A DNA stretch of 64,000 bases. It comes from Agathobacter ruminis (GTDB lineage Bacteria; Bacillota; Clostridia; Lachnospirales; Lachnospiraceae). Where the stretch lies: assembly GCF_002735305.1 (NCBI RefSeq), contig NZ_PDYG01000123.1:1-64000 (forward strand), written 5' to 3'. The notes under the pieces are model-generated. The model saw only the letters and a list, made by a program, of their open reading frames with translations. It was not told the DNA's origin and ran no database searches. Of this stretch, positions 1 through 64,000 are shown in pieces. The position numbers and the translations under genes are program-made. The stretch's first letter is position 1, and each line of letters begins with the position of its first letter.

Positions 1-58
1 CTGGGAGAGCATCTGCCTTACAAGCAGAGGGTCACAGGTTCGAGCCCTGTAGGTCCCA
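1..58 (+). tRNA. tRNA-Val(TAC), 5' end cut by window edge
   Basis: The anticodon arm closes a loop TTACAAG whose anticodon TAC reads valine GTA codons. The T-arm is intact and the acceptor 3' strand AGGTCCC is followed by discriminator A58. The missing 5' end can be inferred from the second, truncated copy at 681-736, which has the same internal sequence. No CCA is encoded. Confidence 0.93.
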
Positions 59-68
59 TTAAGTTGAT

Positions 69-113
69 GCCGATGTGGCTCAATTTAAGTGGTATTGCTG
101 ATTACAAATCAGC
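69..113 (+). pseudogene. tRNA-Thr fragment with inverted anticodon arm, copy 1
   Basis: Bases 69-85 are identical to the first 17 bases of the intact tRNA-Thr at 215-287. After 11 unrelated bases, 97-113 is the exact reverse complement of the anticodon arm of that tRNA (GCTGATTACAAATCAGC instead of GCTGATTTGTAATCAGC). No T-arm or 3' acceptor strand follows, so this cannot fold as a tRNA. It is either genuine tandem-duplication debris or an assembly error at a palindromic arm. Confidence 0.75.
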
Positions 114-125
114 ACATAGTAGTAC

Positions 126-202
126 GCCGATGTGGCTCAATTCACGATAATTGATGAGTGAAACGAGTCAATTATAGGCAGAGTTGCTGATTACAAATCA
201 GC
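126..202 (+). pseudogene. tRNA-Thr fragment with inverted anticodon arm and D-loop insertion, copy 2
   Basis: Bases 126-142 again repeat the first 17 bases of tRNA-Thr. A 34-base insertion (143-176) follows, containing the hairpin ATAATTGA / TCAATTAT. The D-arm then resumes with GGCAGAG at 177, and 186-202 is the flipped anticodon arm. The T-arm and 3' acceptor are missing. Same interpretation as copy 1. Confidence 0.75.
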
Positions 203-214
203 GTACAATATTAT

Positions 215-287
215 GCCGATGTGGCTCAATTGGCAGAGCAGCTGATTTGTAATCAGCAGGTTATCGGTTCGAGTCCGATCATCGGCT
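215..287 (+). tRNA. tRNA-Thr(TGT)
   Basis: A complete 73-base cloverleaf: acceptor GCCGATG pairs with CATCGGC, the anticodon loop is TTTGTAA with anticodon TGT, and the T-arm GTTCGAGTC is regular. Discriminator T287; no encoded CCA. This is the intact parent of the two fragments just upstream. Confidence 0.95.
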
Positions 288-313
288 TTACAATTAAATA
301 AATTAATTGTTAT

Positions 314-373
314 GGGCAGATTCCCGAGTGGCCAAAGGGGACAGACTGTAAATCTGCTGCACATTGCTTCGGT
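314..373 (+). pseudogene. truncated tRNA-Tyr(GTA)
   Basis: The 5' acceptor GGGCAGA, D-arm, anticodon loop with GTA and the long variable arm of a class II tRNA-Tyr are present. The sequence breaks off at the start of the T-stem (373) and continues into a short hairpin TTACTC-GTAA-GAGTAA (about 375-390) instead of a T-arm and acceptor 3' strand. A working tRNA-Tyr must lie elsewhere, or this is an assembly fault. Confidence 0.8.
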
Positions 374-399
374 TTTACTCGTAAGAGTAATCAATATAT

Positions 400-471
400 G
401 GCTCCATGGTCAAGCGGTTAAGACATCGCCCTTTCACGGCGGTAACACGGGTTCGATTCCCGTTGGAGTCA
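400..471 (+). tRNA. tRNA-Glu(TTC)
   Basis: Acceptor GGCTCCA pairs with TGGAGTC (one G-T pair). The anticodon loop CTTTCAC gives TTC. The T-arm is regular, discriminator A471, and no CCA is encoded. Confidence 0.95.
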
Positions 472-499
472 TTTATTTTTTTGAGTAGTCGGCAAATTC

Positions 500-573
500 G
501 GACCATTAGCTCAGTTGGTTAGAGCACCCGGCTCATAACCGGTCGGTCCTGGGTTCGAGTCCCCGATGGTCCA
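500..573 (+). tRNA. tRNA with CAT anticodon, probably Ile2 (or elongator Met)
   Basis: Acceptor GGACCAT pairs with ATGGTCC and the loop CTCATAA carries anticodon CAT. The 5' end is normally paired, so it is not the initiator. The GGACC acceptor and GGCTCATAACC anticodon arm resemble Gram-positive tRNA-Ile2, whose C34 is converted to lysidine by TilS. Elongator tRNA-Met cannot be excluded by eye. Confidence 0.9.
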
Positions 574-588
574 TTCAAAAAAGCATAT

Positions 589-662
589 GGCCTAGTGGCT
601 CAGTTGGTTAGAGCGCCGCCCTGTCACGGCGGAGGTCACGGGTTCGAGTCCCGTCTGGGTCG
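589..662 (+). tRNA. tRNA-Asp(GTC)
   Basis: Acceptor GGCCTAG pairs with CTGGGTC, the anticodon loop CTGTCAC gives GTC, and the T-arm is regular. Discriminator G662; no CCA encoded. Confidence 0.95.
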
Positions 663-680
663 TTTCAATTAAAAAGCTCT

Positions 681-736
681 GGGATCTTAGCTCAGCTGGG
701 AGAGCATCTGCCTTACAAGCAGAGGGTCACAGGTTC
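681..736 (+). pseudogene. truncated tRNA-Val(TAC), second copy
   Basis: Identical to the tRNA-Val at 1-58 over their shared length, with a proper 5' acceptor GGGATCT. It ends in the T-loop after GGTTCG (736). What follows is a short hairpin CTTTC-TTTT-GAAAG and A-rich sequence, not the T-stem and acceptor 3' strand. It cannot fold as a full tRNA. Confidence 0.8.
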
Positions 737-765
737 GTCTTTCTTTTGAAAGCAAAAATAAATAT

Positions 766-839
766 CGCGGGATGGAGCAGTCTGGAAGCTCGTCGGGCTC
801 ATAACCCGAAGGTCATAGGTTCAAATCCTATTCCCGCAA
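766..839 (+). tRNA. initiator tRNA-fMet(CAT)
   Basis: The first base C766 faces A838, the mismatch at the top of the acceptor stem that marks bacterial initiator tRNA. Three G-C pairs in the anticodon stem (GGGCTCATAACCC) and anticodon CAT agree. Discriminator A839; no CCA encoded. Confidence 0.95.
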
Positions 840-844
840 CTCGT

Positions 845-917
845 GCCTAGTTAGCTCAGTTGGTAGAGCGGAGGACTGAAAATCCTTATGTCTCTGGTTC
901 GATTCCGGAACTAGGCA
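845..917 (+). tRNA. tRNA-Phe(GAA)
   Basis: Acceptor GCCTAGT pairs perfectly with ACTAGGC, the anticodon loop CTGAAAA gives GAA, and the T-stem TCTGG pairs with CCGGA. Discriminator A917; no CCA encoded. Last gene of the cluster. Confidence 0.95.
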
Positions 918-925
918 CTTTCATT

Positions 926-954
926 AAGCAGTACATTGCGTACTGCTTTTTTTT
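926..954 (+). terminator. terminator of the tRNA cluster
   Basis: Nine-pair stem AAGCAGTAC / GTACTGCTT with loop ATTGC, followed by a run of T. It lies 8 bases after tRNA-Phe. Confidence 0.9.
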
Positions 955-976
955 GAAAAATATAAGAGGTAGATTT

Positions 977-1702
977 ATGGATCAGATTTTTAATGCCGAC
1001 AACCGTTTTTTCAGAGGATTAAGCAAAATTATTGATTGCGTCGTGATCAGTTTTTGCTGGTTTATATGTTGTGTTCCGTCTATTACAATTGTATTTATGT
1101 GCGTATCTGCAGCGAATTATTTGTTGATGCCGCTGTTGATCCCTCTTATGGTATTGGTGGGACCGGCTTCCAGTGCACTCTATTATGTGACAGTAAAGAA
1201 TATCAGACGAAGTCAGGGATATTGTTTCCGCGAATTCTGGAATGGCTTTCGCAACAGCTTTAAGCCGGCCTTTTTAGCCGGTATGGTCAGCATGGGATTC
1301 TTTTTGCTGATGCTGTTTGATACTTATGTGGTATCTGCATATCTGTATGATGCAAAAATCGGTCCTGTTAGCTGGATTTTTGTTGTAATGGCATTATTCT
1401 GTGTTATGTGGTCGATTAATTTATTTGCCTACATCGCCCGTTTTGATGACAAAGCGCGTGTGGCAATTAAGAATTCGCTGATCATTGGCATTGCGAATCT
1501 GCCAAAATCGTTTGTACAGCTGGTGATTACTGTCGCTGTTATTGTTGGCTGCTATTTGATTTGGCCGTTGACTTTTGCGGCTATGTTTATTGTGCCTGCA
1601 ATCCTGACTCTTATCATCAGCATGTTGATGGAAAAGACTTTTCGTAAGTATATGTCTGAGGAAGATATTGCGTCTGAAGACGAAAAAACCAGAGTATATT
1701 AG
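977..1702 (+). CDS. YesL/DUF624-like integral membrane protein
   Basis: A 241-residue, very hydrophobic protein with about five membrane-spanning segments and a short charged C-terminal tail. The N-terminus (MDQIFNADNRFFRGL) and a conserved loop resemble the DUF624 (YesL) family of Firmicutes, found as a single membrane protein often near sugar-transport genes. Its molecular role is unknown and no transporter genes lie beside it here. The ATG at 977 is chosen because AAGAGGT sits 7 bases upstream and homologues begin here; an in-frame upstream start at 860 would run into tRNA-Phe. A terminator follows, so it is probably a single-gene unit. Confidence 0.75.
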   Translation: MDQIFNADNRFFRGLSKIIDCVVISFCWFICCVPSITIVFMCVSAANYLLMPLLIPLMVLVGPASSALYYVTVKNIRRSQGYCFREFWNGFRNSFKPAFLAGMVSMGFFLLMLFDTYVVSAYLYDAKIGPVSWIFVVMALFCVMWSINLFAYIARFDDKARVAIKNSLIIGIANLPKSFVQLVITVAVIVGCYLIWPLTFAAMFIVPAILTLIISMLMEKTFRKYMSEEDIASEDEKTRVY

Positions 1703-1710
1703 CAAAATTA

Positions 1711-1745
1711 CAGCCGCTTCGAGGAAAATCGATGCGGCTGTTTTT
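1711..1745 (+). terminator. terminator
   Basis: Interrupted stem CAGCCGC-T-TCGA / TCGA-T-GCGGCTG followed by TTTTT, just after the DUF624-like gene. Confidence 0.88.
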
Positions 1746-1798
1746 AGAAAAAACACAATATGTGGGCAATTTGTCAGACAAAATAATTTATTTAGTGG

Positions 1799-1827
1799 TT
1801 GCACGCCATCAGGACGTGCGTTATAAT
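1799..1827 (+). promoter_or_regulatory. sigma-A promoter with palindrome in its spacer
   Basis: TTGCAC (1799-1804), 17-base spacer, TATAAT (1822-1827). The spacer contains an inverted repeat, GCACG (1801-1805) and CGTGC (1815-1819), which could be a repressor site. It drives the FliD-like gene at 1903. Confidence 0.75.
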
Positions 1828-1902
1828 GTAAATGTATAAATGGACTTATTATAGCCCCGGTGCGGTCTGCATTATTTCAAGGAAGAAAGGAGGGGATCGA
1901 AT

Positions 1903-3207
1903 ATGGCTAAGATTGATAGTGCGTATGATTACTATGTCAGTACATACGGCACACAAAAAGCGTCGCGCTATGACTCTCATAAAAAGAGCGATCTGCGCAA
2001 AGTTTACAACCAAATCGTAAAAACCAATAAAGAATCTCCTCTGTACAAGATTTCCAATATGGATGAGGCGAAGCGCTATGCGATTGATATTAAGGAGAGT
2101 GCTAAGGCAATTCAAAATGTTGTTGCCTCTTTGACTGATGTCAATGGCGGTGTTTCTGAAGCCTTCCAAAAGAAAGTTGCAGTTTCTTCCGACGAGAAAA
2201 CCGTTGAAGTTGAATATGTTGGAGATGGCACGGAAGACAATCATACGAATCAGTTTGAAATCGAAGTGGAAAGCCTGGCAACACCACAGGTAAACCGCGG
2301 TAATGCGTTGCGTGCGGATGCGTTGTCCTTTACACCGGGCTCCTATGCATTTGATCTGAATACGAATACCGCATCGTATGAATTTCAATATAATGTCTCA
2401 GCAGGTGAGACAAACGGCGAAGTATTAAACAAGCTCGCACGACTGGTGAACAGTTCCAATCTTAAGATTACGGCCGATGTAGAGGACGCCGGAGGCGGTC
2501 AGCGTGCATTGAAGCTGACATCCGTTCAAACAGGACTGCACGAATCAGAGCCATATCTGTTTGATATCGCACCGGAGGCATCACCGGAATCCATGGCAGC
2601 AATGAATTTGCTTGGAATCAATAAGGTGACGGCGCCTGCACAAAATTCAACCTTCTATTTAAATGGACGTGAAGAACACTCACTGAATAATACATTTACC
2701 ATCAATAATGCTTTTGAACTGACCTTAAAGCAACAGAGTAAAGATCATGCGCAGACATTAATCAGTTTTAAGGCAAATGCGGATGCGGTTGCTGATAACA
2801 TCCAGGAATTACTGGATGGCTACAATCGGGTACTTGATACCGCACAGCGCTACTCGGAAGGTCAGGCTGCTTATCAGGGACGCAAGCTTTACACAGAGAT
2901 GAGTGCCGTGGCACAAAACAAGCAGGAGATTCTCGATTCCATTGGATTAATGCAGAGTGAAGACGGCAGACTGTTTGTGGATCGCGAAACTCTGGCAGAA
3001 GCAATTATGCCGGATCGCGCAGAAGAAACCTTTGGCATTCTGGCAAGCTTTCGTGATGCACTTGCAAAAGAAGCAGAAGATATGGGTGTCAACCCGATGA
3101 ATTATGTAAACAAAGTTGTGGTGGAATACAAGAACCCGGGCAAGAATTTTGCAACGCCTTATATTTCATCCATCTATGCAGGAATGATGCTGGATAACAA
3201 AATATAA
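1903..3207 (+). CDS. orphan FliD-like (filament-cap related) protein
   Basis: A 434-residue protein resembling flagellar hook-associated protein 2. It has a FliD-N-like stretch near residues 105-135 (EVESLATPQVNRG), a central region ending in a sequence like the FliD motif where ligands of the filament are bound (FYLNGREEHSLNNTFT, about 250-265), and a helical C-terminal part starting near residue 290. It lacks the usual FliD opening (GLGSGLDT-type) that the true fliD at 36773 has. The start follows a strong AAAGGAGGGG site. It stands alone, far from the flagellar genes, behind a sigma-A promoter and before a terminator. It may be a second cap, an export substrate or a repurposed adhesin; its role is inferred only from family resemblance. 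Confidence 0.65.
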   Translation: MAKIDSAYDYYVSTYGTQKASRYDSHKKSDLRKVYNQIVKTNKESPLYKISNMDEAKRYAIDIKESAKAIQNVVASLTDVNGGVSEAFQKKVAVSSDEKTVEVEYVGDGTEDNHTNQFEIEVESLATPQVNRGNALRADALSFTPGSYAFDLNTNTASYEFQYNVSAGETNGEVLNKLARLVNSSNLKITADVEDAGGGQRALKLTSVQTGLHESEPYLFDIAPEASPESMAAMNLLGINKVTAPAQNSTFYLNGREEHSLNNTFTINNAFELTLKQQSKDHAQTLISFKANADAVADNIQELLDGYNRVLDTAQRYSEGQAAYQGRKLYTEMSAVAQNKQEILDSIGLMQSEDGRLFVDRETLAEAIMPDRAEETFGILASFRDALAKEAEDMGVNPMNYVNKVVVEYKNPGKNFATPYISSIYAGMMLDNKI

Positions 3208-3247
3208 CCTTGATGCGTAATGAAATCGTGTCGAGGTTATATTTTTG
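3204..3247 (+). terminator. terminator
   Basis: Stem ATAACCTTGA / TCGAGGTTAT followed by ATTTTT. The stem begins in the stop codon of the FliD-like gene. Confidence 0.85.
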
Positions 3248-3310
3248 CTACTATATATAGTAGGAACAGAATCAGGAGAATACTTTTTTTGATGAAAAGA
3301 CAAAAAATGT

Positions 3311-3339
3311 TTGACGGCTGTACAAAATCATGTTATATT
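3311..3339 (+). promoter_or_regulatory. sigma-A promoter of rpmG-secE-nusG
   Basis: TTGACG (3311-3316), 17-base spacer, TATATT (3334-3339). An approximately 75-base leader follows before the GTG of rpmG, including a T run at 3362-3370. Confidence 0.8.
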
Positions 3340-3418
3340 GTTATGGCTTGAAACAATAGGTCTTTTTTTTATGCCCATTTTTATGGGTGACAACATGATT
3401 TAAACGGAGGTGGAAGTT

Positions 3419-3568
3419 GTGCGTACAAGAATTACTTTAGCTTGCACAGAATGTCAGAGAAGAAACTACAACCTGACAAAGGACAAGAAGACTCATCCGG
3501 ACAGAATGGAAACCAAAAAGTATTGTAGATTCTGCAAGAAGCATACAATGCATAAGGAAACCAAATAG
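3419..3568 (+). CDS. rpmG: 50S ribosomal protein L33
   Basis: A 49-residue protein starting at GTG 3419 behind ACGGAGGTGG. The sequence has two CxxC pairs (CTEC and CRFC), the zinc-binding form of L33, as opposed to the cysteine-free paralogue some Firmicutes make under zinc shortage. L33 sits near the exit site of the large subunit. The gene opens the classic rpmG-secE-nusG string and is too short for most automatic length cut-offs. Confidence 0.95.
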
Positions 3569-3594
3569 TTCGGCACAAGTGAAGGAGTGTTACT

Positions 3595-3804
3595 ATGAGT
3601 GAAAAAACAGAAAAAGCTCCAAAGACTAGCTGGTTTTCCGGTCTGAAAGCTGAATTCAGCAAGATCGTATGGCCAGATCGTAAGTCGCTTGTAAGACAGA
3701 CAATTGCAGTAATTGCAGTGTCGGTTGTGGTAGGACTGATTATCGCCGGACTTGACTGGGTGATCCAGTATGGCGTTAATTTCCTTGTTGGTTTAAGTTT
3801 CTAA
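3595..3804 (+). CDS. secE: preprotein translocase subunit SecE
   Basis: A 69-residue protein of the short, single-span SecE type. An amphipathic cytoplasmic helix (about residues 12-30, with the conserved FSKIVWPDRKSL) is followed by one membrane segment (about 38-60). SecE clamps SecY in the SecYEG channel and is essential for export. It is 26 bases downstream of rpmG and 18 upstream of nusG, as in nearly all bacteria. Start ATG 3595 follows GAAGGAG. Confidence 0.96.
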   Translation: MSEKTEKAPKTSWFSGLKAEFSKIVWPDRKSLVRQTIAVIAVSVVVGLIIAGLDWVIQYGVNFLVGLSF

Positions 3805-3822
3805 TTACGGAGGCATTATTTT

Positions 3823-4341
3823 ATGGCAGAGGCAAATTGGTATGTTGTTCATACCTATTCAGGTTATGAAAACAAGGTCAAGGCGAACATTGAGAAGACA
3901 ATTGAAAACAGACATTTGGAACAGCAGATTTTGGAGGTACGCGTCCCTCTTGAGGATGTGACCGAAATGAAGAACGGAAAGCCAAAGCTGGTTACCAAGA
4001 AAATGTTCCCGGGATATGTTCTGATTCATATGATCATGAACGATGACACCTGGTACGTTGTTCGTAACACAAGAGGTGTAACCGGATTCGTTGGACCTGG
4101 AAGCAAACCTGTTCCTCTTACCGAAGCAGAAATGAGACCGTTAGGAGTGAAGTCTGAAACCGTTGTGGTTGATTTTGCAGAAGGTGATGCAATTGTTATT
4201 CTTGCAGGACCTTGGAAAGACACCACGGGTGTTATTACCGCGATGAATCATCACAAACAGACAGTTACAATTAATGTAGAGCTGTTCGGTCGCGAAACAC
4301 CGGTAGAAGTAAGTTTCGCAGATGTTAAACGAATGAATTAA
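3823..4341 (+). CDS. nusG: transcription termination/antitermination factor NusG
   Basis: A 172-residue protein of normal length. The NGN domain (about 4-105) binds the RNA polymerase clamp and opens with [15 protein letters not shown]; the C-terminal KOW domain (about 120-172) contains the typical PWKDTTGVI segment. NusG paces RNA polymerase and couples it to ribosomes or Rho. Preceded by ACGGAGG, directly downstream of secE and upstream of rplK. Confidence 0.97.
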
Positions 4342-4354
4342 GGAGGCAATTCCA

Positions 4355-4780
4355 ATGGCAAAGAAAGTCGAAGGATATATCAAATTACAGATTCCTGCTG
4401 GAAAGGCTACACCAGCTCCTCCAGTTGGACCTGCTCTTGGACAGCATGGTGTAAACATTGTTGAGTTTACCAAGCAGTTCAACGCAAAGACAGCTGATAT
4501 GGGTGATACCATCATCCCTGTAGTTATCACTGTATATGCAGATAGAAGCTTTAGCTTCATTACTAAGACACCACCGGCACCGGTTCTTATTAAGAAGGCA
4601 TGCAAGATTCAGTCTGGATCAGGCGTACCAAACAAGACCAAGGTTGCTCAGATTACCAGAGCTCAGCTCGAGGAAATCGCTAACACCAAGATGGCTGATT
4701 TGAACGCAGCATCTCTTGAAGCAGCTGTAAGCATGATCGCAGGAACCTGCAGATCAATGGGTGTTGAAGTAGTAGACTAA
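4355..4780 (+). CDS. rplK: 50S ribosomal protein L11
   Basis: A 141-residue protein with the proline-rich N-terminal domain ([21 protein letters not shown]) and the C-terminal RNA-binding domain. L11 binds the GTPase-associated centre of 23S rRNA and is the site of thiopeptide action. It starts 13 bases after nusG behind AAGGAGG and forms a pair with rplA. Confidence 0.97.
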
Positions 4781-4847
4781 TATTTATTAATAAGTATTAC
4801 GAAGTGGGAGGGTCCTCTCCCGATAAAACCACAGGAGGTTATATTCA

Positions 4848-5543
4848 ATGAAAAGAGGAAAGAAATATCAGGACGCTGTTAAGGCATATGATAAGCAGAC
4901 TCAATACGACGTTGCAGAAGCAATCGATCTCGTAAAGAAGAATGCCACAGCGAAGTTTGATGAAACAATTGAACTTCATCTTAGAACCGGCTGTGACGGA
5001 CGTCACGCTGAGCAGCAGATCCGTGGTGCGGTAGTATTACCTCACGGAACAGGAAAGACAGTCAGAGTATTGGTTTTCGCTAAGGGAGCTAAGGCTGACG
5101 AGGCACAGGCAGCAGGCGCTGACTTTGTTGGTGCAGAAGATCTCATTCCGAAGATTCAGAACGACGGATGGTTAGATTTTGATGTTGTTGTAGCTACACC
5201 GGATATGATGGGTGTTGTAGGTCGTCTTGGTCGTGTACTTGGACCAAAGGGCTTAATGCCAAACCCAAAGGCCGGAACTGTTACTATGGACGTTGCAAAG
5301 GCTATCGAAGATATCAAAGCCGGTAAGATTGAGTATCGTTTGGATAAGACAAACCTTATCCATGTGCCAGTTGGAAAAGCATCTTTCACAGCAGAGCAGC
5401 TTAACGACAACTTCCAGGCTCTTATGGGAGCAATCAACAAGGCTAAGCCTTCAAGCTTAAAGGGACAGTATATTAAGAGTGCTACTCTTACATCTACAAT
5501 GGGACCTGGCGTGAAGCTTAACGTTGTTAAGATTTCTCAGTAA
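4848..5543 (+). CDS. rplA: 50S ribosomal protein L1
   Basis: A 231-residue protein with the family signature near residues 120-150 ([21 protein letters not shown]). L1 forms the mobile stalk at the exit site and in many bacteria represses its own operon by binding the mRNA. The 67-base gap after rplK contains a G+C-rich GGGAGGGTCCTCTCCC hairpin that could be the L1 operator; this is inferred from position only. Confidence 0.97.
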
Positions 5544-5587
5544 GAATATTTGAAACTCGAGACCAAAAAATTCAAGCAAAAGACTTG

Positions 5588-5616
5588 TTGACAAAATTGC
5601 AACAGGTTGTTATAAT
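5588..5616 (+). promoter_or_regulatory. sigma-A promoter of rplJL
   Basis: Consensus TTGACA (5588-5593), 17-base spacer and consensus TATAAT (5611-5616), just upstream of the L10 leader. Confidence 0.9.
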
Positions 5617-5748
5617 AGCAAAGCATATTGCCGAAGACAGTAGGTGCTGAGAAAGCGTAACTCCAATGGATACCTACCGAGGAATATTAAGAATCATAGA
5701 TTTTATGAATGCTTATCCCTCTTTGTCTAATGGCAAAGAGGGTTTTTT
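5617..5748 (+). ncRNA. L10 leader (autoregulatory mRNA element) with attenuator
   Basis: The leader contains the conserved L10-leader block AGACAGTAGGTGCTGAGAAA ... TACCTACCGAGG, the kink-turn region bound by the L10(L12)4 complex. It ends in a terminator hairpin (5717-5748; CCCTCTTTG / CAAAGAGGG, then TTTTTT). Excess L10-L12 is expected to stabilise the terminating fold and reduce rplJL transcription. Function is known for the family. Confidence 0.88.
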
Positions 5749-5801
5749 ATTTGTATAAACTTTGCGCGATATGCTCAAAAATCTATAAGGAGGTAAAAAT
5801 C

Positions 5802-6362
5802 GTGGCAAAAGTTGAACTGAAACAGCCAATCGTTGATGAAATTTCATCTGTAATGAAAGATGCGGCATCTGTAGTAGTTGTAGATTACCGTGGACTTACC
5901 GTTGCAGAGGATACTCAGCTTCGTAAGCAGTTAAGAGAAGCAGGCGTTTCTTACAAGGTTTACAAGAATACTTTAGTAAGCCGTGCTGTAGAAGGAACAG
6001 ATTTCGAAAGCTTAAGAGATGTTTTGGAAGGACCAAGCGCATTTGCGGTTTCAACTGAGGATGCAACAGCTCCGGCAAGAGTACTTGCTGAGTTCGCTAA
6101 GAAGGCTCCTAAGTTAGAGATTAAGGCCGGTGTTGTAGAGGGAACTTACTATGACGCTGATGGAATGAAGGCAATCGCAAGCGTACCTTCAAGAGAAGTA
6201 CTTCTTTCCAAGTTACTTGGAAGCTTACAGTCACCTATTGCAAACTTCGCTCGTGTTCTTAATCAGATCGCAGAGAAGGGTGGCGCAGCAGATGCAGCCG
6301 TAGAGGCAGCTCCTGCAGAGGAAGCACCGGCAGCTGAAGAAGCTCCGGCTACCGAAGAATAA
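5802..6362 (+). CDS. rplJ: 50S ribosomal protein L10
   Basis: A 186-residue protein with an N-terminal rRNA-binding domain (VVVDYRGLTVAEDTQLRKQL, YKVYKNTLVSRA) and C-terminal helices carrying L12 dimers. The tail is rich in Ala, Glu and Pro. The start is GTG 5802 behind a strong AAGGAGG; an upstream in-frame ATG at 5709 lies in the leader before the attenuator and is rejected. Co-transcribed with rplL. Confidence 0.96.
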   Translation: MAKVELKQPIVDEISSVMKDAASVVVVDYRGLTVAEDTQLRKQLREAGVSYKVYKNTLVSRAVEGTDFESLRDVLEGPSAFAVSTEDATAPARVLAEFAKKAPKLEIKAGVVEGTYYDADGMKAIASVPSREVLLSKLLGSLQSPIANFARVLNQIAEKGGAADAAVEAAPAEEAPAAEEAPATEE

Positions 6363-6409
6363 TCTTTTTATAAAAGAAAAACAAAATTTTTAAATGGAGG
6401 AAAATTAAA

Positions 6410-6787
6410 ATGGCAAAGTTGACCACAGAAGAATTTATCGCAGCTATTAAAGAGCTTAGCGTATTAGAGTTAAATGACCTTGTAAAGGCATGTGAAGAAG
6501 AATTTGGCGTATCTGCAGCAGCAGGCGTTGTAGTAGCAGCAGCAGGTGCTGACGGAGCAGCAGCTGGAGAAGAGAAGACTGAGTTCGATGTAGAGCTTAC
6601 TGAAGTAGGTTCTGAGAAGGTTAAGGTAATCAAGGTTGTTCGTGAGGTTACCGGTCTTGGACTTAAGGAAGCTAAGGAAGTTGTTGATGGCGCTCCTAAG
6701 ATCGTTAAGGAAGCAGCTGACAAGGCTACCGCTGATGACATCAAGGCTAAGCTTGAGGAAGTTGGCGCTAAGGTTACTCTTAAGTAA
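6410..6787 (+). CDS. rplL: 50S ribosomal protein L7/L12
   Basis: A 125-residue protein: N-terminal dimerisation domain (about 1-35), Ala/Gly-rich hinge (about 36-52) and C-terminal factor-recruiting domain (about 56-125, with the conserved [18 protein letters not shown]). It forms the flexible stalk that recruits GTPase factors. It starts 47 bases after rplJ behind GGAGG. Confidence 0.97.
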
Positions 6788-6809
6788 TTCAACTTTAAAC
6801 GATTTTTCA

Positions 6810-6841
6810 AAACCACTCGCTTTATGCGGGTGGTTTTTTTT
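6810..6841 (+). terminator. terminator after rplL
   Basis: Stem AACCACTCGC / GCGGGTGGTT closed by loop TTTAT and followed by a run of T. Confidence 0.92.
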
Positions 6842-6852
6842 GAAAGTTTTAC

Positions 6853-6881
6853 TTGCAAATGAGAACGTTTTGATGTATAGT
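6853..6881 (+). promoter_or_regulatory. sigma-A promoter of rpoBC
   Basis: TTGCAA (6853-6858), 17-base spacer, TATAGT (6876-6881). A leader of about 180 bases follows before rpoB; apart from a small AGCC-GGAAA-GGCT hairpin I recognise no known element in it. Confidence 0.75.
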
Positions 6882-7065
6882 ATAGGTTGCACTATTGTGG
6901 TGCACTAGGCGATGCTATGCCCTTTTTTAGCCGGAAAGGCTTGAAAATAAAGGATTTGGCAACAATCAGTGTTCCCGATAGCACGTCGTTGATTCGATAC
7001 ACAAGATATAGTTATTGCGCAAAAATGAATCAACATTATCTAGAAAACGAGAGGTGAAACGTCGA

Positions 7066-10000
7066 ATGGAGAAAAACAGAATACGTCCGGTCAAGGCTGG
7101 AAAAGGCATGCGTATGAGTTACTCAAGACAGAAGGAAGTTCTTCAGATGCCAAATCTGATCGAAGTCCAGAAGGATTCTTATCAGTGGTTCCTGGATGAA
7201 GGATTAAAAGAAGCATTTGCAGATATTTCTCCGATCGCAGATTACAGCGGTCACTTGAGCTTGGAATTTGTAGATTTTACATTATGTGAAGATGATGTGA
7301 AATACACGATTCCGGAATGCAAAGAAAGAGATGCAACATATGCAGCACCTTTGAAGGTTAAGGTCAGACTTCTTAACAATGAAACAGGCGAAATCAATGA
7401 GCACGAAATCTTTATGGGAGATCTTCCGCTCATGACTGAGACCGGAACATTCGTTATCAATGGTGCAGAGCGTGTCATTGTTAGCCAGTTGGTTCGTTCT
7501 CCTGGTATCTATTACGGAATTACTCATGACAAAGTGGGTAAGAAGCTGTATTCCTGCACTGTAATTCCTAACCGTGGTGCATGGTTAGAATACGAAACAG
7601 ACTCCAACGATGTTTTCAGTGTTCGAGTAGACAGAACCAGAAAGGTTCCGATTACCGTATTGCTTCGTGCATTGGGTCTTGGAACCAACCGTGAGATCCT
7701 TGATATGTTTGGTGAAGAGCCAAAGATTCTTGCATCTTTTGCAAAGGATCCTTCTATCAATCCGGAGAAGTATCCGGAAGGAAGCTATGAAGCAGGTCTT
7801 CTCGAATTATATAAAAAGATTCGTCCGGGTGAGCCGCTTACGAGAGAAAGCGCAGAGAGCTTGATCAATGCAATGTTCTTTGACCCGCGTCGTTACGACC
7901 TTGCAAAAGTTGGTCGCTATAAATTCAACAAGAAGTTGATGCTCCGCAATCGTATTCGCGGTCATGTCCTGGCTGAGACTGTCATTGATCCGTCAACCGG
8001 AGAAGTGCTTGCGGAAGCCGGTACTACCGTAACACGCGAACTGGCTGATACCATTCAGAATGCAGCTGTTGAGGCAGTATGGATTCAGACCGAAACCAGA
8101 AATGTCAAGGTATTGTCTTCTTTGATGGTAGATGCAACCGCACAGGCAGGATTTACTTCAAAGGATTACATCAACTATCTCGATAAGGTCCTCAAAGAAG
8201 ACATTATCGACAAGAGAACCCGCGATGAAATCGAGGGCTTTTTAAAGAACCTTCCTTCTGAAAAGAAGATGACCGAGCTCGATGAAATCTTATTGCGTGA
8301 TTTCACATTAAAGCAGGCCGGTGTAACCGAGCTTGTATATTATCCGGTTATGAAGGATCTCTTAGAGCGTTTCACCGATAAGGTAGAGCTCTTAAGCGAA
8401 ATGAAGAGAAACATCGGAGATTTGATTCCGAAGCATATTACCCGTGAGGATATTTTTGCATCCGTAAACTACAATATGCATTTGGAATGGGAAATCGGAC
8501 ATGATGATGATATTGACCATTTGGGTAACCGCCGTATTCGTGCCGTAGGTGAGTTGCTTCAGAACCAGTATCGCATTGGTCTTTCCCGTCTTGAGCGTGT
8601 TGTACGCGAGCGTATGACCACACAGGATATTGAAGGTATTTCTCCTCAAAGTTTGATTAATATTAAACCGGTAACTGCAGCTGTAAAAGAATTCTTCGGT
8701 TCTTCACAGTTGTCACAGTTCATGGATCAGAACAACCCGTTGTCTGAGTTGACACACAAGCGTCGTCTTTCCGCATTGGGACCTGGTGGTCTTTCAAGAG
8801 ACCGTGCCGGATTCGAGGTTCGAGACGTTCACTACTCACACTATGGTCGTATGTGCCCGATTGAGACACCTGAAGGACCTAACATCGGTTTGATCAACTC
8901 TCTTGCATGCTATGCAAGAATCAACGAATATGGATTTGTGGAAGCTCCATATCGTAAGATTGACCATTCTGACCCACAGAATCCGGTTGTAACCGATATT
9001 GTAGAATACATGACTGCAGACGAAGAAGATAATTACCATGTTGCGCAGGCGAACGAAAAGCTTGATGCAGAAGGCCACTTCGTTCGTAATAATGTATCCG
9101 GTCGTTACAGAGAAGAAACTCAGGAATACGATAAGACAGCATTCGATTATATGGATGTCTCTCCTAAGATGGTATTCTCGGTAGCTACCGCATTGATTCC
9201 ATTCTTGCAGAACGACGATGCGAACCGTGCGCTGATGGGATCAAACATGCAGCGTCAGGCCGTTCCGCTTTTGGTTACCGAGGCTCCTGTTATCGGAACC
9301 GGTATGGAGACCAAGGCAGCAGTAGACTCCGGTGACTGTGTCGTTGCAAAGGCCGGCGGTGTTGTTGAACTCGCTGAGTCAAGCAGAATTGTTGTACGCG
9401 AAGATGACGGCAACAAGCGTGAATATGCATTGATGAAATTCACACGAAGCAACCCGTCTAACTGCTATAACCAGAGACCTATCGTATTTAAGGGACAGCG
9501 TGTAGAAGCCGGCGAAGTAATCGCTGACGGTCCTTCTACCTCAAACGGTGAGCTTGCTCTCGGAAAGAACCCGTTGATTGGATTCATGACCTGGGAAGGC
9601 TACAACTACGAGGATGCGGTCCTTCTGAGTGAACGACTGGTAGAATATGATGTTTATACATCTGTACATATTGAGGAATACGAAGTAGAATCCCGTGATA
9701 CAAAGCTTGGACCGGAAGAAATCACACGTGATGTTCCGGGTGTCGGCGATGATGCACTCAAGGATCTCGATGAGCGCGGAATCATTCGTGTCGGCGCTGA
9801 GGTTCGTGCGGGAGATATTCTTGTCGGAAAGGTAACTCCAAAGGGAGAGACCGAGCTGACTGCAGAAGAAAGACTTCTTCGTGCAATCTTCGGCGAGAAG
9901 GCCAGAGAAGTTCGTGATACTTCCCTTAAGGTTCCACACGGTGCATATGGTATCGTAGTTGATGCCAAGGTGTTCAGCAGAGATAACGGCGATGAGTTAT

Positions 10001-11145
10001 CACCTGGAATCAACCAGTCTGTTCGTATTTATATCGCACAGAAGAGAAAGATTTCAGTCGGTGATAAGATGGCTGGTCGTCATGGTAACAAGGGTGTCGT
10101 TTCCCGCGTACTTCCGGTTGAGGATATGCCATTCCTTCCAAACGGTCGTCCGCTTGACATCGTATTGAACCCATTGGGCGTACCTTCCCGTATGAACATC
10201 GGACAGGTCCTTGAGATTCATCTTTCTCTTGCCGCAAAAGCATTGGGATTCAATATCGAAACACCTGTATTTGACGGTGCAAAGGAAATTGACATTCAGG
10301 ATACGCTTGAACTTGCAAATGATTATGTAAATCTTCCATTTGACAAAGAAGAAGCAAAGAATCCTGAGTGGGCAGATACAACCGAAATCTTCTACGAGAA
10401 GTACAAAGATACTTTACTTCCGGAAGTAATGGATTACCTTTCAGAGAATCGTGCACATCGTGCACTTTGGAAGGGTGTTCCGATTTCACGTGACGGAAAA
10501 GTACAGCTTCGCGACGGTAGAACCGGTGAATGCTTCGATGGAAAGGTAACCATCGGACACATGCATTACCTGAAACTTCATCACCTGGTTGACGATAAGA
10601 TCCATGCTCGTTCAACCGGTCCTTACTCACTCGTAACACAGCAGCCGCTTGGTGGTAAAGCACAATTCGGTGGACAGCGTTTCGGAGAGATGGAAGTTTG
10701 GGCGCTGGAAGCATACGGTGCCGCATATACCTTGCAGGAGATTCTGACTGTGAAGTCCGACGATGTGGTTGGTCGTGTCAAGACATACGAAGCAATCATC
10801 AAGGGTGACAATATCCCTGAACCGGGAATTCCGGAATCATTCAAGGTATTGCTCAAAGAATTACAGTCATTGGGACTTGATGTAAAGGTACTTGATGAGG
10901 ATCGCAACGAAGTTGAACTCATCGAAACCAGTGAATACGGAAATACAGACTTCAATTCAGTAATCGGAAACGATAAGGATTACGCATTCGAAAGCAGCGA
11001 ATCCTTCGAACAACATGGCTTCCAGAAGCAGGAGTTCGACGAGACTGGAGAGCTTGTCGCATCTGAAGACGAAGACGCATCTGATGATTTTGAATATGAT
11101 GATGACGATCTTCTTGCAGAAGACAGCTACGACGATGAAGATTAA
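7066..11145 (+). CDS. rpoB: RNA polymerase beta subunit
   Basis: A 1359-residue protein, normal for the family plus an acidic C-terminal tail (about the last 60 residues are rich in Asp and Glu, ending EDSYDDED). The rifampicin-binding region around residues 541-590 ([20 protein letters not shown], then [18 protein letters not shown]) shows the usual drug-sensitive residues. The DNA-binding and beta-prime-contact blocks ([33 protein letters not shown]) are intact. Start ATG 7066 follows GAGAGGTGA and begins MEKNRIRPV; an in-frame TTG at 7015 would add 17 residues but has no good ribosome site. Operon with rpoC. Confidence 0.98.
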
Positions 11146-11163
11146 GGAAGGGAGAACCCGTAA

Positions 11164-14100
11164 ATGCCAACTACAACTGTAAATGATCAAAATCAGGCAA
11201 TGCAGTTTGACGCACTTCAGATTGGACTTGCGTCACCTGAAAAGATTCGTGAGTGGTCATATGGCGAAGTAAAGAAACCTGAGACCATCAATTACAGAAC
11301 ATTAAAGCCGGAAAAAGATGGTTTGTTCTGTGAGAAGATTTTCGGACCAACCAAAGATTGGGAATGTCATTGCGGAAAATACAAAAAAATTCGCTACAAG
11401 GGCGTTGTGTGTGACAAGTGTGGTGTAGAAATCACAAAGTCCAGCGTCCGCAGAGAGCGTATGGGACACATCGAGCTTGCAGCTCCTGTGTCTCACATCT
11501 GGTACTTCAAGGGAATCCCTTCCCGTATGGGATTAATCCTTGATTTGTCACCACGTATTCTCGAGAGAGTCTTATATTTTGCGTCCTATATCGTATTAGA
11601 TCCGGGCGAGACCTCTTTGAGCTACAAGCAGGTATTGACTGAAGCTGAATATCAGGACGCCTGTGATACCTACGGAGCACACATGTTCCGAGTGGGAATG
11701 GGTGCAGAATCCATCCGCGAATTATTGGAGCACTTCAGTGCACCGGTAGACCGTGATGCTGATCCGGAATACACATTCCTTGACAAAGAAGCCGATGAAT
11801 TAAAGGCTGAATTGGAAAACTCAACCGGACAAAAGAGAGCCCGCATCATCAAGAGACTTGAGGTGGTAGAGGCATTCCGTGAATCCGGAAACAAGCCGGA
11901 GTGGATGATTATGACCGTAATCCCGGTAATTCCACCGGATCTTCGTCCAATGGTACAGCTGGACGGTGGTCGTTTTGCTACATCTGACTTAAATGACTTA
12001 TACAGAAGAATCATCAACCGTAACAACCGTCTGAGAAGACTTCTCGACCTTGGCGCACCGGACATCATCGTGCGTAACGAGAAGCGTATGCTTCAGGAAG
12101 CGGTTGACGCATTGATCGATAACGGTCGTCGTGGACGTCCGGTAACCGGACCTGGAAACAGAGCACTCAAGTCTCTGTCAGACATGTTAAAGGGTAAGGG
12201 CGGACGCTTCCGTCAGAACCTGCTCGGAAAACGTGTTGACTACTCCGGTCGTTCCGTTATCTGCGTAGAGCCAAAGCTTAAAATTTACCAGTGCGGACTT
12301 CCAAAGGAAATGGCAATCGAATTATTCAAGCCATTTGTAATGAAAGAGCTTTCCGCAAACGGAACAGCACACAACATCAAATCTGCCAAGAAGATGGTAG
12401 AGCGTCAGGAAGATGTTGTATGGGATGTACTTGAGGAGGTAATCAAGGAACACCCTGTAATGCTGAACAGAGCACCTACTCTTCACAGATTGGGTATTCA
12501 GGCATTCGAGCCAATCCTTGTAGAAGGAAAGGCAATCAAATTGCATCCGTTGGTATGTACCGCATTCAACGCCGACTTCGACGGTGACCAGATGGCGGTT
12601 CACCTTCCATTGTCTGTAGAGGCTCAGTCAGAGTGCCGCTTCATGCTGCTCTCTCCAAACAACCTTTTGAAGCCTTCCGATGGTGGTCCGGTAGCAGTAC
12701 CTTCACAGGATATGGTACTTGGTGGATACTATCTGACAATGAGAAAGCTTCCAAACTATATGGATGATGCAAAGGTAGAAGCGGTCAGCGACCACATCTA
12801 TCTGTCAGAAGAAGAAATCAAAAAGGATGCAGAGCCGGGCAAGAACGGCAAGGCAAAGATTAGTCTCTATGACTTTATCTGGTATCGCGATATGAGTGAT
12901 ATTGTCGGAACCGATGAGAATGGAGAGCCAAAAGGCCGTAAGGTATTATGTAAAGCAATTGATGTCCTCGGATATCATTACGGAAGCATGAACCAGGCAC
13001 TGCTTGCACATGAGAATGGTGAGATTACACTTCACCAGAAGATTTATGTATATCGTAAAGCAATGACAACTCCGGCGGGCGATGAGCAGCCGGTTGAAGT
13101 AGAAGGCTTCGTAGAGACCACACTCGGCTTATTGCTTTACAACGAAATCATTCCTCAGGATCTTGGTTATGTAGACCGTTCTAACCCGGATGAAGTACTC
13201 AAGTATGAGATTGACTTCCAGGTTGGAAAGAAGCAGATCAAGGCAATTCTTGAGAAAGTCATCAATACCCACGGCGCAACAAAGACCGCCGAAGTATTGG
13301 ATGATGTAAAGGCAATGGGATACAAGTATTCCACCATCGCGGCTATGACCGTATCTATTTCAGATATGACCGTGCCGCCACAGAAGCCGGAATTGATCGA
13401 ACAGGCTCAGAAGACCGTAGACCGTATTACAGCACAGTACAAACGTGGATTCGTAACTGACGAAGAGCGTTACAAAGGTGTTGTTGAGACATGGAAAGAG
13501 ACGGATGATGAGTTGACCAAGGCCCTTCTTGATGGATTGGATAAATATAATAACATCTTCATGATGGCTGACTCCGGTGCCCGTGGATCTAACCAGCAGA
13601 TCAAGCAGTTGGCAGGTATGCGTGGTCTGATGGCTGATACAACAGGACGTACCATCGAGTTGCCAATCAAGTCAAACTTCCGTGAAGGTCTGGACGTACT
13701 CGAGTACTTCATGTCTGCGCATGGAGCTCGTAAGGGACTTTCAGATACCGCGCTTAGAACTGCGGACTCCGGATATTTGACACGAAGACTGGTAGACGTA
13801 TCACAGCATATCATCGTTCGTGAGCGCGATTGCTGCGAAGGCACCGATCGTGAGATCCCTGGAATGGTAGTAAAGGCATTCATGGATGGAAAAGAAACCA
13901 TCGAAAGCCTCAAGGATCGTATTACAGGACGATTCTCATGTGAGACCATCTGCGATGCAGACGGCAATGTGATTGTCAAGAAGAACCATATGATCACTCC
14001 AAGCCGTGCAGCAAGAATCCTTTCAAAGGGTGTTGATGCAAACGGAAATCCGATCGATCAGGTTAAGATTCGTACCATTTTGACCTGCCGTTCACATATG

Positions 14101-15090
14101 GGTGTTTGTGCGAAGTGTTACGGAGCAAACATGGCTACCGGACAGGCCGTACAGGTTGGTGAAGCAATCGGTATTATTGCAGCACAGTCCATCGGTGAGC
14201 CTGGTACACAGCTTACCATGAGAACATTCCATACCGGTGGTGTAGCCGGAAGCGATATTACTCAGGGTCTTCCTCGTGTCGAAGAAATTTTCGAGGCACG
14301 TAAGCCGAAGGGTCTTGCAATCATCACTGAGATTGCCGGTGTTGCAACTATTAAAGACTCCAAGAAGAAGCGTGAAGTAATTGTAACCAACAACGAGACC
14401 GGAGAGACCAAGACTTATCTGATTCCTTACGGATCAAGAATCAAGATCCTTGACGGAGCAGTACTTGAAGCCGGTGATGAAATTACCGAAGGTTCTGTAA
14501 ACCCACATGACATCTTAAAGATTAAGGGTGTTCGTGCCGTTCAGGATTACATGCTTCGCGAAGTACAGCGCGTATATCGTCTGCAAGGTGTAGATATCAA
14601 CGATAAACATATCGAGGTTATCGTTCGTCAGATGCTTCAGAAAGTTCGCATCGAGGAAGCTGGAGACTCCGAATTCCTTCCGGGAAGCATGGTTGACTCT
14701 CTCGACTTCATCGAAAAGAACGAAGAACTCGAGGCAGAAGGAAAGGAAATTGCAAAAGAAGAACAGATTCTTCTCGGAATCACAAAGGCTTCTCTTGCTA
14801 CCAACTCATTCCTTTCAGCTGCATCCTTCCAGGAGACCACCAAGGTTCTTACCGAAGCAGCAATCAAGGGTAAGGTTGACCCATTGATTGGTATGAAGGA
14901 AAACGTAATCCTTGGTAAGCTGATTCCTGCAGGAACCGGTATGAAGCGTTACCGCAATATCAAGTTGGACAGTGATGTGGCTGCAAATGCAGTTCTCGAT
15001 CTCGATACCAACTTAGAAGAAATCGACGCAGAGATGTTTGATGATCAGGACGAAATGATTACAGCAGAAGTGCTCGACGATTTTGAATAA
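11164..15090 (+). CDS. rpoC: RNA polymerase beta-prime subunit
   Basis: A 1308-residue protein. The N-terminal zinc site (CHCG ... CDKC, about residues 61-80), the catalytic NADFDGDQM magnesium loop (about 468-476), the trigger-loop region and the second zinc site ([13 protein letters not shown], about 973-985) are all present. The C-terminus is acidic like that of RpoB. It starts 18 bases after rpoB behind AAGGAAGGGAG. No insertion or truncation seen. Confidence 0.98.
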
Positions 15091-15106
15091 AAAGCTTCTA
15101 TAAATA

Positions 15107-15144
15107 AGGACACAGAATCAGCGTGATTCTGTGTCCTATTTTTT
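15107..15144 (+). terminator. terminator after rpoC
   Basis: Perfect 14-pair stem AGGACACAGAATCA / TGATTCTGTGTCCT with a 3-base loop, followed by ATTTTTT. Confidence 0.93.
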
Positions 15145-15146
15145 GC

Positions 15147-15174
15147 TTGACAATTTGGGAAAATATGATACAAT
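15147..15174 (+). promoter_or_regulatory. sigma-A promoter of rpsL-rpsG-fusA
   Basis: TTGACA (15147-15152), 16-base spacer, TACAAT (15169-15174), immediately after the rpoC terminator. Confidence 0.85.
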
Positions 15175-15228
15175 ATTTTAGCATGCGTAATAATATGCAA
15201 AAATATATTCTAATAGGAGGTGAAATCA

Positions 15229-15648
15229 ATGCCAACATTCAACCAGTTAGTAAGAAAAGGTCGTCAGACTTCAGTTAAGAAATCTACTGCACCTGCACTT
15301 CAGAGAAGCTTTAACTCTCTTCAGAAGAAGGCCGTTAACACATCTTCTCCACAGAAGCGTGGTGTTTGTACAGCTGTTAAGACTGCTACACCTAAGAAGC
15401 CTAACTCAGCTCTTAGAAAGATCGCCAGAGTACGTCTTTCTAACGGAATCGAAGTAACATCTTACATTCCGGGTGAAGGTCACAACCTTCAGGAGCATAG
15501 CGTTGTTTTGATTCGCGGTGGTCGTGTTAAGGATTTACCAGGTACACGTTATCACATCATCCGTGGTACATTGGATACTGCAGGTGTTGCAAATCGTAAG
15601 CAGGCTCGCTCTAAGTACGGCGCTAAGAGACCAAAGGCTGCTAAGTAA
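15229..15648 (+). CDS. rpsL: 30S ribosomal protein S12
   Basis: A 139-residue protein starting [12 protein letters not shown] behind TAGGAGGTG. The decoding-centre segments ([11 protein letters not shown] and [11 protein letters not shown]) are intact; the lysines whose change gives streptomycin resistance are wild type. An in-frame GTG at 15220 overlaps the ribosome site and is rejected. The 152-base gap to rpsG has no gene; I see no recognisable element there. Confidence 0.97.
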
Positions 15649-15770
15649 TTTACGCTTAGTGCAATGAAATGTATTTCACAAACGAAAACTAACGTAAAGT
15701 GTTGGGAATTGATTTTCAATATACCTGCACGAACACATTAGTAAGACACATGTGAGTACCGAAGATCTAA

Positions 15771-16271
<501 letters not shown>

Positions 16272-16292
16272 TAATAATAGGAGGAAAAAATC

Positions 16293-18410
16293 TTGGCTGG
16301 AAGAGAATATCCACTTGATAGAACAAGAAACATCGGTATTATGGCGCACATCGATGCTGGTAAGACCACATTGACCGAGCGTATTCTTTACTATACCGGT
16401 GTTAACTACAAGATTGGTGATACTCATGAAGGTACTGCTACCATGGACTGGATGGAGCAGGAGCAGGAAAGAGGTATTACCATTACTTCAGCCGCTACTA
16501 CTTGTCATTGGACTCTTGAAAAAGAGACCAAGCCAATGCCGGGTGCATTAGAGCATCGTATCAACATCATTGATACCCCGGGTCACGTTGACTTTACAGT
16601 AGAAGTAGAGCGTTCACTCCGTGTACTTGACGGCGCCGTAGGTGTCTTCTGTGCAAAGGGTGGTGTTGAGCCACAGTCTGAAAATGTATGGCGTCAGGCT
16701 GATACATACAACGTACCAAGAATGGCATTCATCAATAAGATGGATATCCTTGGTGCAAACTTCTACGGAGCTGTTGAGCAGATCCGTACCCGTTTAGGAA
16801 AGAACGCAATCGTTCTTCAGCTTCCTATCGGAAAAGAAGATGACTTCAAGGGAATCATCGATTTGTTTGAGATGAAGGCATATATCTACAACGACGATAA
16901 GGGTGATGATATCACTGTTACCGACGACCTTGGAGATATGGCTGCTCAGGCAGAAGAATATCGTAACGAATTGGTAGAGAAGATCTGCGAATTAGACGAT
17001 GATCTGATGATGATGTATCTTGAAGGAGAAGAACCATCTGTAGAAGAAATGAAGAAGGTTCTTCGTAAAGCAACCTGTGAGTGTACAGCAATTCCTGTAT
17101 GCTGTGGTTCTGCTTACAGAAATAAGGGTGTTCAGAAGTTACTCGATGCAGTAGTTGAGTATATGCCTGCACCTACAGATATTCCTGCAATTAAGGGAAC
17201 TGACCTTGAAGGAAACGAAGTTGAGAAGCACGCTTCTGATGAAGAGCCATTCGCAGCTTTGGCATTCAAGATCATGACTGACCCATTCGTAGGAAAGCTT
17301 GCATACTTCCGTGTATATTCAGGAACCTGCAAGTCCGGATCATATGTATTAAATGCAACCAAGGGCAAGAAGGAGCGTGTTGGACGTATCCTTCAGATGC
17401 ATGCAAACAAGAGAGAAGAGTTAGACATTGTTTACTCCGGTGATATCGCTGCAGCAGTAGGATTTAAGCTTACTACTACCGGTGATACAATCTGTGATGA
17501 GCAGCATCCGGTAATCCTTGAGTCTATGGAATTCCCTGAGCCGGTTATCGAGCTTGCAATCGAGCCTAAGACCAAGGCTGGACAGGGTAAGATGGGTGAA
17601 GCTCTTGCCAAGTTGGCAGAAGAAGATCCTACATTCCGTGCACATACCGATCAGGAAACAGGACAGACCATCATCGCTGGTATGGGTGAGCTTCACCTTG
17701 AGATCATCGTTGACCGTCTTCTCCGTGAATTTAAGGTAGAGGCAAACGTTGGTGCTCCTCAGGTAGCATACAAGGAAACCTTCACCAAGCCTGTTGATCA
17801 GGAATACAAATATGCAAAACAGTCCGGTGGTCGTGGACAGTATGGACATTGTAAAGTTCGTTTCGAGCCGATGGATGCCAACGGAGAAGAACTCTTCAAG
17901 TTCGATTCCGAAGTTGTCGGTGGTGCTATTCCTAAGGAATACATCCCAGCAGTTGGCGAAGGTATCGAAGAGGCAACTAAGGCAGGATCCCTTGGTGGAT
18001 TCCCTGTAGTTGGTATTCATGCTACCGTATACGACGGATCATATCACGAAGTCGATTCATCAGAAATGGCATTCCATATTGCCGGATCTATGTGCTTCAA
18101 GGAAGCTATGGCTAAGGCATCTCCGGTTCTTCTTGAGCCTATCATGAAGGTTGAAGTAACCATGCCGGAAGAATACATGGGTGATGTAATCGGTGATATC
18201 AACTCACGTCGTGGACGTATTGAAGGTATGGATGATCTCGGCGGCGGAAAGATCGTACGCGGTTATGTACCACTTGCTGAGATGTTTGGATATTCTACCG
18301 ACCTTCGTTCTAAGACACAGGGTCGTGGTAACTACTCAATGTTCTTCGAGAAGTATGAGCCGGTACCAAAGAATGTTCAGGAAAAGATCCTTGCAAACAA
18401 GGACAAATAA
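16293..18410 (+). CDS. fusA: elongation factor G
   Basis: A 705-residue translocation GTPase starting at TTG 16293, 21 bases after rpsG, behind AATAGGAGG. G1 (AHIDAGKTT), switch I/G2 (RGITITSA), G3 (DTPGHVDF) and G4 (NKMD) motifs are all present, followed by domains II-V. No truncation. It matches the canonical EF-G type rather than EF-G2. Elongation factor genes end here before a separate tuf promoter. Confidence 0.97.
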
Positions 18411-18433
18411 ATCGTTTTTATTTCGCTAAAAAC

Positions 18434-18462
18434 TTGAAAATGCCCGACTAATCCCGTATAAT
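18434..18462 (+). promoter_or_regulatory. sigma-A promoter of tuf, inside an inverted repeat
   Basis: TTGAAA (18434-18439), 17-base spacer, TATAAT (18457-18462). An 8-base inverted repeat, CCCGACTA (18443-18450) and TAGTCGGG (18469-18476), brackets the -10. A further leader hairpin GGGTTAA / TTAACCC follows near 18474-18498. Confidence 0.85.
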
Positions 18463-18530
18463 CAAGGATAGTCGGGTTAAAGAAAAAAATTAACCCAAAC
18501 GGGTAATTATTCTAAGGAGGAATTTTACAA

Positions 18531-19718
18531 ATGGCAAAGGAACATTTTGACAGAACCAAACCACATTGTAACATCGGAACCATCGGTCACGTAGATCATG
18601 GTAAAACAACTTTAACTGCAGCAATCACTAAGGTTTTAGCTGAGCGCGTAGCAGGAAATGCAAAGGTAGATTTCGAGAACATCGATAAGGCTCCGGAAGA
18701 GAGAGAGCGTGGTATTACCATTTCTACCGCACACGTTGAGTATCAGACAGAGAAGAGACATTATGCACATGTTGACTGCCCGGGACATGCTGACTACGTT
18801 AAGAACATGATCACCGGTGCTGCTCAGATGGACGGCGCTATCCTTGTAGTTGCTGCTACTGACGGTGTTATGGCTCAGACAAAGGAGCACATCCTTCTTT
18901 CTCGTCAGGTAGGTGTACCTTACATCGTTGTTTTCTTAAACAAGTGCGATATGGTAGACGACGAAGAACTTATCGAGCTCGTAGAGATGGAAGTTACCGA
19001 GCAGCTTGAAGAGTACGGATTCAATGATTGCCCAATCATCAAGGGATCTGCTCTTAAGGCTCTTGAAGATCCAAACGGCGAGTGGGGCGACAAGATCATG
19101 GAACTCATGGCAACTGTTGATGAGTACATCCCAGATCCAGAGCGTGACACTGATAAGCCATTCCTTATGCCTGTAGAGGACGTATTCACCATTACCGGTC
19201 GTGGTACTGTAGCTACCGGTCGTGTAGAGCGTGGTACATTACACCTCAACGAAGAACTTGAAATCGTTGGTGTTAAGGAAGAGACTCAGAAGACCGTTGT
19301 AACCGGAATCGAGATGTTCCGTAAGATGTTAGACGAGGCTCAGGCTGGTGATAACATCGGTGCTCTTCTTCGTGGTATCAACCGTGACCAGATCGTTCGT
19401 GGACAGTGTCTCTGCAAGCCAGGTACTGTTACCTGCCACAGCAAGTTCACCGCTCAGGTTTACGTATTGACCAAGGATGAAGGTGGTCGTCATACTCCAT
19501 TCTTCAATAACTATCGTCCACAGTTCTACTTCAGAACTACTGACGTTACCGGTGTTTGCAACCTTCCAGAAGGAACCGAAATGTGCATGCCTGGTGATAA
19601 CATCGAAATGACTATCGAATTGATTCACCCAGTAGCTATGGAGCAGGGTCTTACTTTCGCTATCCGTGAGGGTGGTAGAACAGTAGGTTCAGGCCGTGTT
19701 GCTACTATCATCGAGTAA
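18531..19718 (+). CDS. tuf: elongation factor Tu
   Basis: A 395-residue GTPase that brings aminoacyl-tRNA to the ribosome. G1 (GHVDHGKTT), G2 (RGITIS), G3 (DCPGHADY), G4 (NKCD) and G5 (GSALKAL) motifs are present, with domains II and III complete (ends GRVATIIE). It is transcribed from its own promoter and closed by a strong terminator, apart from fusA. Start ATG follows TAAGGAGG. Confidence 0.98.
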
Positions 19719-19750
19719 TCTTATTCGTAAAGTAAATAAGCCAAATATAT

Positions 19751-19791
19751 TAAAGCCTTTCAGGGAATATCCTGAAAGGCTTTAATTTTTT
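19751..19791 (+). terminator. terminator after tuf
   Basis: Perfect 14-pair stem TAAAGCCTTTCAGG / CCTGAAAGGCTTTA, then ATTTTTT. Confidence 0.94.
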
Positions 19792-19797
19792 GTTTAG

Positions 19798-19950
19798 AAA
19801 TTATATGTATTAAATCAGCAAATCTATGATTCAATCATAGCAATCAAAGACGGAACGATTGTGGAAAAAGGGTCATATAATGATTTGATTGAAACAAAGT
19901 GGTATGTGTGGGCGTTAACAAATATAGAGTTAAATATTACGCAAGCATAG
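19798..19950 (+). pseudogene. 3' remnant of an ABC exporter ATPase gene
   Basis: Frame 19798-19950 ends in TAG and reads, in its middle, DSIIAIKDGTIVEKGSYNDL. This is the C-terminal end of an ABC exporter nucleotide-binding domain (the strand pair and G-x-H/Y-x-x-L segment after the D- and H-loops). No start, Walker A or signature motif exists upstream, because the tuf terminator lies there. It is a broken 3' end left by deletion or insertion of the island next to it. The frame upstream of 19816 does not look like the family. 19951-20050 is A+T-rich with no gene seen. Confidence 0.65.
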
Positions 19951-20050
19951 AATATTGCCGTGATTTTCGCGAAGATATTCTAAAAGAAAATATATAAACA
20001 AAAATTATATTATGTATGAGCATAAAATATGATGAATAATAATATATAGA

Positions 20051-20079
20051 TTGACATATAATTGACGGATATGTAGTAT
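20051..20079 (+). promoter_or_regulatory. probable promoter of the secreted-protein/ABC island
   Basis: TTGACA (20051-20056), 17-base spacer, TAGTAT (20074-20079). ATTGAC occurs twice, at 20050 and 20061, exactly one helical turn apart, which could be a tandem activator site. The -10 is weak by itself. Confidence 0.55.
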
Positions 20080-20110
20080 AAATATAAAAAGAAATATCGG
20101 GAGGGTAAAA

Positions 20111-20518
20111 ATGAAAAGACGATTATTAAAAAGAACTTTAGGTCTAGGATTGTTATTGGCAATGAGTGTTGTAACAATATATGCAGCAGATAATTATAAA
20201 GGCTATTGGGGATATTCTTTGCCTCCGCGTAGAGGAAATAATTATACAACTCAACATGAAAAGCAGTATAATGATAATTATATTAACAATAAAGTGGTTT
20301 CATTGAAAAATACCAGTACAGTTACTTTTTGGGCTGCAGATTCAGATAAAGATCAAATATCGAATGACTATGATCAGAAGGCTGGTAGTACAGCAAAGAT
20401 TAAGTTCACGGAAAAGGGATTTAATAAAGCGGGGAAAGAAGTAATGCTTGGAATGGAAAATGCTAGTTGGTATTGGCGAGAATATGCATTCGCTGATGGA
20501 AAAGTAGATTTCAGATAG
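20111..20518 (+). CDS. small secreted protein, DUF2712/bacteriocin-like
   Basis: A 135-residue protein with a clear Sec signal peptide: basic start KRRLLKR, hydrophobic core, probable cleavage after ...IYA-A (about residue 25). The mature part, about 110 residues, is rich in Tyr, Trp, Asn and Gly, has no cysteine and contains the conserved-looking STVTFWAADSD and ENASWYWREY segments. It resembles small exported proteins of the DUF2712 group that occur beside ABC transporter genes; I make this link from memory and it needs a profile search. It opens an operon of three membrane proteins, an ATPase and an anchored protein. It could be a toxin or bacteriocin, a signal, or a substrate of the transporter. 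Start ATG 20111 follows GGGAGGG. Base composition is A+T-rich. Confidence 0.65.
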   Translation: MKRRLLKRTLGLGLLLAMSVVTIYAADNYKGYWGYSLPPRRGNNYTTQHEKQYNDNYINNKVVSLKNTSTVTFWAADSDKDQISNDYDQKAGSTAKIKFTEKGFNKAGKEVMLGMENASWYWREYAFADGKVDFR

Positions 20519-20524
20519 TTATTT

Positions 20525-20555
20525 AGGCAATCAGGTTTCTCTGATTGCCTTCTTT
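20525..20555 (+). terminator. intercistronic terminator/attenuator
   Basis: Stem AGGCAATCAG / CTGATTGCCT followed by TCTTT, between the secreted-protein gene and the transporter genes. It would let the secreted protein be made in excess over the transporter. Confidence 0.75.
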
Positions 20556-20572
20556 AATATTAAGGAGATGAA

Positions 20573-21397
20573 ATGAGAGTATTAAAAGTTCAAATGAAGG
20601 AATGTTTGAACCAAATTGAATTTAAAGTATGTTTTGCATTTTGGTGTTTGATTAGTTTTGGCGGGATTGTAATCAGTTGTATGAAATACTATGATTGCAA
20701 TTATTTAAATATCAGAAGTGCAGCAGATAGTTTTTTGCTGGTATCACCAAATGCGAGTGCAGTCGCGCAGATTTTTACTTTGACATTCCCGTTGATTGCG
20801 GCCGTTATGTGTGCCGGAACCAGAAGGAATGGAGAGAAATCGGGGGGGGGATTGTTTTCGATGACGCGAATGAGTCGCAAACAATATGTTTTTGGAAATG
20901 CTTTGGTTACGGTATTATTAACCGGGGCGAGCATATTATTTACCCTTTTGGTGAATCAGCTACTATGTCTTGTTGTATTTCCGGTGGAAGGATATAGTAA
21001 TCGTTTTGGTGTGGCTGAATATCTGGCGCCATTAAATTATGATTCAAACGCATTATTGGATTTTTGGCAGGTTCAAAATCCATATTTATATAATCTGATA
21101 TATATGGTGCTGATATCAGTGCTTGGAGCCGGAATAGGATTCGTTTGCTATGCTGTTCAATTGCAGAAAATCTTCCAACGATATCGAACATTATATATTT
21201 CGATAGGTATCTTTTTGTTATTTATCGGACTATCGATTATGGGGCAGATTTTAGACATGCCACTGCTCTCTTTTTTGTCATATGTGGAAGTTGGTCATTA
21301 TGTACGAATTTCAGATTATATTCTTTTTGTGATATTGATTTATGGTGCAGGAACCATTCTAACAATCAGAGGTGCATATCAATATGAGTATATTTAA
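20573..21397 (+). CDS. ABC-2-like membrane protein with G9 tract
   Basis: A 274-residue protein with about six membrane spans (around 20-40, 65-83, 107-130, 175-200, 210-235 and 245-265). It looks like a permease subunit of a BcrA/lantibiotic-immunity type exporter but I cannot name a family. A run of nine G (20842-20850) encodes the Gly-Gly-Gly in a cytoplasmic loop at about residues 90-93; gain or loss of one G would shift the frame and stop translation soon after. At the present length the gene is intact. Start ATG follows TAAGGAG. The end overlaps the next gene by 14 bases. Confidence 0.7.
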   Translation: MRVLKVQMKECLNQIEFKVCFAFWCLISFGGIVISCMKYYDCNYLNIRSAADSFLLVSPNASAVAQIFTLTFPLIAAVMCAGTRRNGEKSGGGLFSMTRMSRKQYVFGNALVTVLLTGASILFTLLVNQLLCLVVFPVEGYSNRFGVAEYLAPLNYDSNALLDFWQVQNPYLYNLIYMVLISVLGAGIGFVCYAVQLQKIFQRYRTLYISIGIFLLFIGLSIMGQILDMPLLSFLSYVEVGHYVRISDYILFVILIYGAGTILTIRGAYQYEYI

Positions 21398-22076
21398 ACG
21401 AATATCATTATTTTGGTATGTGACGGCAGGATTAGAAGTGTTTTTGTGCGCCTTGACATGGCGACAAATGAATCGCGATCCTATGCTGTATCTGTTTGCA
21501 CTATTTCAGGATATGTTGAATGAAATTACATTATTAGCCGTTGCGATACCAATTTTTGCTGGAATTATATTAAAAGAAACAGCGCTCAGTAATTTATGGA
21601 TTTTACGATTGGGCGGACGCGGGGCATGGAAGCGTCGGATAGAAAAAAGAATCCTGATAATTAGTGGAATCTATACCATACTATTATTGTTACCATTAAG
21701 TATCGTTTGGCTGATATTCGGATACAGAGTCGATCTGGCTATGAATCTTACATATTTCGGACTGAGTCTGATGGGATACTTTTTTTCATTTAATATCATT
21801 GCGTTTGTGATTGGCATCATCAAGCTGAAATGGAATAAAGATGTATTGGCTTTTCTTGTGGTCTATGCACTATGTTTTATGCCATTCGTAGTAACTAAAA
21901 TATTGGGATTTGTACCGATTGACTATTCGTCCATCGTTAATTCGTCGTTGTTGATTCATGCGAATGGATATCAATGGGTACAACATGCTATAATCTGCGG
22001 TTGGATGGCAATCGTGGCATCTCTTTGTCAGTGGGTTATTACTGTACAATCGAATCGCAAGGACATTATGATGTGA
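21384..22076 (+). CDS. multi-spanning membrane protein of the ABC system
   Basis: A 230-residue protein with about six hydrophobic segments. The ATG at 21384 is chosen because AGAGGTG lies 9 bases upstream; an in-frame GTG at 21372 would use that very site. It overlaps the stop of the upstream gene by 14 bases, so the two are translationally coupled. No family recognised; composition and context suggest a second permease-type subunit. Confidence 0.7.
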   Translation: MSIFKRISLFWYVTAGLEVFLCALTWRQMNRDPMLYLFALFQDMLNEITLLAVAIPIFAGIILKETALSNLWILRLGGRGAWKRRIEKRILIISGIYTILLLLPLSIVWLIFGYRVDLAMNLTYFGLSLMGYFFSFNIIAFVIGIIKLKWNKDVLAFLVVYALCFMPFVVTKILGFVPIDYSSIVNSSLLIHANGYQWVQHAIICGWMAIVASLCQWVITVQSNRKDIMM

Positions 22077-22083
22077 GGGAAAA

Positions 22084-22782
22084 ATGAAAATAAACGCGTA
22101 TCATATGAAATGCATTTTGATGTTCGCACTGCTGCAACTGTTCTTTTCTGCGTATTATGGATATCTGAATGTAGGTGGTTTTTGGTGGAATCATAGAGAA
22201 GCAATCACTTTTTGGGGCGGAATTACAATAGAGGACAGTACAGATTTATTGTATGTTATTCTATATTTTATACCTCAATTCCTCCTAATTACATTTGTAA
22301 TCAATGATTATATAAAGGAAATGAAAAGCAATTTTATTTTCATCTTTCTTAGAACACCCAACCGAATGCATTGGCTGTATCAAATGCATATGAAACTGAT
22401 TTTCAGTATCGTGTTATTTGAATTGATATGGCATATAATACCGTGGTGTTACGGATATTATGAAGGGATTTGGAATGAAACAGCGTATTTATTACTGCTT
22501 GCGTCAGTATCAAATCTATTATATTTTTTCCTGCCGGATTCGGTGAGTGTATTGGGGACAATATTGGCTATCATAACACCTGTTTTCTTGATTGGAGTGA
22601 TATATGAAAATCGTGGACCATGGCAGGTGTTGATTGATCGACTGCCATGCTATTGGGGCAACTGGAATTATTTCCGACACAGTGAGATGACAATGGGATT
22701 TGCATTATGCGCAATGCTATTATTGTATGTCGTTGTTTTTTTTGTTCAAATGTGGAAATTTAAGAAGTACGAATTTGTATAA
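22084..22782 (+). CDS. third multi-spanning membrane protein of the ABC system
   Basis: A 232-residue protein with about six membrane segments and many Trp and Tyr residues in the outer loops (NVGGFWWNHREA; CYGYYEGIWNE; YWGNWNYF). It starts 8 bases after the upstream stop behind GAGGG. No family recognised. Similar size and layout to the other two membrane proteins suggests a permease with three different subunits. Confidence 0.7.
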   Translation: MKINAYHMKCILMFALLQLFFSAYYGYLNVGGFWWNHREAITFWGGITIEDSTDLLYVILYFIPQFLLITFVINDYIKEMKSNFIFIFLRTPNRMHWLYQMHMKLIFSIVLFELIWHIIPWCYGYYEGIWNETAYLLLLASVSNLLYFFLPDSVSVLGTILAIITPVFLIGVIYENRGPWQVLIDRLPCYWGNWNYFRHSEMTMGFALCAMLLLYVVVFFVQMWKFKKYEFV

Positions 22783-22804
22783 GACAAGAATTTGGAGAGT
22801 ATAG

Positions 22805-23452
22805 ATGAATATCATTGTGAAGAATATAGACAAAAATATAAAAGGAAATCAGGTCTTGGATAACATTTCTATTGAGATGTGTGCCGGAAATATTTATGGA
22901 ATATACGGTCGGAATGGTTCCGGAAAAACAATGCTGATGAGAGCTCTTTTGGGATTAATTCATGTAGATTCCGGAGAAATTATGATAGATGGGCAGAAGA
23001 TAGGACAGGATATTGATTTTCCTGAAAATGTAGGAGCAATCATTGAAAATCCTGGATTTTTCACACATGCAACGGGATATGAGAATCTTAGATTGCTAGC
23101 AGATATTCGAAAAAAAATATGTGATGACGAGATACGAAACGCAATGCAAATGGTTGGGTTAAATGATCGTGATAAAAGAACTGTTTCAAAATATTCGCTT
23201 GGAATGAAGCAGAAACTGGCAATCGCGCAGGCAATTATGGAAAAGCCGGATCTTTTGGTTTTGGATGAGCCGACAAATGCATTGGATGAGGAAAGTGTTA
23301 ATCAATTCCGGGATATCATCAAAGAATTTGCAAAACGCGGGACATTGGTTATATTGGCAAGCCATAATAGGGATGATATAGAGACTTTATCTGATGTACA
23401 AATCAAAATGGAAGCCGGAAAAATAGTCGATGTTCAGTCAAAAGAGGGGTAA
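22805..23452 (+). CDS. ABC transporter ATP-binding protein, BcrA/lantibiotic-immunity type
   Basis: A 215-residue ATPase with Walker A GRNGSGKT (35-42), signature YSLGMKQ (130-136), Walker B LLVLDEPTN (150-158) and switch His (about 186). The usual Q-loop glutamine is replaced by Glu in GAIIENPGFF (78-87), as in the bacitracin/lantibiotic export family (BcrA, NisF-like). That family moves hydrophobic peptides away from the membrane and gives self-protection. It lies 22 bases after the three membrane genes and 5 before the anchored protein, so all form one system. Confidence 0.9.
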   Translation: MNIIVKNIDKNIKGNQVLDNISIEMCAGNIYGIYGRNGSGKTMLMRALLGLIHVDSGEIMIDGQKIGQDIDFPENVGAIIENPGFFTHATGYENLRLLADIRKKICDDEIRNAMQMVGLNDRDKRTVSKYSLGMKQKLAIAQAIMEKPDLLVLDEPTNALDEESVNQFRDIIKEFAKRGTLVILASHNRDDIETLSDVQIKMEAGKIVDVQSKEG

Positions 23453-23457
23453 ATGAT

Positions 23458-24153
23458 ATGACAGCAACAACAAAAAAATTTTTTATTGGATGTTTGTTTG
23501 CCCTGGTATTGATGTTTGGTGTTGCAATCGTTACGCGTACAAGCTATTATGGCGCGACAACATTGGATCAGCTGTCAGAAAGCGGAGAATTGGATGATTA
23601 TTTGCTGGAACAATATGATGATGCGCCGGACGAGAACAGTATATCCATTCATAACATGGATGACTTAAAAGCGGCAACTGACTGTATCGTAAAAGTTAAA
23701 GTGACAAATGACAGACAACTGCGAGCCAATTCTATACTCACAAAGGTGCAGGTAGAAGCAGTATTACAGACCTCTGACGACATCTCTGCAGGAGAGGAAA
23801 TCTTTATCTATGAACCGGCATCGTTTAATCAGGATTTTCAGATTTATGAAGAAAAAGTAGGTTATCAACTGATGAAAGTTGGGGAAGAGTATATCGTCTT
23901 TTTGAATCATCTGAAAGTAATTGATGGATATCAAATGAGTCAAAAGGAAAAGCGGACATATTATCCAAGCACATCATTATATTCGACATACAGATTGTCC
24001 GAGTTAAACGCGGATGTCCTGGATTCGGAAAGAGTCTATGGTGATGGAGAGCGTTATGCGTACAGAGAAATAAAGGATATGGATTTGCTTACCATTCATC
24101 AGGAGGAGCTAGACCTCTATAGGACGCTGAGAGAACAAGTATTAAAATGGTAG
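23458..24153 (+). CDS. membrane-anchored extracytoplasmic protein of unknown function
   Basis: A 231-residue protein with an uncleaved N-terminal anchor (about 8-26) and an outside part. Residues about 70-160 alternate hydrophobic and polar residues in beta-strand fashion (CIVKVKVTND ... VQVEAVLQT ... EEIFIYEP ... EEYIVFLN), like the small beta-barrels of many exported Firmicute proteins. It has no lipobox. As last gene of the island it may be an immunity or accessory subunit. Function unknown. Confidence 0.65.
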   Translation: MTATTKKFFIGCLFALVLMFGVAIVTRTSYYGATTLDQLSESGELDDYLLEQYDDAPDENSISIHNMDDLKAATDCIVKVKVTNDRQLRANSILTKVQVEAVLQTSDDISAGEEIFIYEPASFNQDFQIYEEKVGYQLMKVGEEYIVFLNHLKVIDGYQMSQKEKRTYYPSTSLYSTYRLSELNADVLDSERVYGDGERYAYREIKDMDLLTIHQEELDLYRTLREQVLKW

Positions 24154-24235
24154 ATTGTTCCGATTGGCAGTTTTGCCATCAATGTGGTAGAATGGATAAA
24201 TCAGAGTAGAATAATTTCAAAAAACGAGGTGAACT

Positions 24236-24562
24236 ATGGAACTTTCAAGCTTAAATAAAGAATACAAGCTGGTACGCCAGGATAGCATGGACAAATTTAT
24301 CAAATTAAGTCATGTAAATCCAAAGATTGTTTTAGTTGAGGAATATTGGATTACCTCTGATCAGACAATGGGCAACAGATGCGCTTATTTTGAGTCATAC
24401 ACACAAGCAGAAGAATATGCATATTTGCTGGCTGCGAACCGCTCGGCATTGAATCAGAACCATGAGAAGCCGTTCTGCATTTTTATCAATGGAAAAGAAA
24501 CCAAAGTAGATGGTAATCTGCAACAATTTCTGGCAGGTGAATTTCAACTGAAGCAGGGCTAG
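24236..24562 (+). CDS. hypothetical protein, 108 residues
   Basis: A small soluble protein without cysteine motif, membrane segment or family I know. Start ATG 24236 follows AACGAGGTGAA, a good ribosome site, and a plausible promoter (TTGGCA 24164, TAGAAT 24188, spacer 18) lies upstream. An inverted repeat TGGCA-GTTT-TGCCA sits in that promoter at 24165-24178. It is not clearly part of the ABC island. Confidence 0.6.
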   Translation: MELSSLNKEYKLVRQDSMDKFIKLSHVNPKIVLVEEYWITSDQTMGNRCAYFESYTQAEEYAYLLAANRSALNQNHEKPFCIFINGKETKVDGNLQQFLAGEFQLKQG

Positions 24563-24592
24563 TATCCAAGCCGCTCAAACGATAGATTTTGG

Positions 24593-24621
24593 TTGACTTT
24601 TCAGACTTCGCGTATTACAAT
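24593..24621 (+). promoter_or_regulatory. sigma-A promoter of the proS leader
   Basis: TTGACT (24593-24598), 17-base spacer, TACAAT (24616-24621). Confidence 0.8.
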
Positions 24622-24627
24622 CAAGTC

Positions 24628-24838
24628 GTGCGTCGATAAGGAATAGTATACGGTGGAAAGCCTGCAGAGAGAAGTCGGATGGTGTGAGACTTTGGTGAGT
24701 AAAGCGTAGAACCGGCCTTGGAGCTATACAATTCTATAAATGAGAGCAGGTAATACCTGAATTTAGGTGGTAACGCGGATTTGATTCGTCCTAAAATACA
24801 TCAGATGTGTTTTTCGGATGAATGGAATCCGCTTTTTT
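24628..24838 (+). promoter_or_regulatory. T-box riboswitch, proline type
   Basis: The stem I region contains GAACCGGCC, with CCG (24712-24714) at the place where the specifier codon lies (GAA-NNN-...-GGAGC); CCG is a proline codon and the next gene is proS. The T-box sequence AGGTGGTAACGCGG (24765-24778) pairs with uncharged tRNA. The terminator arm GCGGAT ... ATCCGC plus TTTTTT ends at 24838. Uncharged tRNA-Pro should switch it on. Confidence 0.92.
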
Positions 24839-24866
24839 CATTAAAAAGAAAAGGAGCAAAAAGAAG

Positions 24867-26594
24867 ATGAAATTAAAAGACTTAGTAGGATTACGATTCA
24901 AAGAACGCCCGGCCGACTGTGTGATTGACAGTCATGCCTTTTCTGTGCGAGGCGGTTACATCAAATATGTTTCCAATGGTATTTATTCCCTGTATACGCC
25001 GATGAAGCGTGTGACTTCCAAGATCGAAGCCATTATTCGCGATGAGATGGAAAAGGTGGATTCACAGGAAGTGATGTTCCCTGTTGTATTGCCGGGATCG
25101 CTGTGGGAAGAATCGGGACGCTATGAAAGCGTCGGCGAGGAATTGTTGCGATTCACCGACCGTAACCGTGCCAAGATGGTACTTGGAATGACACATGAAG
25201 AGGCAGCAGTACAGCTGGTGCGTGAATATGGAAGCACTTATGCAAACTATCCGTTTTCTATTTACCAGATTCAGACCAAATTCCGCGATGAGGCAAGACC
25301 TCGTGCCGGATTGATTCGCGTACGCGAATTTACCATGAAGGATGCTTATTCTTTCCATACGTCCCAGGAAGATCTGGAAGCTTACTATGACAGAATGGCA
25401 GAAGCATATTTCCGCATTTTCAAGAGAGCGGGAATCCCGGAAGTCGTATCCGTAAAATCCGATTCCGGAATGATTGGTGGAAGCGTATCGCATGAATATA
25501 TGCTTTTGGTGGATGCCGGTGAAGATTCCATCGTTCTTTGCAAGGAATGTGGATACAGTGCCAATATGGAAGCTGCGGACAATACTGTTGATAACAGTGG
25601 AAGCGCACCAATCGGAGAACTTACAAAAGTGCATACACCGAATGCCAAGACCATGGATGAAGTATGCGGATTCTTACATGCAAAAGTAGAAGAATCATGC
25701 AAGGCTGTGGTATATCAGAAGAATATGACGGACGAATATGTAGTGGTATTCCTGCGCGGTGATTATGAAGTGAACGAAACCAAGCTCGTGAACCTGATTG
25801 GAGACAAGGTTCATCCGGCTGAAATCACAGATGGATGTGGCATTGTAGCCGGATTCTGCGGACCGGTCGGACTGAAGGCTGACTGTCAGGTAATCTATGA
25901 CAAATCTTTGCAGGGAATTGAGAACCTCGTATGCGGAGCAAACGAAGTGGACTACCATTATACCGGCATGAATCTTGCCCGTGACTGTGAAGGCGTGGAA
26001 TTTGTCGATGTGGCAAAAATCAAAGAAGGTGGCATCTGCCCATGCTGTGGCAAGAAGACCATCACCATCAGCCGCGGAATCGAAGTAGGTAATATCTTCC
26101 AGTTGGGAACCAAATATACCGAAAGCATGAATATGACTTATACAGCAGAAGACGGTAAAACCAAGACCCCTATCATGGGTTGCTACGGAATCGGAGTCGG
26201 CCGTCTGGCTGCTTCCGTATGTGAAGCAAAGCATGATGAACGTGGACCAATCTGGCCAATCACAATCGCTCCATGGCAGGTACATCTGTGCTGCATGCGT
26301 GTCGATGACAGCGCCTGCAAGGCAGAAGCCGATCGCATTTATGAGGAATTGCAGAATGCCGGTGTAGAAGTCATTTATGATGATCGTGATGTGCGCGCAG
26401 GTGCAATGTTTGCAGATGCAGATCTACTCGGCGTACCTGTTCGTATTGTCGTAGGTCCAAAGGGTCTTGCAAATGGTGAAATCGAGCTTGCAACACGCGA
26501 TAAGAGCGTACAGGAGCAGGTAAAGAAGGACGAAATCGTAGCTAAGACACAGGAATTGATTCAAACTCTGACCGACAAAATTATGCAGGCTTAA
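24867..26594 (+). CDS. proS: prolyl-tRNA synthetase
   Basis: A 575-residue class II synthetase of the long bacterial type, with the editing (INS) domain inserted between motifs 2 and 3. Motif 2 (FRDEARPRAGLIR), motif 3 (GIGVGRL) and the C-terminal anticodon-binding domain are visible. The insert has Cys pairs (CKEC, CPCC), seen in clostridial relatives. Start ATG 24867 behind AAAAGGAG; an upstream in-frame start at 24822 lies in the terminator stem of the T-box and is rejected. The rsmJ-like gene follows at once. Confidence 0.96.
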   Translation: MKLKDLVGLRFKERPADCVIDSHAFSVRGGYIKYVSNGIYSLYTPMKRVTSKIEAIIRDEMEKVDSQEVMFPVVLPGSLWEESGRYESVGEELLRFTDRNRAKMVLGMTHEEAAVQLVREYGSTYANYPFSIYQIQTKFRDEARPRAGLIRVREFTMKDAYSFHTSQEDLEAYYDRMAEAYFRIFKRAGIPEVVSVKSDSGMIGGSVSHEYMLLVDAGEDSIVLCKECGYSANMEAADNTVDNSGSAPIGELTKVHTPNAKTMDEVCGFLHAKVEESCKAVVYQKNMTDEYVVVFLRGDYEVNETKLVNLIGDKVHPAEITDGCGIVAGFCGPVGLKADCQVIYDKSLQGIENLVCGANEVDYHYTGMNLARDCEGVEFVDVAKIKEGGICPCCGKKTITISRGIEVGNIFQLGTKYTESMNMTYTAEDGKTKTPIMGCYGIGVGRLAASVCEAKHDERGPIWPITIAPWQVHLCCMRVDDSACKAEADRIYEELQNAGVEVIYDDRDVRAGAMFADADLLGVPVRIVVGPKGLANGEIELATRDKSVQEQVKKDEIVAKTQELIQTLTDKIMQA

Positions 26595-26613
26595 GGGATT
26601 GCCTGAATTACGA

Positions 26614-27282
26614 ATGAACAAAGACGATTATGAACTTTTGACAAAGGCGGGACTGACGCTGGAACAGCGGCCGGAAGGGCTGACTCTGTGCAAAGGTGAG
26701 CTGTCCATGTGCGGCGATTTCACACATATGATTCCCCGCTTGACGCCAAACCGCCTCAATGGGGAGATGCTGGTGCGTGCCGCAAAAATCAAAGGGATAG
26801 ATCATCCGACTTTATTTGATGCGACAGCCGGAATGGGAGAAGATTCGCTTTTGCTCGCGGCTGCCGGGTTTGATGTGCAATTGTGTGAATATGATCCGAT
26901 TATATTTGCACTGCTTTCGGACACGGTAGAGCGGGCAAAACAGGATCCGGACTTGATGCACGCGGTTGCACGCATGCAATTAAAGCACGGTGACAGTATT
27001 GAGATAATGCACAACATGGCACAGCCGGTCGATGTCATTTTACTCGATCCGATGTTTCCGGAGCGCAAAAAGAGCGGTCTGATTAAAAAGAAATTTCAGT
27101 TGCTGCAACAGCTTGAGCGTCCATGCGACAATGAGACGGAGCTGCTTGAAGCTGCAATTGCTGCCAATCCGAGGCGCATTGTCATCAAGCGGCCGCTAAA
27201 GGGTCCATATCTGGACGGCAGGAAACCTTCCTATTCTATGAAAGGAAAAGCAATCCGATATGATTGCATTGTTTTACACTAG
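26614..27282 (+). CDS. rsmJ: RsmJ-like 16S rRNA (guanine-N2) methyltransferase
   Basis: About 222 residues. The SAM-binding motif DATAGMGEDSLLLAAAGF and the catalytic-type motif LLDPMFPERKKSGLIKKK are close to those of RsmJ, which methylates G1516 of 16S rRNA. The start is uncertain: TTG 26599 is only one base from AAGGG, while ATG 26614 is 16 bases from it. It follows proS directly (no terminator) and precedes mntP by 6 bases, so the three are likely co-transcribed under the proline T-box. Confidence 0.8.
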   Translation: MNKDDYELLTKAGLTLEQRPEGLTLCKGELSMCGDFTHMIPRLTPNRLNGEMLVRAAKIKGIDHPTLFDATAGMGEDSLLLAAAGFDVQLCEYDPIIFALLSDTVERAKQDPDLMHAVARMQLKHGDSIEIMHNMAQPVDVILLDPMFPERKKSGLIKKKFQLLQQLERPCDNETELLEAAIAANPRRIVIKRPLKGPYLDGRKPSYSMKGKAIRYDCIVLH

Positions 27283-27288
27283 GATTTT

Positions 27289-27903
27289 ATGAGTTGGGAT
27301 TTTTTATTTTTCTTAAATAGCATATTGTTGGGCATAGGGCTCGCAATGGATGCATTTTCGGTGTCCATTGTAAACGGGCTAAACGAGCCGGGCATGCGGA
27401 TGCGCAAAGGTATCTGGATGGCCGGCGTATATGCGTTCTTTCAGTTTTTGATGCCGATGGTCGGCTGGACCTGTGTGCATCTGATTGCAGATCAGTTTGT
27501 GATGTTTGAACGCATGGTACCATGGATTGCACTGCTTTTGCTGCTGTATATCGGAGGCAAAATGCTGTGGGAAGGCATCCGCGAAAACTGCAAAAGCGAT
27601 GAGGTTAAAGAAATCTGCCTGGCTGCAGAGGAAAAGAAGCTGACGGTTTCGGTTCTGCTGATTCAGGGCCTTGCCACCTCTATCGATGCACTCTCGGTTG
27701 GCTTTACCATCGAGAACTATCCGCCGGTAATGGCTTTTGTTGCCGCAATCATCATTGCGGTGGTCACTTTTATCATTTGTCTCGGAGGATTGAAAGTCGG
27801 CAAATTTGTCGGCATGCATTTGCTGGGCAAAGCTTCTGTTTTTGGTGGGCTGATTCTGATTGGAATCGGAATCGAGATCTTCCTCAAGGGAATTCCGGCA
27901 TAA
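27289..27903 (+). CDS. mntP: manganese efflux pump MntP
   Basis: A 204-residue protein with six membrane spans in two repeated halves, each with a conserved Asp-containing motif: GLAMDAFSVSI (about 17-27) and GLATSIDALSVG (about 123-134). These mark the MntP (DUF204) family, which exports Mn(II). It starts 6 bases after the methyltransferase. No Mn riboswitch (yybP-ykoY) is visible upstream, which is where one might be expected. A 7-base inverted repeat (TCCGGCA / TGCCGGA) spans the stop codon without a T run. Confidence 0.9.
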   Translation: MSWDFLFFLNSILLGIGLAMDAFSVSIVNGLNEPGMRMRKGIWMAGVYAFFQFLMPMVGWTCVHLIADQFVMFERMVPWIALLLLLYIGGKMLWEGIRENCKSDEVKEICLAAEEKKLTVSVLLIQGLATSIDALSVGFTIENYPPVMAFVAAIIIAVVTFIICLGGLKVGKFVGMHLLGKASVFGGLILIGIGIEIFLKGIPA

Positions 27904-27929
27904 ACCTTGCCGGATTCACAACAAAAGTG

Positions 27930-27957
27930 TTGAAAAACTGCAGAAATTGTATATAAT
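27930..27957 (+). promoter_or_regulatory. sigma-A promoter of mreB
   Basis: TTGAAA (27930-27935), 16-base spacer, TATAAT (27952-27957). It gives a leader of about 120 bases. Confidence 0.72.
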
Positions 27958-28086
27958 GTTAGTGTATGTGGATTTTTGCGCCCATTTCGCGTGAAGCTGC
28001 ATTTTGCGACATGAAATTTGAAAAAGATTGTTACATGACATATACGATAGATAGAAACTGAGATGACCCTCAGGAAGGAGTAGAAA

Positions 28087-29082
28087 ATGATTGGATCAGA
28101 TATCGGAATTGATTTGGGAACTGCCAGCATTCTGGTTTATATAAAAGGAAAGGGTGTTGTATTAAAGGAGCCATCAGTTGTGGCTTTTGATCGCGACACC
28201 AACAAGATTAAGGCCATCGGAGAAGAAGCGCGTCTGATGCTTGGCCGTACTCCGGGCAATATCGTAGCAGTGCGTCCGCTTCGCCAGGGCGTTATTTCGG
28301 ATTATACTGTTACCGAAAAGATGATCAAATATTTCATTCAAAAAGCACTTGGCAAGAAGAGCTTCCGCAAGCCACGCATCAGCGTATGTGTACCTTCCGG
28401 TGTAACAGAAGTCGAGAAGAAGGCAGTAGAAGATGCAAGTTATGCAGCAGGTGCCCGTGAAGTGGAAATTATCGAGGAGCCGATCGCAGCAGCAATCGGA
28501 GCCGGAATTGATATTGCAAAGCCATGTGGAAACTTAATCGTGGATATCGGTGGTGGTACCTCGGATATCGCCGTAATTTCACTCGGCGGATCTGTTGTCA
28601 GCACATCCATCAAGATTGCCGGCGATGATTTTGACGAGGCAATTGTCCGTTACATGAGAAAGAAACACAATCTTTTGATTGGTGAGCGCACCGCAGAAGA
28701 TATCAAGATCAAGATCGGAACCTGTTTCCCTCTTGCAACCAATGACACGATGGATGTACGCGGCCGTAACCTTGTGACCGGTCTTCCTCGTACCATTACA
28801 GTGACTTCCGAAGAAACAGAAGAAGCACTTCGTGAGCCGACTCTTCAAATTGTAGAAGCAGTACATTCCGTACTGGAGAAGACTCCTCCGGAACTTGCAG
28901 CCGATGTCGCTGACCGCGGTATTGTATTGACCGGTGGTGGAGCACTTCTTCGCGGTCTTGAAGAACTCATCGAAGACAAGACCGGAATCAATACCATGAC
29001 AGCAGAGCAGCCAATGACCTGTGTTGCCATCGGAACCGGAAAATATGTCGAATTCCTTGCCGGAAAGCGCGACGAAATTTAA
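28087..29082 (+). CDS. mreB: rod-shape determining protein MreB/Mbl
   Basis: A 331-residue actin-like ATPase. Phosphate 1 (DIGIDLGTASILVY), connect 1 (EEPIAAAIGAG), phosphate 2 (VDIGGGTSDIAV) and adenosine (VLTGGGALLRGLEE) motifs are all present. It directs cell-wall elongation at the membrane. It is not followed by mreCD but by its own terminator and the late flagellar operon, a placement also seen for one of several mreB paralogues in other Clostridia; so a second paralogue (Mbl-type) is likely. Start ATG 28087 behind GGAAGGAG. Confidence 0.93.
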   Translation: MIGSDIGIDLGTASILVYIKGKGVVLKEPSVVAFDRDTNKIKAIGEEARLMLGRTPGNIVAVRPLRQGVISDYTVTEKMIKYFIQKALGKKSFRKPRISVCVPSGVTEVEKKAVEDASYAAGAREVEIIEEPIAAAIGAGIDIAKPCGNLIVDIGGGTSDIAVISLGGSVVSTSIKIAGDDFDEAIVRYMRKKHNLLIGERTAEDIKIKIGTCFPLATNDTMDVRGRNLVTGLPRTITVTSEETEEALREPTLQIVEAVHSVLEKTPPELAADVADRGIVLTGGGALLRGLEELIEDKTGINTMTAEQPMTCVAIGTGKYVEFLAGKRDEI

Positions 29083-29096
29083 TCAGAACGATATGG

Positions 29097-29121
29097 GCCC
29101 CCGCAGTTTGCGGGGGCTTTT
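29097..29121 (+). terminator. terminator after mreB
   Basis: Stem GCCCCCGC / GCGGGGGC with loop AGTTT, then TTTT. Confidence 0.9.
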
Positions 29122-29188
29122 ATAAATCAGATATTGCAGAAGAATCGCATATCTGCTAGGATAAAAGTACGATATTAAAAAAAGGGGT

Positions 29189-29215
29189 TAAGTTCCCCGA
29201 AAATCCTCCGATATA
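29189..29215 (+). promoter_or_regulatory. sigma-28 (FliA/SigD) promoter of the flgM operon
   Basis: TAAG (29189-29192), 14-15 bases, TCCGATAT (29207-29214). It matches the Gram-positive sigma-D consensus TAAA-N15-GCCGATAT at most positions. Confidence 0.82.
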
Positions 29216-29333
29216 CATTTCAAGAAAACATCAGTGGCAACGAAATATTTTTAAAATCAAGGTTAAGGTTTTGGACGTTGCGTCCGATATTTTCATTAAA
29301 GAAGTTATTTCAGGGAAGAAAGGAGATGCTGTT

Positions 29334-29627
29334 ATGCGTATAGATGCATATAATCAAATCGCCCAGGTTTACGGAACACAAGCAACAAATAAGGTGTCAA
29401 AGGCTCAATCTGCTTATGGAGTGCAGCAGGCATCTGATCAGTTGACCATTTCCCAGACCGCTCGCGATTTTCAGGTAGCTAAAGCTGCAGTGTCGGGAGC
29501 TTCAGACGTCAGGGAAGATAAGGTCGCAGAACTTAAAGCAATGGTGGATTCGGGAAAATATACTGTGAATGAAGGCGACTTCGCCAGCAAGTTACTTGCA
29601 AAGTATAACGAGAAAATTACATTCTAG
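29334..29627 (+). CDS. flgM: anti-sigma-28 factor FlgM
   Basis: A 97-residue protein starting MRIDAYNQIAQVYG. The C-terminal half (KVAELKAMVDSGKYTVNEGDFASKLL) is the sigma-binding helix region typical of FlgM. FlgM holds sigma-28 inactive until it is exported through the finished hook. The ATG at 29334 follows AAAGGAG; an in-frame start at 29271 would add 21 unrelated residues. It opens a seven-gene operon and is itself behind a sigma-28 promoter, giving feedback. Confidence 0.9.
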   Translation: MRIDAYNQIAQVYGTQATNKVSKAQSAYGVQQASDQLTISQTARDFQVAKAAVSGASDVREDKVAELKAMVDSGKYTVNEGDFASKLLAKYNEKITF

Positions 29628-29644
29628 GAAATGAGGAATCATTC

Positions 29645-30157
29645 GTGGCAAGCTTGGTCGAGGAATTAGTCGAAGTATTGCATAATGAAAAGGAGATATA
29701 CGGAGAGTTAATCGAATGCGGAACAGAAAAGAAAGACATTCTGATTCGTGGTGATATCCCTGCATTAGAGGCATTGACAGAAAAAGAACAGGCTTTAAGC
29801 GATCGTCTGTTATCCGAAAGCAATCGTCAGATTGCTTTGCTCGGAGATATTGCGAACGTACTTGGCAAAGGCTCCGAGCAGATGACAGTTACGAAACTCA
29901 TTGTTGCGCTTGCATCACAACCGCAGGCGGTACAACAACTCACCGATGCAAGGGATCAGCTTTTGGAAGCTGCAAATGAGATGCAGCGGATTAATGTCCA
30001 AAATGAGGCCTTATTGAATCAGGCGATTGAACTCACCGAATTTGACATTACCTTATTCAAAAGTTTGCGACAAGCACCTGAAACTGCAAACTACAACCGC
30101 AATGCCTATAACACAGGCGCTCTTTTAGGGGGTAGTGGCTTCGACGCAAAACAATAA
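29645..30157 (+). CDS. flgN: flagellar chaperone FlgN
   Basis: A 170-residue, mostly helical protein starting at GTG 29645, 17 bases after flgM. The pattern of leucines and acidic residues and the position between flgM and flgK identify it as FlgN, the export chaperone of FlgK and FlgL. The C-terminal tail (about 145-170) is probably disordered. Confidence 0.87.
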   Translation: MASLVEELVEVLHNEKEIYGELIECGTEKKDILIRGDIPALEALTEKEQALSDRLLSESNRQIALLGDIANVLGKGSEQMTVTKLIVALASQPQAVQQLTDARDQLLEAANEMQRINVQNEALLNQAIELTEFDITLFKSLRQAPETANYNRNAYNTGALLGGSGFDAKQ

Positions 30158-30176
30158 CAGATAGGAGGAATAAGGT

Positions 30177-32003
30177 ATGGCAAACGGCTTTGGAAGCCTT
30201 TATATCGGCCAGTCCGGTTTAATGGGCGCACAGAACGCACTGAATACAACTGCCAACAACTTAGCCAATGTCAATACCACAGGCTATGTTCGGCAACAGG
30301 TTCGATTTGCGGACCAGGAATATGCAACACTTAAAATTGCGAGCAGTACTACAAATCTGCAACAGGCGGGACTCGGTGTCTCGATTGGAGATGTAGTTCA
30401 TGCCCGCGATATCTTTTTAGATAAAGCATTTCGCTTGGAAACAGGAAGAGAATCTTTTTATTCTACCTGCTATGAAGTAACCACTCAGGTGGAGGATTTG
30501 CTTCAGGAGCTCGATGGCGAGCAATTCGCCAACAGCATCAAAGATCTGTATACGGCAATCGAAGAGATGGCCAAGGAACCGGAAGATTCCACCAAACAGA
30601 ATCTGTTGCTGCAGAAATGTGAACTCTTTCTGAGCAGAAGTGCATCTTTGTACTCTGATTTCAAGAGTCATCAGTCCAACTTAAATGAACAGATCAAGGA
30701 CTCAGTAGACACCATCAACAAAATCGGAAATCGAATCTATGAACTGAATGTCGCAATTCAGCGTGTAGAGTCTGCCGGCGTTGAGACGGCCATGACCATG
30801 CGCGATGAACGGGATCAGCTGATTGATCAGTTGTCCGGCCTGGCAAAAATCGAGGCGACAGAGGATCAGTTTGGTTTTGTAACCATCGAACTCGAAGGCG
30901 CGGAATTTGTCATCGATCGAGGCTGCATGAACATGAACGTATTGTATGATTCCGATACCGGATTTGATACACCATACTGGCCACATCTCTCCAATGACGA
31001 TACAAAAACCTATATCGAAGTGTTCAATCTGACCTATGATGCAAAGACGGAGAACAATACCGACATCGGTGCGGTAAAAGCACTCCTGATTCAGCGCGGC
31101 GATCATTTCGGAACCAAAGAAGATATGGCAAGCCTGGAGAGCTTCTCCAAGATTGAGAGTTCGACCATGATGGAAGTGGAAGCGGAGCTGGATCAGATGT
31201 TCAGCAAAGTGGTCAATGTCATCAATGACCTGTTTTGCCCGAATATGAGCATAGACGATTCAAAGGCAATCCTCGATGATATGGGTCTGGCAACGACGAC
31301 CGTCATGCCGGATGAAATCGGAAATCAGGACAGCGTTTACCAGCTGCATGGCAGCAAATCGGAGAGCAACAGTTACTATATTATTGGAGTACAAAACGGG
31401 AAAACGCAGATTGTCGCAACAGAGACAGCGCAGATTCTCGATGAAGATAAATGTTATTACGGAATTGATCACCAGTTGCCACCGCGCGAATTGTTCGTGC
31501 GCAACAGTGTGGACAGATACACACAGGTGCAGGCCGGCGGTCGTACCGTTTATGTATATAATGCTGAGGATGTGGAAAACTCCAACACCTGGTATCACCT
31601 CGGCACAACACGCATCAATGATGAATTGCAAAAGCAGATTACTTTGATGCCTGCATATCAAAAGGATGGAGATGTTGCATACGACCTGGGAGCAGCACTT
31701 TCGAATGCGTGGGCTTCCGCGACACTGACACTCAATCCGATGGACAAGAATGTGACAAATTTCGAAAATTACTATAATAAGATGATAAACAAGCTCGCGA
31801 CAGACGGAAATATCTATTTTTCCGCATCCGAGACCTTGCAGGCGACGAAAGCATCGCTGGAAAATTCCAGACAGCAGGTCACCGGTGTATCATCCGACGA
31901 AGAATTGACCAATATGGTCAAATTCCAATCGGCCTATAACGCGTCAAGCCGTTTTATGACAGTCATCTCTCAGATGACAGAAACGATTGTTGGACTCATC
32001 TAA
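30177..32003 (+). CDS. flgK: hook-filament junction protein FlgK, copy 1
   Basis: A 608-residue protein with the FlgK N-terminus (SLYIGQSGLMGAQNALNTT, then ANNLANVNTTGYVRQ) and C-terminus (SSDEELTNMVKFQSAYNAS, ending in a helix). These ends form the coiled D0/D1 part; the middle (about 230-520) is a variable exposed domain. It starts 19 bases after flgN behind AGGAGG. A second, different FlgK follows at 32066, so the junction may contain two kinds of subunit. Confidence 0.93.
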   Translation: MANGFGSLYIGQSGLMGAQNALNTTANNLANVNTTGYVRQQVRFADQEYATLKIASSTTNLQQAGLGVSIGDVVHARDIFLDKAFRLETGRESFYSTCYEVTTQVEDLLQELDGEQFANSIKDLYTAIEEMAKEPEDSTKQNLLLQKCELFLSRSASLYSDFKSHQSNLNEQIKDSVDTINKIGNRIYELNVAIQRVESAGVETAMTMRDERDQLIDQLSGLAKIEATEDQFGFVTIELEGAEFVIDRGCMNMNVLYDSDTGFDTPYWPHLSNDDTKTYIEVFNLTYDAKTENNTDIGAVKALLIQRGDHFGTKEDMASLESFSKIESSTMMEVEAELDQMFSKVVNVINDLFCPNMSIDDSKAILDDMGLATTTVMPDEIGNQDSVYQLHGSKSESNSYYIIGVQNGKTQIVATETAQILDEDKCYYGIDHQLPPRELFVRNSVDRYTQVQAGGRTVYVYNAEDVENSNTWYHLGTTRINDELQKQITLMPAYQKDGDVAYDLGAALSNAWASATLTLNPMDKNVTNFENYYNKMINKLATDGNIYFSASETLQATKASLENSRQQVTGVSSDEELTNMVKFQSAYNASSRFMTVISQMTETIVGLI

Positions 32004-32065
32004 AGGAATTTGCCATTCGTGCCGATATCATTATCAAGACGAAAATATGATGAAAGGAGTGGCAT

Positions 32066-33919
32066 ATGGCATCCACATTTATGGGATTGAATATTGGAAG
32101 CAGTGCGTTGTCAACCTACCAGACAGCGGTTAATACCACTGCGAACAATATCGCAAATGTCAAAACCGAAGGATATACCCGCCAGACAACCGAGATTACA
32201 TCGACTGCCGCTCTGCGCATCAGTGAGAGATACGGTAGTGTCGGTACCGGCGTTGAGGCAAGCAAGATTACGCAGACAAGAAGCGTTTATTATGATACAA
32301 AATATTGGGAAAACAACAGCAGCTACGGTCTGTTTGAACAGAAGCTGTACTATCTCGATCAGATTCAGGGGATTCTGAAGGATGACAGCACACAAAACGG
32401 ATTCTCTACTATTTTTGCCAATATGTTTAATGCGCTGGATTCGGTGATTACAGGCGGACCGAGTGATGTCAGCGCGCGCAATCAGTTTATCAACAAGGCG
32501 CAGAGCCTCTGTACATATTTTAATGCGCTTTATACAGATTTGCAGGAACTGCAAAAAGACTGTAATGAAGAAATCAAAACTTCTCTGGATTCGGTAAATG
32601 CCATGTCTGAGAAGCTGGCACTGCTGAACAAAGAAATCTATAACCTCGAAGTCAGAGGCGGTACGGCAAACCAGTTGCGGGATGAACGCAATTCTCTGCT
32701 CGATCAGTTGTCCACAATGGTAAAAGTAGAGACCTCAGAAGTGGATGTCTACAATACCAACGGAGAAAACCTCGGGGTAAAGACCTGTCGTATTTTTATC
32801 AACGGACAGGTTTTGGTAGATGGATTTGACCATCGGACACTTGAGATTACATCCACCGATTACAAGAACAATCAATGTGATATCGATGGTTTGTATGATA
32901 TTGTATGGAGCGATACCAAGATGAACTTCGCGGTATCGGGCGGAACAGCAGGCGGAACCCTTAAGGGACTGTTCCAGATGCGCGACGGCAACAATGCCGA
33001 TTCCGAGCATGGAACCGTAACGATTGCAAATGCCAATACCATTCGCATTGAGGATCTGGCAATTACCGATCTGGCAGCATTTGCCGTTGCAGATCGCGGA
33101 AGCGTCACAATCGGCAATTACTCTTACCATTATGATTCATTTGAAATCGAGATGACCGAAGACGGTACCATTTCTTCTGTGACATTCCAGCTCGCAGAGG
33201 AGAACAACAATACTTCACCGGCATTGATGGATCGTCTGGTTGGAAAGAATGGCGTGGTCGGCGCGTCGGTAGATGCAATGGGTGTCCCATATTATATGGC
33301 ACAGATCAACCAGTTCATTCGTACTTTTGCGAAGGCCTTCAATGACATTGAGCGAACCGGAGAGACCCTCGATGGGGAACCGATGGGAACATTCTTTACT
33401 GCAGAGAATCTGGTAGGAACCGTATTTGACTATTCAGAGCAGTATGATGCAGCTTACGATCCGGGTTCCAATGAAGCAACCTTTACAGATAAATCCAATA
33501 CCTATTATCAGCTGACAGCAGGTACATTTCAGGTCAACATCAACAGCATTCGCGATCCGCGTTATTTTGCAACCACAAAGGATGTCACAAACGGAACGGA
33601 TGCCTATGAGCTGATTACGGAACTCAAAAAATTACAGGCTGATGTCACGATGTTCCGCGGAGATGACGCGGAGAGCTTCCTTGAGACATTGCTCTCGGAC
33701 ATTTCGGTTGACACCAACAAATCAGATATCTTTTTCAAGAACTATAAGAACCTGGCAGCATCGATGGATCAGCAGAGAAAATCGGTGGCCGGAGTTGATG
33801 AAGACGAAGAAGCTCTGGATCTGATCCGCTTCCAGAATGCATATAATCTTTCTTCAAAGATGATCAGCATCATGACACAGCTCTATGACAAACTGATCAA
33901 CGAGACAGGAGTAACCTAA
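32066..33919 (+). CDS. flgK: hook-filament junction protein FlgK, copy 2
   Basis: A 617-residue protein with a conserved FlgK N-terminus (GLNIGSSALSTYQTAVNTTA, then NNIANVKTEGYTRQT) and C-terminus (DEDEEALDLIRFQNAYNLSS). Its middle domain is not recognisably like that of copy 1, so this is an old duplication. It starts behind GAAAGGAG, 62 bases after copy 1, and is followed 23 bases later by flgL. Confidence 0.93.
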   Translation: MASTFMGLNIGSSALSTYQTAVNTTANNIANVKTEGYTRQTTEITSTAALRISERYGSVGTGVEASKITQTRSVYYDTKYWENNSSYGLFEQKLYYLDQIQGILKDDSTQNGFSTIFANMFNALDSVITGGPSDVSARNQFINKAQSLCTYFNALYTDLQELQKDCNEEIKTSLDSVNAMSEKLALLNKEIYNLEVRGGTANQLRDERNSLLDQLSTMVKVETSEVDVYNTNGENLGVKTCRIFINGQVLVDGFDHRTLEITSTDYKNNQCDIDGLYDIVWSDTKMNFAVSGGTAGGTLKGLFQMRDGNNADSEHGTVTIANANTIRIEDLAITDLAAFAVADRGSVTIGNYSYHYDSFEIEMTEDGTISSVTFQLAEENNNTSPALMDRLVGKNGVVGASVDAMGVPYYMAQINQFIRTFAKAFNDIERTGETLDGEPMGTFFTAENLVGTVFDYSEQYDAAYDPGSNEATFTDKSNTYYQLTAGTFQVNINSIRDPRYFATTKDVTNGTDAYELITELKKLQADVTMFRGDDAESFLETLLSDISVDTNKSDIFFKNYKNLAASMDQQRKSVAGVDEDEEALDLIRFQNAYNLSSKMISIMTQLYDKLINETGVT

Positions 33920-33942
33920 AGCACGCGTAAGGAGATCATCAT

Positions 33943-35439
33943 ATGAGAATTACGAATAATATGATCATGGACAATACAAAGACCAACATCAATGGCAACA
34001 AGGTCAATGTAGACAAGTACAATACGCAGATGACAACCCAAAAGAAAATCAGCAAGGCATCCGAAAATCCGGTGATTGCGATTCGTTCTCTTCGCCTGGG
34101 CACTTCCATGTCACATATTACGCAGTATCTGGACAACAATATCAAGGATGCCGCTTCGTGGCTGGATGTCACCTACACGGCATTAAATAATATGAAAGAC
34201 CTGCTGACGGACATCAGAACCCAGTGTGTCAACGGTTCAACCGACACGTTAACTGCAGACGATCGTCAGACAATTCTGAAAAATCTTGAAGCTTTGCAAG
34301 ATCAGATATATACTGAAGGTAACGCAGACTATGCCGGACGCACGGTCTTTACAGGATATCGCACCACGGAGAATCTGACATTCAACGAAGATGCACCGGA
34401 GACTTCCTATGCGATTGAACAGAATTATACCTTTGAGGATCTCAAACAGCATCGCTTCTATTACGGAGATGCAGCAGTGCCGTCCGCAACAGATGTGGCA
34501 CAGCATAAGCAGAATAATACCGAATATACCGAGAATGTTGGCCGAGAGACCAATTACAGAGTTCGCCTGGCTTATTCCGGAGCAGAACTTTCGGATACCA
34601 ATGCATTTATGATTGATGGGACCGAATATACGGACATCACGGTATATGACGACGAGAAACAATGGACAGAATCTGCGGATTTCCCGCTTGCTGACGATGC
34701 AACCACCTGCATTTTCATCAAGTCAACCGGCGAGATGGTTATCCCGAAGGATATGGCGGAAGAAATCATCGAAAACAAGCAGTCCATGACAGTGAACTAC
34801 AACAAGACCGGATTCGTGGAAGGAGATCTGCGTCCGGAATATTATTTCAATTGCACTCTGAATCCGGGAAAGGATGATGAGGTTGTATTTACATTGGAAG
34901 AACAGGAAATCAACTATACGATTTCTGCAAATACACAGCTGACAGTCAACACCCAGGCACGCAATGTATTCAGCCAGGACATTGACAGAGATGTGTCGGA
35001 GATGATTGACGCAGTCAAATATGCAATCGATGCGGAGACAAAAGTCGGCCGTATCGAAGAGATGATGCGTCAGGAGCAGTATGCAGATCCTGAGTCGCAG
35101 GAAGTCCTTCAGGGATATCTGGATGTGGCAAAGAAAGAGCAGGATCTCGCAAATGACAATCTGCAAAAGCTCTATGACAGCTATGTCGGCAACTTTAACA
35201 ACTATCTGACAAAAGTAAATACCGCGATTACCAATGTCGGCTCCATGCAGGCGCGTCTGTCGCTGACACAGAACCGTGTTGAGAATCAGAGCACAACAGT
35301 GGAGCAGTTGAAGTCTTCCAATGAAGACCGCGAGATGTCAGATGTCATTATTGACTACTATGCTGCTTATAATGCATATACTTCATCATTGACAGCAGCT
35401 TCGAAAGTAGGAGAACAAAGCTTACTCAAGTATTTGTAA
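33943..35439 (+). CDS. flgL: hook-filament junction protein FlgL
   Basis: A 498-residue protein, much longer than the about 300 residues of B. subtilis FlgL. The N-terminus (MRITNNMIMDN) and C-terminus (flagellin-like helices with NRVENQSTTVEQLKSS) are typical; the extra length is a middle insertion of about 200 residues (roughly 150-360) likely exposed on the filament. Behind AAGGAG. Confidence 0.92.
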   Translation: MRITNNMIMDNTKTNINGNKVNVDKYNTQMTTQKKISKASENPVIAIRSLRLGTSMSHITQYLDNNIKDAASWLDVTYTALNNMKDLLTDIRTQCVNGSTDTLTADDRQTILKNLEALQDQIYTEGNADYAGRTVFTGYRTTENLTFNEDAPETSYAIEQNYTFEDLKQHRFYYGDAAVPSATDVAQHKQNNTEYTENVGRETNYRVRLAYSGAELSDTNAFMIDGTEYTDITVYDDEKQWTESADFPLADDATTCIFIKSTGEMVIPKDMAEEIIENKQSMTVNYNKTGFVEGDLRPEYYFNCTLNPGKDDEVVFTLEEQEINYTISANTQLTVNTQARNVFSQDIDRDVSEMIDAVKYAIDAETKVGRIEEMMRQEQYADPESQEVLQGYLDVAKKEQDLANDNLQKLYDSYVGNFNNYLTKVNTAITNVGSMQARLSLTQNRVENQSTTVEQLKSSNEDREMSDVIIDYYAAYNAYTSSLTAASKVGEQSLLKYL

Positions 35440-35479
35440 ACCAATGTGCACACCCGTGGAGCGGGAGGAAGGAAAGACC

Positions 35480-35947
35480 ATGAAGGCAAAAACAAGACTT
35501 TTCGGTGATATTGATATCGCTGATGACAAGATTATTACCATGGACAAGGGAATGATCGGTTTTCCACAGCTGAATCATTTCGCTTTGATCTTTGATGAAG
35601 AAAAAGGAGTGCGTGAGACCTCCATTATGTGGCTTCAGTCTATGGATGATCCTGATATCGCATTTCCGGTTATGAACCCGGCTGCAGTTAAGGAAGATTA
35701 CAATCCAAATGTATCGGCTGAAATCATCGAACCACTTGGAAAATTAAACGAGGACAATACCTTTATCCTGGTAACCGTTACGGTTCCAAAGGAGATTAAG
35801 GATTTCTCTGTTAACTTAAAAGCACCTATCGTAATCAACAACGAAACCCAGAAGGGCGTTCAGATTATCGTCGAAGACGATCTTCCGATCAAGTACAAAG
35901 TTTACGAAGTCCTTCAGGCCAAGAAGTCAGAAAGGGCAGGTGAATAA
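35480..35947 (+). CDS. fliW: flagellar assembly factor FliW
   Basis: A 155-residue protein with the FliW pattern MDKGMIGFPQLNHFAL and a central WLQSMDDPDIAFPVM. FliW binds CsrA and flagellin; when flagellin is exported, freed FliW removes CsrA from the flagellin mRNA. The ATG at 35480 follows GGAGGAAGG; an in-frame ATG at 35444 lies right after flgL and is rejected. The csrA start lies one base after its stop codon. Confidence 0.94.
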   Translation: MKAKTRLFGDIDIADDKIITMDKGMIGFPQLNHFALIFDEEKGVRETSIMWLQSMDDPDIAFPVMNPAAVKEDYNPNVSAEIIEPLGKLNEDNTFILVTVTVPKEIKDFSVNLKAPIVINNETQKGVQIIVEDDLPIKYKVYEVLQAKKSERAGE

Positions 35948-35948
35948 T

Positions 35949-36170
35949 ATGTTAGCATTGACGAGAAAGAAAGGCGAAGCCCTTGTTATCAATAATAATA
36001 TCGAAGTAACTGTATTAGAGATTCGCGGTGATCAGATCAAGATCGGTATCAGCGCACCAAAAGATGTTCCGATTTATCGTAAGGAAGTATTCTTACAGAT
36101 TCAGAAGGAAAACGAAGAAGCTACCGCTACTCAGGAAAGCTTCGACTTGTTGAAGAATCTCATTGGATAA
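35949..36170 (+). CDS. csrA: carbon storage regulator / translational repressor CsrA
   Basis: A 73-residue protein starting MLALTRKKGEALVINNNIEV, with the RNA-binding strand and the GxxAPKDVPIYRKEV core. CsrA dimers bind GGA in hairpin loops and at Shine-Dalgarno sites. Its expected targets, the flagellin leaders, lie 3.3-5.3 kb downstream. The ATG at 35949 is preferred over GTG 35940, which overlaps fliW and the ribosome site. It ends the operon; a long A/T stretch follows. Confidence 0.95.
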   Translation: MLALTRKKGEALVINNNIEVTVLEIRGDQIKIGISAPKDVPIYRKEVFLQIQKENEEATATQESFDLLKNLIG

Positions 36171-36211
36171 TGTGTCAGAAAAATTTTTTTAAAAAAATTT
36201 TTATTTTGCTA

Positions 36212-36239
36212 TAAACTTTTTTGAGGGTTAGGACGATAA
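36212..36239 (+). promoter_or_regulatory. sigma-28 promoter of flaG-fliD-fliS
   Basis: TAAA (36212-36215), 16 bases, GACGATAA (36232-36239); one mismatch to the GCCGATAA -10. Confidence 0.7.
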
Positions 36240-36327
36240 TGTAAGTAGACGGGCAATCTACTCTATTAGTAGACCCCTAAAATTTCACATTTTTCGTCAG
36301 GTTTAGTCACATGGAGGTGTAAAGATC

Positions 36328-36756
36328 ATGGCAATAGAAGCAATCAGCGGAGCAGGAATGACTTATCAGGGAAGTGCGTCAACTGCAGAAGTGCGACACG
36401 AGGCACAGTCCAAAGTGGATGCATCTGAAATTCAAATCACATCAGAGAAAATCGCATCCGAAACCAGCAAGTTAAACACACAGGAAACCAATCCTGACCC
36501 GGAGGATCATCAGGGTCAGCAAATGACACCGGAGCAGCAGCAGGCTGCAATCAAAAAAGCGGTGGAAGATATCAATAAGCGCGCCAACAATTCCGAAGCA
36601 ATTTTTGGAATTCATGAGGCGACCAATCGCGTTACCATTAAATTGGTAGACAAAGACACGAAGGAAGTCATCAAGGAGTTACCTCCGGAGAAAACACTTG
36701 ACATGATAGCCAAGGTTTGGGAAATGGCAGGTCTGCTTGTAGACGAGAAGAGATAA
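36328..36756 (+). CDS. flaG: flagellar protein FlaG
   Basis: A 142-residue protein whose C-terminal half (about 75-142; VEDINKRANNSEAIFGIHEA ... VKEL-type IKELPPEKTLDMIAKVWEM) matches FlaG. The first half is polar, Gln-rich and probably disordered. FlaG influences filament length in some bacteria. It opens the flaG-fliD-fliS operon and has a good GGAGGTG site. Confidence 0.88.
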   Translation: MAIEAISGAGMTYQGSASTAEVRHEAQSKVDASEIQITSEKIASETSKLNTQETNPDPEDHQGQQMTPEQQQAAIKKAVEDINKRANNSEAIFGIHEATNRVTIKLVDKDTKEVIKELPPEKTLDMIAKVWEMAGLLVDEKR

Positions 36757-36772
36757 GACAGGAGGGGTCGAT

Positions 36773-38344
36773 ATGCCTACAAGAGTATCAGGTCTTGTAT
36801 CGGGAATGGATACTGAATCGCTCGTATCGGCAATGGTATCATCCTATACAGCAAAAGTTGACAAATACACAAAACAGCAGACCAAACTCTCCTGGACGCA
36901 GGAGGCTTGGAAAGGCTTAAATACAAAGGTATACGGATTGTATACCAGCATTTCCGGCTTGCGTTTTTCAAGTGGATATTCTCTGCAGAAAGCATCCGTA
37001 TCGGATGTGACCAAGGCAAAAGTCACCGCAAACGGCAGTGCCGTAAACGGTACGCAGAAATTAAATATTATTGCTTCTGCGCAGACTGCCTACATGACAT
37101 CTGCGGATTTGTCCAAGAAATATTCCGGAACCATTGACTCCAAGACAGAGTTGTCCAAGCTGGGCTATGATGTGAAGGACGAAGATGGCAAACCGGTCGC
37201 TGCCAAAATTAATATTACGACAAAGGATGAAGATGGCAATGACAAGACGACAGAATTGTCTTTATCCGGCAATTCAACAGTCAAGGATTTGCTTGATGGA
37301 TTACAAAAGGCAGGCATCAATGCGAATTATGATGCAACGAATCATCGTTTTTATCTGAATTCAAAGAAGACCGGAACTGAGGGTGATTTTAGTGTGACCG
37401 CAGCACCGGGCGATGAGAATGCGGATGCACTGCTTGCTGCAATCGGATTGAATACCCAGCCGGAGGGCGCAGAGGAGAGTGACACCACCAACTATGCGAC
37501 AATGGTCAAAGGTGTGGATGCAAAGATTCGTCTGAATGGTGTATTATATACCGGCAACAGCAATACATTTAATATCAATGGACTGACAATCGAAGCATTG
37601 GGTGTGACCGGAGACGGTGACGAGAATGCAATTACAGTCAATACACAGACAGATACACAGGGACTCTATGACAAGATCAAAGACTTCCTGTCTCAATACA
37701 ACAGTGTGATCAATGAAATCACAAAGCTCTACAACGCAGAGTCCTCCAGCGGATATGAACCGCTGACCGATGACGAAAAAGACGCGATGAATGAGACGGA
37801 GATTGAAAAATGGGAGACCAAGATCAAGGATTCCCTTTTGCGCCGGGACAGTACACTCAGCGGCGTAATGCAATCCATGATGTCCGCAATGAGCGGTACC
37901 TTTACCGTAAACGGAACCAAGGTATCCCTGGCATCCTACGGCATCCAGACACTTGGTATTCTCAATTCTGCCAAGAATGAGCAGAATGCATATCACATTG
38001 ACGGAGACGAGGAGGATGAGAATACCTCCGGCCGTAAAGATAAGCTGATGACAGCACTCAGCGCAAACCCGGATGAAGTTGTGGACTTTATGAAGCAACT
38101 CACCACCAAACTCTACGATGCAATCGGAGAGAAAATGACCGCTACGGAACTTAGTTCTGCTTATACCATCTACAATGACAAACAGATGACCAAGCAATAT
38201 GGCGATTATACATCCATTATCAAGCAATGGGAAAAGAAAGTAACGGATAAAGAAGATTTTTATTATCAGAAGTTTGCAAAGATGGAAGCAAAACTGTCCG
38301 AATTACAAAGCCAGACCTCTTCTTTGACCGGAATACTTGGATAG
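36773..38344 (+). CDS. fliD: flagellar filament cap FliD (hook-associated protein 2)
   Basis: A 523-residue protein starting with the expected FliD pattern (VSGLVSGMDTESLVSAMVSS), with a coiled FliD-C region (about 300-515). The middle is the variable outer domain. It caps the filament and folds flagellin. It lies 16 bases after flaG and 29 before fliS, the standard order. Compare the orphan FliD-like protein at 1903. Confidence 0.95.
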   Translation: MPTRVSGLVSGMDTESLVSAMVSSYTAKVDKYTKQQTKLSWTQEAWKGLNTKVYGLYTSISGLRFSSGYSLQKASVSDVTKAKVTANGSAVNGTQKLNIIASAQTAYMTSADLSKKYSGTIDSKTELSKLGYDVKDEDGKPVAAKINITTKDEDGNDKTTELSLSGNSTVKDLLDGLQKAGINANYDATNHRFYLNSKKTGTEGDFSVTAAPGDENADALLAAIGLNTQPEGAEESDTTNYATMVKGVDAKIRLNGVLYTGNSNTFNINGLTIEALGVTGDGDENAITVNTQTDTQGLYDKIKDFLSQYNSVINEITKLYNAESSSGYEPLTDDEKDAMNETEIEKWETKIKDSLLRRDSTLSGVMQSMMSAMSGTFTVNGTKVSLASYGIQTLGILNSAKNEQNAYHIDGDEEDENTSGRKDKLMTALSANPDEVVDFMKQLTTKLYDAIGEKMTATELSSAYTIYNDKQMTKQYGDYTSIIKQWEKKVTDKEDFYYQKFAKMEAKLSELQSQTSSLTGILG

Positions 38345-38373
38345 TTCAAACACAACGGAAAGGGGACGATCCT

Positions 38374-38766
38374 ATGTTACAGCAACAGGCATTTAATGCG
38401 TATAACAACAGCAAAATCCTCACCGCATCACCGGCAGAATTGACTCTGATGCTTTATGATGGCGCGATTAAATTCACGAACATCGCGATTCTTGCTTTGG
38501 AAAAAAAGGACATAGAGAAAGCTCACAACAATATTAGAAAGACCGAACGAATTGTGATAGAATTCCAGACTTCGTTGGATCACAAATATGAGGTGGCAAA
38601 AGACTTCGAAAAGGTATATCTGTATCTGATCAGCCGTTTAAGAGAGGCCAATATCAAGAAAGATGCAGAAATCTTAGAGGAAGTTTTGAAACATTTGCGT
38701 ACTATGCGTGACACATGGAAAGAGGTAATGACAATTGCCGGAAATGGAACAAAGCGTGCAATCTAA
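38374..38766 (+). CDS. fliS: flagellin chaperone FliS
   Basis: A 130-residue four-helix protein with the conserved start QAFNAYNNSKILTASPAELT and LMLYDGAIKF. FliS holds the C-terminus of flagellin in the cytoplasm before export. The end overlaps the next gene by 23 bases. Confidence 0.95.
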   Translation: MLQQQAFNAYNNSKILTASPAELTLMLYDGAIKFTNIAILALEKKDIEKAHNNIRKTERIVIEFQTSLDHKYEVAKDFEKVYLYLISRLREANIKKDAEILEEVLKHLRTMRDTWKEVMTIAGNGTKRAI

Positions 38767-39241
38767 TGACAACAGTTATCTTGACATCATGGTGCAGTCT
38801 TTGACCAAAAAGCTTGCGGTACTTGATGCCATTGAAAAAGTGAACATGCAGCAAAAAGAAATCCTCGAGGACGATATGTCCTCGCCGGATGCATTTGATA
38901 AAACCGTCGACCAAAAGAGCGAGTATATTGATCAATTGGATCAGCTCGACAGTGGTTTTGACAAGCTTTTTGACCGTGTCAAAGAGCTGCTCGAGACCGA
39001 CCGCGAATCATACCGGGATAAGATTATCCAAATGCAGGAGCTGATCCGACAAATCACCGACAGGAGTGTGGATTTGCAAAAGCAGGAGGCCCGCAATAAG
39101 GAGCTTATGACCAATCGATTTGCACAGGTGAAGCATCGCGCCAAATCGGTGCGTGCCAATTCGAAGGCAACGACGGAATACTATAAGACCATGATGAAAA
39201 GCGGATTGATTGATCCGCAATTCATGGACAATAAAAAGTAA
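38744..39241 (+). CDS. FliT/FlgN-like flagellar chaperone candidate
   Basis: A 165-residue, highly charged helical protein with heptad-like Leu/Ile spacing (about 15-110) and a basic tail. It has no named signature that I can see. Its place directly after fliS, with overlap of 23 bases, is that of FliT (FliD chaperone) in many bacteria, so a FliT-like role is an inference from position. The ATG at 38744 has only a weak ribosome site, as expected of translational coupling; TTG 38735 is an alternative. Confidence 0.65.
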   Translation: MEQSVQSNDNSYLDIMVQSLTKKLAVLDAIEKVNMQQKEILEDDMSSPDAFDKTVDQKSEYIDQLDQLDSGFDKLFDRVKELLETDRESYRDKIIQMQELIRQITDRSVDLQKQEARNKELMTNRFAQVKHRAKSVRANSKATTEYYKTMMKSGLIDPQFMDNKK

Positions 39242-39297
39242 CAAGGGCAATACTTGTACATTGACAATTTTATAAATTTTCTGGATAGTTGTGAGTT

Positions 39298-39326
39298 GCA
39301 AAATCCTTGTTTTTCAAGGATTTTGC
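39298..39326 (+). terminator. hairpin after fliS operon, possible terminator
   Basis: Perfect 12-pair stem GCAAAATCCTTG / CAAGGATTTTGC with a TTTTT loop, but without a T run after it. Likely transcription end or mRNA-stability hairpin of the fliS operon. Confidence 0.5.
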
Positions 39327-39337
39327 AGCTTTCGCTA

Positions 39338-39364
39338 TAAATTTTCGGTACTTTTGGCCGAATT
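39338..39364 (+). promoter_or_regulatory. sigma-28 promoter of flagellin 1
   Basis: TAAA (39338-39341), 15 bases, GCCGAATT (39357-39364). GGTACT lies in the spacer (39348-39353 approx.). Confidence 0.78.
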
Positions 39365-39369
39365 AGTAC

Positions 39370-39398
39370 TTTACAAACCGTGACGAAGGTACTATAAT
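39370..39398 (+). promoter_or_regulatory. second, sigma-A-like promoter of flagellin 1
   Basis: TTTACA (39370-39375), 17-base spacer, TATAAT (39393-39398), just downstream of the sigma-28 promoter. Flagellins 2 and 3 show no comparable element. Confidence 0.6.
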
Positions 39399-39475
39399 CA
39401 AGTCACAAGTGGTGAACAATTCAACCGAAGCGTACGGTCGAGAGAAAAGGAGAGCCACATCAATTACCAAACTTA

Positions 39476-39489
39476 CCGCAAGGACGCGG
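39476..39489 (+). promoter_or_regulatory. putative CsrA-binding hairpin in flagellin 1 leader
   Basis: CCGC-AAGGAC-GCGG: a four-pair stem presenting GGA in a hexaloop, the ideal CsrA site. A second GGA lies in the Shine-Dalgarno (CAAGGAGG, 39501-39508), 22 bases away, allowing one CsrA dimer to bridge both. Confidence 0.75.
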
Positions 39490-39517
39490 CATTTTATTTT
39501 CAAGGAGGAAAAAATTT

Positions 39518-40906
39518 ATGGTAGTACAACACAACATGCAGGCGATGAACGCCAACAGAATGCTCAACATCACAACAGGTGCTCAGTCTAAGTCAACTGA
39601 GAAGTTATCTTCTGGTTACAAGATTAACCGTGCAGCAGATGATGCAGCTGGTCTTTCAATTTCTGAGAAGATGCGTAAGCAGATCAGAGGTCTTGATCAG
39701 GCTTCTACCAACGCAGAAGACGGTGTATCTGCAGTACAGACAGCTGAAGGTGCTTTGAACGAAGTACAGTCAATGCTTCAGAGAATGAACGAGCTGGCTA
39801 CTCAGGCAGCAAACGGAACAAACTCTGAGTCTGACCGCGAAGCTATCCAGAACGAAATTTCACAGTTAACAACTGAGATTGATCGTGTTGCTGAGACAAC
39901 CAAGTTCAACGAAACTTATCTTTTAAAGGGAACAAACGGAACACAGACCAACTACTTAAAGGGTCATGATGCTGGTGTCGTTGGTACCGATGCAAACAAT
40001 GTTACATTCGTAGACGGATCAGACAAGGCTACATTGACTGTAGAACTTAAGGCTGGAAAGTCAGTTACCATCGCTGGTAAGGAATATAACATTACTGAAG
40101 GTAGCGCTAATACCGCTGATGATTCTATTGATACATTGAAGACCGCTTTAGATAGTGCTTCTTCTGTAGTAATCAACGGAACCACCTATACAAAGGGTGC
40201 TGACAACAAGTTCGACGCTGGTACTGGTACCTTATATTCAGCTGATGAAATTAAGGAAAAGGTAGTAGATGGCGCTAAGATTAAAGTTGGTAATGGTACT
40301 GAACATGTAGCTCGTGATTACTCCCTGACATCAAAGAACATTGATGCTGCTACTGCTAAGAGCAAGATCGAAACAGCTTTGAAGCAGGCTAACAACATCG
40401 GTGTTGATACCGGTACAGTATCTGCAACCGGTGCACAGGATGGATCTACCAATAACTATAAGTTCACTATCAACAAGGGAAAGGCTACTGTTGCTAAGGA
40501 TCTTTCTTTCGCATTACATGTAGGTGCTGATGCTGATATGTCTAACAAGATTACTGTAGGCATCTCTTCTATGAGCTCTGCAAGCCTTGGTGTACAGGGA
40601 CTTAATGTAAAAGATGATTCAGGTATGGCTGCTACATATGCTATCGATGCAATCGCAGACGCAGTTGCAAAGGTATCCGCTCAGAGATCTGCACTCGGTG
40701 CTATCCAGAACAGATTAGAGCACACCATCGATAACGTAGATAACGTAGTTGAGAATACCACAGCTGCTGAATCTCGTATCCGTGATACCGATATGGCTCA
40801 GGAGATGGTTAACTACAGCAAGAACAACATTCTTGCTCAGGCTGGCCAGTCAATGCTCGCTCAGGCGAACTCTTCTAACCAGGGTGTTCTTTCACTCCTC
40901 GGCTAA
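39518..40906 (+). CDS. fliC: flagellin 1
   Basis: A 462-residue flagellin. Conserved N-terminal D0/D1 (VVQHNMQAMNANRMLNITT ... SSGYKINRAADDAAGL) and C-terminal D1/D0 (RLEHTIDNVDNV, AQSMLAQAN-type end, VLSLLG) flank a variable middle of about residues 150-350. It is the monomer of the filament, secreted by the flagellar type III apparatus. Start behind CAAGGAGG. Its ends are nearly identical to flagellins 2 and 3; its middle is close to flagellin 2. Confidence 0.97.
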   Translation: MVVQHNMQAMNANRMLNITTGAQSKSTEKLSSGYKINRAADDAAGLSISEKMRKQIRGLDQASTNAEDGVSAVQTAEGALNEVQSMLQRMNELATQAANGTNSESDREAIQNEISQLTTEIDRVAETTKFNETYLLKGTNGTQTNYLKGHDAGVVGTDANNVTFVDGSDKATLTVELKAGKSVTIAGKEYNITEGSANTADDSIDTLKTALDSASSVVINGTTYTKGADNKFDAGTGTLYSADEIKEKVVDGAKIKVGNGTEHVARDYSLTSKNIDAATAKSKIETALKQANNIGVDTGTVSATGAQDGSTNNYKFTINKGKATVAKDLSFALHVGADADMSNKITVGISSMSSASLGVQGLNVKDDSGMAATYAIDAIADAVAKVSAQRSALGAIQNRLEHTIDNVDNVVENTTAAESRIRDTDMAQEMVNYSKNNILAQAGQSMLAQANSSNQGVLSLLG

Positions 40907-41101
40907 TCGGAGTACCGAATATTTAAAAGTTAAAAAACAGTTAGAAATAACACTAGTTCAAGGAGTCGCTCGGCGACTCCTTGAATGCTCTAAAGGTATC
41001 AAACAAGCCGCACGGCTGGTTACCGTACGAGCTCCTTTAGAATTTAAATTTGGTTAATTTGGTTGAAAACATTGTTGCTGTGCAACATTACTACTACTAT
41101 A
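40907..41101 (+). other. flagellin 1-2 intergenic stretch with strong hairpin
   Basis: No gene seen in the 439 bases between the two flagellins. A perfect 10-pair hairpin CAAGGAGTCG / CGACTCCTTG (40959-40983) lacks a T run and contains an AAGGAG like the Shine-Dalgarno. 41000-41060 has further partly self-complementary sequence. A true terminator follows at 41102. Confidence 0.6.
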
Positions 41102-41131
41102 AAAGAACCGCCGCAAGGCGGTTCTTTTTTT
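41102..41131 (+). terminator. terminator between flagellins 1 and 2
   Basis: Stem AAAGAACCGCC / GGCGGTTCTTT with loop GCAA, then a run of T. Confidence 0.92.
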
Positions 41132-41160
41132 GTGTTTTTACGATATTTCTCAAAAAAGGG

Positions 41161-41187
41161 TAAAGTTTTAACCGGTACTTCCGATAT
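41161..41187 (+). promoter_or_regulatory. sigma-28 promoter of flagellin 2
   Basis: TAAA (41161-41164), 15 bases, TCCGATAT (41180-41187). The spacer contains CCGGTACT. Confidence 0.88.
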
Positions 41188-41303
41188 AGAAATCAGTAGA
41201 ACTTTGTCTAACCTATATTCGAAAGGAGATACAAAGCCCAAACATTTAACAGGTATTTATTTTTTCAAAGAAAAATTAAATAGAGAAAGACAAACCAAAA
41301 TTA

Positions 41304-41317
41304 CCGCAAGGAAGCGG
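41304..41317 (+). promoter_or_regulatory. putative CsrA-binding hairpin in flagellin 2 leader
   Basis: CCGC-AAGGAA-GCGG, again GGA in a hexaloop, 23 bases before the GGA of the Shine-Dalgarno (41333). The stem is conserved with flagellin 1 while loop and flanks differ slightly, which supports selection on the fold. Confidence 0.75.
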
Positions 41318-41345
41318 ATGTTTTATTTTCAAGGAGGAAAAAATT

Positions 41346-42755
41346 ATGGTAGTACAACACAACTTACAGGCAATGAACGCAAACAGAATGCTCAATATTA
41401 CAACAAATGCTCAGTCCAAGTCAACTGAGAAGTTGTCGTCTGGATTTAAGATTAACCGTGCAGCAGATGATGCAGCTGGTCTTTCAATTTCTGAAAAGAT
41501 GAGAAAGCAGATCAGAGGTCTTGATCAGGCTTCCACCAACGCTGAAGACGGTGTATCTGCAGTACAGACCGCTGAAGGTGCTTTGAATGAAGTACAGTCA
41601 ATGCTTCAGCGTATGAACGAACTGGCTGTTCAGGCCGCTAACGGAACTAACTCAGAATCTGACCGTGAAGCGATCCAGAACGAAATCGCACAGTTGACCA
41701 CAGAAATCGATCGTGTTGCTGAGACAACCAAGTTCAATGAGACCTATCTTTTGAAAGGTACCAACGGAACTCAGGAGAATTACCTGAAAGGACACGATGC
41801 CGGTATTGCAGGAACTGACCCGAACAATGTAACATTTGTAGACGGTGCCGATAAGGCAACTCTGACCGTCGAATTGAAGGCCGGAAAGTCAGTTACCATC
41901 GCTGGTAAGGAATACAACATTACCAAGGATGAAAAGGCAAATGCAGATACCGCAGCGGACGGACTGAAAGTGTTAAAGGATGCAATCGGAGCAATCAATG
42001 CGGCAGGTGAGACTGTAGTAATCAACGGAACCACCTATACCTCATCTCTTGATAACGGTACAGTAAAATTTGATGCAGGAACAGGAACCATCTATTCTGC
42101 AGGAGAATTACAGGAGAAGGTTGTAGACGGTGCAAAGATTAAGGTTGGAAGCGGCAATGAAGAGGTCGCTCGTGATTACACACTTGCAAGCAACATCACA
42201 GCTGACCAAGCAAAGGAGAAAATCCAGACTGCTTTGGTTCAGGCAAATAACATTGGTGTTGACACCGGAACTGTTTCAGCTACGGGAACCATTGACGGTG
42301 ACAAGTGCACATTCGTAATCGAAAAGGGAAAGGCAACCGTTGCCAAGAATCTTTCATTTGCATTACATGTAGGCGCTGATGCCGATATGTCAAACAAGAT
42401 TACCGTTGATATCGCAGCAATGAGCGCAGCAGGACTTGGAGTTCAGGATCTCAATGTCAAAGACGACTCCGGAATGGCTGCAACTTATGCGATTGATGCA
42501 ATTGCCGATGCTGTTGCAAAGGTATCCGCTCAGAGATCTGCACTCGGTGCAATCCAGAACAGATTAGAGCATACCATCGACAACGTAGATAACGTAGTTG
42601 AGAATACAACAGCTGCTGAGAGCCGTATCCGTGATACCGATATGGCAAAAGAAATGGTTACCTACAGCAAGAACAACATTCTTGCACAGGCTGGCCAGTC
42701 AATGCTTGCTCAGGCAAATCAATCAACACAGGGTGTACTTTCTCTTCTCGGATAA
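41346..42755 (+). CDS. fliC: flagellin 2
   Basis: A 469-residue flagellin with the same conserved ends as flagellin 1 (MVVQHNLQAMNANRML ... QSTQGVLSLLG). The middle domain is related to that of flagellin 1 (shared segments such as VELKAGKSVTIAGKEYNIT and VDGAKIKVG) with small insertions. It has its own promoter, leader and terminator. Confidence 0.97.
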   Translation: MVVQHNLQAMNANRMLNITTNAQSKSTEKLSSGFKINRAADDAAGLSISEKMRKQIRGLDQASTNAEDGVSAVQTAEGALNEVQSMLQRMNELAVQAANGTNSESDREAIQNEIAQLTTEIDRVAETTKFNETYLLKGTNGTQENYLKGHDAGIAGTDPNNVTFVDGADKATLTVELKAGKSVTIAGKEYNITKDEKANADTAADGLKVLKDAIGAINAAGETVVINGTTYTSSLDNGTVKFDAGTGTIYSAGELQEKVVDGAKIKVGSGNEEVARDYTLASNITADQAKEKIQTALVQANNIGVDTGTVSATGTIDGDKCTFVIEKGKATVAKNLSFALHVGADADMSNKITVDIAAMSAAGLGVQDLNVKDDSGMAATYAIDAIADAVAKVSAQRSALGAIQNRLEHTIDNVDNVVENTTAAESRIRDTDMAKEMVTYSKNNILAQAGQSMLAQANQSTQGVLSLLG

Positions 42756-42783
42756 TCGGGCAAAAGACAAAGCTATACAGTGT

Positions 42784-42812
42784 AAAAGGGACGCGAAACG
42801 CGTCCCTTTTTG
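42784..42812 (+). terminator. terminator after flagellin 2
   Basis: Perfect 12-pair stem AAAAGGGACGCG / CGCGTCCCTTTT with loop AAA, then T. Confidence 0.93.
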
Positions 42813-42884
42813 TTTGCCCTTTGCTTGACAGATATGGGGAGATTTGAGACACTGTATACACAAATCATGGAAAGGAGAAGTGAA

Positions 42885-44588
42885 ATGAAGGGAAATAAAG
42901 GAATCAGAATCGCAATCCTGATTGTGATTTATCTACTTTGGCTGGGATGCACTTATTATGTATTGCTTCCGGCACTGAATCCGCATTCGATCGGATTCTG
43001 GCTGTACCTGGCTTTGGTCGTTTTGTTGCCGCCGGCCCTGGTATCGCTGTTTCACACATCGGATGTGAAGGTGACCAAAAAGGGTGTCAAAATGATAAAG
43101 ACGGTCGCCAACAAACCGGCAAAAATATTATTTGGCGCAATCGGTGCCTGCATTATCATCATTTTGATCGGAGATATCGCAGGTGCGAAGCTGTTTCATG
43201 CAAAGGGATATGCCTCTATTTTGAAGACAGAGGATTATGAATTCTCGGAGGACATCAATCAGCAGACGGCATTGTCGATGATTGCTTTGATGGATACCAA
43301 CAGTGCCATCCGACTGGGCAACCGCGAAATCGGAAGCTTAAGTGATCTCGTCAGTCAGTATGATGTGTCGGATGACTATTCACAGATTGACAGAAATGGT
43401 GCACCACAGAAGGTGTCAGCATTGCGTTATGCAGGATTTTTCAAATGGTGGGGCAACCGTGACAAGGGTGTCCCGGGATATGTTGCTGTTGACCCGGTTG
43501 AGCAGAATGCAGATTATGTAAAGCTTGAAAAGGGCATGCGCTATGTACCGTCGGCATATTTCAATACCGACCTTGAGCGCAATATCCGCTTCCACTATCC
43601 GACAGCAATTTTCGGAAATACCCACTTCGAAGTGGATGAAGAAGGCAATCCGTATTACGTTGCAAGCGTATATACCTACAAGATTGGATTGTTCGGTGGC
43701 GATACTGTAAAGGGTGCAATCATCTGTGATCCGACCAACGGAGACTGTGATTATTATGACGTTGCAGAAATTCCGACCTGGGTCGATGATGTCTTTGACG
43801 GAGAATTGCTGACGAAGCAATACAACTGGACAGGAGAACTCGGCAACGGATTCTGGAATTCACTATTTGGCAAAAAAGGTTGCAAAAAATGTACGGAAAC
43901 CTACAACAGTGAAGATGAAAATTATGTGGCGGATTATGGATATGTCGCAAAGGACGGAGACATCTGGATCTATACAGGCATTACTTCCGTGAATGATGAT
44001 GCATCCAACATCGGATTCATTCTCGTCAACCAGCGCACATCCGAAGCACATTATTACAGCATCGCAGGTGCAGATGAAAATTCCGCAATGTCCGCAGCCG
44101 AAGGCGAGGTACAGGAAAAGGGCTATCAGGCGAGCTTTCCGTCGCTGATCAATGTATATGACAAGCCGACCTATGTCATGGTATTGAAAGATGCCAGCGG
44201 AATCGTCAAATTATATGCAATGGTCAATGTGGAACAATACAATATTGTGACAACCGCGTCCAACCTCGATGACTGTTTCAGCAAATATAAGAAGCTGGTA
44301 AAAGCCGGTGGCGATGAAGATGCAGTTGACGATGGCGATACCAATGATGATGGCGACGAGACCAAATTGAAAGATCCTGTCGATTTGGAAGTGACCATTG
44401 CATCCATCGAGTATGTTGCAATCGGAGGCGACACCTATGTCTATCTTGAGGCGGAAGACGGAACCATTTTGCGTCAGAAATTTGCCGATAATGAATCTTT
44501 GATTTCATTGCGTATCGGAGATAAAATCAAGGTAAATGCGCAGCAAAGTGAGACCGGAACATACTATATTAATACGATTTCAAAATAA
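42885..44588 (+). CDS. conserved membrane-anchored protein of unknown function
   Basis: A 567-residue protein with three N-terminal membrane segments (about 7-27, 31-53 and 80-102) and a large extracytoplasmic domain (about 105-490). It resembles a widespread Firmicute family without assigned function, with recognisable stretches such as AIRLGNREIGSLSDLVSQ and FHYPTAIFGNTHFEVDEEGNPY. An acidic linker (about 483-505, rich in Asp/Gly) leads to a small beta domain at the end. It has a strong -35 (TTGACA, 42825) with a weak -10 and its own terminator, so it is a separate unit inserted between flagellins 2 and 3. The ATG at 42885 follows AAAGGAG. A link to motility is suggested only by position. 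Confidence 0.75.
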   Translation: MKGNKGIRIAILIVIYLLWLGCTYYVLLPALNPHSIGFWLYLALVVLLPPALVSLFHTSDVKVTKKGVKMIKTVANKPAKILFGAIGACIIIILIGDIAGAKLFHAKGYASILKTEDYEFSEDINQQTALSMIALMDTNSAIRLGNREIGSLSDLVSQYDVSDDYSQIDRNGAPQKVSALRYAGFFKWWGNRDKGVPGYVAVDPVEQNADYVKLEKGMRYVPSAYFNTDLERNIRFHYPTAIFGNTHFEVDEEGNPYYVASVYTYKIGLFGGDTVKGAIICDPTNGDCDYYDVAEIPTWVDDVFDGELLTKQYNWTGELGNGFWNSLFGKKGCKKCTETYNSEDENYVADYGYVAKDGDIWIYTGITSVNDDASNIGFILVNQRTSEAHYYSIAGADENSAMSAAEGEVQEKGYQASFPSLINVYDKPTYVMVLKDASGIVKLYAMVNVEQYNIVTTASNLDDCFSKYKKLVKAGGDEDAVDDGDTNDDGDETKLKDPVDLEVTIASIEYVAIGGDTYVYLEAEDGTILRQKFADNESLISLRIGDKIKVNAQQSETGTYYINTISK

Positions 44589-44620
44589 TATTGGCAAAGA
44601 TTCACAAAGATTTGCAATCA

Positions 44621-44650
44621 AAATGTTGGGCGTAATGCCCAACATTTTTT
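44621..44650 (+). terminator. terminator
   Basis: Stem AAATGTTGGGC / GCCCAACATTT with loop GTAAT, then TTT. Confidence 0.92.
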
Positions 44651-44736
44651 GTTGTCATGTACAAGATATAGGAAAATCAAGGGTTTACAAATGAATAGGA
44701 AAAAGGTACTAATTTTAATTTTTTTCAAATTTTCAC

Positions 44737-44763
44737 TAAAGTATTTCAATTCGAGCCCGATAT
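44737..44763 (+). promoter_or_regulatory. sigma-28 promoter of flagellin 3
   Basis: TAAA (44737-44740), 15 bases, CCCGATAT (44756-44763). Here GGTACT lies upstream of the -35 (44705-44710). The leader has no CCGC/GCGG GGA hexaloop. Confidence 0.88.
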
Positions 44764-44864
44764 AGATTACAAGTAACAAAACATTAATCAAAAAATAACC
44801 AAACCAAACAACCAAAAAAGGAATTGCGGTTAACCACCGTAGCACATTCAAGGAGGAAAAAGTA

Positions 44865-46292
44865 ATGGTAGTACAGCACAACATGCAGGCAGTGAATGCC
44901 AACAGAATGTTAAACATCACAACAGGCGCACAGTCAAAGTCAACTGAGAAGTTATCTTCTGGTTACAGAATCAATAGAGCAGCGGATGACGCAGCAGGAC
45001 TTGCTATTTCTGAAAAGATGAGAAAGCAGCTCCGCGGACTTGATCAGGCATCTACCAACGCAGAGGACGGTGTATCTGCAGTACAGACAGCTGAAGGTGC
45101 TTTGAACGAAGTACAGGCAATGCTTCAGCGTATGAACGAGTTGGCAGTACAGGCAGCAAATGGAACAAACTCAGAATCAGATCGTGATGCGATTCAGAGC
45201 GAAATTAATCAGTTAACAACAGAAATCGATCGTGTTGCTGAGACAACCAAATTCAATGAGACCATGTTATTGAAGGGTGCAAACGGAACCAAGACTGTTC
45301 ACCTTCAGGGTCATGATGCAGGTGTTGTCGGAACAGACAGTGCTTATATCTCATTCGTAGATGGACCGGAAAAGGCAACACTTACCGTTAAACTTGAAAC
45401 AGGAAAGACTGTAACCGTAGCTGGTCAGCAGTACAATATCAAGATGTCTGACAGTGGTGTCAGCGCAGCAGACTCTCTGTCTCATGTACAAAGCCAGATT
45501 TCAGGCGGAACTCTTGATAAAGTTACCATCGGTGGAACCACTTATACCAAGATTAAAAACCCGACTGCAGATAACCCAGCAGAGGTATATGATGCAGGAA
45601 CCGGATCAACTTATCAGTTTGCTGAATTGGCAGAAATGGTTAGCGCCGGAACAAAGGTTGCACTTGGCGAAATTACAGATACCAACAAGCCGGTTACTGT
45701 ATGGGCATATGATGACAAGCAGCATACATTGACAGCTGAACAAGTAGCTGAAAAGATCAGAACTGCACTTGTACAGGCAAACAACATTGGTGCAGATGAA
45801 TTCTCCACCACAGATGAAGCAGAACATGATGATGATCAGAACTGGACTTTCACCATCAACAAGGGATCAGTAAATGTAGCAAATGATCTTTCATTCAACT
45901 TACATGTTGGTTCTGATGCAGATATGTCCAACAAGATTACTGTAAACCTCAAGGCTATGAGCGCTGCAGGTCTTGGAATCAAGGGACTGAATGTATCAGA
46001 TGATTCCGGTACAGCTGCTACCTATGCAATCGATGCAATCGCAGACGCACTTGGAACAGTATCTGCTCAGAGATCTGCACTCGGTGCAATCCAGAACAGA
46101 TTAGAGCATACAATCGATAACTTGGATAACGTAGTAGAGAATACCACAGCTGCTGAATCTCGTATCCGCGATACAGATATGGCAGAAGAAATGGTTACCT
46201 ACAGCAAGAACAACATCCTTGCACAGGCAGGACAGTCAATGCTTGCACAGGCAAACCAGTCAACACAGGGCGTTCTTTCCTTACTCCAGTAA
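44865..46292 (+). CDS. fliC: flagellin 3
   Basis: A 475-residue flagellin with conserved D0/D1 ends like flagellins 1 and 2 (MVVQHNMQAVNANRML ... QSTQGVLSLLQ) but a clearly more diverged middle (about 150-365). It has its own sigma-28 promoter and terminator and keeps CAAGGAGG at the Shine-Dalgarno. It may be a minor filament component, or be made at a different time because its leader lacks the upstream CsrA hairpin. Confidence 0.97.
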   Translation: MVVQHNMQAVNANRMLNITTGAQSKSTEKLSSGYRINRAADDAAGLAISEKMRKQLRGLDQASTNAEDGVSAVQTAEGALNEVQAMLQRMNELAVQAANGTNSESDRDAIQSEINQLTTEIDRVAETTKFNETMLLKGANGTKTVHLQGHDAGVVGTDSAYISFVDGPEKATLTVKLETGKTVTVAGQQYNIKMSDSGVSAADSLSHVQSQISGGTLDKVTIGGTTYTKIKNPTADNPAEVYDAGTGSTYQFAELAEMVSAGTKVALGEITDTNKPVTVWAYDDKQHTLTAEQVAEKIRTALVQANNIGADEFSTTDEAEHDDDQNWTFTINKGSVNVANDLSFNLHVGSDADMSNKITVNLKAMSAAGLGIKGLNVSDDSGTAATYAIDAIADALGTVSAQRSALGAIQNRLEHTIDNLDNVVENTTAAESRIRDTDMAEEMVTYSKNNILAQAGQSMLAQANQSTQGVLSLLQ

Positions 46293-46316
46293 TCAGAAAT
46301 TACAACCTTCAAAACA

Positions 46317-46349
46317 AAAACCGGATGGAATTTTCCATCCGGTTTTTTT
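46317..46349 (+). terminator. terminator after flagellin 3
   Basis: Stem AACCGGATGGA / TCCATCCGGTT followed by a run of T. Confidence 0.92.
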
Positions 46350-46431
46350 ATAAGGACAGAGATACTTTGAAAATGGGGTGGAATATAGTAGAATAAAAAG
46401 ATAAAGAAATGAGATACAGGAGGATGAAAAG

Positions 46432-46869
46432 ATGACCTTAGAGAATTTGCAGAAAGAGATGATTGCAGCTATGAAGGCAAAGGATAAGCCGAGAAAAGAA
46501 AGCATTTCAGTGCTGGTTTCGGCTGCAAAGAAGGCTGCCATTGATAGCGGTGAGCGTGAGAATCCATCGGAAGAATTGGTGAATTCTGCGATTTTGAAGG
46601 AAGTAAAGAGCGTTAAGGAACAGATTGATACCTGCCCGGCAGACCGCACGGAACTGCTGGAGGAATATCGCGCACGCCTTGCTGTATTTGAAGAATTTGC
46701 ACCAAAGATGCTTTCAGCAGAAGAAGTGGAAGCAATTTTAACAGAAAAGTTTGCCGATGTATTGGCAACAAAGAATAAGGGAAATATCATGAAGCATGTC
46801 ATGCCTGAATTAAAAGGCAAAGCAGACGGAAAAGTGATTAATCAGGTCGTGGCAAAATTATGCCAGTAG
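46432..46869 (+). CDS. yqeY: GatB/YqeY domain protein
   Basis: A 145-residue protein of the YqeY family, which matches the C-terminal tail domain of GatB. The pattern (REERISVL-type start, KEVKSVKEQID, FAPKMLSAEEVEAIL, and the end with MKHVMPELKGKADGKVINQVV) is clear. It is thought to bind tRNA and aid amidation, but its cellular role is unsettled. It starts behind AGGAGG and precedes the glycosyltransferase by 23 bases. Confidence 0.92.
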   Translation: MTLENLQKEMIAAMKAKDKPRKESISVLVSAAKKAAIDSGERENPSEELVNSAILKEVKSVKEQIDTCPADRTELLEEYRARLAVFEEFAPKMLSAEEVEAILTEKFADVLATKNKGNIMKHVMPELKGKADGKVINQVVAKLCQ

Positions 46870-46892
46870 GATTGTGTTAAAGGAAGAAACAG

Positions 46893-48941
46893 ATGCACGG
46901 GAAGAAACAGATTCTGCTCACGATATCGGTGATGGCATCGAATCGCAAAGAGACAACTGAAAAATGTTTTCAATCGCTGACCAGATTGCGGGAAGAGGTA
47001 CCGTGCGAGCTGATCGTAACTGACACCGGATGTGATGCGCAGATGCGCAGAATGGTGGATTCGTATGCGGATAAAGTGATTGAGTTTACCTGGTGTAATG
47101 ATTTTGCGAAAGCCAGACAGGTCAGCCTCGATGCCGCACAGGGCGAGTGGTATCTGTATCTGGATGACGATGAATGGTTCATTGATACGGATGAGCTGAT
47201 CGAATTTTTTAAAGGAGATGGGCACAAAAAGTCTGAATTTGCGACCTATATTCAGCGGAATTACCATGACTGGGACGGCACGGAATACAGTGACGCATGG
47301 GTTGGCCGCATGATTAAAGTGGAGCCGGGTGTGCACTTTGAAGATAAGATTCATGAGCATTTGGAACCGATTGAAGGCAAGAATATTGCTGCGATTGCAT
47401 CCATTGTGGAGCATTATGGCTACATTCACAAGAGCCCGGAAGAGGAGCGGCAGCATTATGAGCGCAATACATCCCTTTTGCTTGAAATGATTCAGGACGA
47501 TCCGCAAAATCTGCGCCCGCGCGGACTGCTGATGCAGGAATATCATGCTGCAAAAGAATATGACAGACTGCTCCGTTGTGCACAGGAAGGGCAGGAACTG
47601 ACACGCGAAAAGCTGCTTGCCAATCCGGATCATGCGTCGGAATACGGTGTGAATCTGACCGGATTTTATGCAGGAGAACTGATTGCGAATACGGCAACCG
47701 GACAGTTTGAAGCAGTCATCAAAGTGGCTGAGGAGATGATGAAGGATCCGCTCGTGACCCACAGTGGACGCGCATATGCCGCACTGTATGCGGCGCATGC
47801 ATATGTGCAGACAAAGGCATATGCAAAAGCATGTGAAATGGTACAAATCTATCGAGAGCAGGATGCTTATCTGAATCAGAACCCGGCACTCAAATTCATC
47901 GAATCCTCATCGGTTTTTGTCGGAAAAGCATTTGATCAGTCGAGCCGGCAACGCATTTATTCGATTGCCCTGATCGCGGAATTAAAGCAGAATGACTGCA
48001 CACATCTGGCGGAGTACAGCCGTCATCTCGGCTGGGAACAACACAGCTTATATATCTACGAAGGCCTGCTGGATACCATCGGGGAAGCGATGGCAAGACC
48101 GCTGGATCCGGTAAAAGATTCCAAAACGGCAGACATCTGGAAGCAGGCACTTACGACTTATTTTGAGAACGCATATATCTGGGACAAATTATCGGATCTG
48201 GTGATGCTCTATGATGCGTCTGAAGATCATGACGAACTGCCGCTACTGGAGAAGCTTGCGCTGGTAGACCGGTATGACTGGATTTTGTCCTATGCAAAAA
48301 TGAGGACCATTGACGGTCATCAATTGGAAAAATATTTTTTGTCCATGCCGCCGGAAGTCTGGCAAAAGGAGCTGGAGGCACATTTGCAGCATCGCGGCTG
48401 GCTGGCAGTGGCACAGATGAAGGAATATTTTGCACAGATTAAGAGCTGCGAGGACCCAAGATATGATTATCTGGATCTGTTTGTACAGGAACTGACTGTG
48501 CGATATGGGCTCGAGCGCCTGACCATCGAGGAACAAAAGCAGCAGTTTCTGGCATATGCGCATGCACTCGAAGCGCGCATTGCGACAAAAATCCCGATGC
48601 AGTTGCCTTCGATTGAGCTTGCAAAGCATCTGATTTGCGCATTTGAGACGGCAGATCATATGGATCATGTCAAGGAATTGCATCATGTGGCGGTGGAATA
48701 TCCGGATTTTGCCCCAAGTATCCGCGTATTTCTGGTGCGTGAAGAGGCCGAAGAAAATGACAGGAAGCGTGAGGCCCGCGCTGAGATGGAAGCATTGAAA
48801 GCACAGATCCTTGCCACGGCGGAACAGCTGCTTGCGCAGGGACAAAAGGAGCAGGCAAAAGCGATTTTGTCACAGTTGCAGATGACGACAAAAAATGACC
48901 TGGAAGTGGCAGAGATGTTGCTTCGTGCAAATATGTTATGA
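46893..48941 (+). CDS. family 2 glycosyltransferase with long helical-repeat tail
   Basis: A 682-residue protein. The N-terminal GT-A domain (about 7-215) has the start ISVMASNRKETTEKC and the metal site YLYLDDDEWF (88-96). The rest (about 215-682) is made of helical, TPR-like repeats ending in a coiled stretch. This fusion type occurs in flagellin- and surface-glycan loci of Clostridia, often in several copies. It stands right after the flagellins and overlaps the next gene by 4 bases (ATGA), so it may modify flagellin. Target and sugar are not known. Confidence 0.85.
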   Translation: MHGKKQILLTISVMASNRKETTEKCFQSLTRLREEVPCELIVTDTGCDAQMRRMVDSYADKVIEFTWCNDFAKARQVSLDAAQGEWYLYLDDDEWFIDTDELIEFFKGDGHKKSEFATYIQRNYHDWDGTEYSDAWVGRMIKVEPGVHFEDKIHEHLEPIEGKNIAAIASIVEHYGYIHKSPEEERQHYERNTSLLLEMIQDDPQNLRPRGLLMQEYHAAKEYDRLLRCAQEGQELTREKLLANPDHASEYGVNLTGFYAGELIANTATGQFEAVIKVAEEMMKDPLVTHSGRAYAALYAAHAYVQTKAYAKACEMVQIYREQDAYLNQNPALKFIESSSVFVGKAFDQSSRQRIYSIALIAELKQNDCTHLAEYSRHLGWEQHSLYIYEGLLDTIGEAMARPLDPVKDSKTADIWKQALTTYFENAYIWDKLSDLVMLYDASEDHDELPLLEKLALVDRYDWILSYAKMRTIDGHQLEKYFLSMPPEVWQKELEAHLQHRGWLAVAQMKEYFAQIKSCEDPRYDYLDLFVQELTVRYGLERLTIEEQKQQFLAYAHALEARIATKIPMQLPSIELAKHLICAFETADHMDHVKELHHVAVEYPDFAPSIRVFLVREEAEENDRKREARAEMEALKAQILATAEQLLAQGQKEQAKAILSQLQMTTKNDLEVAEMLLRANML

Positions 48942-50281
48942 GTAAAACAGTACGAAAACAATTATTGAATTCAATAGAATGGATGAATCGTGCAGCACTG
49001 CAGATCGCGGAGGTCGGTGAGACAAAAAGGCCTTATTTTCTGCAGGCATTACAGGAGCATGCAGTTGCGCTTGGCACACGAATCGAGGCACTTAAGGGTC
49101 TGGACACACAGTCTGTCCCGGTGCTCGAAGAGATTTGCGAAGCAATTTACGAGACATCGATGGCGGATGCGCAGTCCTGTGGGGATGCAATCGCACATTT
49201 GTTGGCGCTGATTACCAATTTGCGCGAGGTTTTCGCGGAGGAATTTCCGGATTTGACGGAGGTCGTTTTTTTGCCTTACAATCTGGCAATGTGGGACAGT
49301 CTCGAAAGCGTATGGCGCAAATATGCGTCGGATCCGCAGGTGGAATGCCATGTGATTCCAATCCCCTATTATGAGAAGGATCCACAGGGAAATTATAAAG
49401 ATGTTCATTATGACGGACCGGATTATCCGAAGGATGTGCCGGTGGAGGATTACCGCGAATATGATCTGCGATTGCATCATCCGGATATGATTTTTATCCA
49501 CAATCCATATGATCAGTGCAATCATGTCACGACGGTTCCGACGGAATATTTTTCCTGCTATATCAAAGATTACACTGAGAAGTTGATCTACATTCCATAC
49601 TTTGTGCTCAATGAGATTGATCCGCAGAACCAGAAAGCAATCGATGGCATGAAGCATTTTTGCTACACGCCGGGAACGATTTTTGCGGATGAAGTCTGGC
49701 TGCAATCCGAGAATATGCGCCAGATTTATATCAAAGAGTATGCGATTGCCGCAGTGATGCATGGAAGAGAAATCAATCCGCAGGAACTGTATCGACGCTT
49801 TGTCGCGTACGGTTCACCAAAATATGACAAACTGTTTGAGGCCAGGGAGCGTGCCTTGCGGGATGAACTGGAGATTCCGGATGACTGGAAGCCGGTTTTG
49901 TATCGCGAAGACGGGACGAAGCGCAAGACGGTGCTCTATAATATTTCTTTGTCGGCTATGCTTCAGCATTCGGACAAAATGCTCGACAAGATTCGGCGCG
50001 TTTTACAGACATTTTATGAGAATCGAGAGGATATTGCCCTTTTGTGGCGGCCGCATCCGCTTTATCTGCAGACGATTGAATCCATGCAGCCGGAGCTTCG
50101 GGACGGTTATCTGCAAATCGTGAACCGGTATCGGGAAGAGAAATGGGGCATCTACGATGAATCCGCAGAACTCGACCGCGCGCTGGTGGTTGCCGATGCC
50201 TATTACGGGGATCAGAGCAGTCTGGTCGCGCTTTGCAAAGAACTTAAGATTCCGATTATGCTCGAAGATATAGAAGTCTAA
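48938..50281 (+). CDS. CDP-glycerol glycerophosphotransferase-like protein
   Basis: A 447-residue soluble protein. The C-terminal part (about 205-447) has the GT-B features of the TagB/TagF superfamily, including YGSPKYDKLFEA, a WRPHPL segment (about 369-374) and YYGDQSSL (about 425-432; the usual TD-x-SS is here GDQSS). The N-terminal 130 residues are helical and unusual. It may add a polyol-phosphate or related unit. It is translationally coupled to the glycosyltransferase. Confidence 0.82.
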   Translation: MSKTVRKQLLNSIEWMNRAALQIAEVGETKRPYFLQALQEHAVALGTRIEALKGLDTQSVPVLEEICEAIYETSMADAQSCGDAIAHLLALITNLREVFAEEFPDLTEVVFLPYNLAMWDSLESVWRKYASDPQVECHVIPIPYYEKDPQGNYKDVHYDGPDYPKDVPVEDYREYDLRLHHPDMIFIHNPYDQCNHVTTVPTEYFSCYIKDYTEKLIYIPYFVLNEIDPQNQKAIDGMKHFCYTPGTIFADEVWLQSENMRQIYIKEYAIAAVMHGREINPQELYRRFVAYGSPKYDKLFEARERALRDELEIPDDWKPVLYREDGTKRKTVLYNISLSAMLQHSDKMLDKIRRVLQTFYENREDIALLWRPHPLYLQTIESMQPELRDGYLQIVNRYREEKWGIYDESAELDRALVVADAYYGDQSSLVALCKELKIPIMLEDIEV

Positions 50282-50299
50282 AAATGGAAGGAGACCAAT

Positions 50300-50962
50300 A
50301 TGGAGTTCGAATTGACTGCGTCAATGATGTGCGCTGACTTTGGACATTTGGAAAAAGAAATACGGGACCTGGAGGCGGCGGGAATCGATTCGTTTCACAT
50401 TGATATCATGGACGGCCGTTATGTGCCAAACTTTGCCATGTCCTTAAACGACCTGCGCTATATTCGTTCTGCCACGGACAAGCCATTGGATGTACATTTG
50501 ATGATTGAACATCCGAATACGCATATCGATCTGTTTTTGCGCAGCCTGCGCCATGGGGATACGGTCTATATTCATCCGGAAGCGGAATATCATCCGTCGA
50601 CGACGCTGCAATCCATTATCAATGCCGGACTGACACCGGGAATTGCAATTAATCCGGGCACCAGTGTGGAGACGGTCATGGAGATGCTGCGGATAGTCGA
50701 TCGCGTACTGGTTATGTCGGTGAATCCGGGAAATGCGGGACAGATGTATCTGCCATATGTCGGACAAAAGGTCGAACACCTGATTCGTCTCAAGGAGGAA
50801 ATGGGATTTAAACTTTACTGGGACGGCGCCTGCAGTGCAGATAAGATTCTGGAATTTGCACCAAAAGGTGTGGACGGATTTGTCCTCGGTACGACGGTGC
50901 TGTTCGGAAAAGGCCGTCCGTATGCGGATATTTTGCGGGATGTGCATGCATTAAATATTTAA
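50300..50962 (+). CDS. ribulose/allulose-phosphate 3-epimerase family protein
   Basis: A 220-residue TIM barrel. The conserved HIDIMDGRYVPNF (about 33-45), LDVHLMI (63-69), MSVNPG (about 141-146), DGACS and GTTVLFGKG (about 193-201) segments carry the catalytic Asp residues and phosphate site. It looks nearer to the AlsE (D-allulose-6-phosphate) branch than to housekeeping Rpe. Lying 18 bases after the transferase, it may supply a pentulose or hexulose phosphate for the modification made by these neighbours. Confidence 0.82.
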   Translation: MEFELTASMMCADFGHLEKEIRDLEAAGIDSFHIDIMDGRYVPNFAMSLNDLRYIRSATDKPLDVHLMIEHPNTHIDLFLRSLRHGDTVYIHPEAEYHPSTTLQSIINAGLTPGIAINPGTSVETVMEMLRIVDRVLVMSVNPGNAGQMYLPYVGQKVEHLIRLKEEMGFKLYWDGACSADKILEFAPKGVDGFVLGTTVLFGKGRPYADILRDVHALNI

Positions 50963-50969
50963 AAGGATG

Positions 50970-50998
50970 TTGACACTGACGGCAAAAAAATATATAAT
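50970..50998 (+). promoter_or_regulatory. sigma-A promoter of the tyrosine T-box operon
   Basis: TTGACA (50970-50975), 17-base spacer, TATAAT (50993-50998); both hexamers are consensus. Confidence 0.92.
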
Positions 50999-51017
50999 TG
51001 CAAACAAATTTAACATG

Positions 51018-51302
51018 TGAAAGGCTATGAAAGGAACAAGTACCTTTATTGTGAAACAAACAGAAAGTTGCCGGTTGATGAGAGGCGCGTGGGAAGCATA
51101 TTGGGAATACATCCCGGAGCTGTGCACCAAATATCCGAGAGGATTAGTAGGCTGCAACGCAGTGGCGCGCGTGATCAACGCCAGAGTATCATAGATTGGC
51201 TATGGCACTTGCTGAGGTATTTCGTGTGAGCGAAATACAAAATAAGGTGGTAACGCGAGTAATGCCCCCTCGTCCTTATAATACAGGATGAGGGGGCTTT
51301 TT
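51018..51302 (+). promoter_or_regulatory. T-box riboswitch, tyrosine type
   Basis: The specifier region reads GAATAC (51105-51110) in GGGAATACATCCCGGAGC; TAC is a tyrosine codon. The T-box sequence AAGGTGGTAACGCG lies at 51244-51257, followed by the terminator GCCCCCTCGTCCT / AGGATGAGGGGGC and TTTTT (51264-51302). Uncharged tRNA-Tyr should turn on the aldolase-like gene and tyrS. Confidence 0.93.
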
Positions 51303-51321
51303 ATATTAAGAAAGGGATACT

Positions 51322-52296
51322 ATGAAAGAACTGTCAAACTTAATGAACTTCCGTCCGGACATTCGCGTGGTCGATGCAACACTTCGAGATGGCGGATTGG
51401 TAAACGATTTCTTTTTCACCGACGAATTTGTGCGTGAGCTGTACAAGACGAACGGCAAAGCCGGTGTGGATTACATGGAATTCGGTTACAAAGCCGACAA
51501 AGAAATGTTTGATGTGGATAAGTTCGGCAAGTGGAAATTTTGCAACGATGATGACATTTATGAGATTGTCGGTGACAAGGAAAACGGCGTAAAAGTAGCT
51601 GTCATGGCTGATGTCGGCAGATGTAATTTCCGCGAGGATATTCGCCCGCGTTCCGACAGCCCGATTGATCTGGTGCGTGTAGCCTGCTATGTACATCAGA
51701 TTCCGGCAGCAGTGGAGATCATCGAAGATGCAAAAGCAAAGGGATACGAAGTCAGCTGTAATATTATGGCACTGTCCAACTGCCAGGAATCCGATATCCG
51801 CGTAGCGCTGGATATCATCGGCAAATCACCGGCAGATGTGATTTATTTGGTGGACAGTTTCGGTGCATTTTATCCGGAATCGCTTGCCCGTGTTTGCAGT
51901 GTCTATGAAGAATTTGCAACCAAATTCAACAAGAAGCTCGGCATCCATGCACACAACAACCAGCAACTCGCATTCGCCAATACGATTGAAGCGGTTGGAG
52001 ACGGTGTGGATTATCTCGATGCAACCTACGGCGGAATGGGAAGAGGCGCAGGCAACTGTCAGATGGAATTGTTGCTTGGCTTCCTCAAGAATCCGAAGTA
52101 TCGTGAGATTGAAAGTTTCAAATTCATTGAAAAATATATTGTTCCGCTGCGCGAATCCGGTGTGGTCTGGGGATATGATCTGCAATATCTGATGACAGGA
52201 CTGCTCAACCAGCATCCGCGCACAGCGATTGCATTTACAAAAGAAAAAAGAACCGATTATGCAGAATTCTACAAGGAACTGACACTCCTGGATTAA
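51322..52296 (+). CDS. DRE-TIM metallolyase / HMGL-like aldolase family protein
   Basis: A 324-residue protein with the family start VVDATLRDGGLVNDF (the DxTLRDG metal/catalytic motif, about 17-31) and the metal-binding HAHNNQQLA (about 211-219), plus GGMGRGAGN (about 238-246). These place it in the DRE-TIM group with 4-hydroxy-2-oxovalerate aldolase and isopropylmalate synthase. It is too short for a synthase with regulatory domain. The substrate is unknown. It is the first gene under a tyrosine-sensing T-box, ahead of tyrS, which suggests a role tied to tyrosine or aromatic metabolism. Start ATG 51322 behind AAAGG. Confidence 0.85.
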   Translation: MKELSNLMNFRPDIRVVDATLRDGGLVNDFFFTDEFVRELYKTNGKAGVDYMEFGYKADKEMFDVDKFGKWKFCNDDDIYEIVGDKENGVKVAVMADVGRCNFREDIRPRSDSPIDLVRVACYVHQIPAAVEIIEDAKAKGYEVSCNIMALSNCQESDIRVALDIIGKSPADVIYLVDSFGAFYPESLARVCSVYEEFATKFNKKLGIHAHNNQQLAFANTIEAVGDGVDYLDATYGGMGRGAGNCQMELLLGFLKNPKYREIESFKFIEKYIVPLRESGVVWGYDLQYLMTGLLNQHPRTAIAFTKEKRTDYAEFYKELTLLD

Positions 52297-52333
52297 TCGG
52301 TTGAAAATATAAAAGGTATAAGGAGACGCAACT

Positions 52334-53557
52334 ATGCAAATTTATGAAGAGTTAGTAGAAAGAGGATTGATCGCTCAGGTGACGGATGAGGCCGAGATCA
52401 GAGAGATGGTCAACAACGGAAAGGCTGTTTTTTACATTGGATTCGATCCGACAGCGGATTCTCTTCATGTAGGACATTTTATGGCACTTTGTCTGATGAA
52501 GAGACTGCAGATGGCCGGAAACAAGCCGGTAGTTCTAATCGGTGGAGGTACCGCGCAGATCGGTGATCCATCCGGCAGATCTGACATGCGCCAGATGATG
52601 ACCACAGAGACGATCAATCATAATGTGGAATGTTTCAAGAAGCAGATGAGCAAATTCATCGACTTCTCAGATGACAAGGCAATTCTGGTCAACAATGCAG
52701 ACTGGATTATGGATTTGAATTATGTGGATGTACTCCGCGAAATCGGACCGCATTTTTCCGTAAACCGTATGTTGACAGCAGAATGCTACAAGCAGCGTAT
52801 GGAGAAGGGACTTTCCTTCCTCGAGTTCAACTACATGATTATGCAGTCCTTTGACTTCTATACATTATTCCAGAAATACGGCTGCAATATGCAGTTCGGA
52901 GGAGACGACCAGTGGTCCAACATGCTCGGCGGAACCGAATTGATTCGTCGTAAGCTTGGAAAGGATGCATATGCCATGACTATCAATCTGCTTCTGAATT
53001 CGGAAGGCAAGAAGATGGGCAAGACACAGTCCGGTGCAGTATGGCTTGATCCAAACAAGACTTCACCGTTCGAGTTCTTCCAGTACTGGAGAAATGTATC
53101 GGATGCCGATGTCCTCAAATGCATCCGCATGCTGACCTTCCTCCCGCTTGAGGAAATCAACAAGATGGACAGCTGGGAAGGCGCACAGCTCAACGAAGCA
53201 AAAGAAATTCTTGCATTCGAGCTGACCAAACTCGTACACAGTGAGGAAGAGGCAGTCAAGGCAAGAGAAGCCAGCCATGCACTGTTCGCAGGCGGCGGAA
53301 ACCTTGCTGACATGCCGACCGTAACACTCGCCGATGAAGATTTTGCAGACGGCTCCATCGACATTTTATCCGTTCTGGTAAAATCCGGCTTATGCGAATC
53401 CCGCGCAGATGCACGCCGCAATGTACAGCAGGGCGGTGTATCGGTTGCCGACGAAAAAGTCACCGATATCGCAACACGCTATGAGCGCAGCGCATTTGAA
53501 GGCGACGGCCTTCTCGTAAAGCGCGGCAAGAAAAAATTCGCACGCGTCCAAATCTAA
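52334..53557 (+). CDS. tyrS: tyrosyl-tRNA synthetase
   Basis: A 407-residue class I synthetase of TyrRS type. HIGH motif as HVGH (45-48), KMSKS as KKMGKT (about 225-230), a tyrosine-binding pocket with QFGGDDQWSN, and a C-terminal S4 domain (about 340-407) for tRNA binding. It is in the operon controlled by the tyrosine T-box, 37 bases after the aldolase-like gene. Behind AAGGAGACG. Confidence 0.97.
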   Translation: MQIYEELVERGLIAQVTDEAEIREMVNNGKAVFYIGFDPTADSLHVGHFMALCLMKRLQMAGNKPVVLIGGGTAQIGDPSGRSDMRQMMTTETINHNVECFKKQMSKFIDFSDDKAILVNNADWIMDLNYVDVLREIGPHFSVNRMLTAECYKQRMEKGLSFLEFNYMIMQSFDFYTLFQKYGCNMQFGGDDQWSNMLGGTELIRRKLGKDAYAMTINLLLNSEGKKMGKTQSGAVWLDPNKTSPFEFFQYWRNVSDADVLKCIRMLTFLPLEEINKMDSWEGAQLNEAKEILAFELTKLVHSEEEAVKAREASHALFAGGGNLADMPTVTLADEDFADGSIDILSVLVKSGLCESRADARRNVQQGGVSVADEKVTDIATRYERSAFEGDGLLVKRGKKKFARVQI

Positions 53558-53570
53558 TCCCCAAACATCG

Positions 53571-53599
53571 CGAAGCAGGCACTGCCTGCTTCGTTTTTT
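53571..53599 (+). terminator. terminator after tyrS
   Basis: Stem CGAAGCAGGC / GCCTGCTTCG followed by TTTTTT. Confidence 0.93.
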
Positions 53600-53995
53600 G
53601 TCGCACCCCCCTTTCACCCGGCTCCCTCGGCTCCTCCGCCACCGCTGCCCACCCTTTCTCAGCCCTCCCTCATACACGGCGCCCAAGACATGATTCTCTG
53701 CAAAGCTGTACGCATCACTTCTTCGAATGAGGTTGTTCTTTCAACTATTTGCACTTCTCCTGCACAGTCTTTTCCACGCAAACACCCAATATTCCTGATC
53801 ACTTTCCTGTCCCATATAGACCGGTAGAGGAACATCGTTGGGAACGCGCTTAGTAAAACAGAAGCCGCTTTAAGCGTACGGCTTTGGAGAATCTAAGCTT
53901 TCGCGCCTAGCGTGTCCAGCGTGGGTGGCACACGGAAGGGTAGGCAGGGAATATGGGATATAACCAGGATGTATGGAACAGTTGTGTTTGATTAC
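53600..53995. other. 396-base intergenic stretch of unknown nature
   Basis: No gene recognised. 53606-53685 is very C-rich on the plus strand. On the minus strand two overlapping frames stay open (53890-53659 and 53869-53741), and a plus-strand frame 53690-53830 is open as well, which is more than expected by chance and suggests a conserved non-coding element or a decayed gene. An inverted repeat AAGCCG / CGGCTT lies at 53862-53885. It could be a structured RNA or a repeat element; I cannot say which. Confidence 0.4.
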
Positions 53996-54024
53996 TTGAT
54001 GGATTTTGCATAAAATGGTATTAT
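53996..54024 (+). promoter_or_regulatory. promoter of citrate synthase inside a palindrome
   Basis: TTGATG (53996-54001), 17-base spacer, TATTAT (54019-54024). A perfect inverted repeat, TTTTGCATAA (54004-54013) and TTATGCAAAA (54026-54035), brackets the -10 and likely the start point, which marks it as an operator. Confidence 0.7.
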
Positions 54025-54132
54025 ATTATGCAAAACAATGTGTTAACAAATGGTGAAATAAGAGTTTTTAAATTGATTTTGCAATTTCGAAGAGAAAGAA
54101 TTGCAAAAATCGGACGATTGAAGGGATTTCCT

Positions 54133-55572
54133 ATGAAAGAGAATGAACAATTGATTGAATTGGCAGACTTAAATAATACGGTTGTGATTCCGGAGGATCT
54201 GGAGGACGATCCGTTTTATGTGAATCGGGAATTTGTCAAGAAAATTGCCCGTTTGCGCCGCGAGCTGGCCAACCATCCGCTGTTGGATCCGAATCTTTAT
54301 CTCGAATATGATGTCAAGCGTGGACTGCGTGATGCAGCAGGTAAGGGTGTCCTGACCGGATTGACGGAAGTATCCGATGTCGTTGCATATCGGCTTGAAA
54401 AAGGAAATCAGATTCCGGATGACGGACATCTGTATTATCAGGGGGTCGAGGTCAATGATCTGATTGCCGGACTCGGAGATCGCAAATTTGGATTTGAGGA
54501 GACAAGCTTTCTGCTGATTTTCGGTCATCTGCCGAACCAGGAGGAGCTCGATGTCTTTTTGAGTGTTATGGAAGAAATGCAGCATCTGGGTGGACGCTTT
54601 GTACGAGATGTCGTAATGAAAGCTTCCAATGCAAATATCATGAATGCATTGCAAAGATGTGTATTAACATTGTATACCTATGATTCCGACCCGGACAATA
54701 TTGCGCCGGACAATGTATTGCGCCAGTCGCTAGAGCTGATTAACAAGCTTCCGCTGCTTGCGGTTTACTCCTATCATGCGTATATGCATTTCCGCCAGGG
54801 AGCCACGTTGATGATCCGTAATCCGAAGAAGGGACTGTCGCTTGCAGAAAATATCCTTTTAATGTTGCGCGCGGACGGACATTACACTGCTCTCGAGGCA
54901 AAGGTTTTGGATGTTGCTTTGATTCTTCATGCAGACCACGGCGGAGGAAACAATTCTACCTTTACGACACATGTCGTATCCTCTTCCGGTACGGATACCT
55001 ATTCGTCCACTGCTGCATCCATTGCTTCCCTGAAAGGACCGCGTCACGGTGGTGCCAACTTAAAGGTTCAGAATATGTTTGCCGATATCAAGGCGCATGT
55101 CAAAAACTGGGCTGACGAGAAGGAGCTGACTGCTTACCTCGAAAAGATTCTCAACAAAGAAGCATTTGATCAGAGCGGATTGATTTACGGTATGGGACAT
55201 GCGGTTTATACATTGTCCGATCCGCGTGAAGTGATTCTGAAGGAATATGCCCATATGCTTGCAAAGGAAAAACATATGGAGGAGGAATTCAACCTCTATG
55301 AATCGGTAGAGCGTATTGCAGGACGTTTGATTATGGAGCGCCGTCGCGTTCATAAAAATGTCTGTGCCAATGTCGATTTTTATTCCGGCTTTGTATATAC
55401 CATGCTTGGCATTCCGGAAGAATTGTTTACTCCGATTTTTGCAATTGCCCGTATTCCGGGCTGGAGTGCACATCGTCTTGAAGAGATTATGAACACTTCA
55501 AAGATTATCCGTCCGGCATACAAATATGTCGGCCATCACATTCCGTATGTGCCAATGAATGAGAGAAAATAA
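54133..55572 (+). CDS. gltA: citrate synthase
   Basis: A 479-residue protein with an N-terminal extension of about 80 residues over the short bacterial form. The catalytic blocks are present: LHADHGGGNNSTFT (about 275-288), GPRHGGAN (about 309-316) and the GMGHAVY segment; the acidic catalytic residue lies in NVDFYSGF. It condenses oxaloacetate and acetyl-CoA, in such anaerobes mainly to make 2-oxoglutarate and glutamate. Start ATG 54133 follows AAGGGA; an in-frame upstream ATG at 54028 overlaps the operator and promoter and is rejected. Confidence 0.94.
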   Translation: MKENEQLIELADLNNTVVIPEDLEDDPFYVNREFVKKIARLRRELANHPLLDPNLYLEYDVKRGLRDAAGKGVLTGLTEVSDVVAYRLEKGNQIPDDGHLYYQGVEVNDLIAGLGDRKFGFEETSFLLIFGHLPNQEELDVFLSVMEEMQHLGGRFVRDVVMKASNANIMNALQRCVLTLYTYDSDPDNIAPDNVLRQSLELINKLPLLAVYSYHAYMHFRQGATLMIRNPKKGLSLAENILLMLRADGHYTALEAKVLDVALILHADHGGGNNSTFTTHVVSSSGTDTYSSTAASIASLKGPRHGGANLKVQNMFADIKAHVKNWADEKELTAYLEKILNKEAFDQSGLIYGMGHAVYTLSDPREVILKEYAHMLAKEKHMEEEFNLYESVERIAGRLIMERRRVHKNVCANVDFYSGFVYTMLGIPEELFTPIFAIARIPGWSAHRLEEIMNTSKIIRPAYKYVGHHIPYVPMNERK

Positions 55573-55608
55573 AAAGACCGCTTTCTCAATTTGAGAAAGC
55601 GGTTTTTG
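55573..55608. terminator. bidirectional terminator between citrate synthase and PH protein
   Basis: Stem ACCGCTTTCTC / GAGAAAGCGGT with T run after it on the plus strand and A run (AAAAAG) before it, which serves the minus-strand gene. Confidence 0.9.
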
Positions 55609-55615
55609 ATTGAAA

Positions 55616-56053
55616 TCAGAAATTATCCGGCATGCCATCTCCATCAAGATCGATATTGTGAGCACCGATGTCCTGTGTATGGATGGTGCGGCGCTTAATG
55701 CGTGCCTCTTCGGATGTCTTAAGAATGTAATTCTTAATCTCCTGTCCATGACGAATATGCTTTAAAACCAATTCCGGATTCGTCACATCTCCGGAGTAGC
55801 AAACAATGGTAGAAAGACCAAAGATCTTCTCCAGCAACGATCTGTTCATCTTCACATCCTGGATTTTGTACATATAGCAATCATCTTCCATCGAATTAAA
55901 GAATCCCTGGTTTAAGGTAATGAATGCCGGCTTGATGGTATATTTGGTAAATGTCCAAGGCAATCCAAGAAACAGCCATCTCTTTCTCTCCTTAAAAATC
56001 ACGGTATCGTCATTTAATCCCGCTGCAAAACTGTTTTGATTCACATCTGCCAT
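55616..56053 (-). CDS. bacterial PH domain protein (YdbS/DUF304-like)
   Basis: A 145-residue protein. The sequence FKERKRWLFLGLPWTFTKYTI, followed by strands ending in YMYKIQDVKMNRSLLEKIFGLSTI, matches the bacterial PH domain type 2, which often binds at membranes but here has no obvious membrane span. The start is CAT at 56051-56053 with a strong GGGGAGG upstream on the minus strand. The C-terminal end DIGAHNIDLDGDGMPDNF carries a DxDxDG calcium-type loop, unusual for this family. Function unknown. Confidence 0.75.
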   Translation of the reverse strand: MADVNQNSFAAGLNDDTVIFKERKRWLFLGLPWTFTKYTIKPAFITLNQGFFNSMEDDCYMYKIQDVKMNRSLLEKIFGLSTIVCYSGDVTNPELVLKHIRHGQEIKNYILKTSEEARIKRRTIHTQDIGAHNIDLDGDGMPDNF

Positions 56054-56167
56054 ATCTGTAATTTCCTCCCCTTCTTTTAAACGAGTCATTATTACCAATA
56101 GAATACCATGAAGCATGCGCAAGTTCAAATAAATTCTTAATGTTCCATTAAGATTCTCAAAGTCCTA

Positions 56168-56196
56168 TTGTATGTTTTGAATGGAACGATTACAAT
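56168..56196 (+). promoter_or_regulatory. promoter of the deacetylase gene
   Basis: TTGTAT (56168-56173), 17-base spacer, TACAAT (56191-56196). Confidence 0.6.
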
Positions 56197-56239
56197 AATA
56201 ACTGGTTTAAAATTAATTAAATAAGGAAGAGGAGTAATC

Positions 56240-58045
56240 ATGAAAGACGATTTGAACAAATTGGATATCGTGGATTTCAGTGGTGACCGAAGACCTCAGA
56301 CTCGTCATGGCTCCAAAGACTATACCACTGTTCGCACACGCGCTTATCCAAAGCGAAGAAGACGCAAGAAGAACCATACCGGTCTGTTGCTTTTGGCAGC
56401 GATGACGGTTGTTCTCGTTGTGGCATTTATTGCACTGCTGATTTTTGACAAAAAGACCATCAAATTCAGCATTAAGGATGGAGAAACCACCCCGATTGAA
56501 TACGGAGAGGTTTTTGATCCAAAATCTGTAACTGCCAATTATACAGGACGCATTTTCGGATTCAACAAAAAAGAATGTATCGTGACCTTAATCGAAGGTG
56601 ATACTGATTTCAGCGCACTGGATCTCGGGGAATATCACCTGAAATATCGTGCAACCTATTCCGATCAGACCAAGGAATGTTCACAGATTTTGAAAGTTCA
56701 GGACACCACAGGACCTGAAATCAAACTCGAAGGGGAAGGCTACGCAAGCCCTGGAACGGAATATAAGGAAGAAGGCTATACCGCAGTCGACAATTATGAC
56801 GGCGATGTCACCGACAAAGTCAAGGTGGACGCCTCCAAAGACAAAATCACTTATTCTGTGACAGACAGCAACGGTAACACATCGACCGTTGAGCGTACCA
56901 TCACCTATAAAGATGTATTTGCACCGGAAATCACTTTGACCGACGGCGAAAAAGTATTAATCCAGCTCAACTCCACTTACAAGGAGCCTGGATACAAAGC
57001 GGTAGACGATGTCGACGGCGATGTCACTGACAAAGTCAAAGTCGAAGGTACCGTTGATTCTTCCAAATACGGAACCAGCTATATCACTTATACGGTTTCC
57101 GATTCCAACGGAAATGAAGCAAAAGTAACCCGAATGGTTGTTGTACAGGAAAGTGATCCTCCTACACTGACCCTGAAGGGTGATACATCCATTTATTTGA
57201 ATGTCGGTGACACCTTCGAAGATCCGGGATACAAAGCAGAAGATGCTGTTGACGGCGATTTGACCGAAGATGTAAAAATCGGTGGAAGTGTTGACACCTC
57301 CAAAGCCGGTGTATATCTGCTCAAATATACCGTTGCCGACCATTCCGACAATGAAGTCACAGCAGAGCGTTATGTATATGTATATCAGAAACAGGCCGAT
57401 GATGTCACAAAGGATCCTGGCAAAAAGGTTGTTTATCTGACCTTTGACGACGGTCCTGGACCATATACCCAGCAGCTGCTTGATATATTGGACAAATATA
57501 ATGTCAAGGCAACCTTCTTCGTAACCAATCAGTTCCCGAAATATGCGGATATGATTGGAGAAGAATACAAGCGTGGTCACACTGTTGCATTGCACAGTTA
57601 CTCGCATGATTATCCGACAATCTATAAGAGCAAGGAAGCATTTTTCACGGATATCGCAAAGATGAATGAAATCATCTATGAGCAGACCGGACAGTATGCC
57701 AATATCCTTCGTTTCCCTGGTGGAACATCCAATACCATCAGCCGCCATTATGCAACCGGAATCATGGCCGATTTGGCAGAATCCGCTCCAAAGCTCGGAT
57801 ATTTCTACAGTGATTGGAATATCACCAGTGGAGATGCCGGAGAGACAACCGTCACCTCCGAAATTGTTGCAAATGTAACCGCAGGTATGAAATATCAGGA
57901 TGTATCTATCGTATTGCAGCATGATATCAAAGATTTCTCTGTCAATGCAGTAGAAGAAATCATCCAGTGGGGACTTGCAAACGGATATACATTCCTGCCG
58001 ATGGATGAGACAACACCAATGGTTCATTGGAAAGCAAACAACTAA
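56240..58045 (+). CDS. membrane-anchored polysaccharide deacetylase with Ig-like repeats
   Basis: A 601-residue protein. A basic cytoplasmic tail (1-47, with RRRRKK) precedes one membrane span (48-69). Outside there is a first beta domain (about 75-160), then three Ig-like (DUF5011-type) repeats, each with DG-DVT-type motifs (about 165-230, 233-310 and 312-385). The NodB deacetylase domain (about 395-590) shows TFDDGPG (about 399-405), the metal ligands HSYSHDY (about 450-456) and RFPGG (about 489-493). It probably removes acetyl groups from peptidoglycan or another wall glycan, which gives lysozyme resistance in relatives. Confidence 0.92.
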   Translation: MKDDLNKLDIVDFSGDRRPQTRHGSKDYTTVRTRAYPKRRRRKKNHTGLLLLAAMTVVLVVAFIALLIFDKKTIKFSIKDGETTPIEYGEVFDPKSVTANYTGRIFGFNKKECIVTLIEGDTDFSALDLGEYHLKYRATYSDQTKECSQILKVQDTTGPEIKLEGEGYASPGTEYKEEGYTAVDNYDGDVTDKVKVDASKDKITYSVTDSNGNTSTVERTITYKDVFAPEITLTDGEKVLIQLNSTYKEPGYKAVDDVDGDVTDKVKVEGTVDSSKYGTSYITYTVSDSNGNEAKVTRMVVVQESDPPTLTLKGDTSIYLNVGDTFEDPGYKAEDAVDGDLTEDVKIGGSVDTSKAGVYLLKYTVADHSDNEVTAERYVYVYQKQADDVTKDPGKKVVYLTFDDGPGPYTQQLLDILDKYNVKATFFVTNQFPKYADMIGEEYKRGHTVALHSYSHDYPTIYKSKEAFFTDIAKMNEIIYEQTGQYANILRFPGGTSNTISRHYATGIMADLAESAPKLGYFYSDWNITSGDAGETTVTSEIVANVTAGMKYQDVSIVLQHDIKDFSVNAVEEIIQWGLANGYTFLPMDETTPMVHWKANN

Positions 58046-58060
58046 TTCAAACATGTACCA

Positions 58061-58103
58061 AAAAAGGTGCCGTAAATCAAATCTGATTTACAGCACCTTT
58101 TTA
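58061..58103. terminator. bidirectional terminator
   Basis: Long stem AAAAAGGTGC-C-GTAAATCA / TGATTTAC-A-GCACCTTTTT, with A run at the left and T run at the right, between convergent genes. Confidence 0.92.
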
Positions 58104-58114
58104 TTATGTATATT

Positions 58115-59023
58115 TTATTCCAACGCAAGAAAGAAACGGCGCACTTCATCCCATGCATTCTTTGATTCAGGAATACTCAAAAATGCAAGTTGAAAGTCAT
58201 GAAACATCCCCTGATATACACTCAAGCGCACTCTGTTACCCTGCATTCTGGCTTTTGCGGCCACTTCAACAGAATCCGACAGAAGCATCTCATTTTCACC
58301 CACCTGAATCAGCATCGGCGGGAATCCCCTGAAATCTCCAAAGAGCGGAGAAATATACGGATCCATCGGATCATGATTGCCCGGATAGTCATTCAGATAA
58401 ATCATACTCTCGTGTGTATTGCCAAAAAGCGGATCTTTCTCATAATTGGTGCGGTATGATTCCCCGCTCGCCGTCAAATCCGTCCATGGAGACATTGCAA
58501 TGATTCCTCCTGGCACAGGCATGTTATGATCGCGCAGATACATTGTCAGCGCCATTGCCAAACCTCCGCCGGCAGAATCTCCGGCCAGAATAATTTGTTC
58601 TCCAAAATAATTTTGACTGAGTAACCACTGATATGCGGCAAGCGCATCTTCGAGAGCCGCCGGAAACGGATTCTCCGGAGCAACACGATAATCCGGCACG
58701 ACAACGTCAGCACCCTGACTTACTTCATTATAAAGACCGGCCATTACATAATAGGCATTTCTCACGCCTGCTATGTAACCGCCGCCATGAAATTCGAGAA
58801 TCACCCGATTGGCATTGCGCTCCTCTTTGCGTGCCAACCGCTGCATTTTAAAATTCCCCAAATCAATTTCTTCCATTGTGAAAATATCCGGGACTGACCA
58901 CGCCGGTTCGACCAGTTTTTTTCGCAGTTCACCGGTCCTGATTTTGCGTCCCAGTAAGTGGTCTGCCGTAAATCTGGAAATCAGTTCTGACAGAACGCGC
59001 CCGGATAAACTCGTATTTTTCAT
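58115..59023 (-). CDS. alpha/beta hydrolase, hormone-sensitive-lipase type
   Basis: A 302-residue esterase-like protein: oxyanion-hole HGGG (79-82), nucleophile elbow GDSAGGG (148-154, Ser150), an Asp in the segment near residue 247 and a His in MFHDFQ (about 275-280). This is the family IV (HSL) lipase/esterase type acting on short or medium acyl esters. It overlaps the DUF6320-like gene by 4 bases (ATGA), so the two are translationally coupled. It is the last gene of the minus-strand operon. Confidence 0.88.
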   Translation of the reverse strand: MKNTSLSGRVLSELISRFTADHLLGRKIRTGELRKKLVEPAWSVPDIFTMEEIDLGNFKMQRLARKEERNANRVILEFHGGGYIAGVRNAYYVMAGLYNEVSQGADVVVPDYRVAPENPFPAALEDALAAYQWLLSQNYFGEQIILAGDSAGGGLAMALTMYLRDHNMPVPGGIIAMSPWTDLTASGESYRTNYEKDPLFGNTHESMIYLNDYPGNHDPMDPYISPLFGDFRGFPPMLIQVGENEMLLSDSVEVAAKARMQGNRVRLSVYQGMFHDFQLAFLSIPESKNAWDEVRRFFLALE

Positions 59024-59682
59024 ACATGGAACCTCCGATTCATCTCATTGCGCGCTCTGCGGTCTCCCAAGATCAAAGTGCCCAAAAAAGTGAACAAGGC
59101 TACGCCCACCGATATTTGTGCAAGCAACGGGCTGCGGTTCCATCCTGCAAGCCAGAAAACTCCGGAAAACAATGACAAAACAACCAATACCAATTGTGGC
59201 AGCATATAACTCTGCCAATTGCGTCGATTGGTAATCATCAGAATCAGGATTGCCAGATCCAATGCCATAATGCCGCTCGGATATACATAGGTCAGTGCCC
59301 ATCCCTCAAATCCCGTCAGATAATCAATGCCTTCGAGGACCAGCAATGCAATCACCAGCAACCCATATACTTTTGACTGATAGCCGGAGCGACCGAGAAT
59401 CGCATAGCGAATGACGACATTCACATAAAACAATGACAATACCACGATCAGACTCCACCAATTGGTATGAGACAATTTATAATTTAGATAAAGTGCAACG
59501 ATTCCTGCAATCACAGATAAGAAAAGCACCATATTTTCAAATAAACGGGCACGCCTAATGCTTCCCACCGCATCCGGATAAGAGCGCAATCCACCATCCG
59601 GGCCGGACAGTGCATGACGACAAAGCGGGCATCGATCGGTATCATCCAATATTTTCACATTACATTTTGGACAAGTTTTCAT
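59020..59682 (-). CDS. zinc-ribbon membrane protein, DUF6320-like
   Basis: A 220-residue protein. It begins with a zinc ribbon (CPKC, CPLC; residues 4-21), then a loop and about six membrane spans (from about 50 to 210). It resembles the DUF6320 family, which has no known function. It sits between the acyltransferase-like and hydrolase genes, 20 bases after the first and overlapping the second. Behind AAAGGGA. It may act as a membrane partner of both. Confidence 0.75.
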   Translation of the reverse strand: MKTCPKCNVKILDDTDRCPLCRHALSGPDGGLRSYPDAVGSIRRARLFENMVLFLSVIAGIVALYLNYKLSHTNWWSLIVVLSLFYVNVVIRYAILGRSGYQSKVYGLLVIALLVLEGIDYLTGFEGWALTYVYPSGIMALDLAILILMITNRRNWQSYMLPQLVLVVLSLFSGVFWLAGWNRSPLLAQISVGVALFTFLGTLILGDRRARNEMNRRFHV

Positions 59683-59702
59683 GATTTGTCCCTTTCTTTT
59701 TC

Positions 59703-61010
59703 TTAATAATAAACCCGATTGGTCTCGATAGAGACATCAATCCCATCTTCGGCCAGTTTTCTGAAAAATGACTTTTGCACAATCGTCTCACGAAAAACAG
59801 AACTGAATGTAAAGCACAGATTTCCGTTATAGGAGCATATGGTTCCTTTCAGTGACTGCCCCTTTGACATGGCAATACAAGCTGTGAATTTCTCGATGTA
59901 GTCCGCATATCGCTGATCAAGCACCACATTGCCGATGTTCGTGATGGTACTGGTATTGGCCAGTGCCGATTTGGAATAGACGATTCGAATGGCAGGCTTC
60001 TTGAGCGGCAAAGGAAATGCACGCAGGAATTTGTTTTTCTGGTTGGATACGGAATAAGAAAAAAGATCTTCCATATGATCTTTTTGAATTTGTTCCCGCA
60101 ACGAATCACGCACGGCCTCAAGGACATCTTCAAATGTCATATTGTCCTGCGAAGCCACAAATTCCGCTGAAACCACAATAAAGAAATTGCGTGTGGTATC
60201 CGAATCAAAATACGGTCGCAAATTTACCGGCACCGCCACACGAATCGGATGCGGATTGGCCGAGCGAAGCATATGCTCTGTATAAACACTATATACGAAA
60301 GCAGCCACAAGATATTCATTCAGTGAAACCCCGTACCGATGTGCCACCTCTTTTAATTCCGACACCTTCATATAGCCATGCATCAAGGCAAATTCGCCTG
60401 TCGGTAATTTTTCCTCGCGAATAATATAGGCCTTTTTCTTTTCAAATCCGCTTGGCTTTGCCGCTTTATAGTTTTTCAAAAAAGAGTCTTCCACCGAGAG
60501 TGAAGTTTCATCCGAAAGACGGTCCTCACACTGTTTGCCCAACTCCTGATGTGCCAGTCGCAAATACTGATAGGTCAGCTCGCGCAGAAAATTCACGCCT
60601 CCCATTCCGTCTGCCAGAACATGGAATACTTCCAGATTGATGCGGCACTGATAATAAGTCACACGGAACAGATAGCTGTGGTTCCTGTTTGCATGGATAT
60701 AACGGCATGGAAAAAGAGACTCCTCTGTTACTTTAGGAGCCTTCTTTCCATTTTCTTCAAAATAATACCAAAACACACCGGCACGCAGCCTCACATTGAA
60801 TCCGTCGATTTTCGGCAAAACCATATCCAGTGCTTTTTGCAACAATTTTGGTTGTACCGGTTCCTTTAAGGTCACGGAAATGCGATAGACATTGGTCATA
60901 CTTTCGCCGGCGATTGCCGGAAACAGCAATGCGGTATTGTCCAGTTTCTGCCAGCGGATGTAGCGATGTGTAGAGCCGATGTGGTCCTTAGTGTCTTTGT
61001 TTCTTTTCAT
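59703..61010 (-). CDS. HxxxDG condensation/acyltransferase-like protein
   Basis: A 435-residue soluble protein. The catalytic motif HVLADG (130-135) within LEVFHVLADGMGG is that of the CoA-dependent acyltransferase superfamily (condensation domains, alcohol acetyltransferases, wax ester synthases); the second half has an SLNEYLVAAFVYSV segment and a DFGxG-equivalent region that is degenerate. It starts 17 bases after rpiB with only a weak ribosome site. With the downstream membrane protein and esterase it suggests synthesis and hydrolysis of an unknown ester. Confidence 0.8.
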   Translation of the reverse strand: MKRNKDTKDHIGSTHRYIRWQKLDNTALLFPAIAGESMTNVYRISVTLKEPVQPKLLQKALDMVLPKIDGFNVRLRAGVFWYYFEENGKKAPKVTEESLFPCRYIHANRNHSYLFRVTYYQCRINLEVFHVLADGMGGVNFLRELTYQYLRLAHQELGKQCEDRLSDETSLSVEDSFLKNYKAAKPSGFEKKKAYIIREEKLPTGEFALMHGYMKVSELKEVAHRYGVSLNEYLVAAFVYSVYTEHMLRSANPHPIRVAVPVNLRPYFDSDTTRNFFIVVSAEFVASQDNMTFEDVLEAVRDSLREQIQKDHMEDLFSYSVSNQKNKFLRAFPLPLKKPAIRIVYSKSALANTSTITNIGNVVLDQRYADYIEKFTACIAMSKGQSLKGTICSYNGNLCFTFSSVFRETIVQKSFFRKLAEDGIDVSIETNRVYY

Positions 61011-61027
61011 AATTGATGTTCGTATTC

Positions 61028-61474
61028 TTATTTGTTTCGATTTTCAATATCAGTAAACATTGCAATGCGAACCGCATGGCGACCGCCTTCGAATTCCGCA
61101 TCCAGATATGCTTTTACAATATCTTTCGCAAGCTCAACGCCGACGATGCGTGCGCCGAAGGCAATGATATTCGCATTGTTATGCTGCTTTACCAATCGTG
61201 CTGTTGCACAGTCAGAGCATACTGCTGCACGCACACCATTTACTTTGTTGGCTGCAATGGAGATGCCAACTCCGGTTCCGCAGATCAAGACTGCACATTC
61301 CACTTCGCCGTTTGCAACTGCATTGCCGACTTTCTCTCCGATTTCAGGATAATGACAACTCTCTGTCGAATCCGTTCCGTAATTGACCACTTCATGGCCA
61401 AGTTCCTCCAAATATGCAACAATCTGATACTTTAATTCAACTGCACTATGATCATTTCCGATTCCGATTTTCAT
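61028..61474 (-). CDS. rpiB: ribose-5-phosphate isomerase B
   Basis: A 148-residue protein of the RpiB/LacAB family. It begins MKIGIGNDHSAVELK (the usual form is DHAG), and GTGVGISIAANK, with CSDCATA and HNNANIIAFGARI, supply the phosphate site and catalytic residues. It interconverts ribose-5-P and ribulose-5-P. The ATG at 61474 follows GGAGG; an in-frame ATG at 61555 would lie inside hflX and is rejected. Confidence 0.93.
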   Translation of the reverse strand: MKIGIGNDHSAVELKYQIVAYLEELGHEVVNYGTDSTESCHYPEIGEKVGNAVANGEVECAVLICGTGVGISIAANKVNGVRAAVCSDCATARLVKQHNNANIIAFGARIVGVELAKDIVKAYLDAEFEGGRHAVRIAMFTDIENRNK

Positions 61475-61490
61475 CTTATATTCCTCCAAA

Positions 61491-62762
61491 TTACGATTCT
61501 GTTTTATTTTTCTCAAGTGCTGCAAGCAATCTGCCCAGCACATCCTGCGGCACATATGCCTTTACAGACACACCTTCTGCCACATATTCTTCCGAAAGCA
61601 GTTCGCCCTGTTTGCGAATCTGCTGAAGCAGACTACCCTGTGAAAATGGGATGATTCCCTCAAATAATACTTTGTTGTCACGCAAAATCTGTTCCAGCAA
61701 GTCTCTGACGCGGTCAAGTCCAATCTCATTCTTTGCCGAAATCGAAAGCGTATAATCCGCACGGAAATCGCGCAAAGGTTCATCATCCGTGCGCAAATCC
61801 TGTTTGTTAAACAATGTGATAATCGGCTTGTCTTTGACTCCAAGCTCCGTCAAAGTCTGGTATACAATCTGCATATGCTTTTCGCGCTGCGGATTGGATG
61901 CATCAACCACATGAATGATATAATCCGCATATTTTGCTTCTTCGAGTGTACTTTTAAATGCCTCAATCAGATGATGCGGCAATTTGCGGATAAATCCGAC
62001 CGTATCTGTCAAAAGCAGCTCCTGCTTGCCGGACAATTCCAGCACACGCGTCGTCGGATCAAGTGTCGCAAACAGTTTGTCTTCCTCAAGCACCTCTGCC
62101 TGAGTCAGATGATTCAGCAATGTGGATTTTCCGGCATTGGTATAGCCGACAATGGCAGCAACCGGTTTTGCGTTCTTTTTGCGCTTTGCACGCGTGATAT
62201 CACGGTGCTGTTCCACCTCTTTTAATTCCCGCCGCAATTGTGCCACACGCGCCTGAATCAGTCGGCGATCCAGTTCCAGTTTCTTTTCACCTGGACCTTT
62301 GTTTCCCATCTGACCGCCCTGTCGTGACAGGGATTTGCCAAGTCCGATCAGTCGACTGCTCCGATAGCGCAATTGTGCCAACTCAACCTGTATTTTTCCT
62401 TCGCTGCTGGTCGCATGCGCCGCAAATATATCAAGAATTACGAGAGTACGATCGAGAATACGGACAGACAGCAAATCCGACAGATTCGAAATCTGTGCCG
62501 GTGACAGCTCATCGTCACAGATGACGGAAGTTGCCCCCGTGCGTGCGATTGCTTCACGGATTTCTTCTACTTTTCCGCTTCCCACGTAGGTTCCCGGATG
62601 TACATGCTCTCTGTTTTGAATAATGGTCTCAACCGCCTGTGCGCCCGCAGTCTGTACGAGTTCCGCAAGTTCTGCAAGGGAATCTTCCGTATCATCCCCT
62701 TCATTGTCGCATACGCCGACCAAAATTACTTTTTCAAGTTCCTGTTGTGTTGTTTCTATCAT
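61491..62762 (-). CDS. hflX: ribosome-splitting GTPase HflX
   Basis: A 423-residue protein. The N-terminal HflX domain ends in the Arg/Lys-rich coiled stretch (about 165-195) and is preceded by the SRQGGQMGNKGPGEKK motif. The G domain has G1 GYTNAGKST (about 207-215), G3 DTVGF and G4 NKQD. HflX rescues and splits stalled ribosomes. It overlaps the TPR gene by 4 bases (ATGA). Confidence 0.95.
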   Translation of the reverse strand: MIETTQQELEKVILVGVCDNEGDDTEDSLAELAELVQTAGAQAVETIIQNREHVHPGTYVGSGKVEEIREAIARTGATSVICDDELSPAQISNLSDLLSVRILDRTLVILDIFAAHATSSEGKIQVELAQLRYRSSRLIGLGKSLSRQGGQMGNKGPGEKKLELDRRLIQARVAQLRRELKEVEQHRDITRAKRKKNAKPVAAIVGYTNAGKSTLLNHLTQAEVLEEDKLFATLDPTTRVLELSGKQELLLTDTVGFIRKLPHHLIEAFKSTLEEAKYADYIIHVVDASNPQREKHMQIVYQTLTELGVKDKPIITLFNKQDLRTDDEPLRDFRADYTLSISAKNEIGLDRVRDLLEQILRDNKVLFEGIIPFSQGSLLQQIRKQGELLSEEYVAEGVSVKAYVPQDVLGRLLAALEKNKTES

Positions 62763-63790
62763 TCGGTATCCTCAGTCTGCAGCCCTTCCCTTGTCTTCAA
62801 AAACTGCAATTCTGCAGCAGCTTCGTCATCCTTCGGGAATTCATTTACATATTCTTCCAGTATTTCTTTTGCTTTCTGATAATCGCCCATCTTTTCATAT
62901 GCGACCGTCAGATTCTTGAGCAGGTTCTGCCGATCCAGCAAATCTTTTTGGTCTTTTGCCCCTTCAAAGAAACGAATTGACCATTCATAATCCTTGTTTG
63001 CAAATGTCTCCTCGCCCGCATGGACCAGTGCCTGCGCATCCACTTTATCAGAGCTTAGATAGGCATTCAGATAAGTCTCTGCCGCCTCATTTTCGCCCAG
63101 TGCTTTTTCGATCATTGCCAGATAAAAATTGGCTTCTACATAATCCTGCTCAATGGCCTGTTTCAGCAGGGAAACAGCATTCTCATATTCTTCCAGATAA
63201 TAGGCAATGCGTCCTTTGTAAAAATGATCTCTGCCCTTTTCACCGGACTGCTCATAGCCCTTTTGCAGATAATCACGCGCCCGCTCATCCTGTCCTTTAT
63301 TTTTAAGTGTTTCATAAATGCCGATATACAATTCATAATTCTTTTTGTCTTTTTGAATTGCCTGATTATAATCGGACAGCGCCTCATCCGTACGCCCCTG
63401 CTCCATCAGCAGATTGCCTCTCTGGAAATATGCCGGCGCATAATCATTATAAGAGATCAGCGCATCATAAGTTTCGAGAGCCGAGTCAATATCATTCAGA
63501 CGATAATAGGATTCTGCCAGATACAGATTGATGTCCAATTCCATATCTCCGACAGAATGCGCTGCTGACAGCGCCTTTTGAAATGCCTTTACCGCTTCCT
63601 CGTAATTTCCCTGACTCATACAGGTAATTCCATAGGAACGATAAGCCTCCTCATCATTGTCTTCCGCCGCTTTTCCGCAGGACACAAGAAGAAGGGATAC
63701 TGCCGAAATCAACAGCCCCCTTCTGATATGTTTCATGATCTTATTATTCTTGATTTTATTTTGCGTAATCCGTATCATTTTCTGATTCAT
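62759..63790 (-). CDS. TPR-repeat lipoprotein
   Basis: A 343-residue protein from ATG 63790, with AAAGGAAA 5 bases upstream. A long basic N-region precedes the hydrophobic stretch and the lipobox LLVSC-G (about residue 38, Cys). About seven TPR units follow (YEEAVKAFQKALS, DSALETYDALIS, DEALSDYNQAIQ and so on). An inner start at 63736 would give a more ordinary signal peptide but has a weak ribosome site. It probably sits on the outer face of the membrane as a scaffold; role unknown. First gene of a six-gene minus-strand run. Confidence 0.85.
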   Translation of the reverse strand: MNQKMIRITQNKIKNNKIMKHIRRGLLISAVSLLLVSCGKAAEDNDEEAYRSYGITCMSQGNYEEAVKAFQKALSAAHSVGDMELDINLYLAESYYRLNDIDSALETYDALISYNDYAPAYFQRGNLLMEQGRTDEALSDYNQAIQKDKKNYELYIGIYETLKNKGQDERARDYLQKGYEQSGEKGRDHFYKGRIAYYLEEYENAVSLLKQAIEQDYVEANFYLAMIEKALGENEAAETYLNAYLSSDKVDAQALVHAGEETFANKDYEWSIRFFEGAKDQKDLLDRQNLLKNLTVAYEKMGDYQKAKEILEEYVNEFPKDDEAAAELQFLKTREGLQTEDTE

Positions 63791-63891
63791 GATTTCCTTT
63801 TTCTTCCATGCAAAAACTCTTCTTGCATTATTGCTCAACAAAGCAATTATAACACAAGAAGAGTTTTCTTAAAAGAATCGGCTACAATTAA

Positions 63892-64000
63892 TTATAAGTG
63901 CCAGATATCCTGATTGTACTGTTCGATGGTACGGTCTGAAGAGAAGAATCCTGCCTTTGAAATATTCACAAGCATCTTCTTTGCCCAGGTCTTGCGATCG
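63892..64000 (-). CDS. glgP: glycogen/alpha-glucan phosphorylase, C-terminal end only
   Basis: Only the last 35 codons are in the window; the gene runs off the right edge. The reading frame ends in [20 protein letters not shown] and then YNQDIWHL, which is the conserved C-terminus of maltodextrin/glycogen phosphorylase (FSSDRTIxEYxxxIW). It lies 101 bases upstream of the TPR gene on the same strand. Confidence 0.85.

What the first reader, a model, noticed from the sequence alone, without database searches (positions are those of the whole stretch)
19798..24153. Candidate undescribed system: small secreted protein plus three-subunit BcrA-type ABC exporter and anchored protein
An A+T-rich island inserted between tuf and proS encodes a Sec-exported about 110-residue Trp/Tyr-rich protein (DUF2712-like), three different membrane proteins, a BcrA/immunity type ATPase and a membrane-anchored extracytoplasmic protein, in one direction with couplings. 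The layout fits production of a bacteriocin-like protein with a dedicated self-protection exporter, or a signalling system. No modification enzyme is present, so an unmodified product is predicted.
Basis: partly seen in the sequence, partly recalled or inferred. Interest (0 to 1): 0.7.

Follow-up and report, generated by a model that had tools for sequence, protein, structure and literature searches.

The report
Conserved secreted-protein and ABC exporter operon
A six-gene cassette found scattered through Clostridia and Bacilli makes a small secreted protein together with its own pump and a membrane-tethered protein, and is probably an undescribed bacterial competition system, though no activity has been shown.

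Summary
At 20111-24153 six genes run in one direction with tight couplings: a 135-aa protein with an export signal, three membrane proteins, a LanF/BcrA-like ATPase and a membrane-anchored protein. The order recurs: 12 other loci keep it from the secreted to the anchored protein, 11 with three permeases, one with two. In 398 genomes, nine secreted-protein hits were credible: eight beside PermA, one at a contig end. Four loci lost or broke the secreted gene; in two of these the exporter and anchored protein stay open, the usual trace of toxin lost and immunity kept. In 12 of 14 spacers after the secreted gene a strong stem-loop folds. Models suggest a jelly-roll (secreted) and an NTR/TIMP-like OB fold (anchored). 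The secreted protein matches no Pfam or NCBIfam family convincingly; DUF2712 and lactococcin 972 were tested and not met. Yet a DUF2712 locus carries a homologous exporter and one permease matches DUF2705. The apparent counterpart in Bacillus subtilis, the yybN operon, has no known function. I favour an antibacterial protein with dedicated self-protection (0.45).

The parts
19749..19786 (+). terminator of tuf, left edge of the island
   Evidence: terminator scan, 17-pair stem then T run
19810..19947 (+). remnant of the C-terminal end of another ABC exporter, not part of the operon
   Evidence: sub-threshold NCBIfam hits (HepA 17.3 bits, bacteriocin_ABC 17.0 bits) to the last 32 or so residues of ABC exporters
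20051..20079 (+). candidate sigma-A promoter TTGACA-17-TAGTAT
   Evidence: consensus scan, 10 of 12; 24 promoter-like sites in the region against 23.1 in shuffles, so weak
20111..20518 (+). Sec: small exported protein, 135 aa, mature about 109 aa, modelled as a jelly-roll
   Evidence: ORF; relatives; AlphaFold2 mean pLDDT 77.7 on 5 sequences; fold matches
20525..20550 (+). stem-loop between Sec and PermA, terminator-like
   Evidence: terminator scan; z -3.76, 0 of 200 shuffles as stable; stem-loops of other sequence in 11 of 13 other spacers
20573..21397 (+). PermA, membrane protein with six hydrophobic segments
   Evidence: ORF; profile hits in relatives; hydropathy
21384..22076 (+). PermB, membrane protein with six hydrophobic segments, start overlaps PermA
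   Evidence: ORF; profile hits in part of the relatives, others by position; hydropathy
22084..22782 (+). PermC, membrane protein; the Paenibacillus herberti counterpart matches DUF2705
   Evidence: ORF; profile hits; DUF2705 24.6 bits, cut-off 22.4, in L058; the window's own PermC has no Pfam hit
22805..23452 (+). ATPase of LanF/BcrA type
   Evidence: PF00005 113.3 bits; TIGR03740 176.7 bits; pairwise identity 43% or more among 12 operons
23458..24153 (+). Anch: N-terminal membrane helix plus a domain modelled as an NTR/TIMP-like OB fold
   Evidence: ORF; profile hits; AlphaFold2 mean pLDDT 74.5 on 10 sequences; agrin NtA Z 8.1, complement C345C, N-TIMP
24236..24562 (+). 108-aa ORF, unknown; membership in the system not shown
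   Evidence: found in 1 of 60 genomes of the genus, the window's own; no Pfam or NCBIfam family
24624..24796 (+). T-box leader before proS, right border, not part of the system
   Evidence: Rfam RF00230, 98.1 bits

Best explanation
The operon makes an unmodified, Sec-secreted, probably antibacterial protein and its own protection. Shown: a conserved operon; an N-terminal export-type segment; in the sample, the secreted gene beside the exporter wherever the contig allowed a look; loss or breakage of the secreted gene in four loci, in two of them with exporter and anchored protein still open. Inferred: the mature protein leaves through SecYEG, is made in excess because the stem-loop thins transcription into the following genes, and acts on the envelope of competing Gram-positive cells. 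The three-permease ABC-2 exporter does not carry it out but removes it, or its target complex, from the producer's membrane, as LanFEG does for lantibiotics. The tethered NTR/TIMP-like domain binds the protein outside and holds it off or hands it to the exporter.
For: Order Sec-PermA-PermB-PermC-ATPase-Anch in 11 other loci plus one two-permease locus. Of 11 Sec hits in 398 genomes two were judged false; of the other nine, eight adjoin PermA (one as a remnant left by an insertion) and one is at a contig end. Sec absent or broken with the rest kept: L043 (same upstream DNA as L042, 6 mismatches in 339 columns, then PermA directly) and L039 (remnant of the last 37 profile positions); also the decaying L038 and L065. 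Spacer stem-loop in 12 of 14, z -2.9 to -8.4 (L035 and L037 are close relatives). ATPase nearest to a lantibiotic-protection ATPase model. NTR/TIMP-like matches of the anchored protein. Among 12 loci Sec divergence tracks Anch (rho 0.40, 8 of 999 permutations) and PermA (0.34, 24 of 999) but not the ATPase (0.06, 313 of 999). The B. subtilis yybN operon stands in a ten-line table of Rok targets with sdpA, sunA, sboA and yydH, and also with genes such as comK and rok itself (passage); that these four make antimicrobials is my knowledge, apart from subtilosin export by Alb named. Regulators near some copies: two-component system just before L063; ECF sigma factors one or two genes away in L034 and L036; AgrB about 4 kb away in L044.
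Against: No activity shown anywhere. In L038 and L065 permeases are broken as well, so decay without selection explains those; the two open cases are few, and in L039 the last residues of Anch are changed. Whether G822 (L043) has Sec elsewhere was not tested. Between L035 and L037 Sec is the most conserved protein (97.9%, Anch 88.5%), not fast-evolving as many toxins are. Fold matches of Sec (best Z 8.6) lie about where the tool says a common arrangement can score, shared with lectins, CBMs and GOLD domains. The ATPase does not co-vary with Sec.
Confidence: 0.45

Rival explanations
1. The secreted protein is a lectin-like, adhesive or structural surface protein; the exporter and anchored protein help its release, folding or assembly.
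For: Fold matches include carbohydrate-binding modules, TNF-like lectins and Ena2A fibre subunits; Sec strongly conserved between two close relatives; C-terminal end -(D/N)(F/L/Y)(R/K) in 11 of 12 loci, Arg in 10.
Against: Exporter open without a whole secreted gene in L043 and L039; ATPase resembles a protection ATPase; an export-type N-terminus makes a second route unnecessary (inference).
Confidence: 0.2
2. An extracellular signalling protein sensed through the anchored protein and exporter.
For: Regulators near several copies: AgrB about 4 kb from L044, an HTH_3 regulator before L042 with a like ORF before L043, a histidine kinase before L063.
Against: No recognised regulator beside the window copy; regulator kinds differ between loci; no processing enzyme in the operon.
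Confidence: 0.12
3. An envelope-stress or antibiotic-protection exporter; the secreted and anchored proteins are accessory capture proteins for a foreign antimicrobial.
For: Related exporters occur without a recognised Sec: L043, L039, diverged copies L045-L047 (L046 and L047 cut by contig ends), and one in the window's own genome, L123.
Against: No credible Sec shown away from the exporter in the sample; stem-loop after Sec suggests much product (inference).
Confidence: 0.15

Closest known systems
DUF2712/DUF2705 operons; B. subtilis yybN-yybM-yybL-yybK-yybJ (function unknown)
   Same: L053 has a DUF2712 gene and one further gene before a related exporter (ATPase 270.7 bits, PermA 109.4 bits, PermC 12.6 bits); PermC of L058 matches DUF2705. 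Of 14 control genomes DUF2712 rings in B. subtilis only, DUF2705 in B. subtilis and Bacteroides ihuae (one of the two over the cut-off). YybJ-YybK-YybL is listed as an ABC exporter of unknown function; the yybN operon is A+T-rich, thought horizontally acquired and of unknown function.
   Different: Secreted protein not DUF2712 by search; an NTR-like anchored protein here, a DUF4352-like one in L053 (23.8 bits, cut-off 25.9). That YybN is DUF2712 and YybM a membrane protein is recalled, not tested.
LanFEG lantibiotic immunity exporters (NisFEG, EpiFEG)
   Same: ATPase closest to TIGR03740; structural gene, stem-loop, then exporter genes (the lantibiotic layout is recalled).
   Different: Three permeases, not two; no modification enzyme; product of about 109 aa; score under the family cut-off.
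Lactococcin 972 operons
   Same: Small secreted protein with ABC genes (that it is unmodified and beta-rich is recalled).
   Different: A membrane protein of 763 or 728 aa and an ATPase that looks of another type follow it in L119 and L120; no profile similarity.
NTR/TIMP-like OB-fold proteins (agrin NtA, complement C345C, TIMP)
   Same: Predicted fold of the anchored protein; top 50 rows Z 6.6-8.1.
   Different: No credible sequence match to solved chains; bacterial, membrane-anchored, function unknown.

Membership tests
DUF2712 (PF10916) | match to the Pfam model | tested here: not met
   not among the hits of the window protein or of 10 members at E up to 1
DUF2712 (PF10916) | profile similarity to members | tested here: not met
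   hhalign probability 1.0% against a two-sequence DUF2712 alignment; a thin profile, so distant kinship is not excluded
DUF2712/DUF2705 type operon | related three-permease exporter next to a small secreted protein | tested here: met
   L053 (PermB by position, PermC 12.6 bits); DUF2705 hit of PermC in L058; only one DUF2712 locus could be read
Lactococcin 972 (PF09683) | match to the family | tested here: not met
   not among the Pfam hits; hhalign probability 2.3% to two members
Lactococcin 972 (PF09683) | large membrane protein plus ATPase downstream | tested here: not met
   three small permeases here; 763- and 728-aa proteins in L119 and L120
LanFEG lantibiotic immunity | ATPase over the TIGR03740 cut-off | tested here: not met
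   176.7 bits, cut-off 309.75
LanFEG lantibiotic immunity | LanE/LanG permeases | tested here: inconclusive
   no NCBIfam hit for the window's three permeases (E up to 1) or 10 permeases of relatives (E up to 0.1); that the library holds LanE and LanG models is recalled
NTR/TIMP-like fold | OB-fold barrel with terminal helix | tested here: inconclusive
   best Z 8.1, rows consistently NTR-type, but mean pLDDT 74.5 and Z near the tool's background
Unmodified Sec-dependent bacteriocin | export signal and no modification enzyme in the operon | tested here: met
   N-terminal hydrophobic segment; none of the six genes is such an enzyme. The signal peptide was judged by eye.
Unmodified Sec-dependent bacteriocin | kills other bacteria | not testable with these tools
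   needs an assay

The most novel reading that the evidence does not exclude
A new class of folded, unmodified antibacterial jelly-roll proteins whose producers protect themselves by a tethered TIMP-like binding protein that captures the protein outside and a three-subunit ABC-2 exporter that clears it from the membrane, with the secreted and tethered parts exchangeable around one exporter type (including the uncharacterised yybN operon of B. subtilis).
Probability: 0.3. Interest if true: 0.75.

Novelty: new variant of a known kind. Interest (0 to 1): 0.55.

Why it matters
It defines a conserved operon in Clostridia and Bacilli with two protein families (the secreted and the anchored protein) that the libraries searched do not name (Pfam and NCBIfam for the secreted protein; for the anchored one Pfam, and NCBIfam for the window copy only). 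It links the operon to the long-uncharacterised yybN operon of a model organism, and so makes the question of what such operons do testable in Bacillus subtilis. If antibacterial, it would be a protein-type competition system without modification enzymes, which genome mining based on known families would miss.

Tried and rejected
Family searches of the secreted and anchored proteins gave only hits of unrelated families below their cut-offs, or weak ones; I do not use them, including Inhibitor_I36 (11.6 bits). PHROGs and PADLOC were not searched. Sequence search against solved structures gave nothing credible. Plasmid searches (Sec, PermA, Anch, and the DUF2712 protein of L053) and a phage search (Sec) found no match; a viral-contig scan with the anchored protein found no relative. 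DUF2712 was found in none of 210 genomes of the class of G751 and in 1 of 10 of the class of G586 (the same locus), so its gene order could be read at one locus only.

Rows dropped: of the Sec hits, G112 (no operon in L007), and G550 and G751, as false. Of the 15 Anch hits, ten are strong (E under 1e-30); the five weak ones (E 3.1e-5 to 7.2e-4) were left out; four of them were read and show no such operon (G769; G529, G640, G744), G656 was not read. Of the seven Anch genomes four are strong; G837, G007 and G823 are weak, and the layouts read for them differ. Lactococcin 972 is not in the 50 fold rows shown for Sec in either list; that says nothing either way.

The idea that all Sec-less loci show selection for immunity was cut back: L038 and L065 have broken permeases too. 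Whether G822 (L043) carries Sec elsewhere in its genome was not tested. A second copy of the tuf 3' end was looked for in the window and not found.
Full report
What is there. The six ORFs stand as described in a stretch of 34-38% GC. PermA and PermB overlap; the later genes lie 7, 22 and 5 bases apart. A 54-base spacer with a terminator-like stem-loop parts the secreted gene from PermA. To the left lie the tuf terminator and a 46-codon remnant of an ABC exporter; to the right a 108-aa ORF of unknown kind (in 1 of 60 genomes of the genus, the window's own) and the T-box before proS.

Conservation. The secreted protein alone found 4 of 391 genomes of the class, the window's own included. Two others carry the whole operon in the same order: G069 (L005) and G161 (L006). 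A profile of the anchored protein found 15 of 398 genomes of the phylum, ten strongly, and 7 of 60 of the genus, four strongly, the window's own included in each; a scan of named genomes gave nine loci. Besides the window, Sec through Anch in order occur in L005, L006, L034, L035, L036, L037, L040, L042, L058 (Paenibacillus herberti, Bacilli), L059 (uncultured Bacilli bacterium by its title) and L061 (Clostridium sp. DSM 8431), and with two permeases in L044. PermB of L034 and the second permease of L044 were placed by position, having no profile hit. L032, L033/L057, L060, L062, L064, L107 and L108 are cut by contig ends.

The secreted protein goes with the exporter. Its profile hit 11 of 398 genomes. 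G550 and G751 were judged false. Of the nine left, eight lie next to PermA, one of them as a remnant; the ninth (G511) ends about 260 bases before a contig end, while the same genome has PermA to Anch near the end of another contig. Most of these loci had built the profile, so the independent finds are G463 and G511.

Loss of the secreted gene. L043 and L042 share the upstream DNA (6 mismatches in 339 columns), but in L043 PermA follows at once; its permeases, ATPase and anchored protein are open and 92.7-100% identical to those of L042. In L039 only the last 37 profile positions of the secreted gene remain, beyond which transposase-like genes lie; the permeases, ATPase and anchored protein are open, the last residues of the latter changed. 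In L038 and in Thermoanaerobacter thermocopriae (L065) the secreted gene is lost and permeases are broken, while ATPase and anchored protein stay open. Toxin-first loss is the simplest reading for the first two; plain decay for the others.

Stem-loops. Of 14 spacers between the secreted gene and PermA, 12 fold better than shuffles (z -2.9 to -8.4; at most 2 of 200 shuffles as stable); L034 and L036 do not (z 0.53 and -0.68). Sequences differ except between the close relatives L035 and L037.

Folds. The secreted protein is modelled as a beta sandwich (mean pLDDT 77.7; ten-residue blocks from residue 31 on at 81-94 but for one at 70). Foldseek's first rows are Ena2A fibres and PirA; VIA's best are PirA, a GOLD domain and a SEC14-like protein (Z 8.6 each), then carbohydrate-binding modules and TNF-like lectins. 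This is about the tool's stated background, so I take the fold and not a function. The anchored protein (mean pLDDT 74.5) has a membrane helix and a domain whose matches are consistently NTR-type: agrin NtA Z 8.1, complement C345C, N-TIMP. The models rest on thin alignments (5 and 10 rows).

Relations. The secreted protein matches neither DUF2712 nor lactococcin 972. But in L053 a DUF2712 gene and one further gene precede PermA, PermB, PermC and the ATPase (109.4 bits, no hit, 12.6 and 270.7 bits), followed by a DUF4352-like anchored protein. PermC of L058 matches DUF2705 (24.6 bits, cut-off 22.4). Of 14 control genomes DUF2712 rings in B. subtilis only, DUF2705 in B. subtilis and Bacteroides ihuae, over the cut-off in one of the two. 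In B. subtilis YybJ-YybK-YybL is listed as an ABC exporter of unknown function (passages of PMC11466899); the yybN operon is A+T-rich, thought horizontally acquired, regulated by Rok, and of unknown function (passages of PMC2978689 and PMC11841835). That YybN is DUF2712 is my recollection. In the open-licence library searched no paper holds DUF2712, DUF2705 or PF10916, and none holds netrin-like domain, bacteriocin and ABC transporter together; subscription papers are mostly not in it.

Mechanism. I commit to an antibacterial protein with self-protection (0.45). Shown: operon, export-type N-terminus, linkage in the sample, loss pattern, stem-loop. Inferred: killing, capture by the tethered domain, clearance by the exporter. 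Sec divergence among 12 loci tracks that of Anch and PermA but not of the ATPase, which suits contact with the outer parts; it is weak evidence.

Novelty. A new variant: the exporter type exists in a DUF2712 operon, but the secreted and anchored families and their combination are unnamed in the libraries searched.

Noticed in passing
window 19665-19718 (tuf 3' end); L085, L089, L091, L095, L104, L106, L125; G012, G016, G822, G823, G836, G838, G840: In this genus about the last 54 bases of tuf recur as a second copy on the same strand 1-21 kb downstream in seven genomes, and integrase-like genes lie within 1.5 kb after tuf in six loci, in four of them with an excisionase-like ORF (by eye); L125 has an integrase-like and a relaxase-like gene (by eye). 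The tuf 3' end looks like an attachment site for integrative elements; no paper in the library holds tuf gene, integrase, attachment site and genomic island together. No second copy is in the window.
   Followed up: partly
window 19810-19947: Remnant of the C-terminal end of an ABC exporter in the same spot as the island, perhaps an older insertion.
   Followed up: no
L123 5372-8170 (own genome, C10): A second related exporter (ATPase 299.5 bits, PermA 44.9 bits) with no recognised secreted or anchored partner beside it.
   Followed up: no
L052 8267-8695 (own genome, C8): A DUF2712 protein near a contig end; what follows it is unknown.
   Followed up: no
L045, L046, L047 (G834): One genome of the genus has several diverged copies with the anchored protein at another place in the order and no recognised secreted protein; L046 and L047 are cut by contig ends.
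   Followed up: partly
L048, L114: Another layout: small exported-looking proteins, a 436-aa protein, a 679-aa membrane protein, an ATPase and a weakly similar anchored protein (35-42 bits).
   Followed up: no
secreted proteins of 12 loci: They end in -(D/N)(F/L/Y)(R/K) at the very C-terminus in 11 of 12 loci, which suggests that a free end is needed.
   Followed up: no
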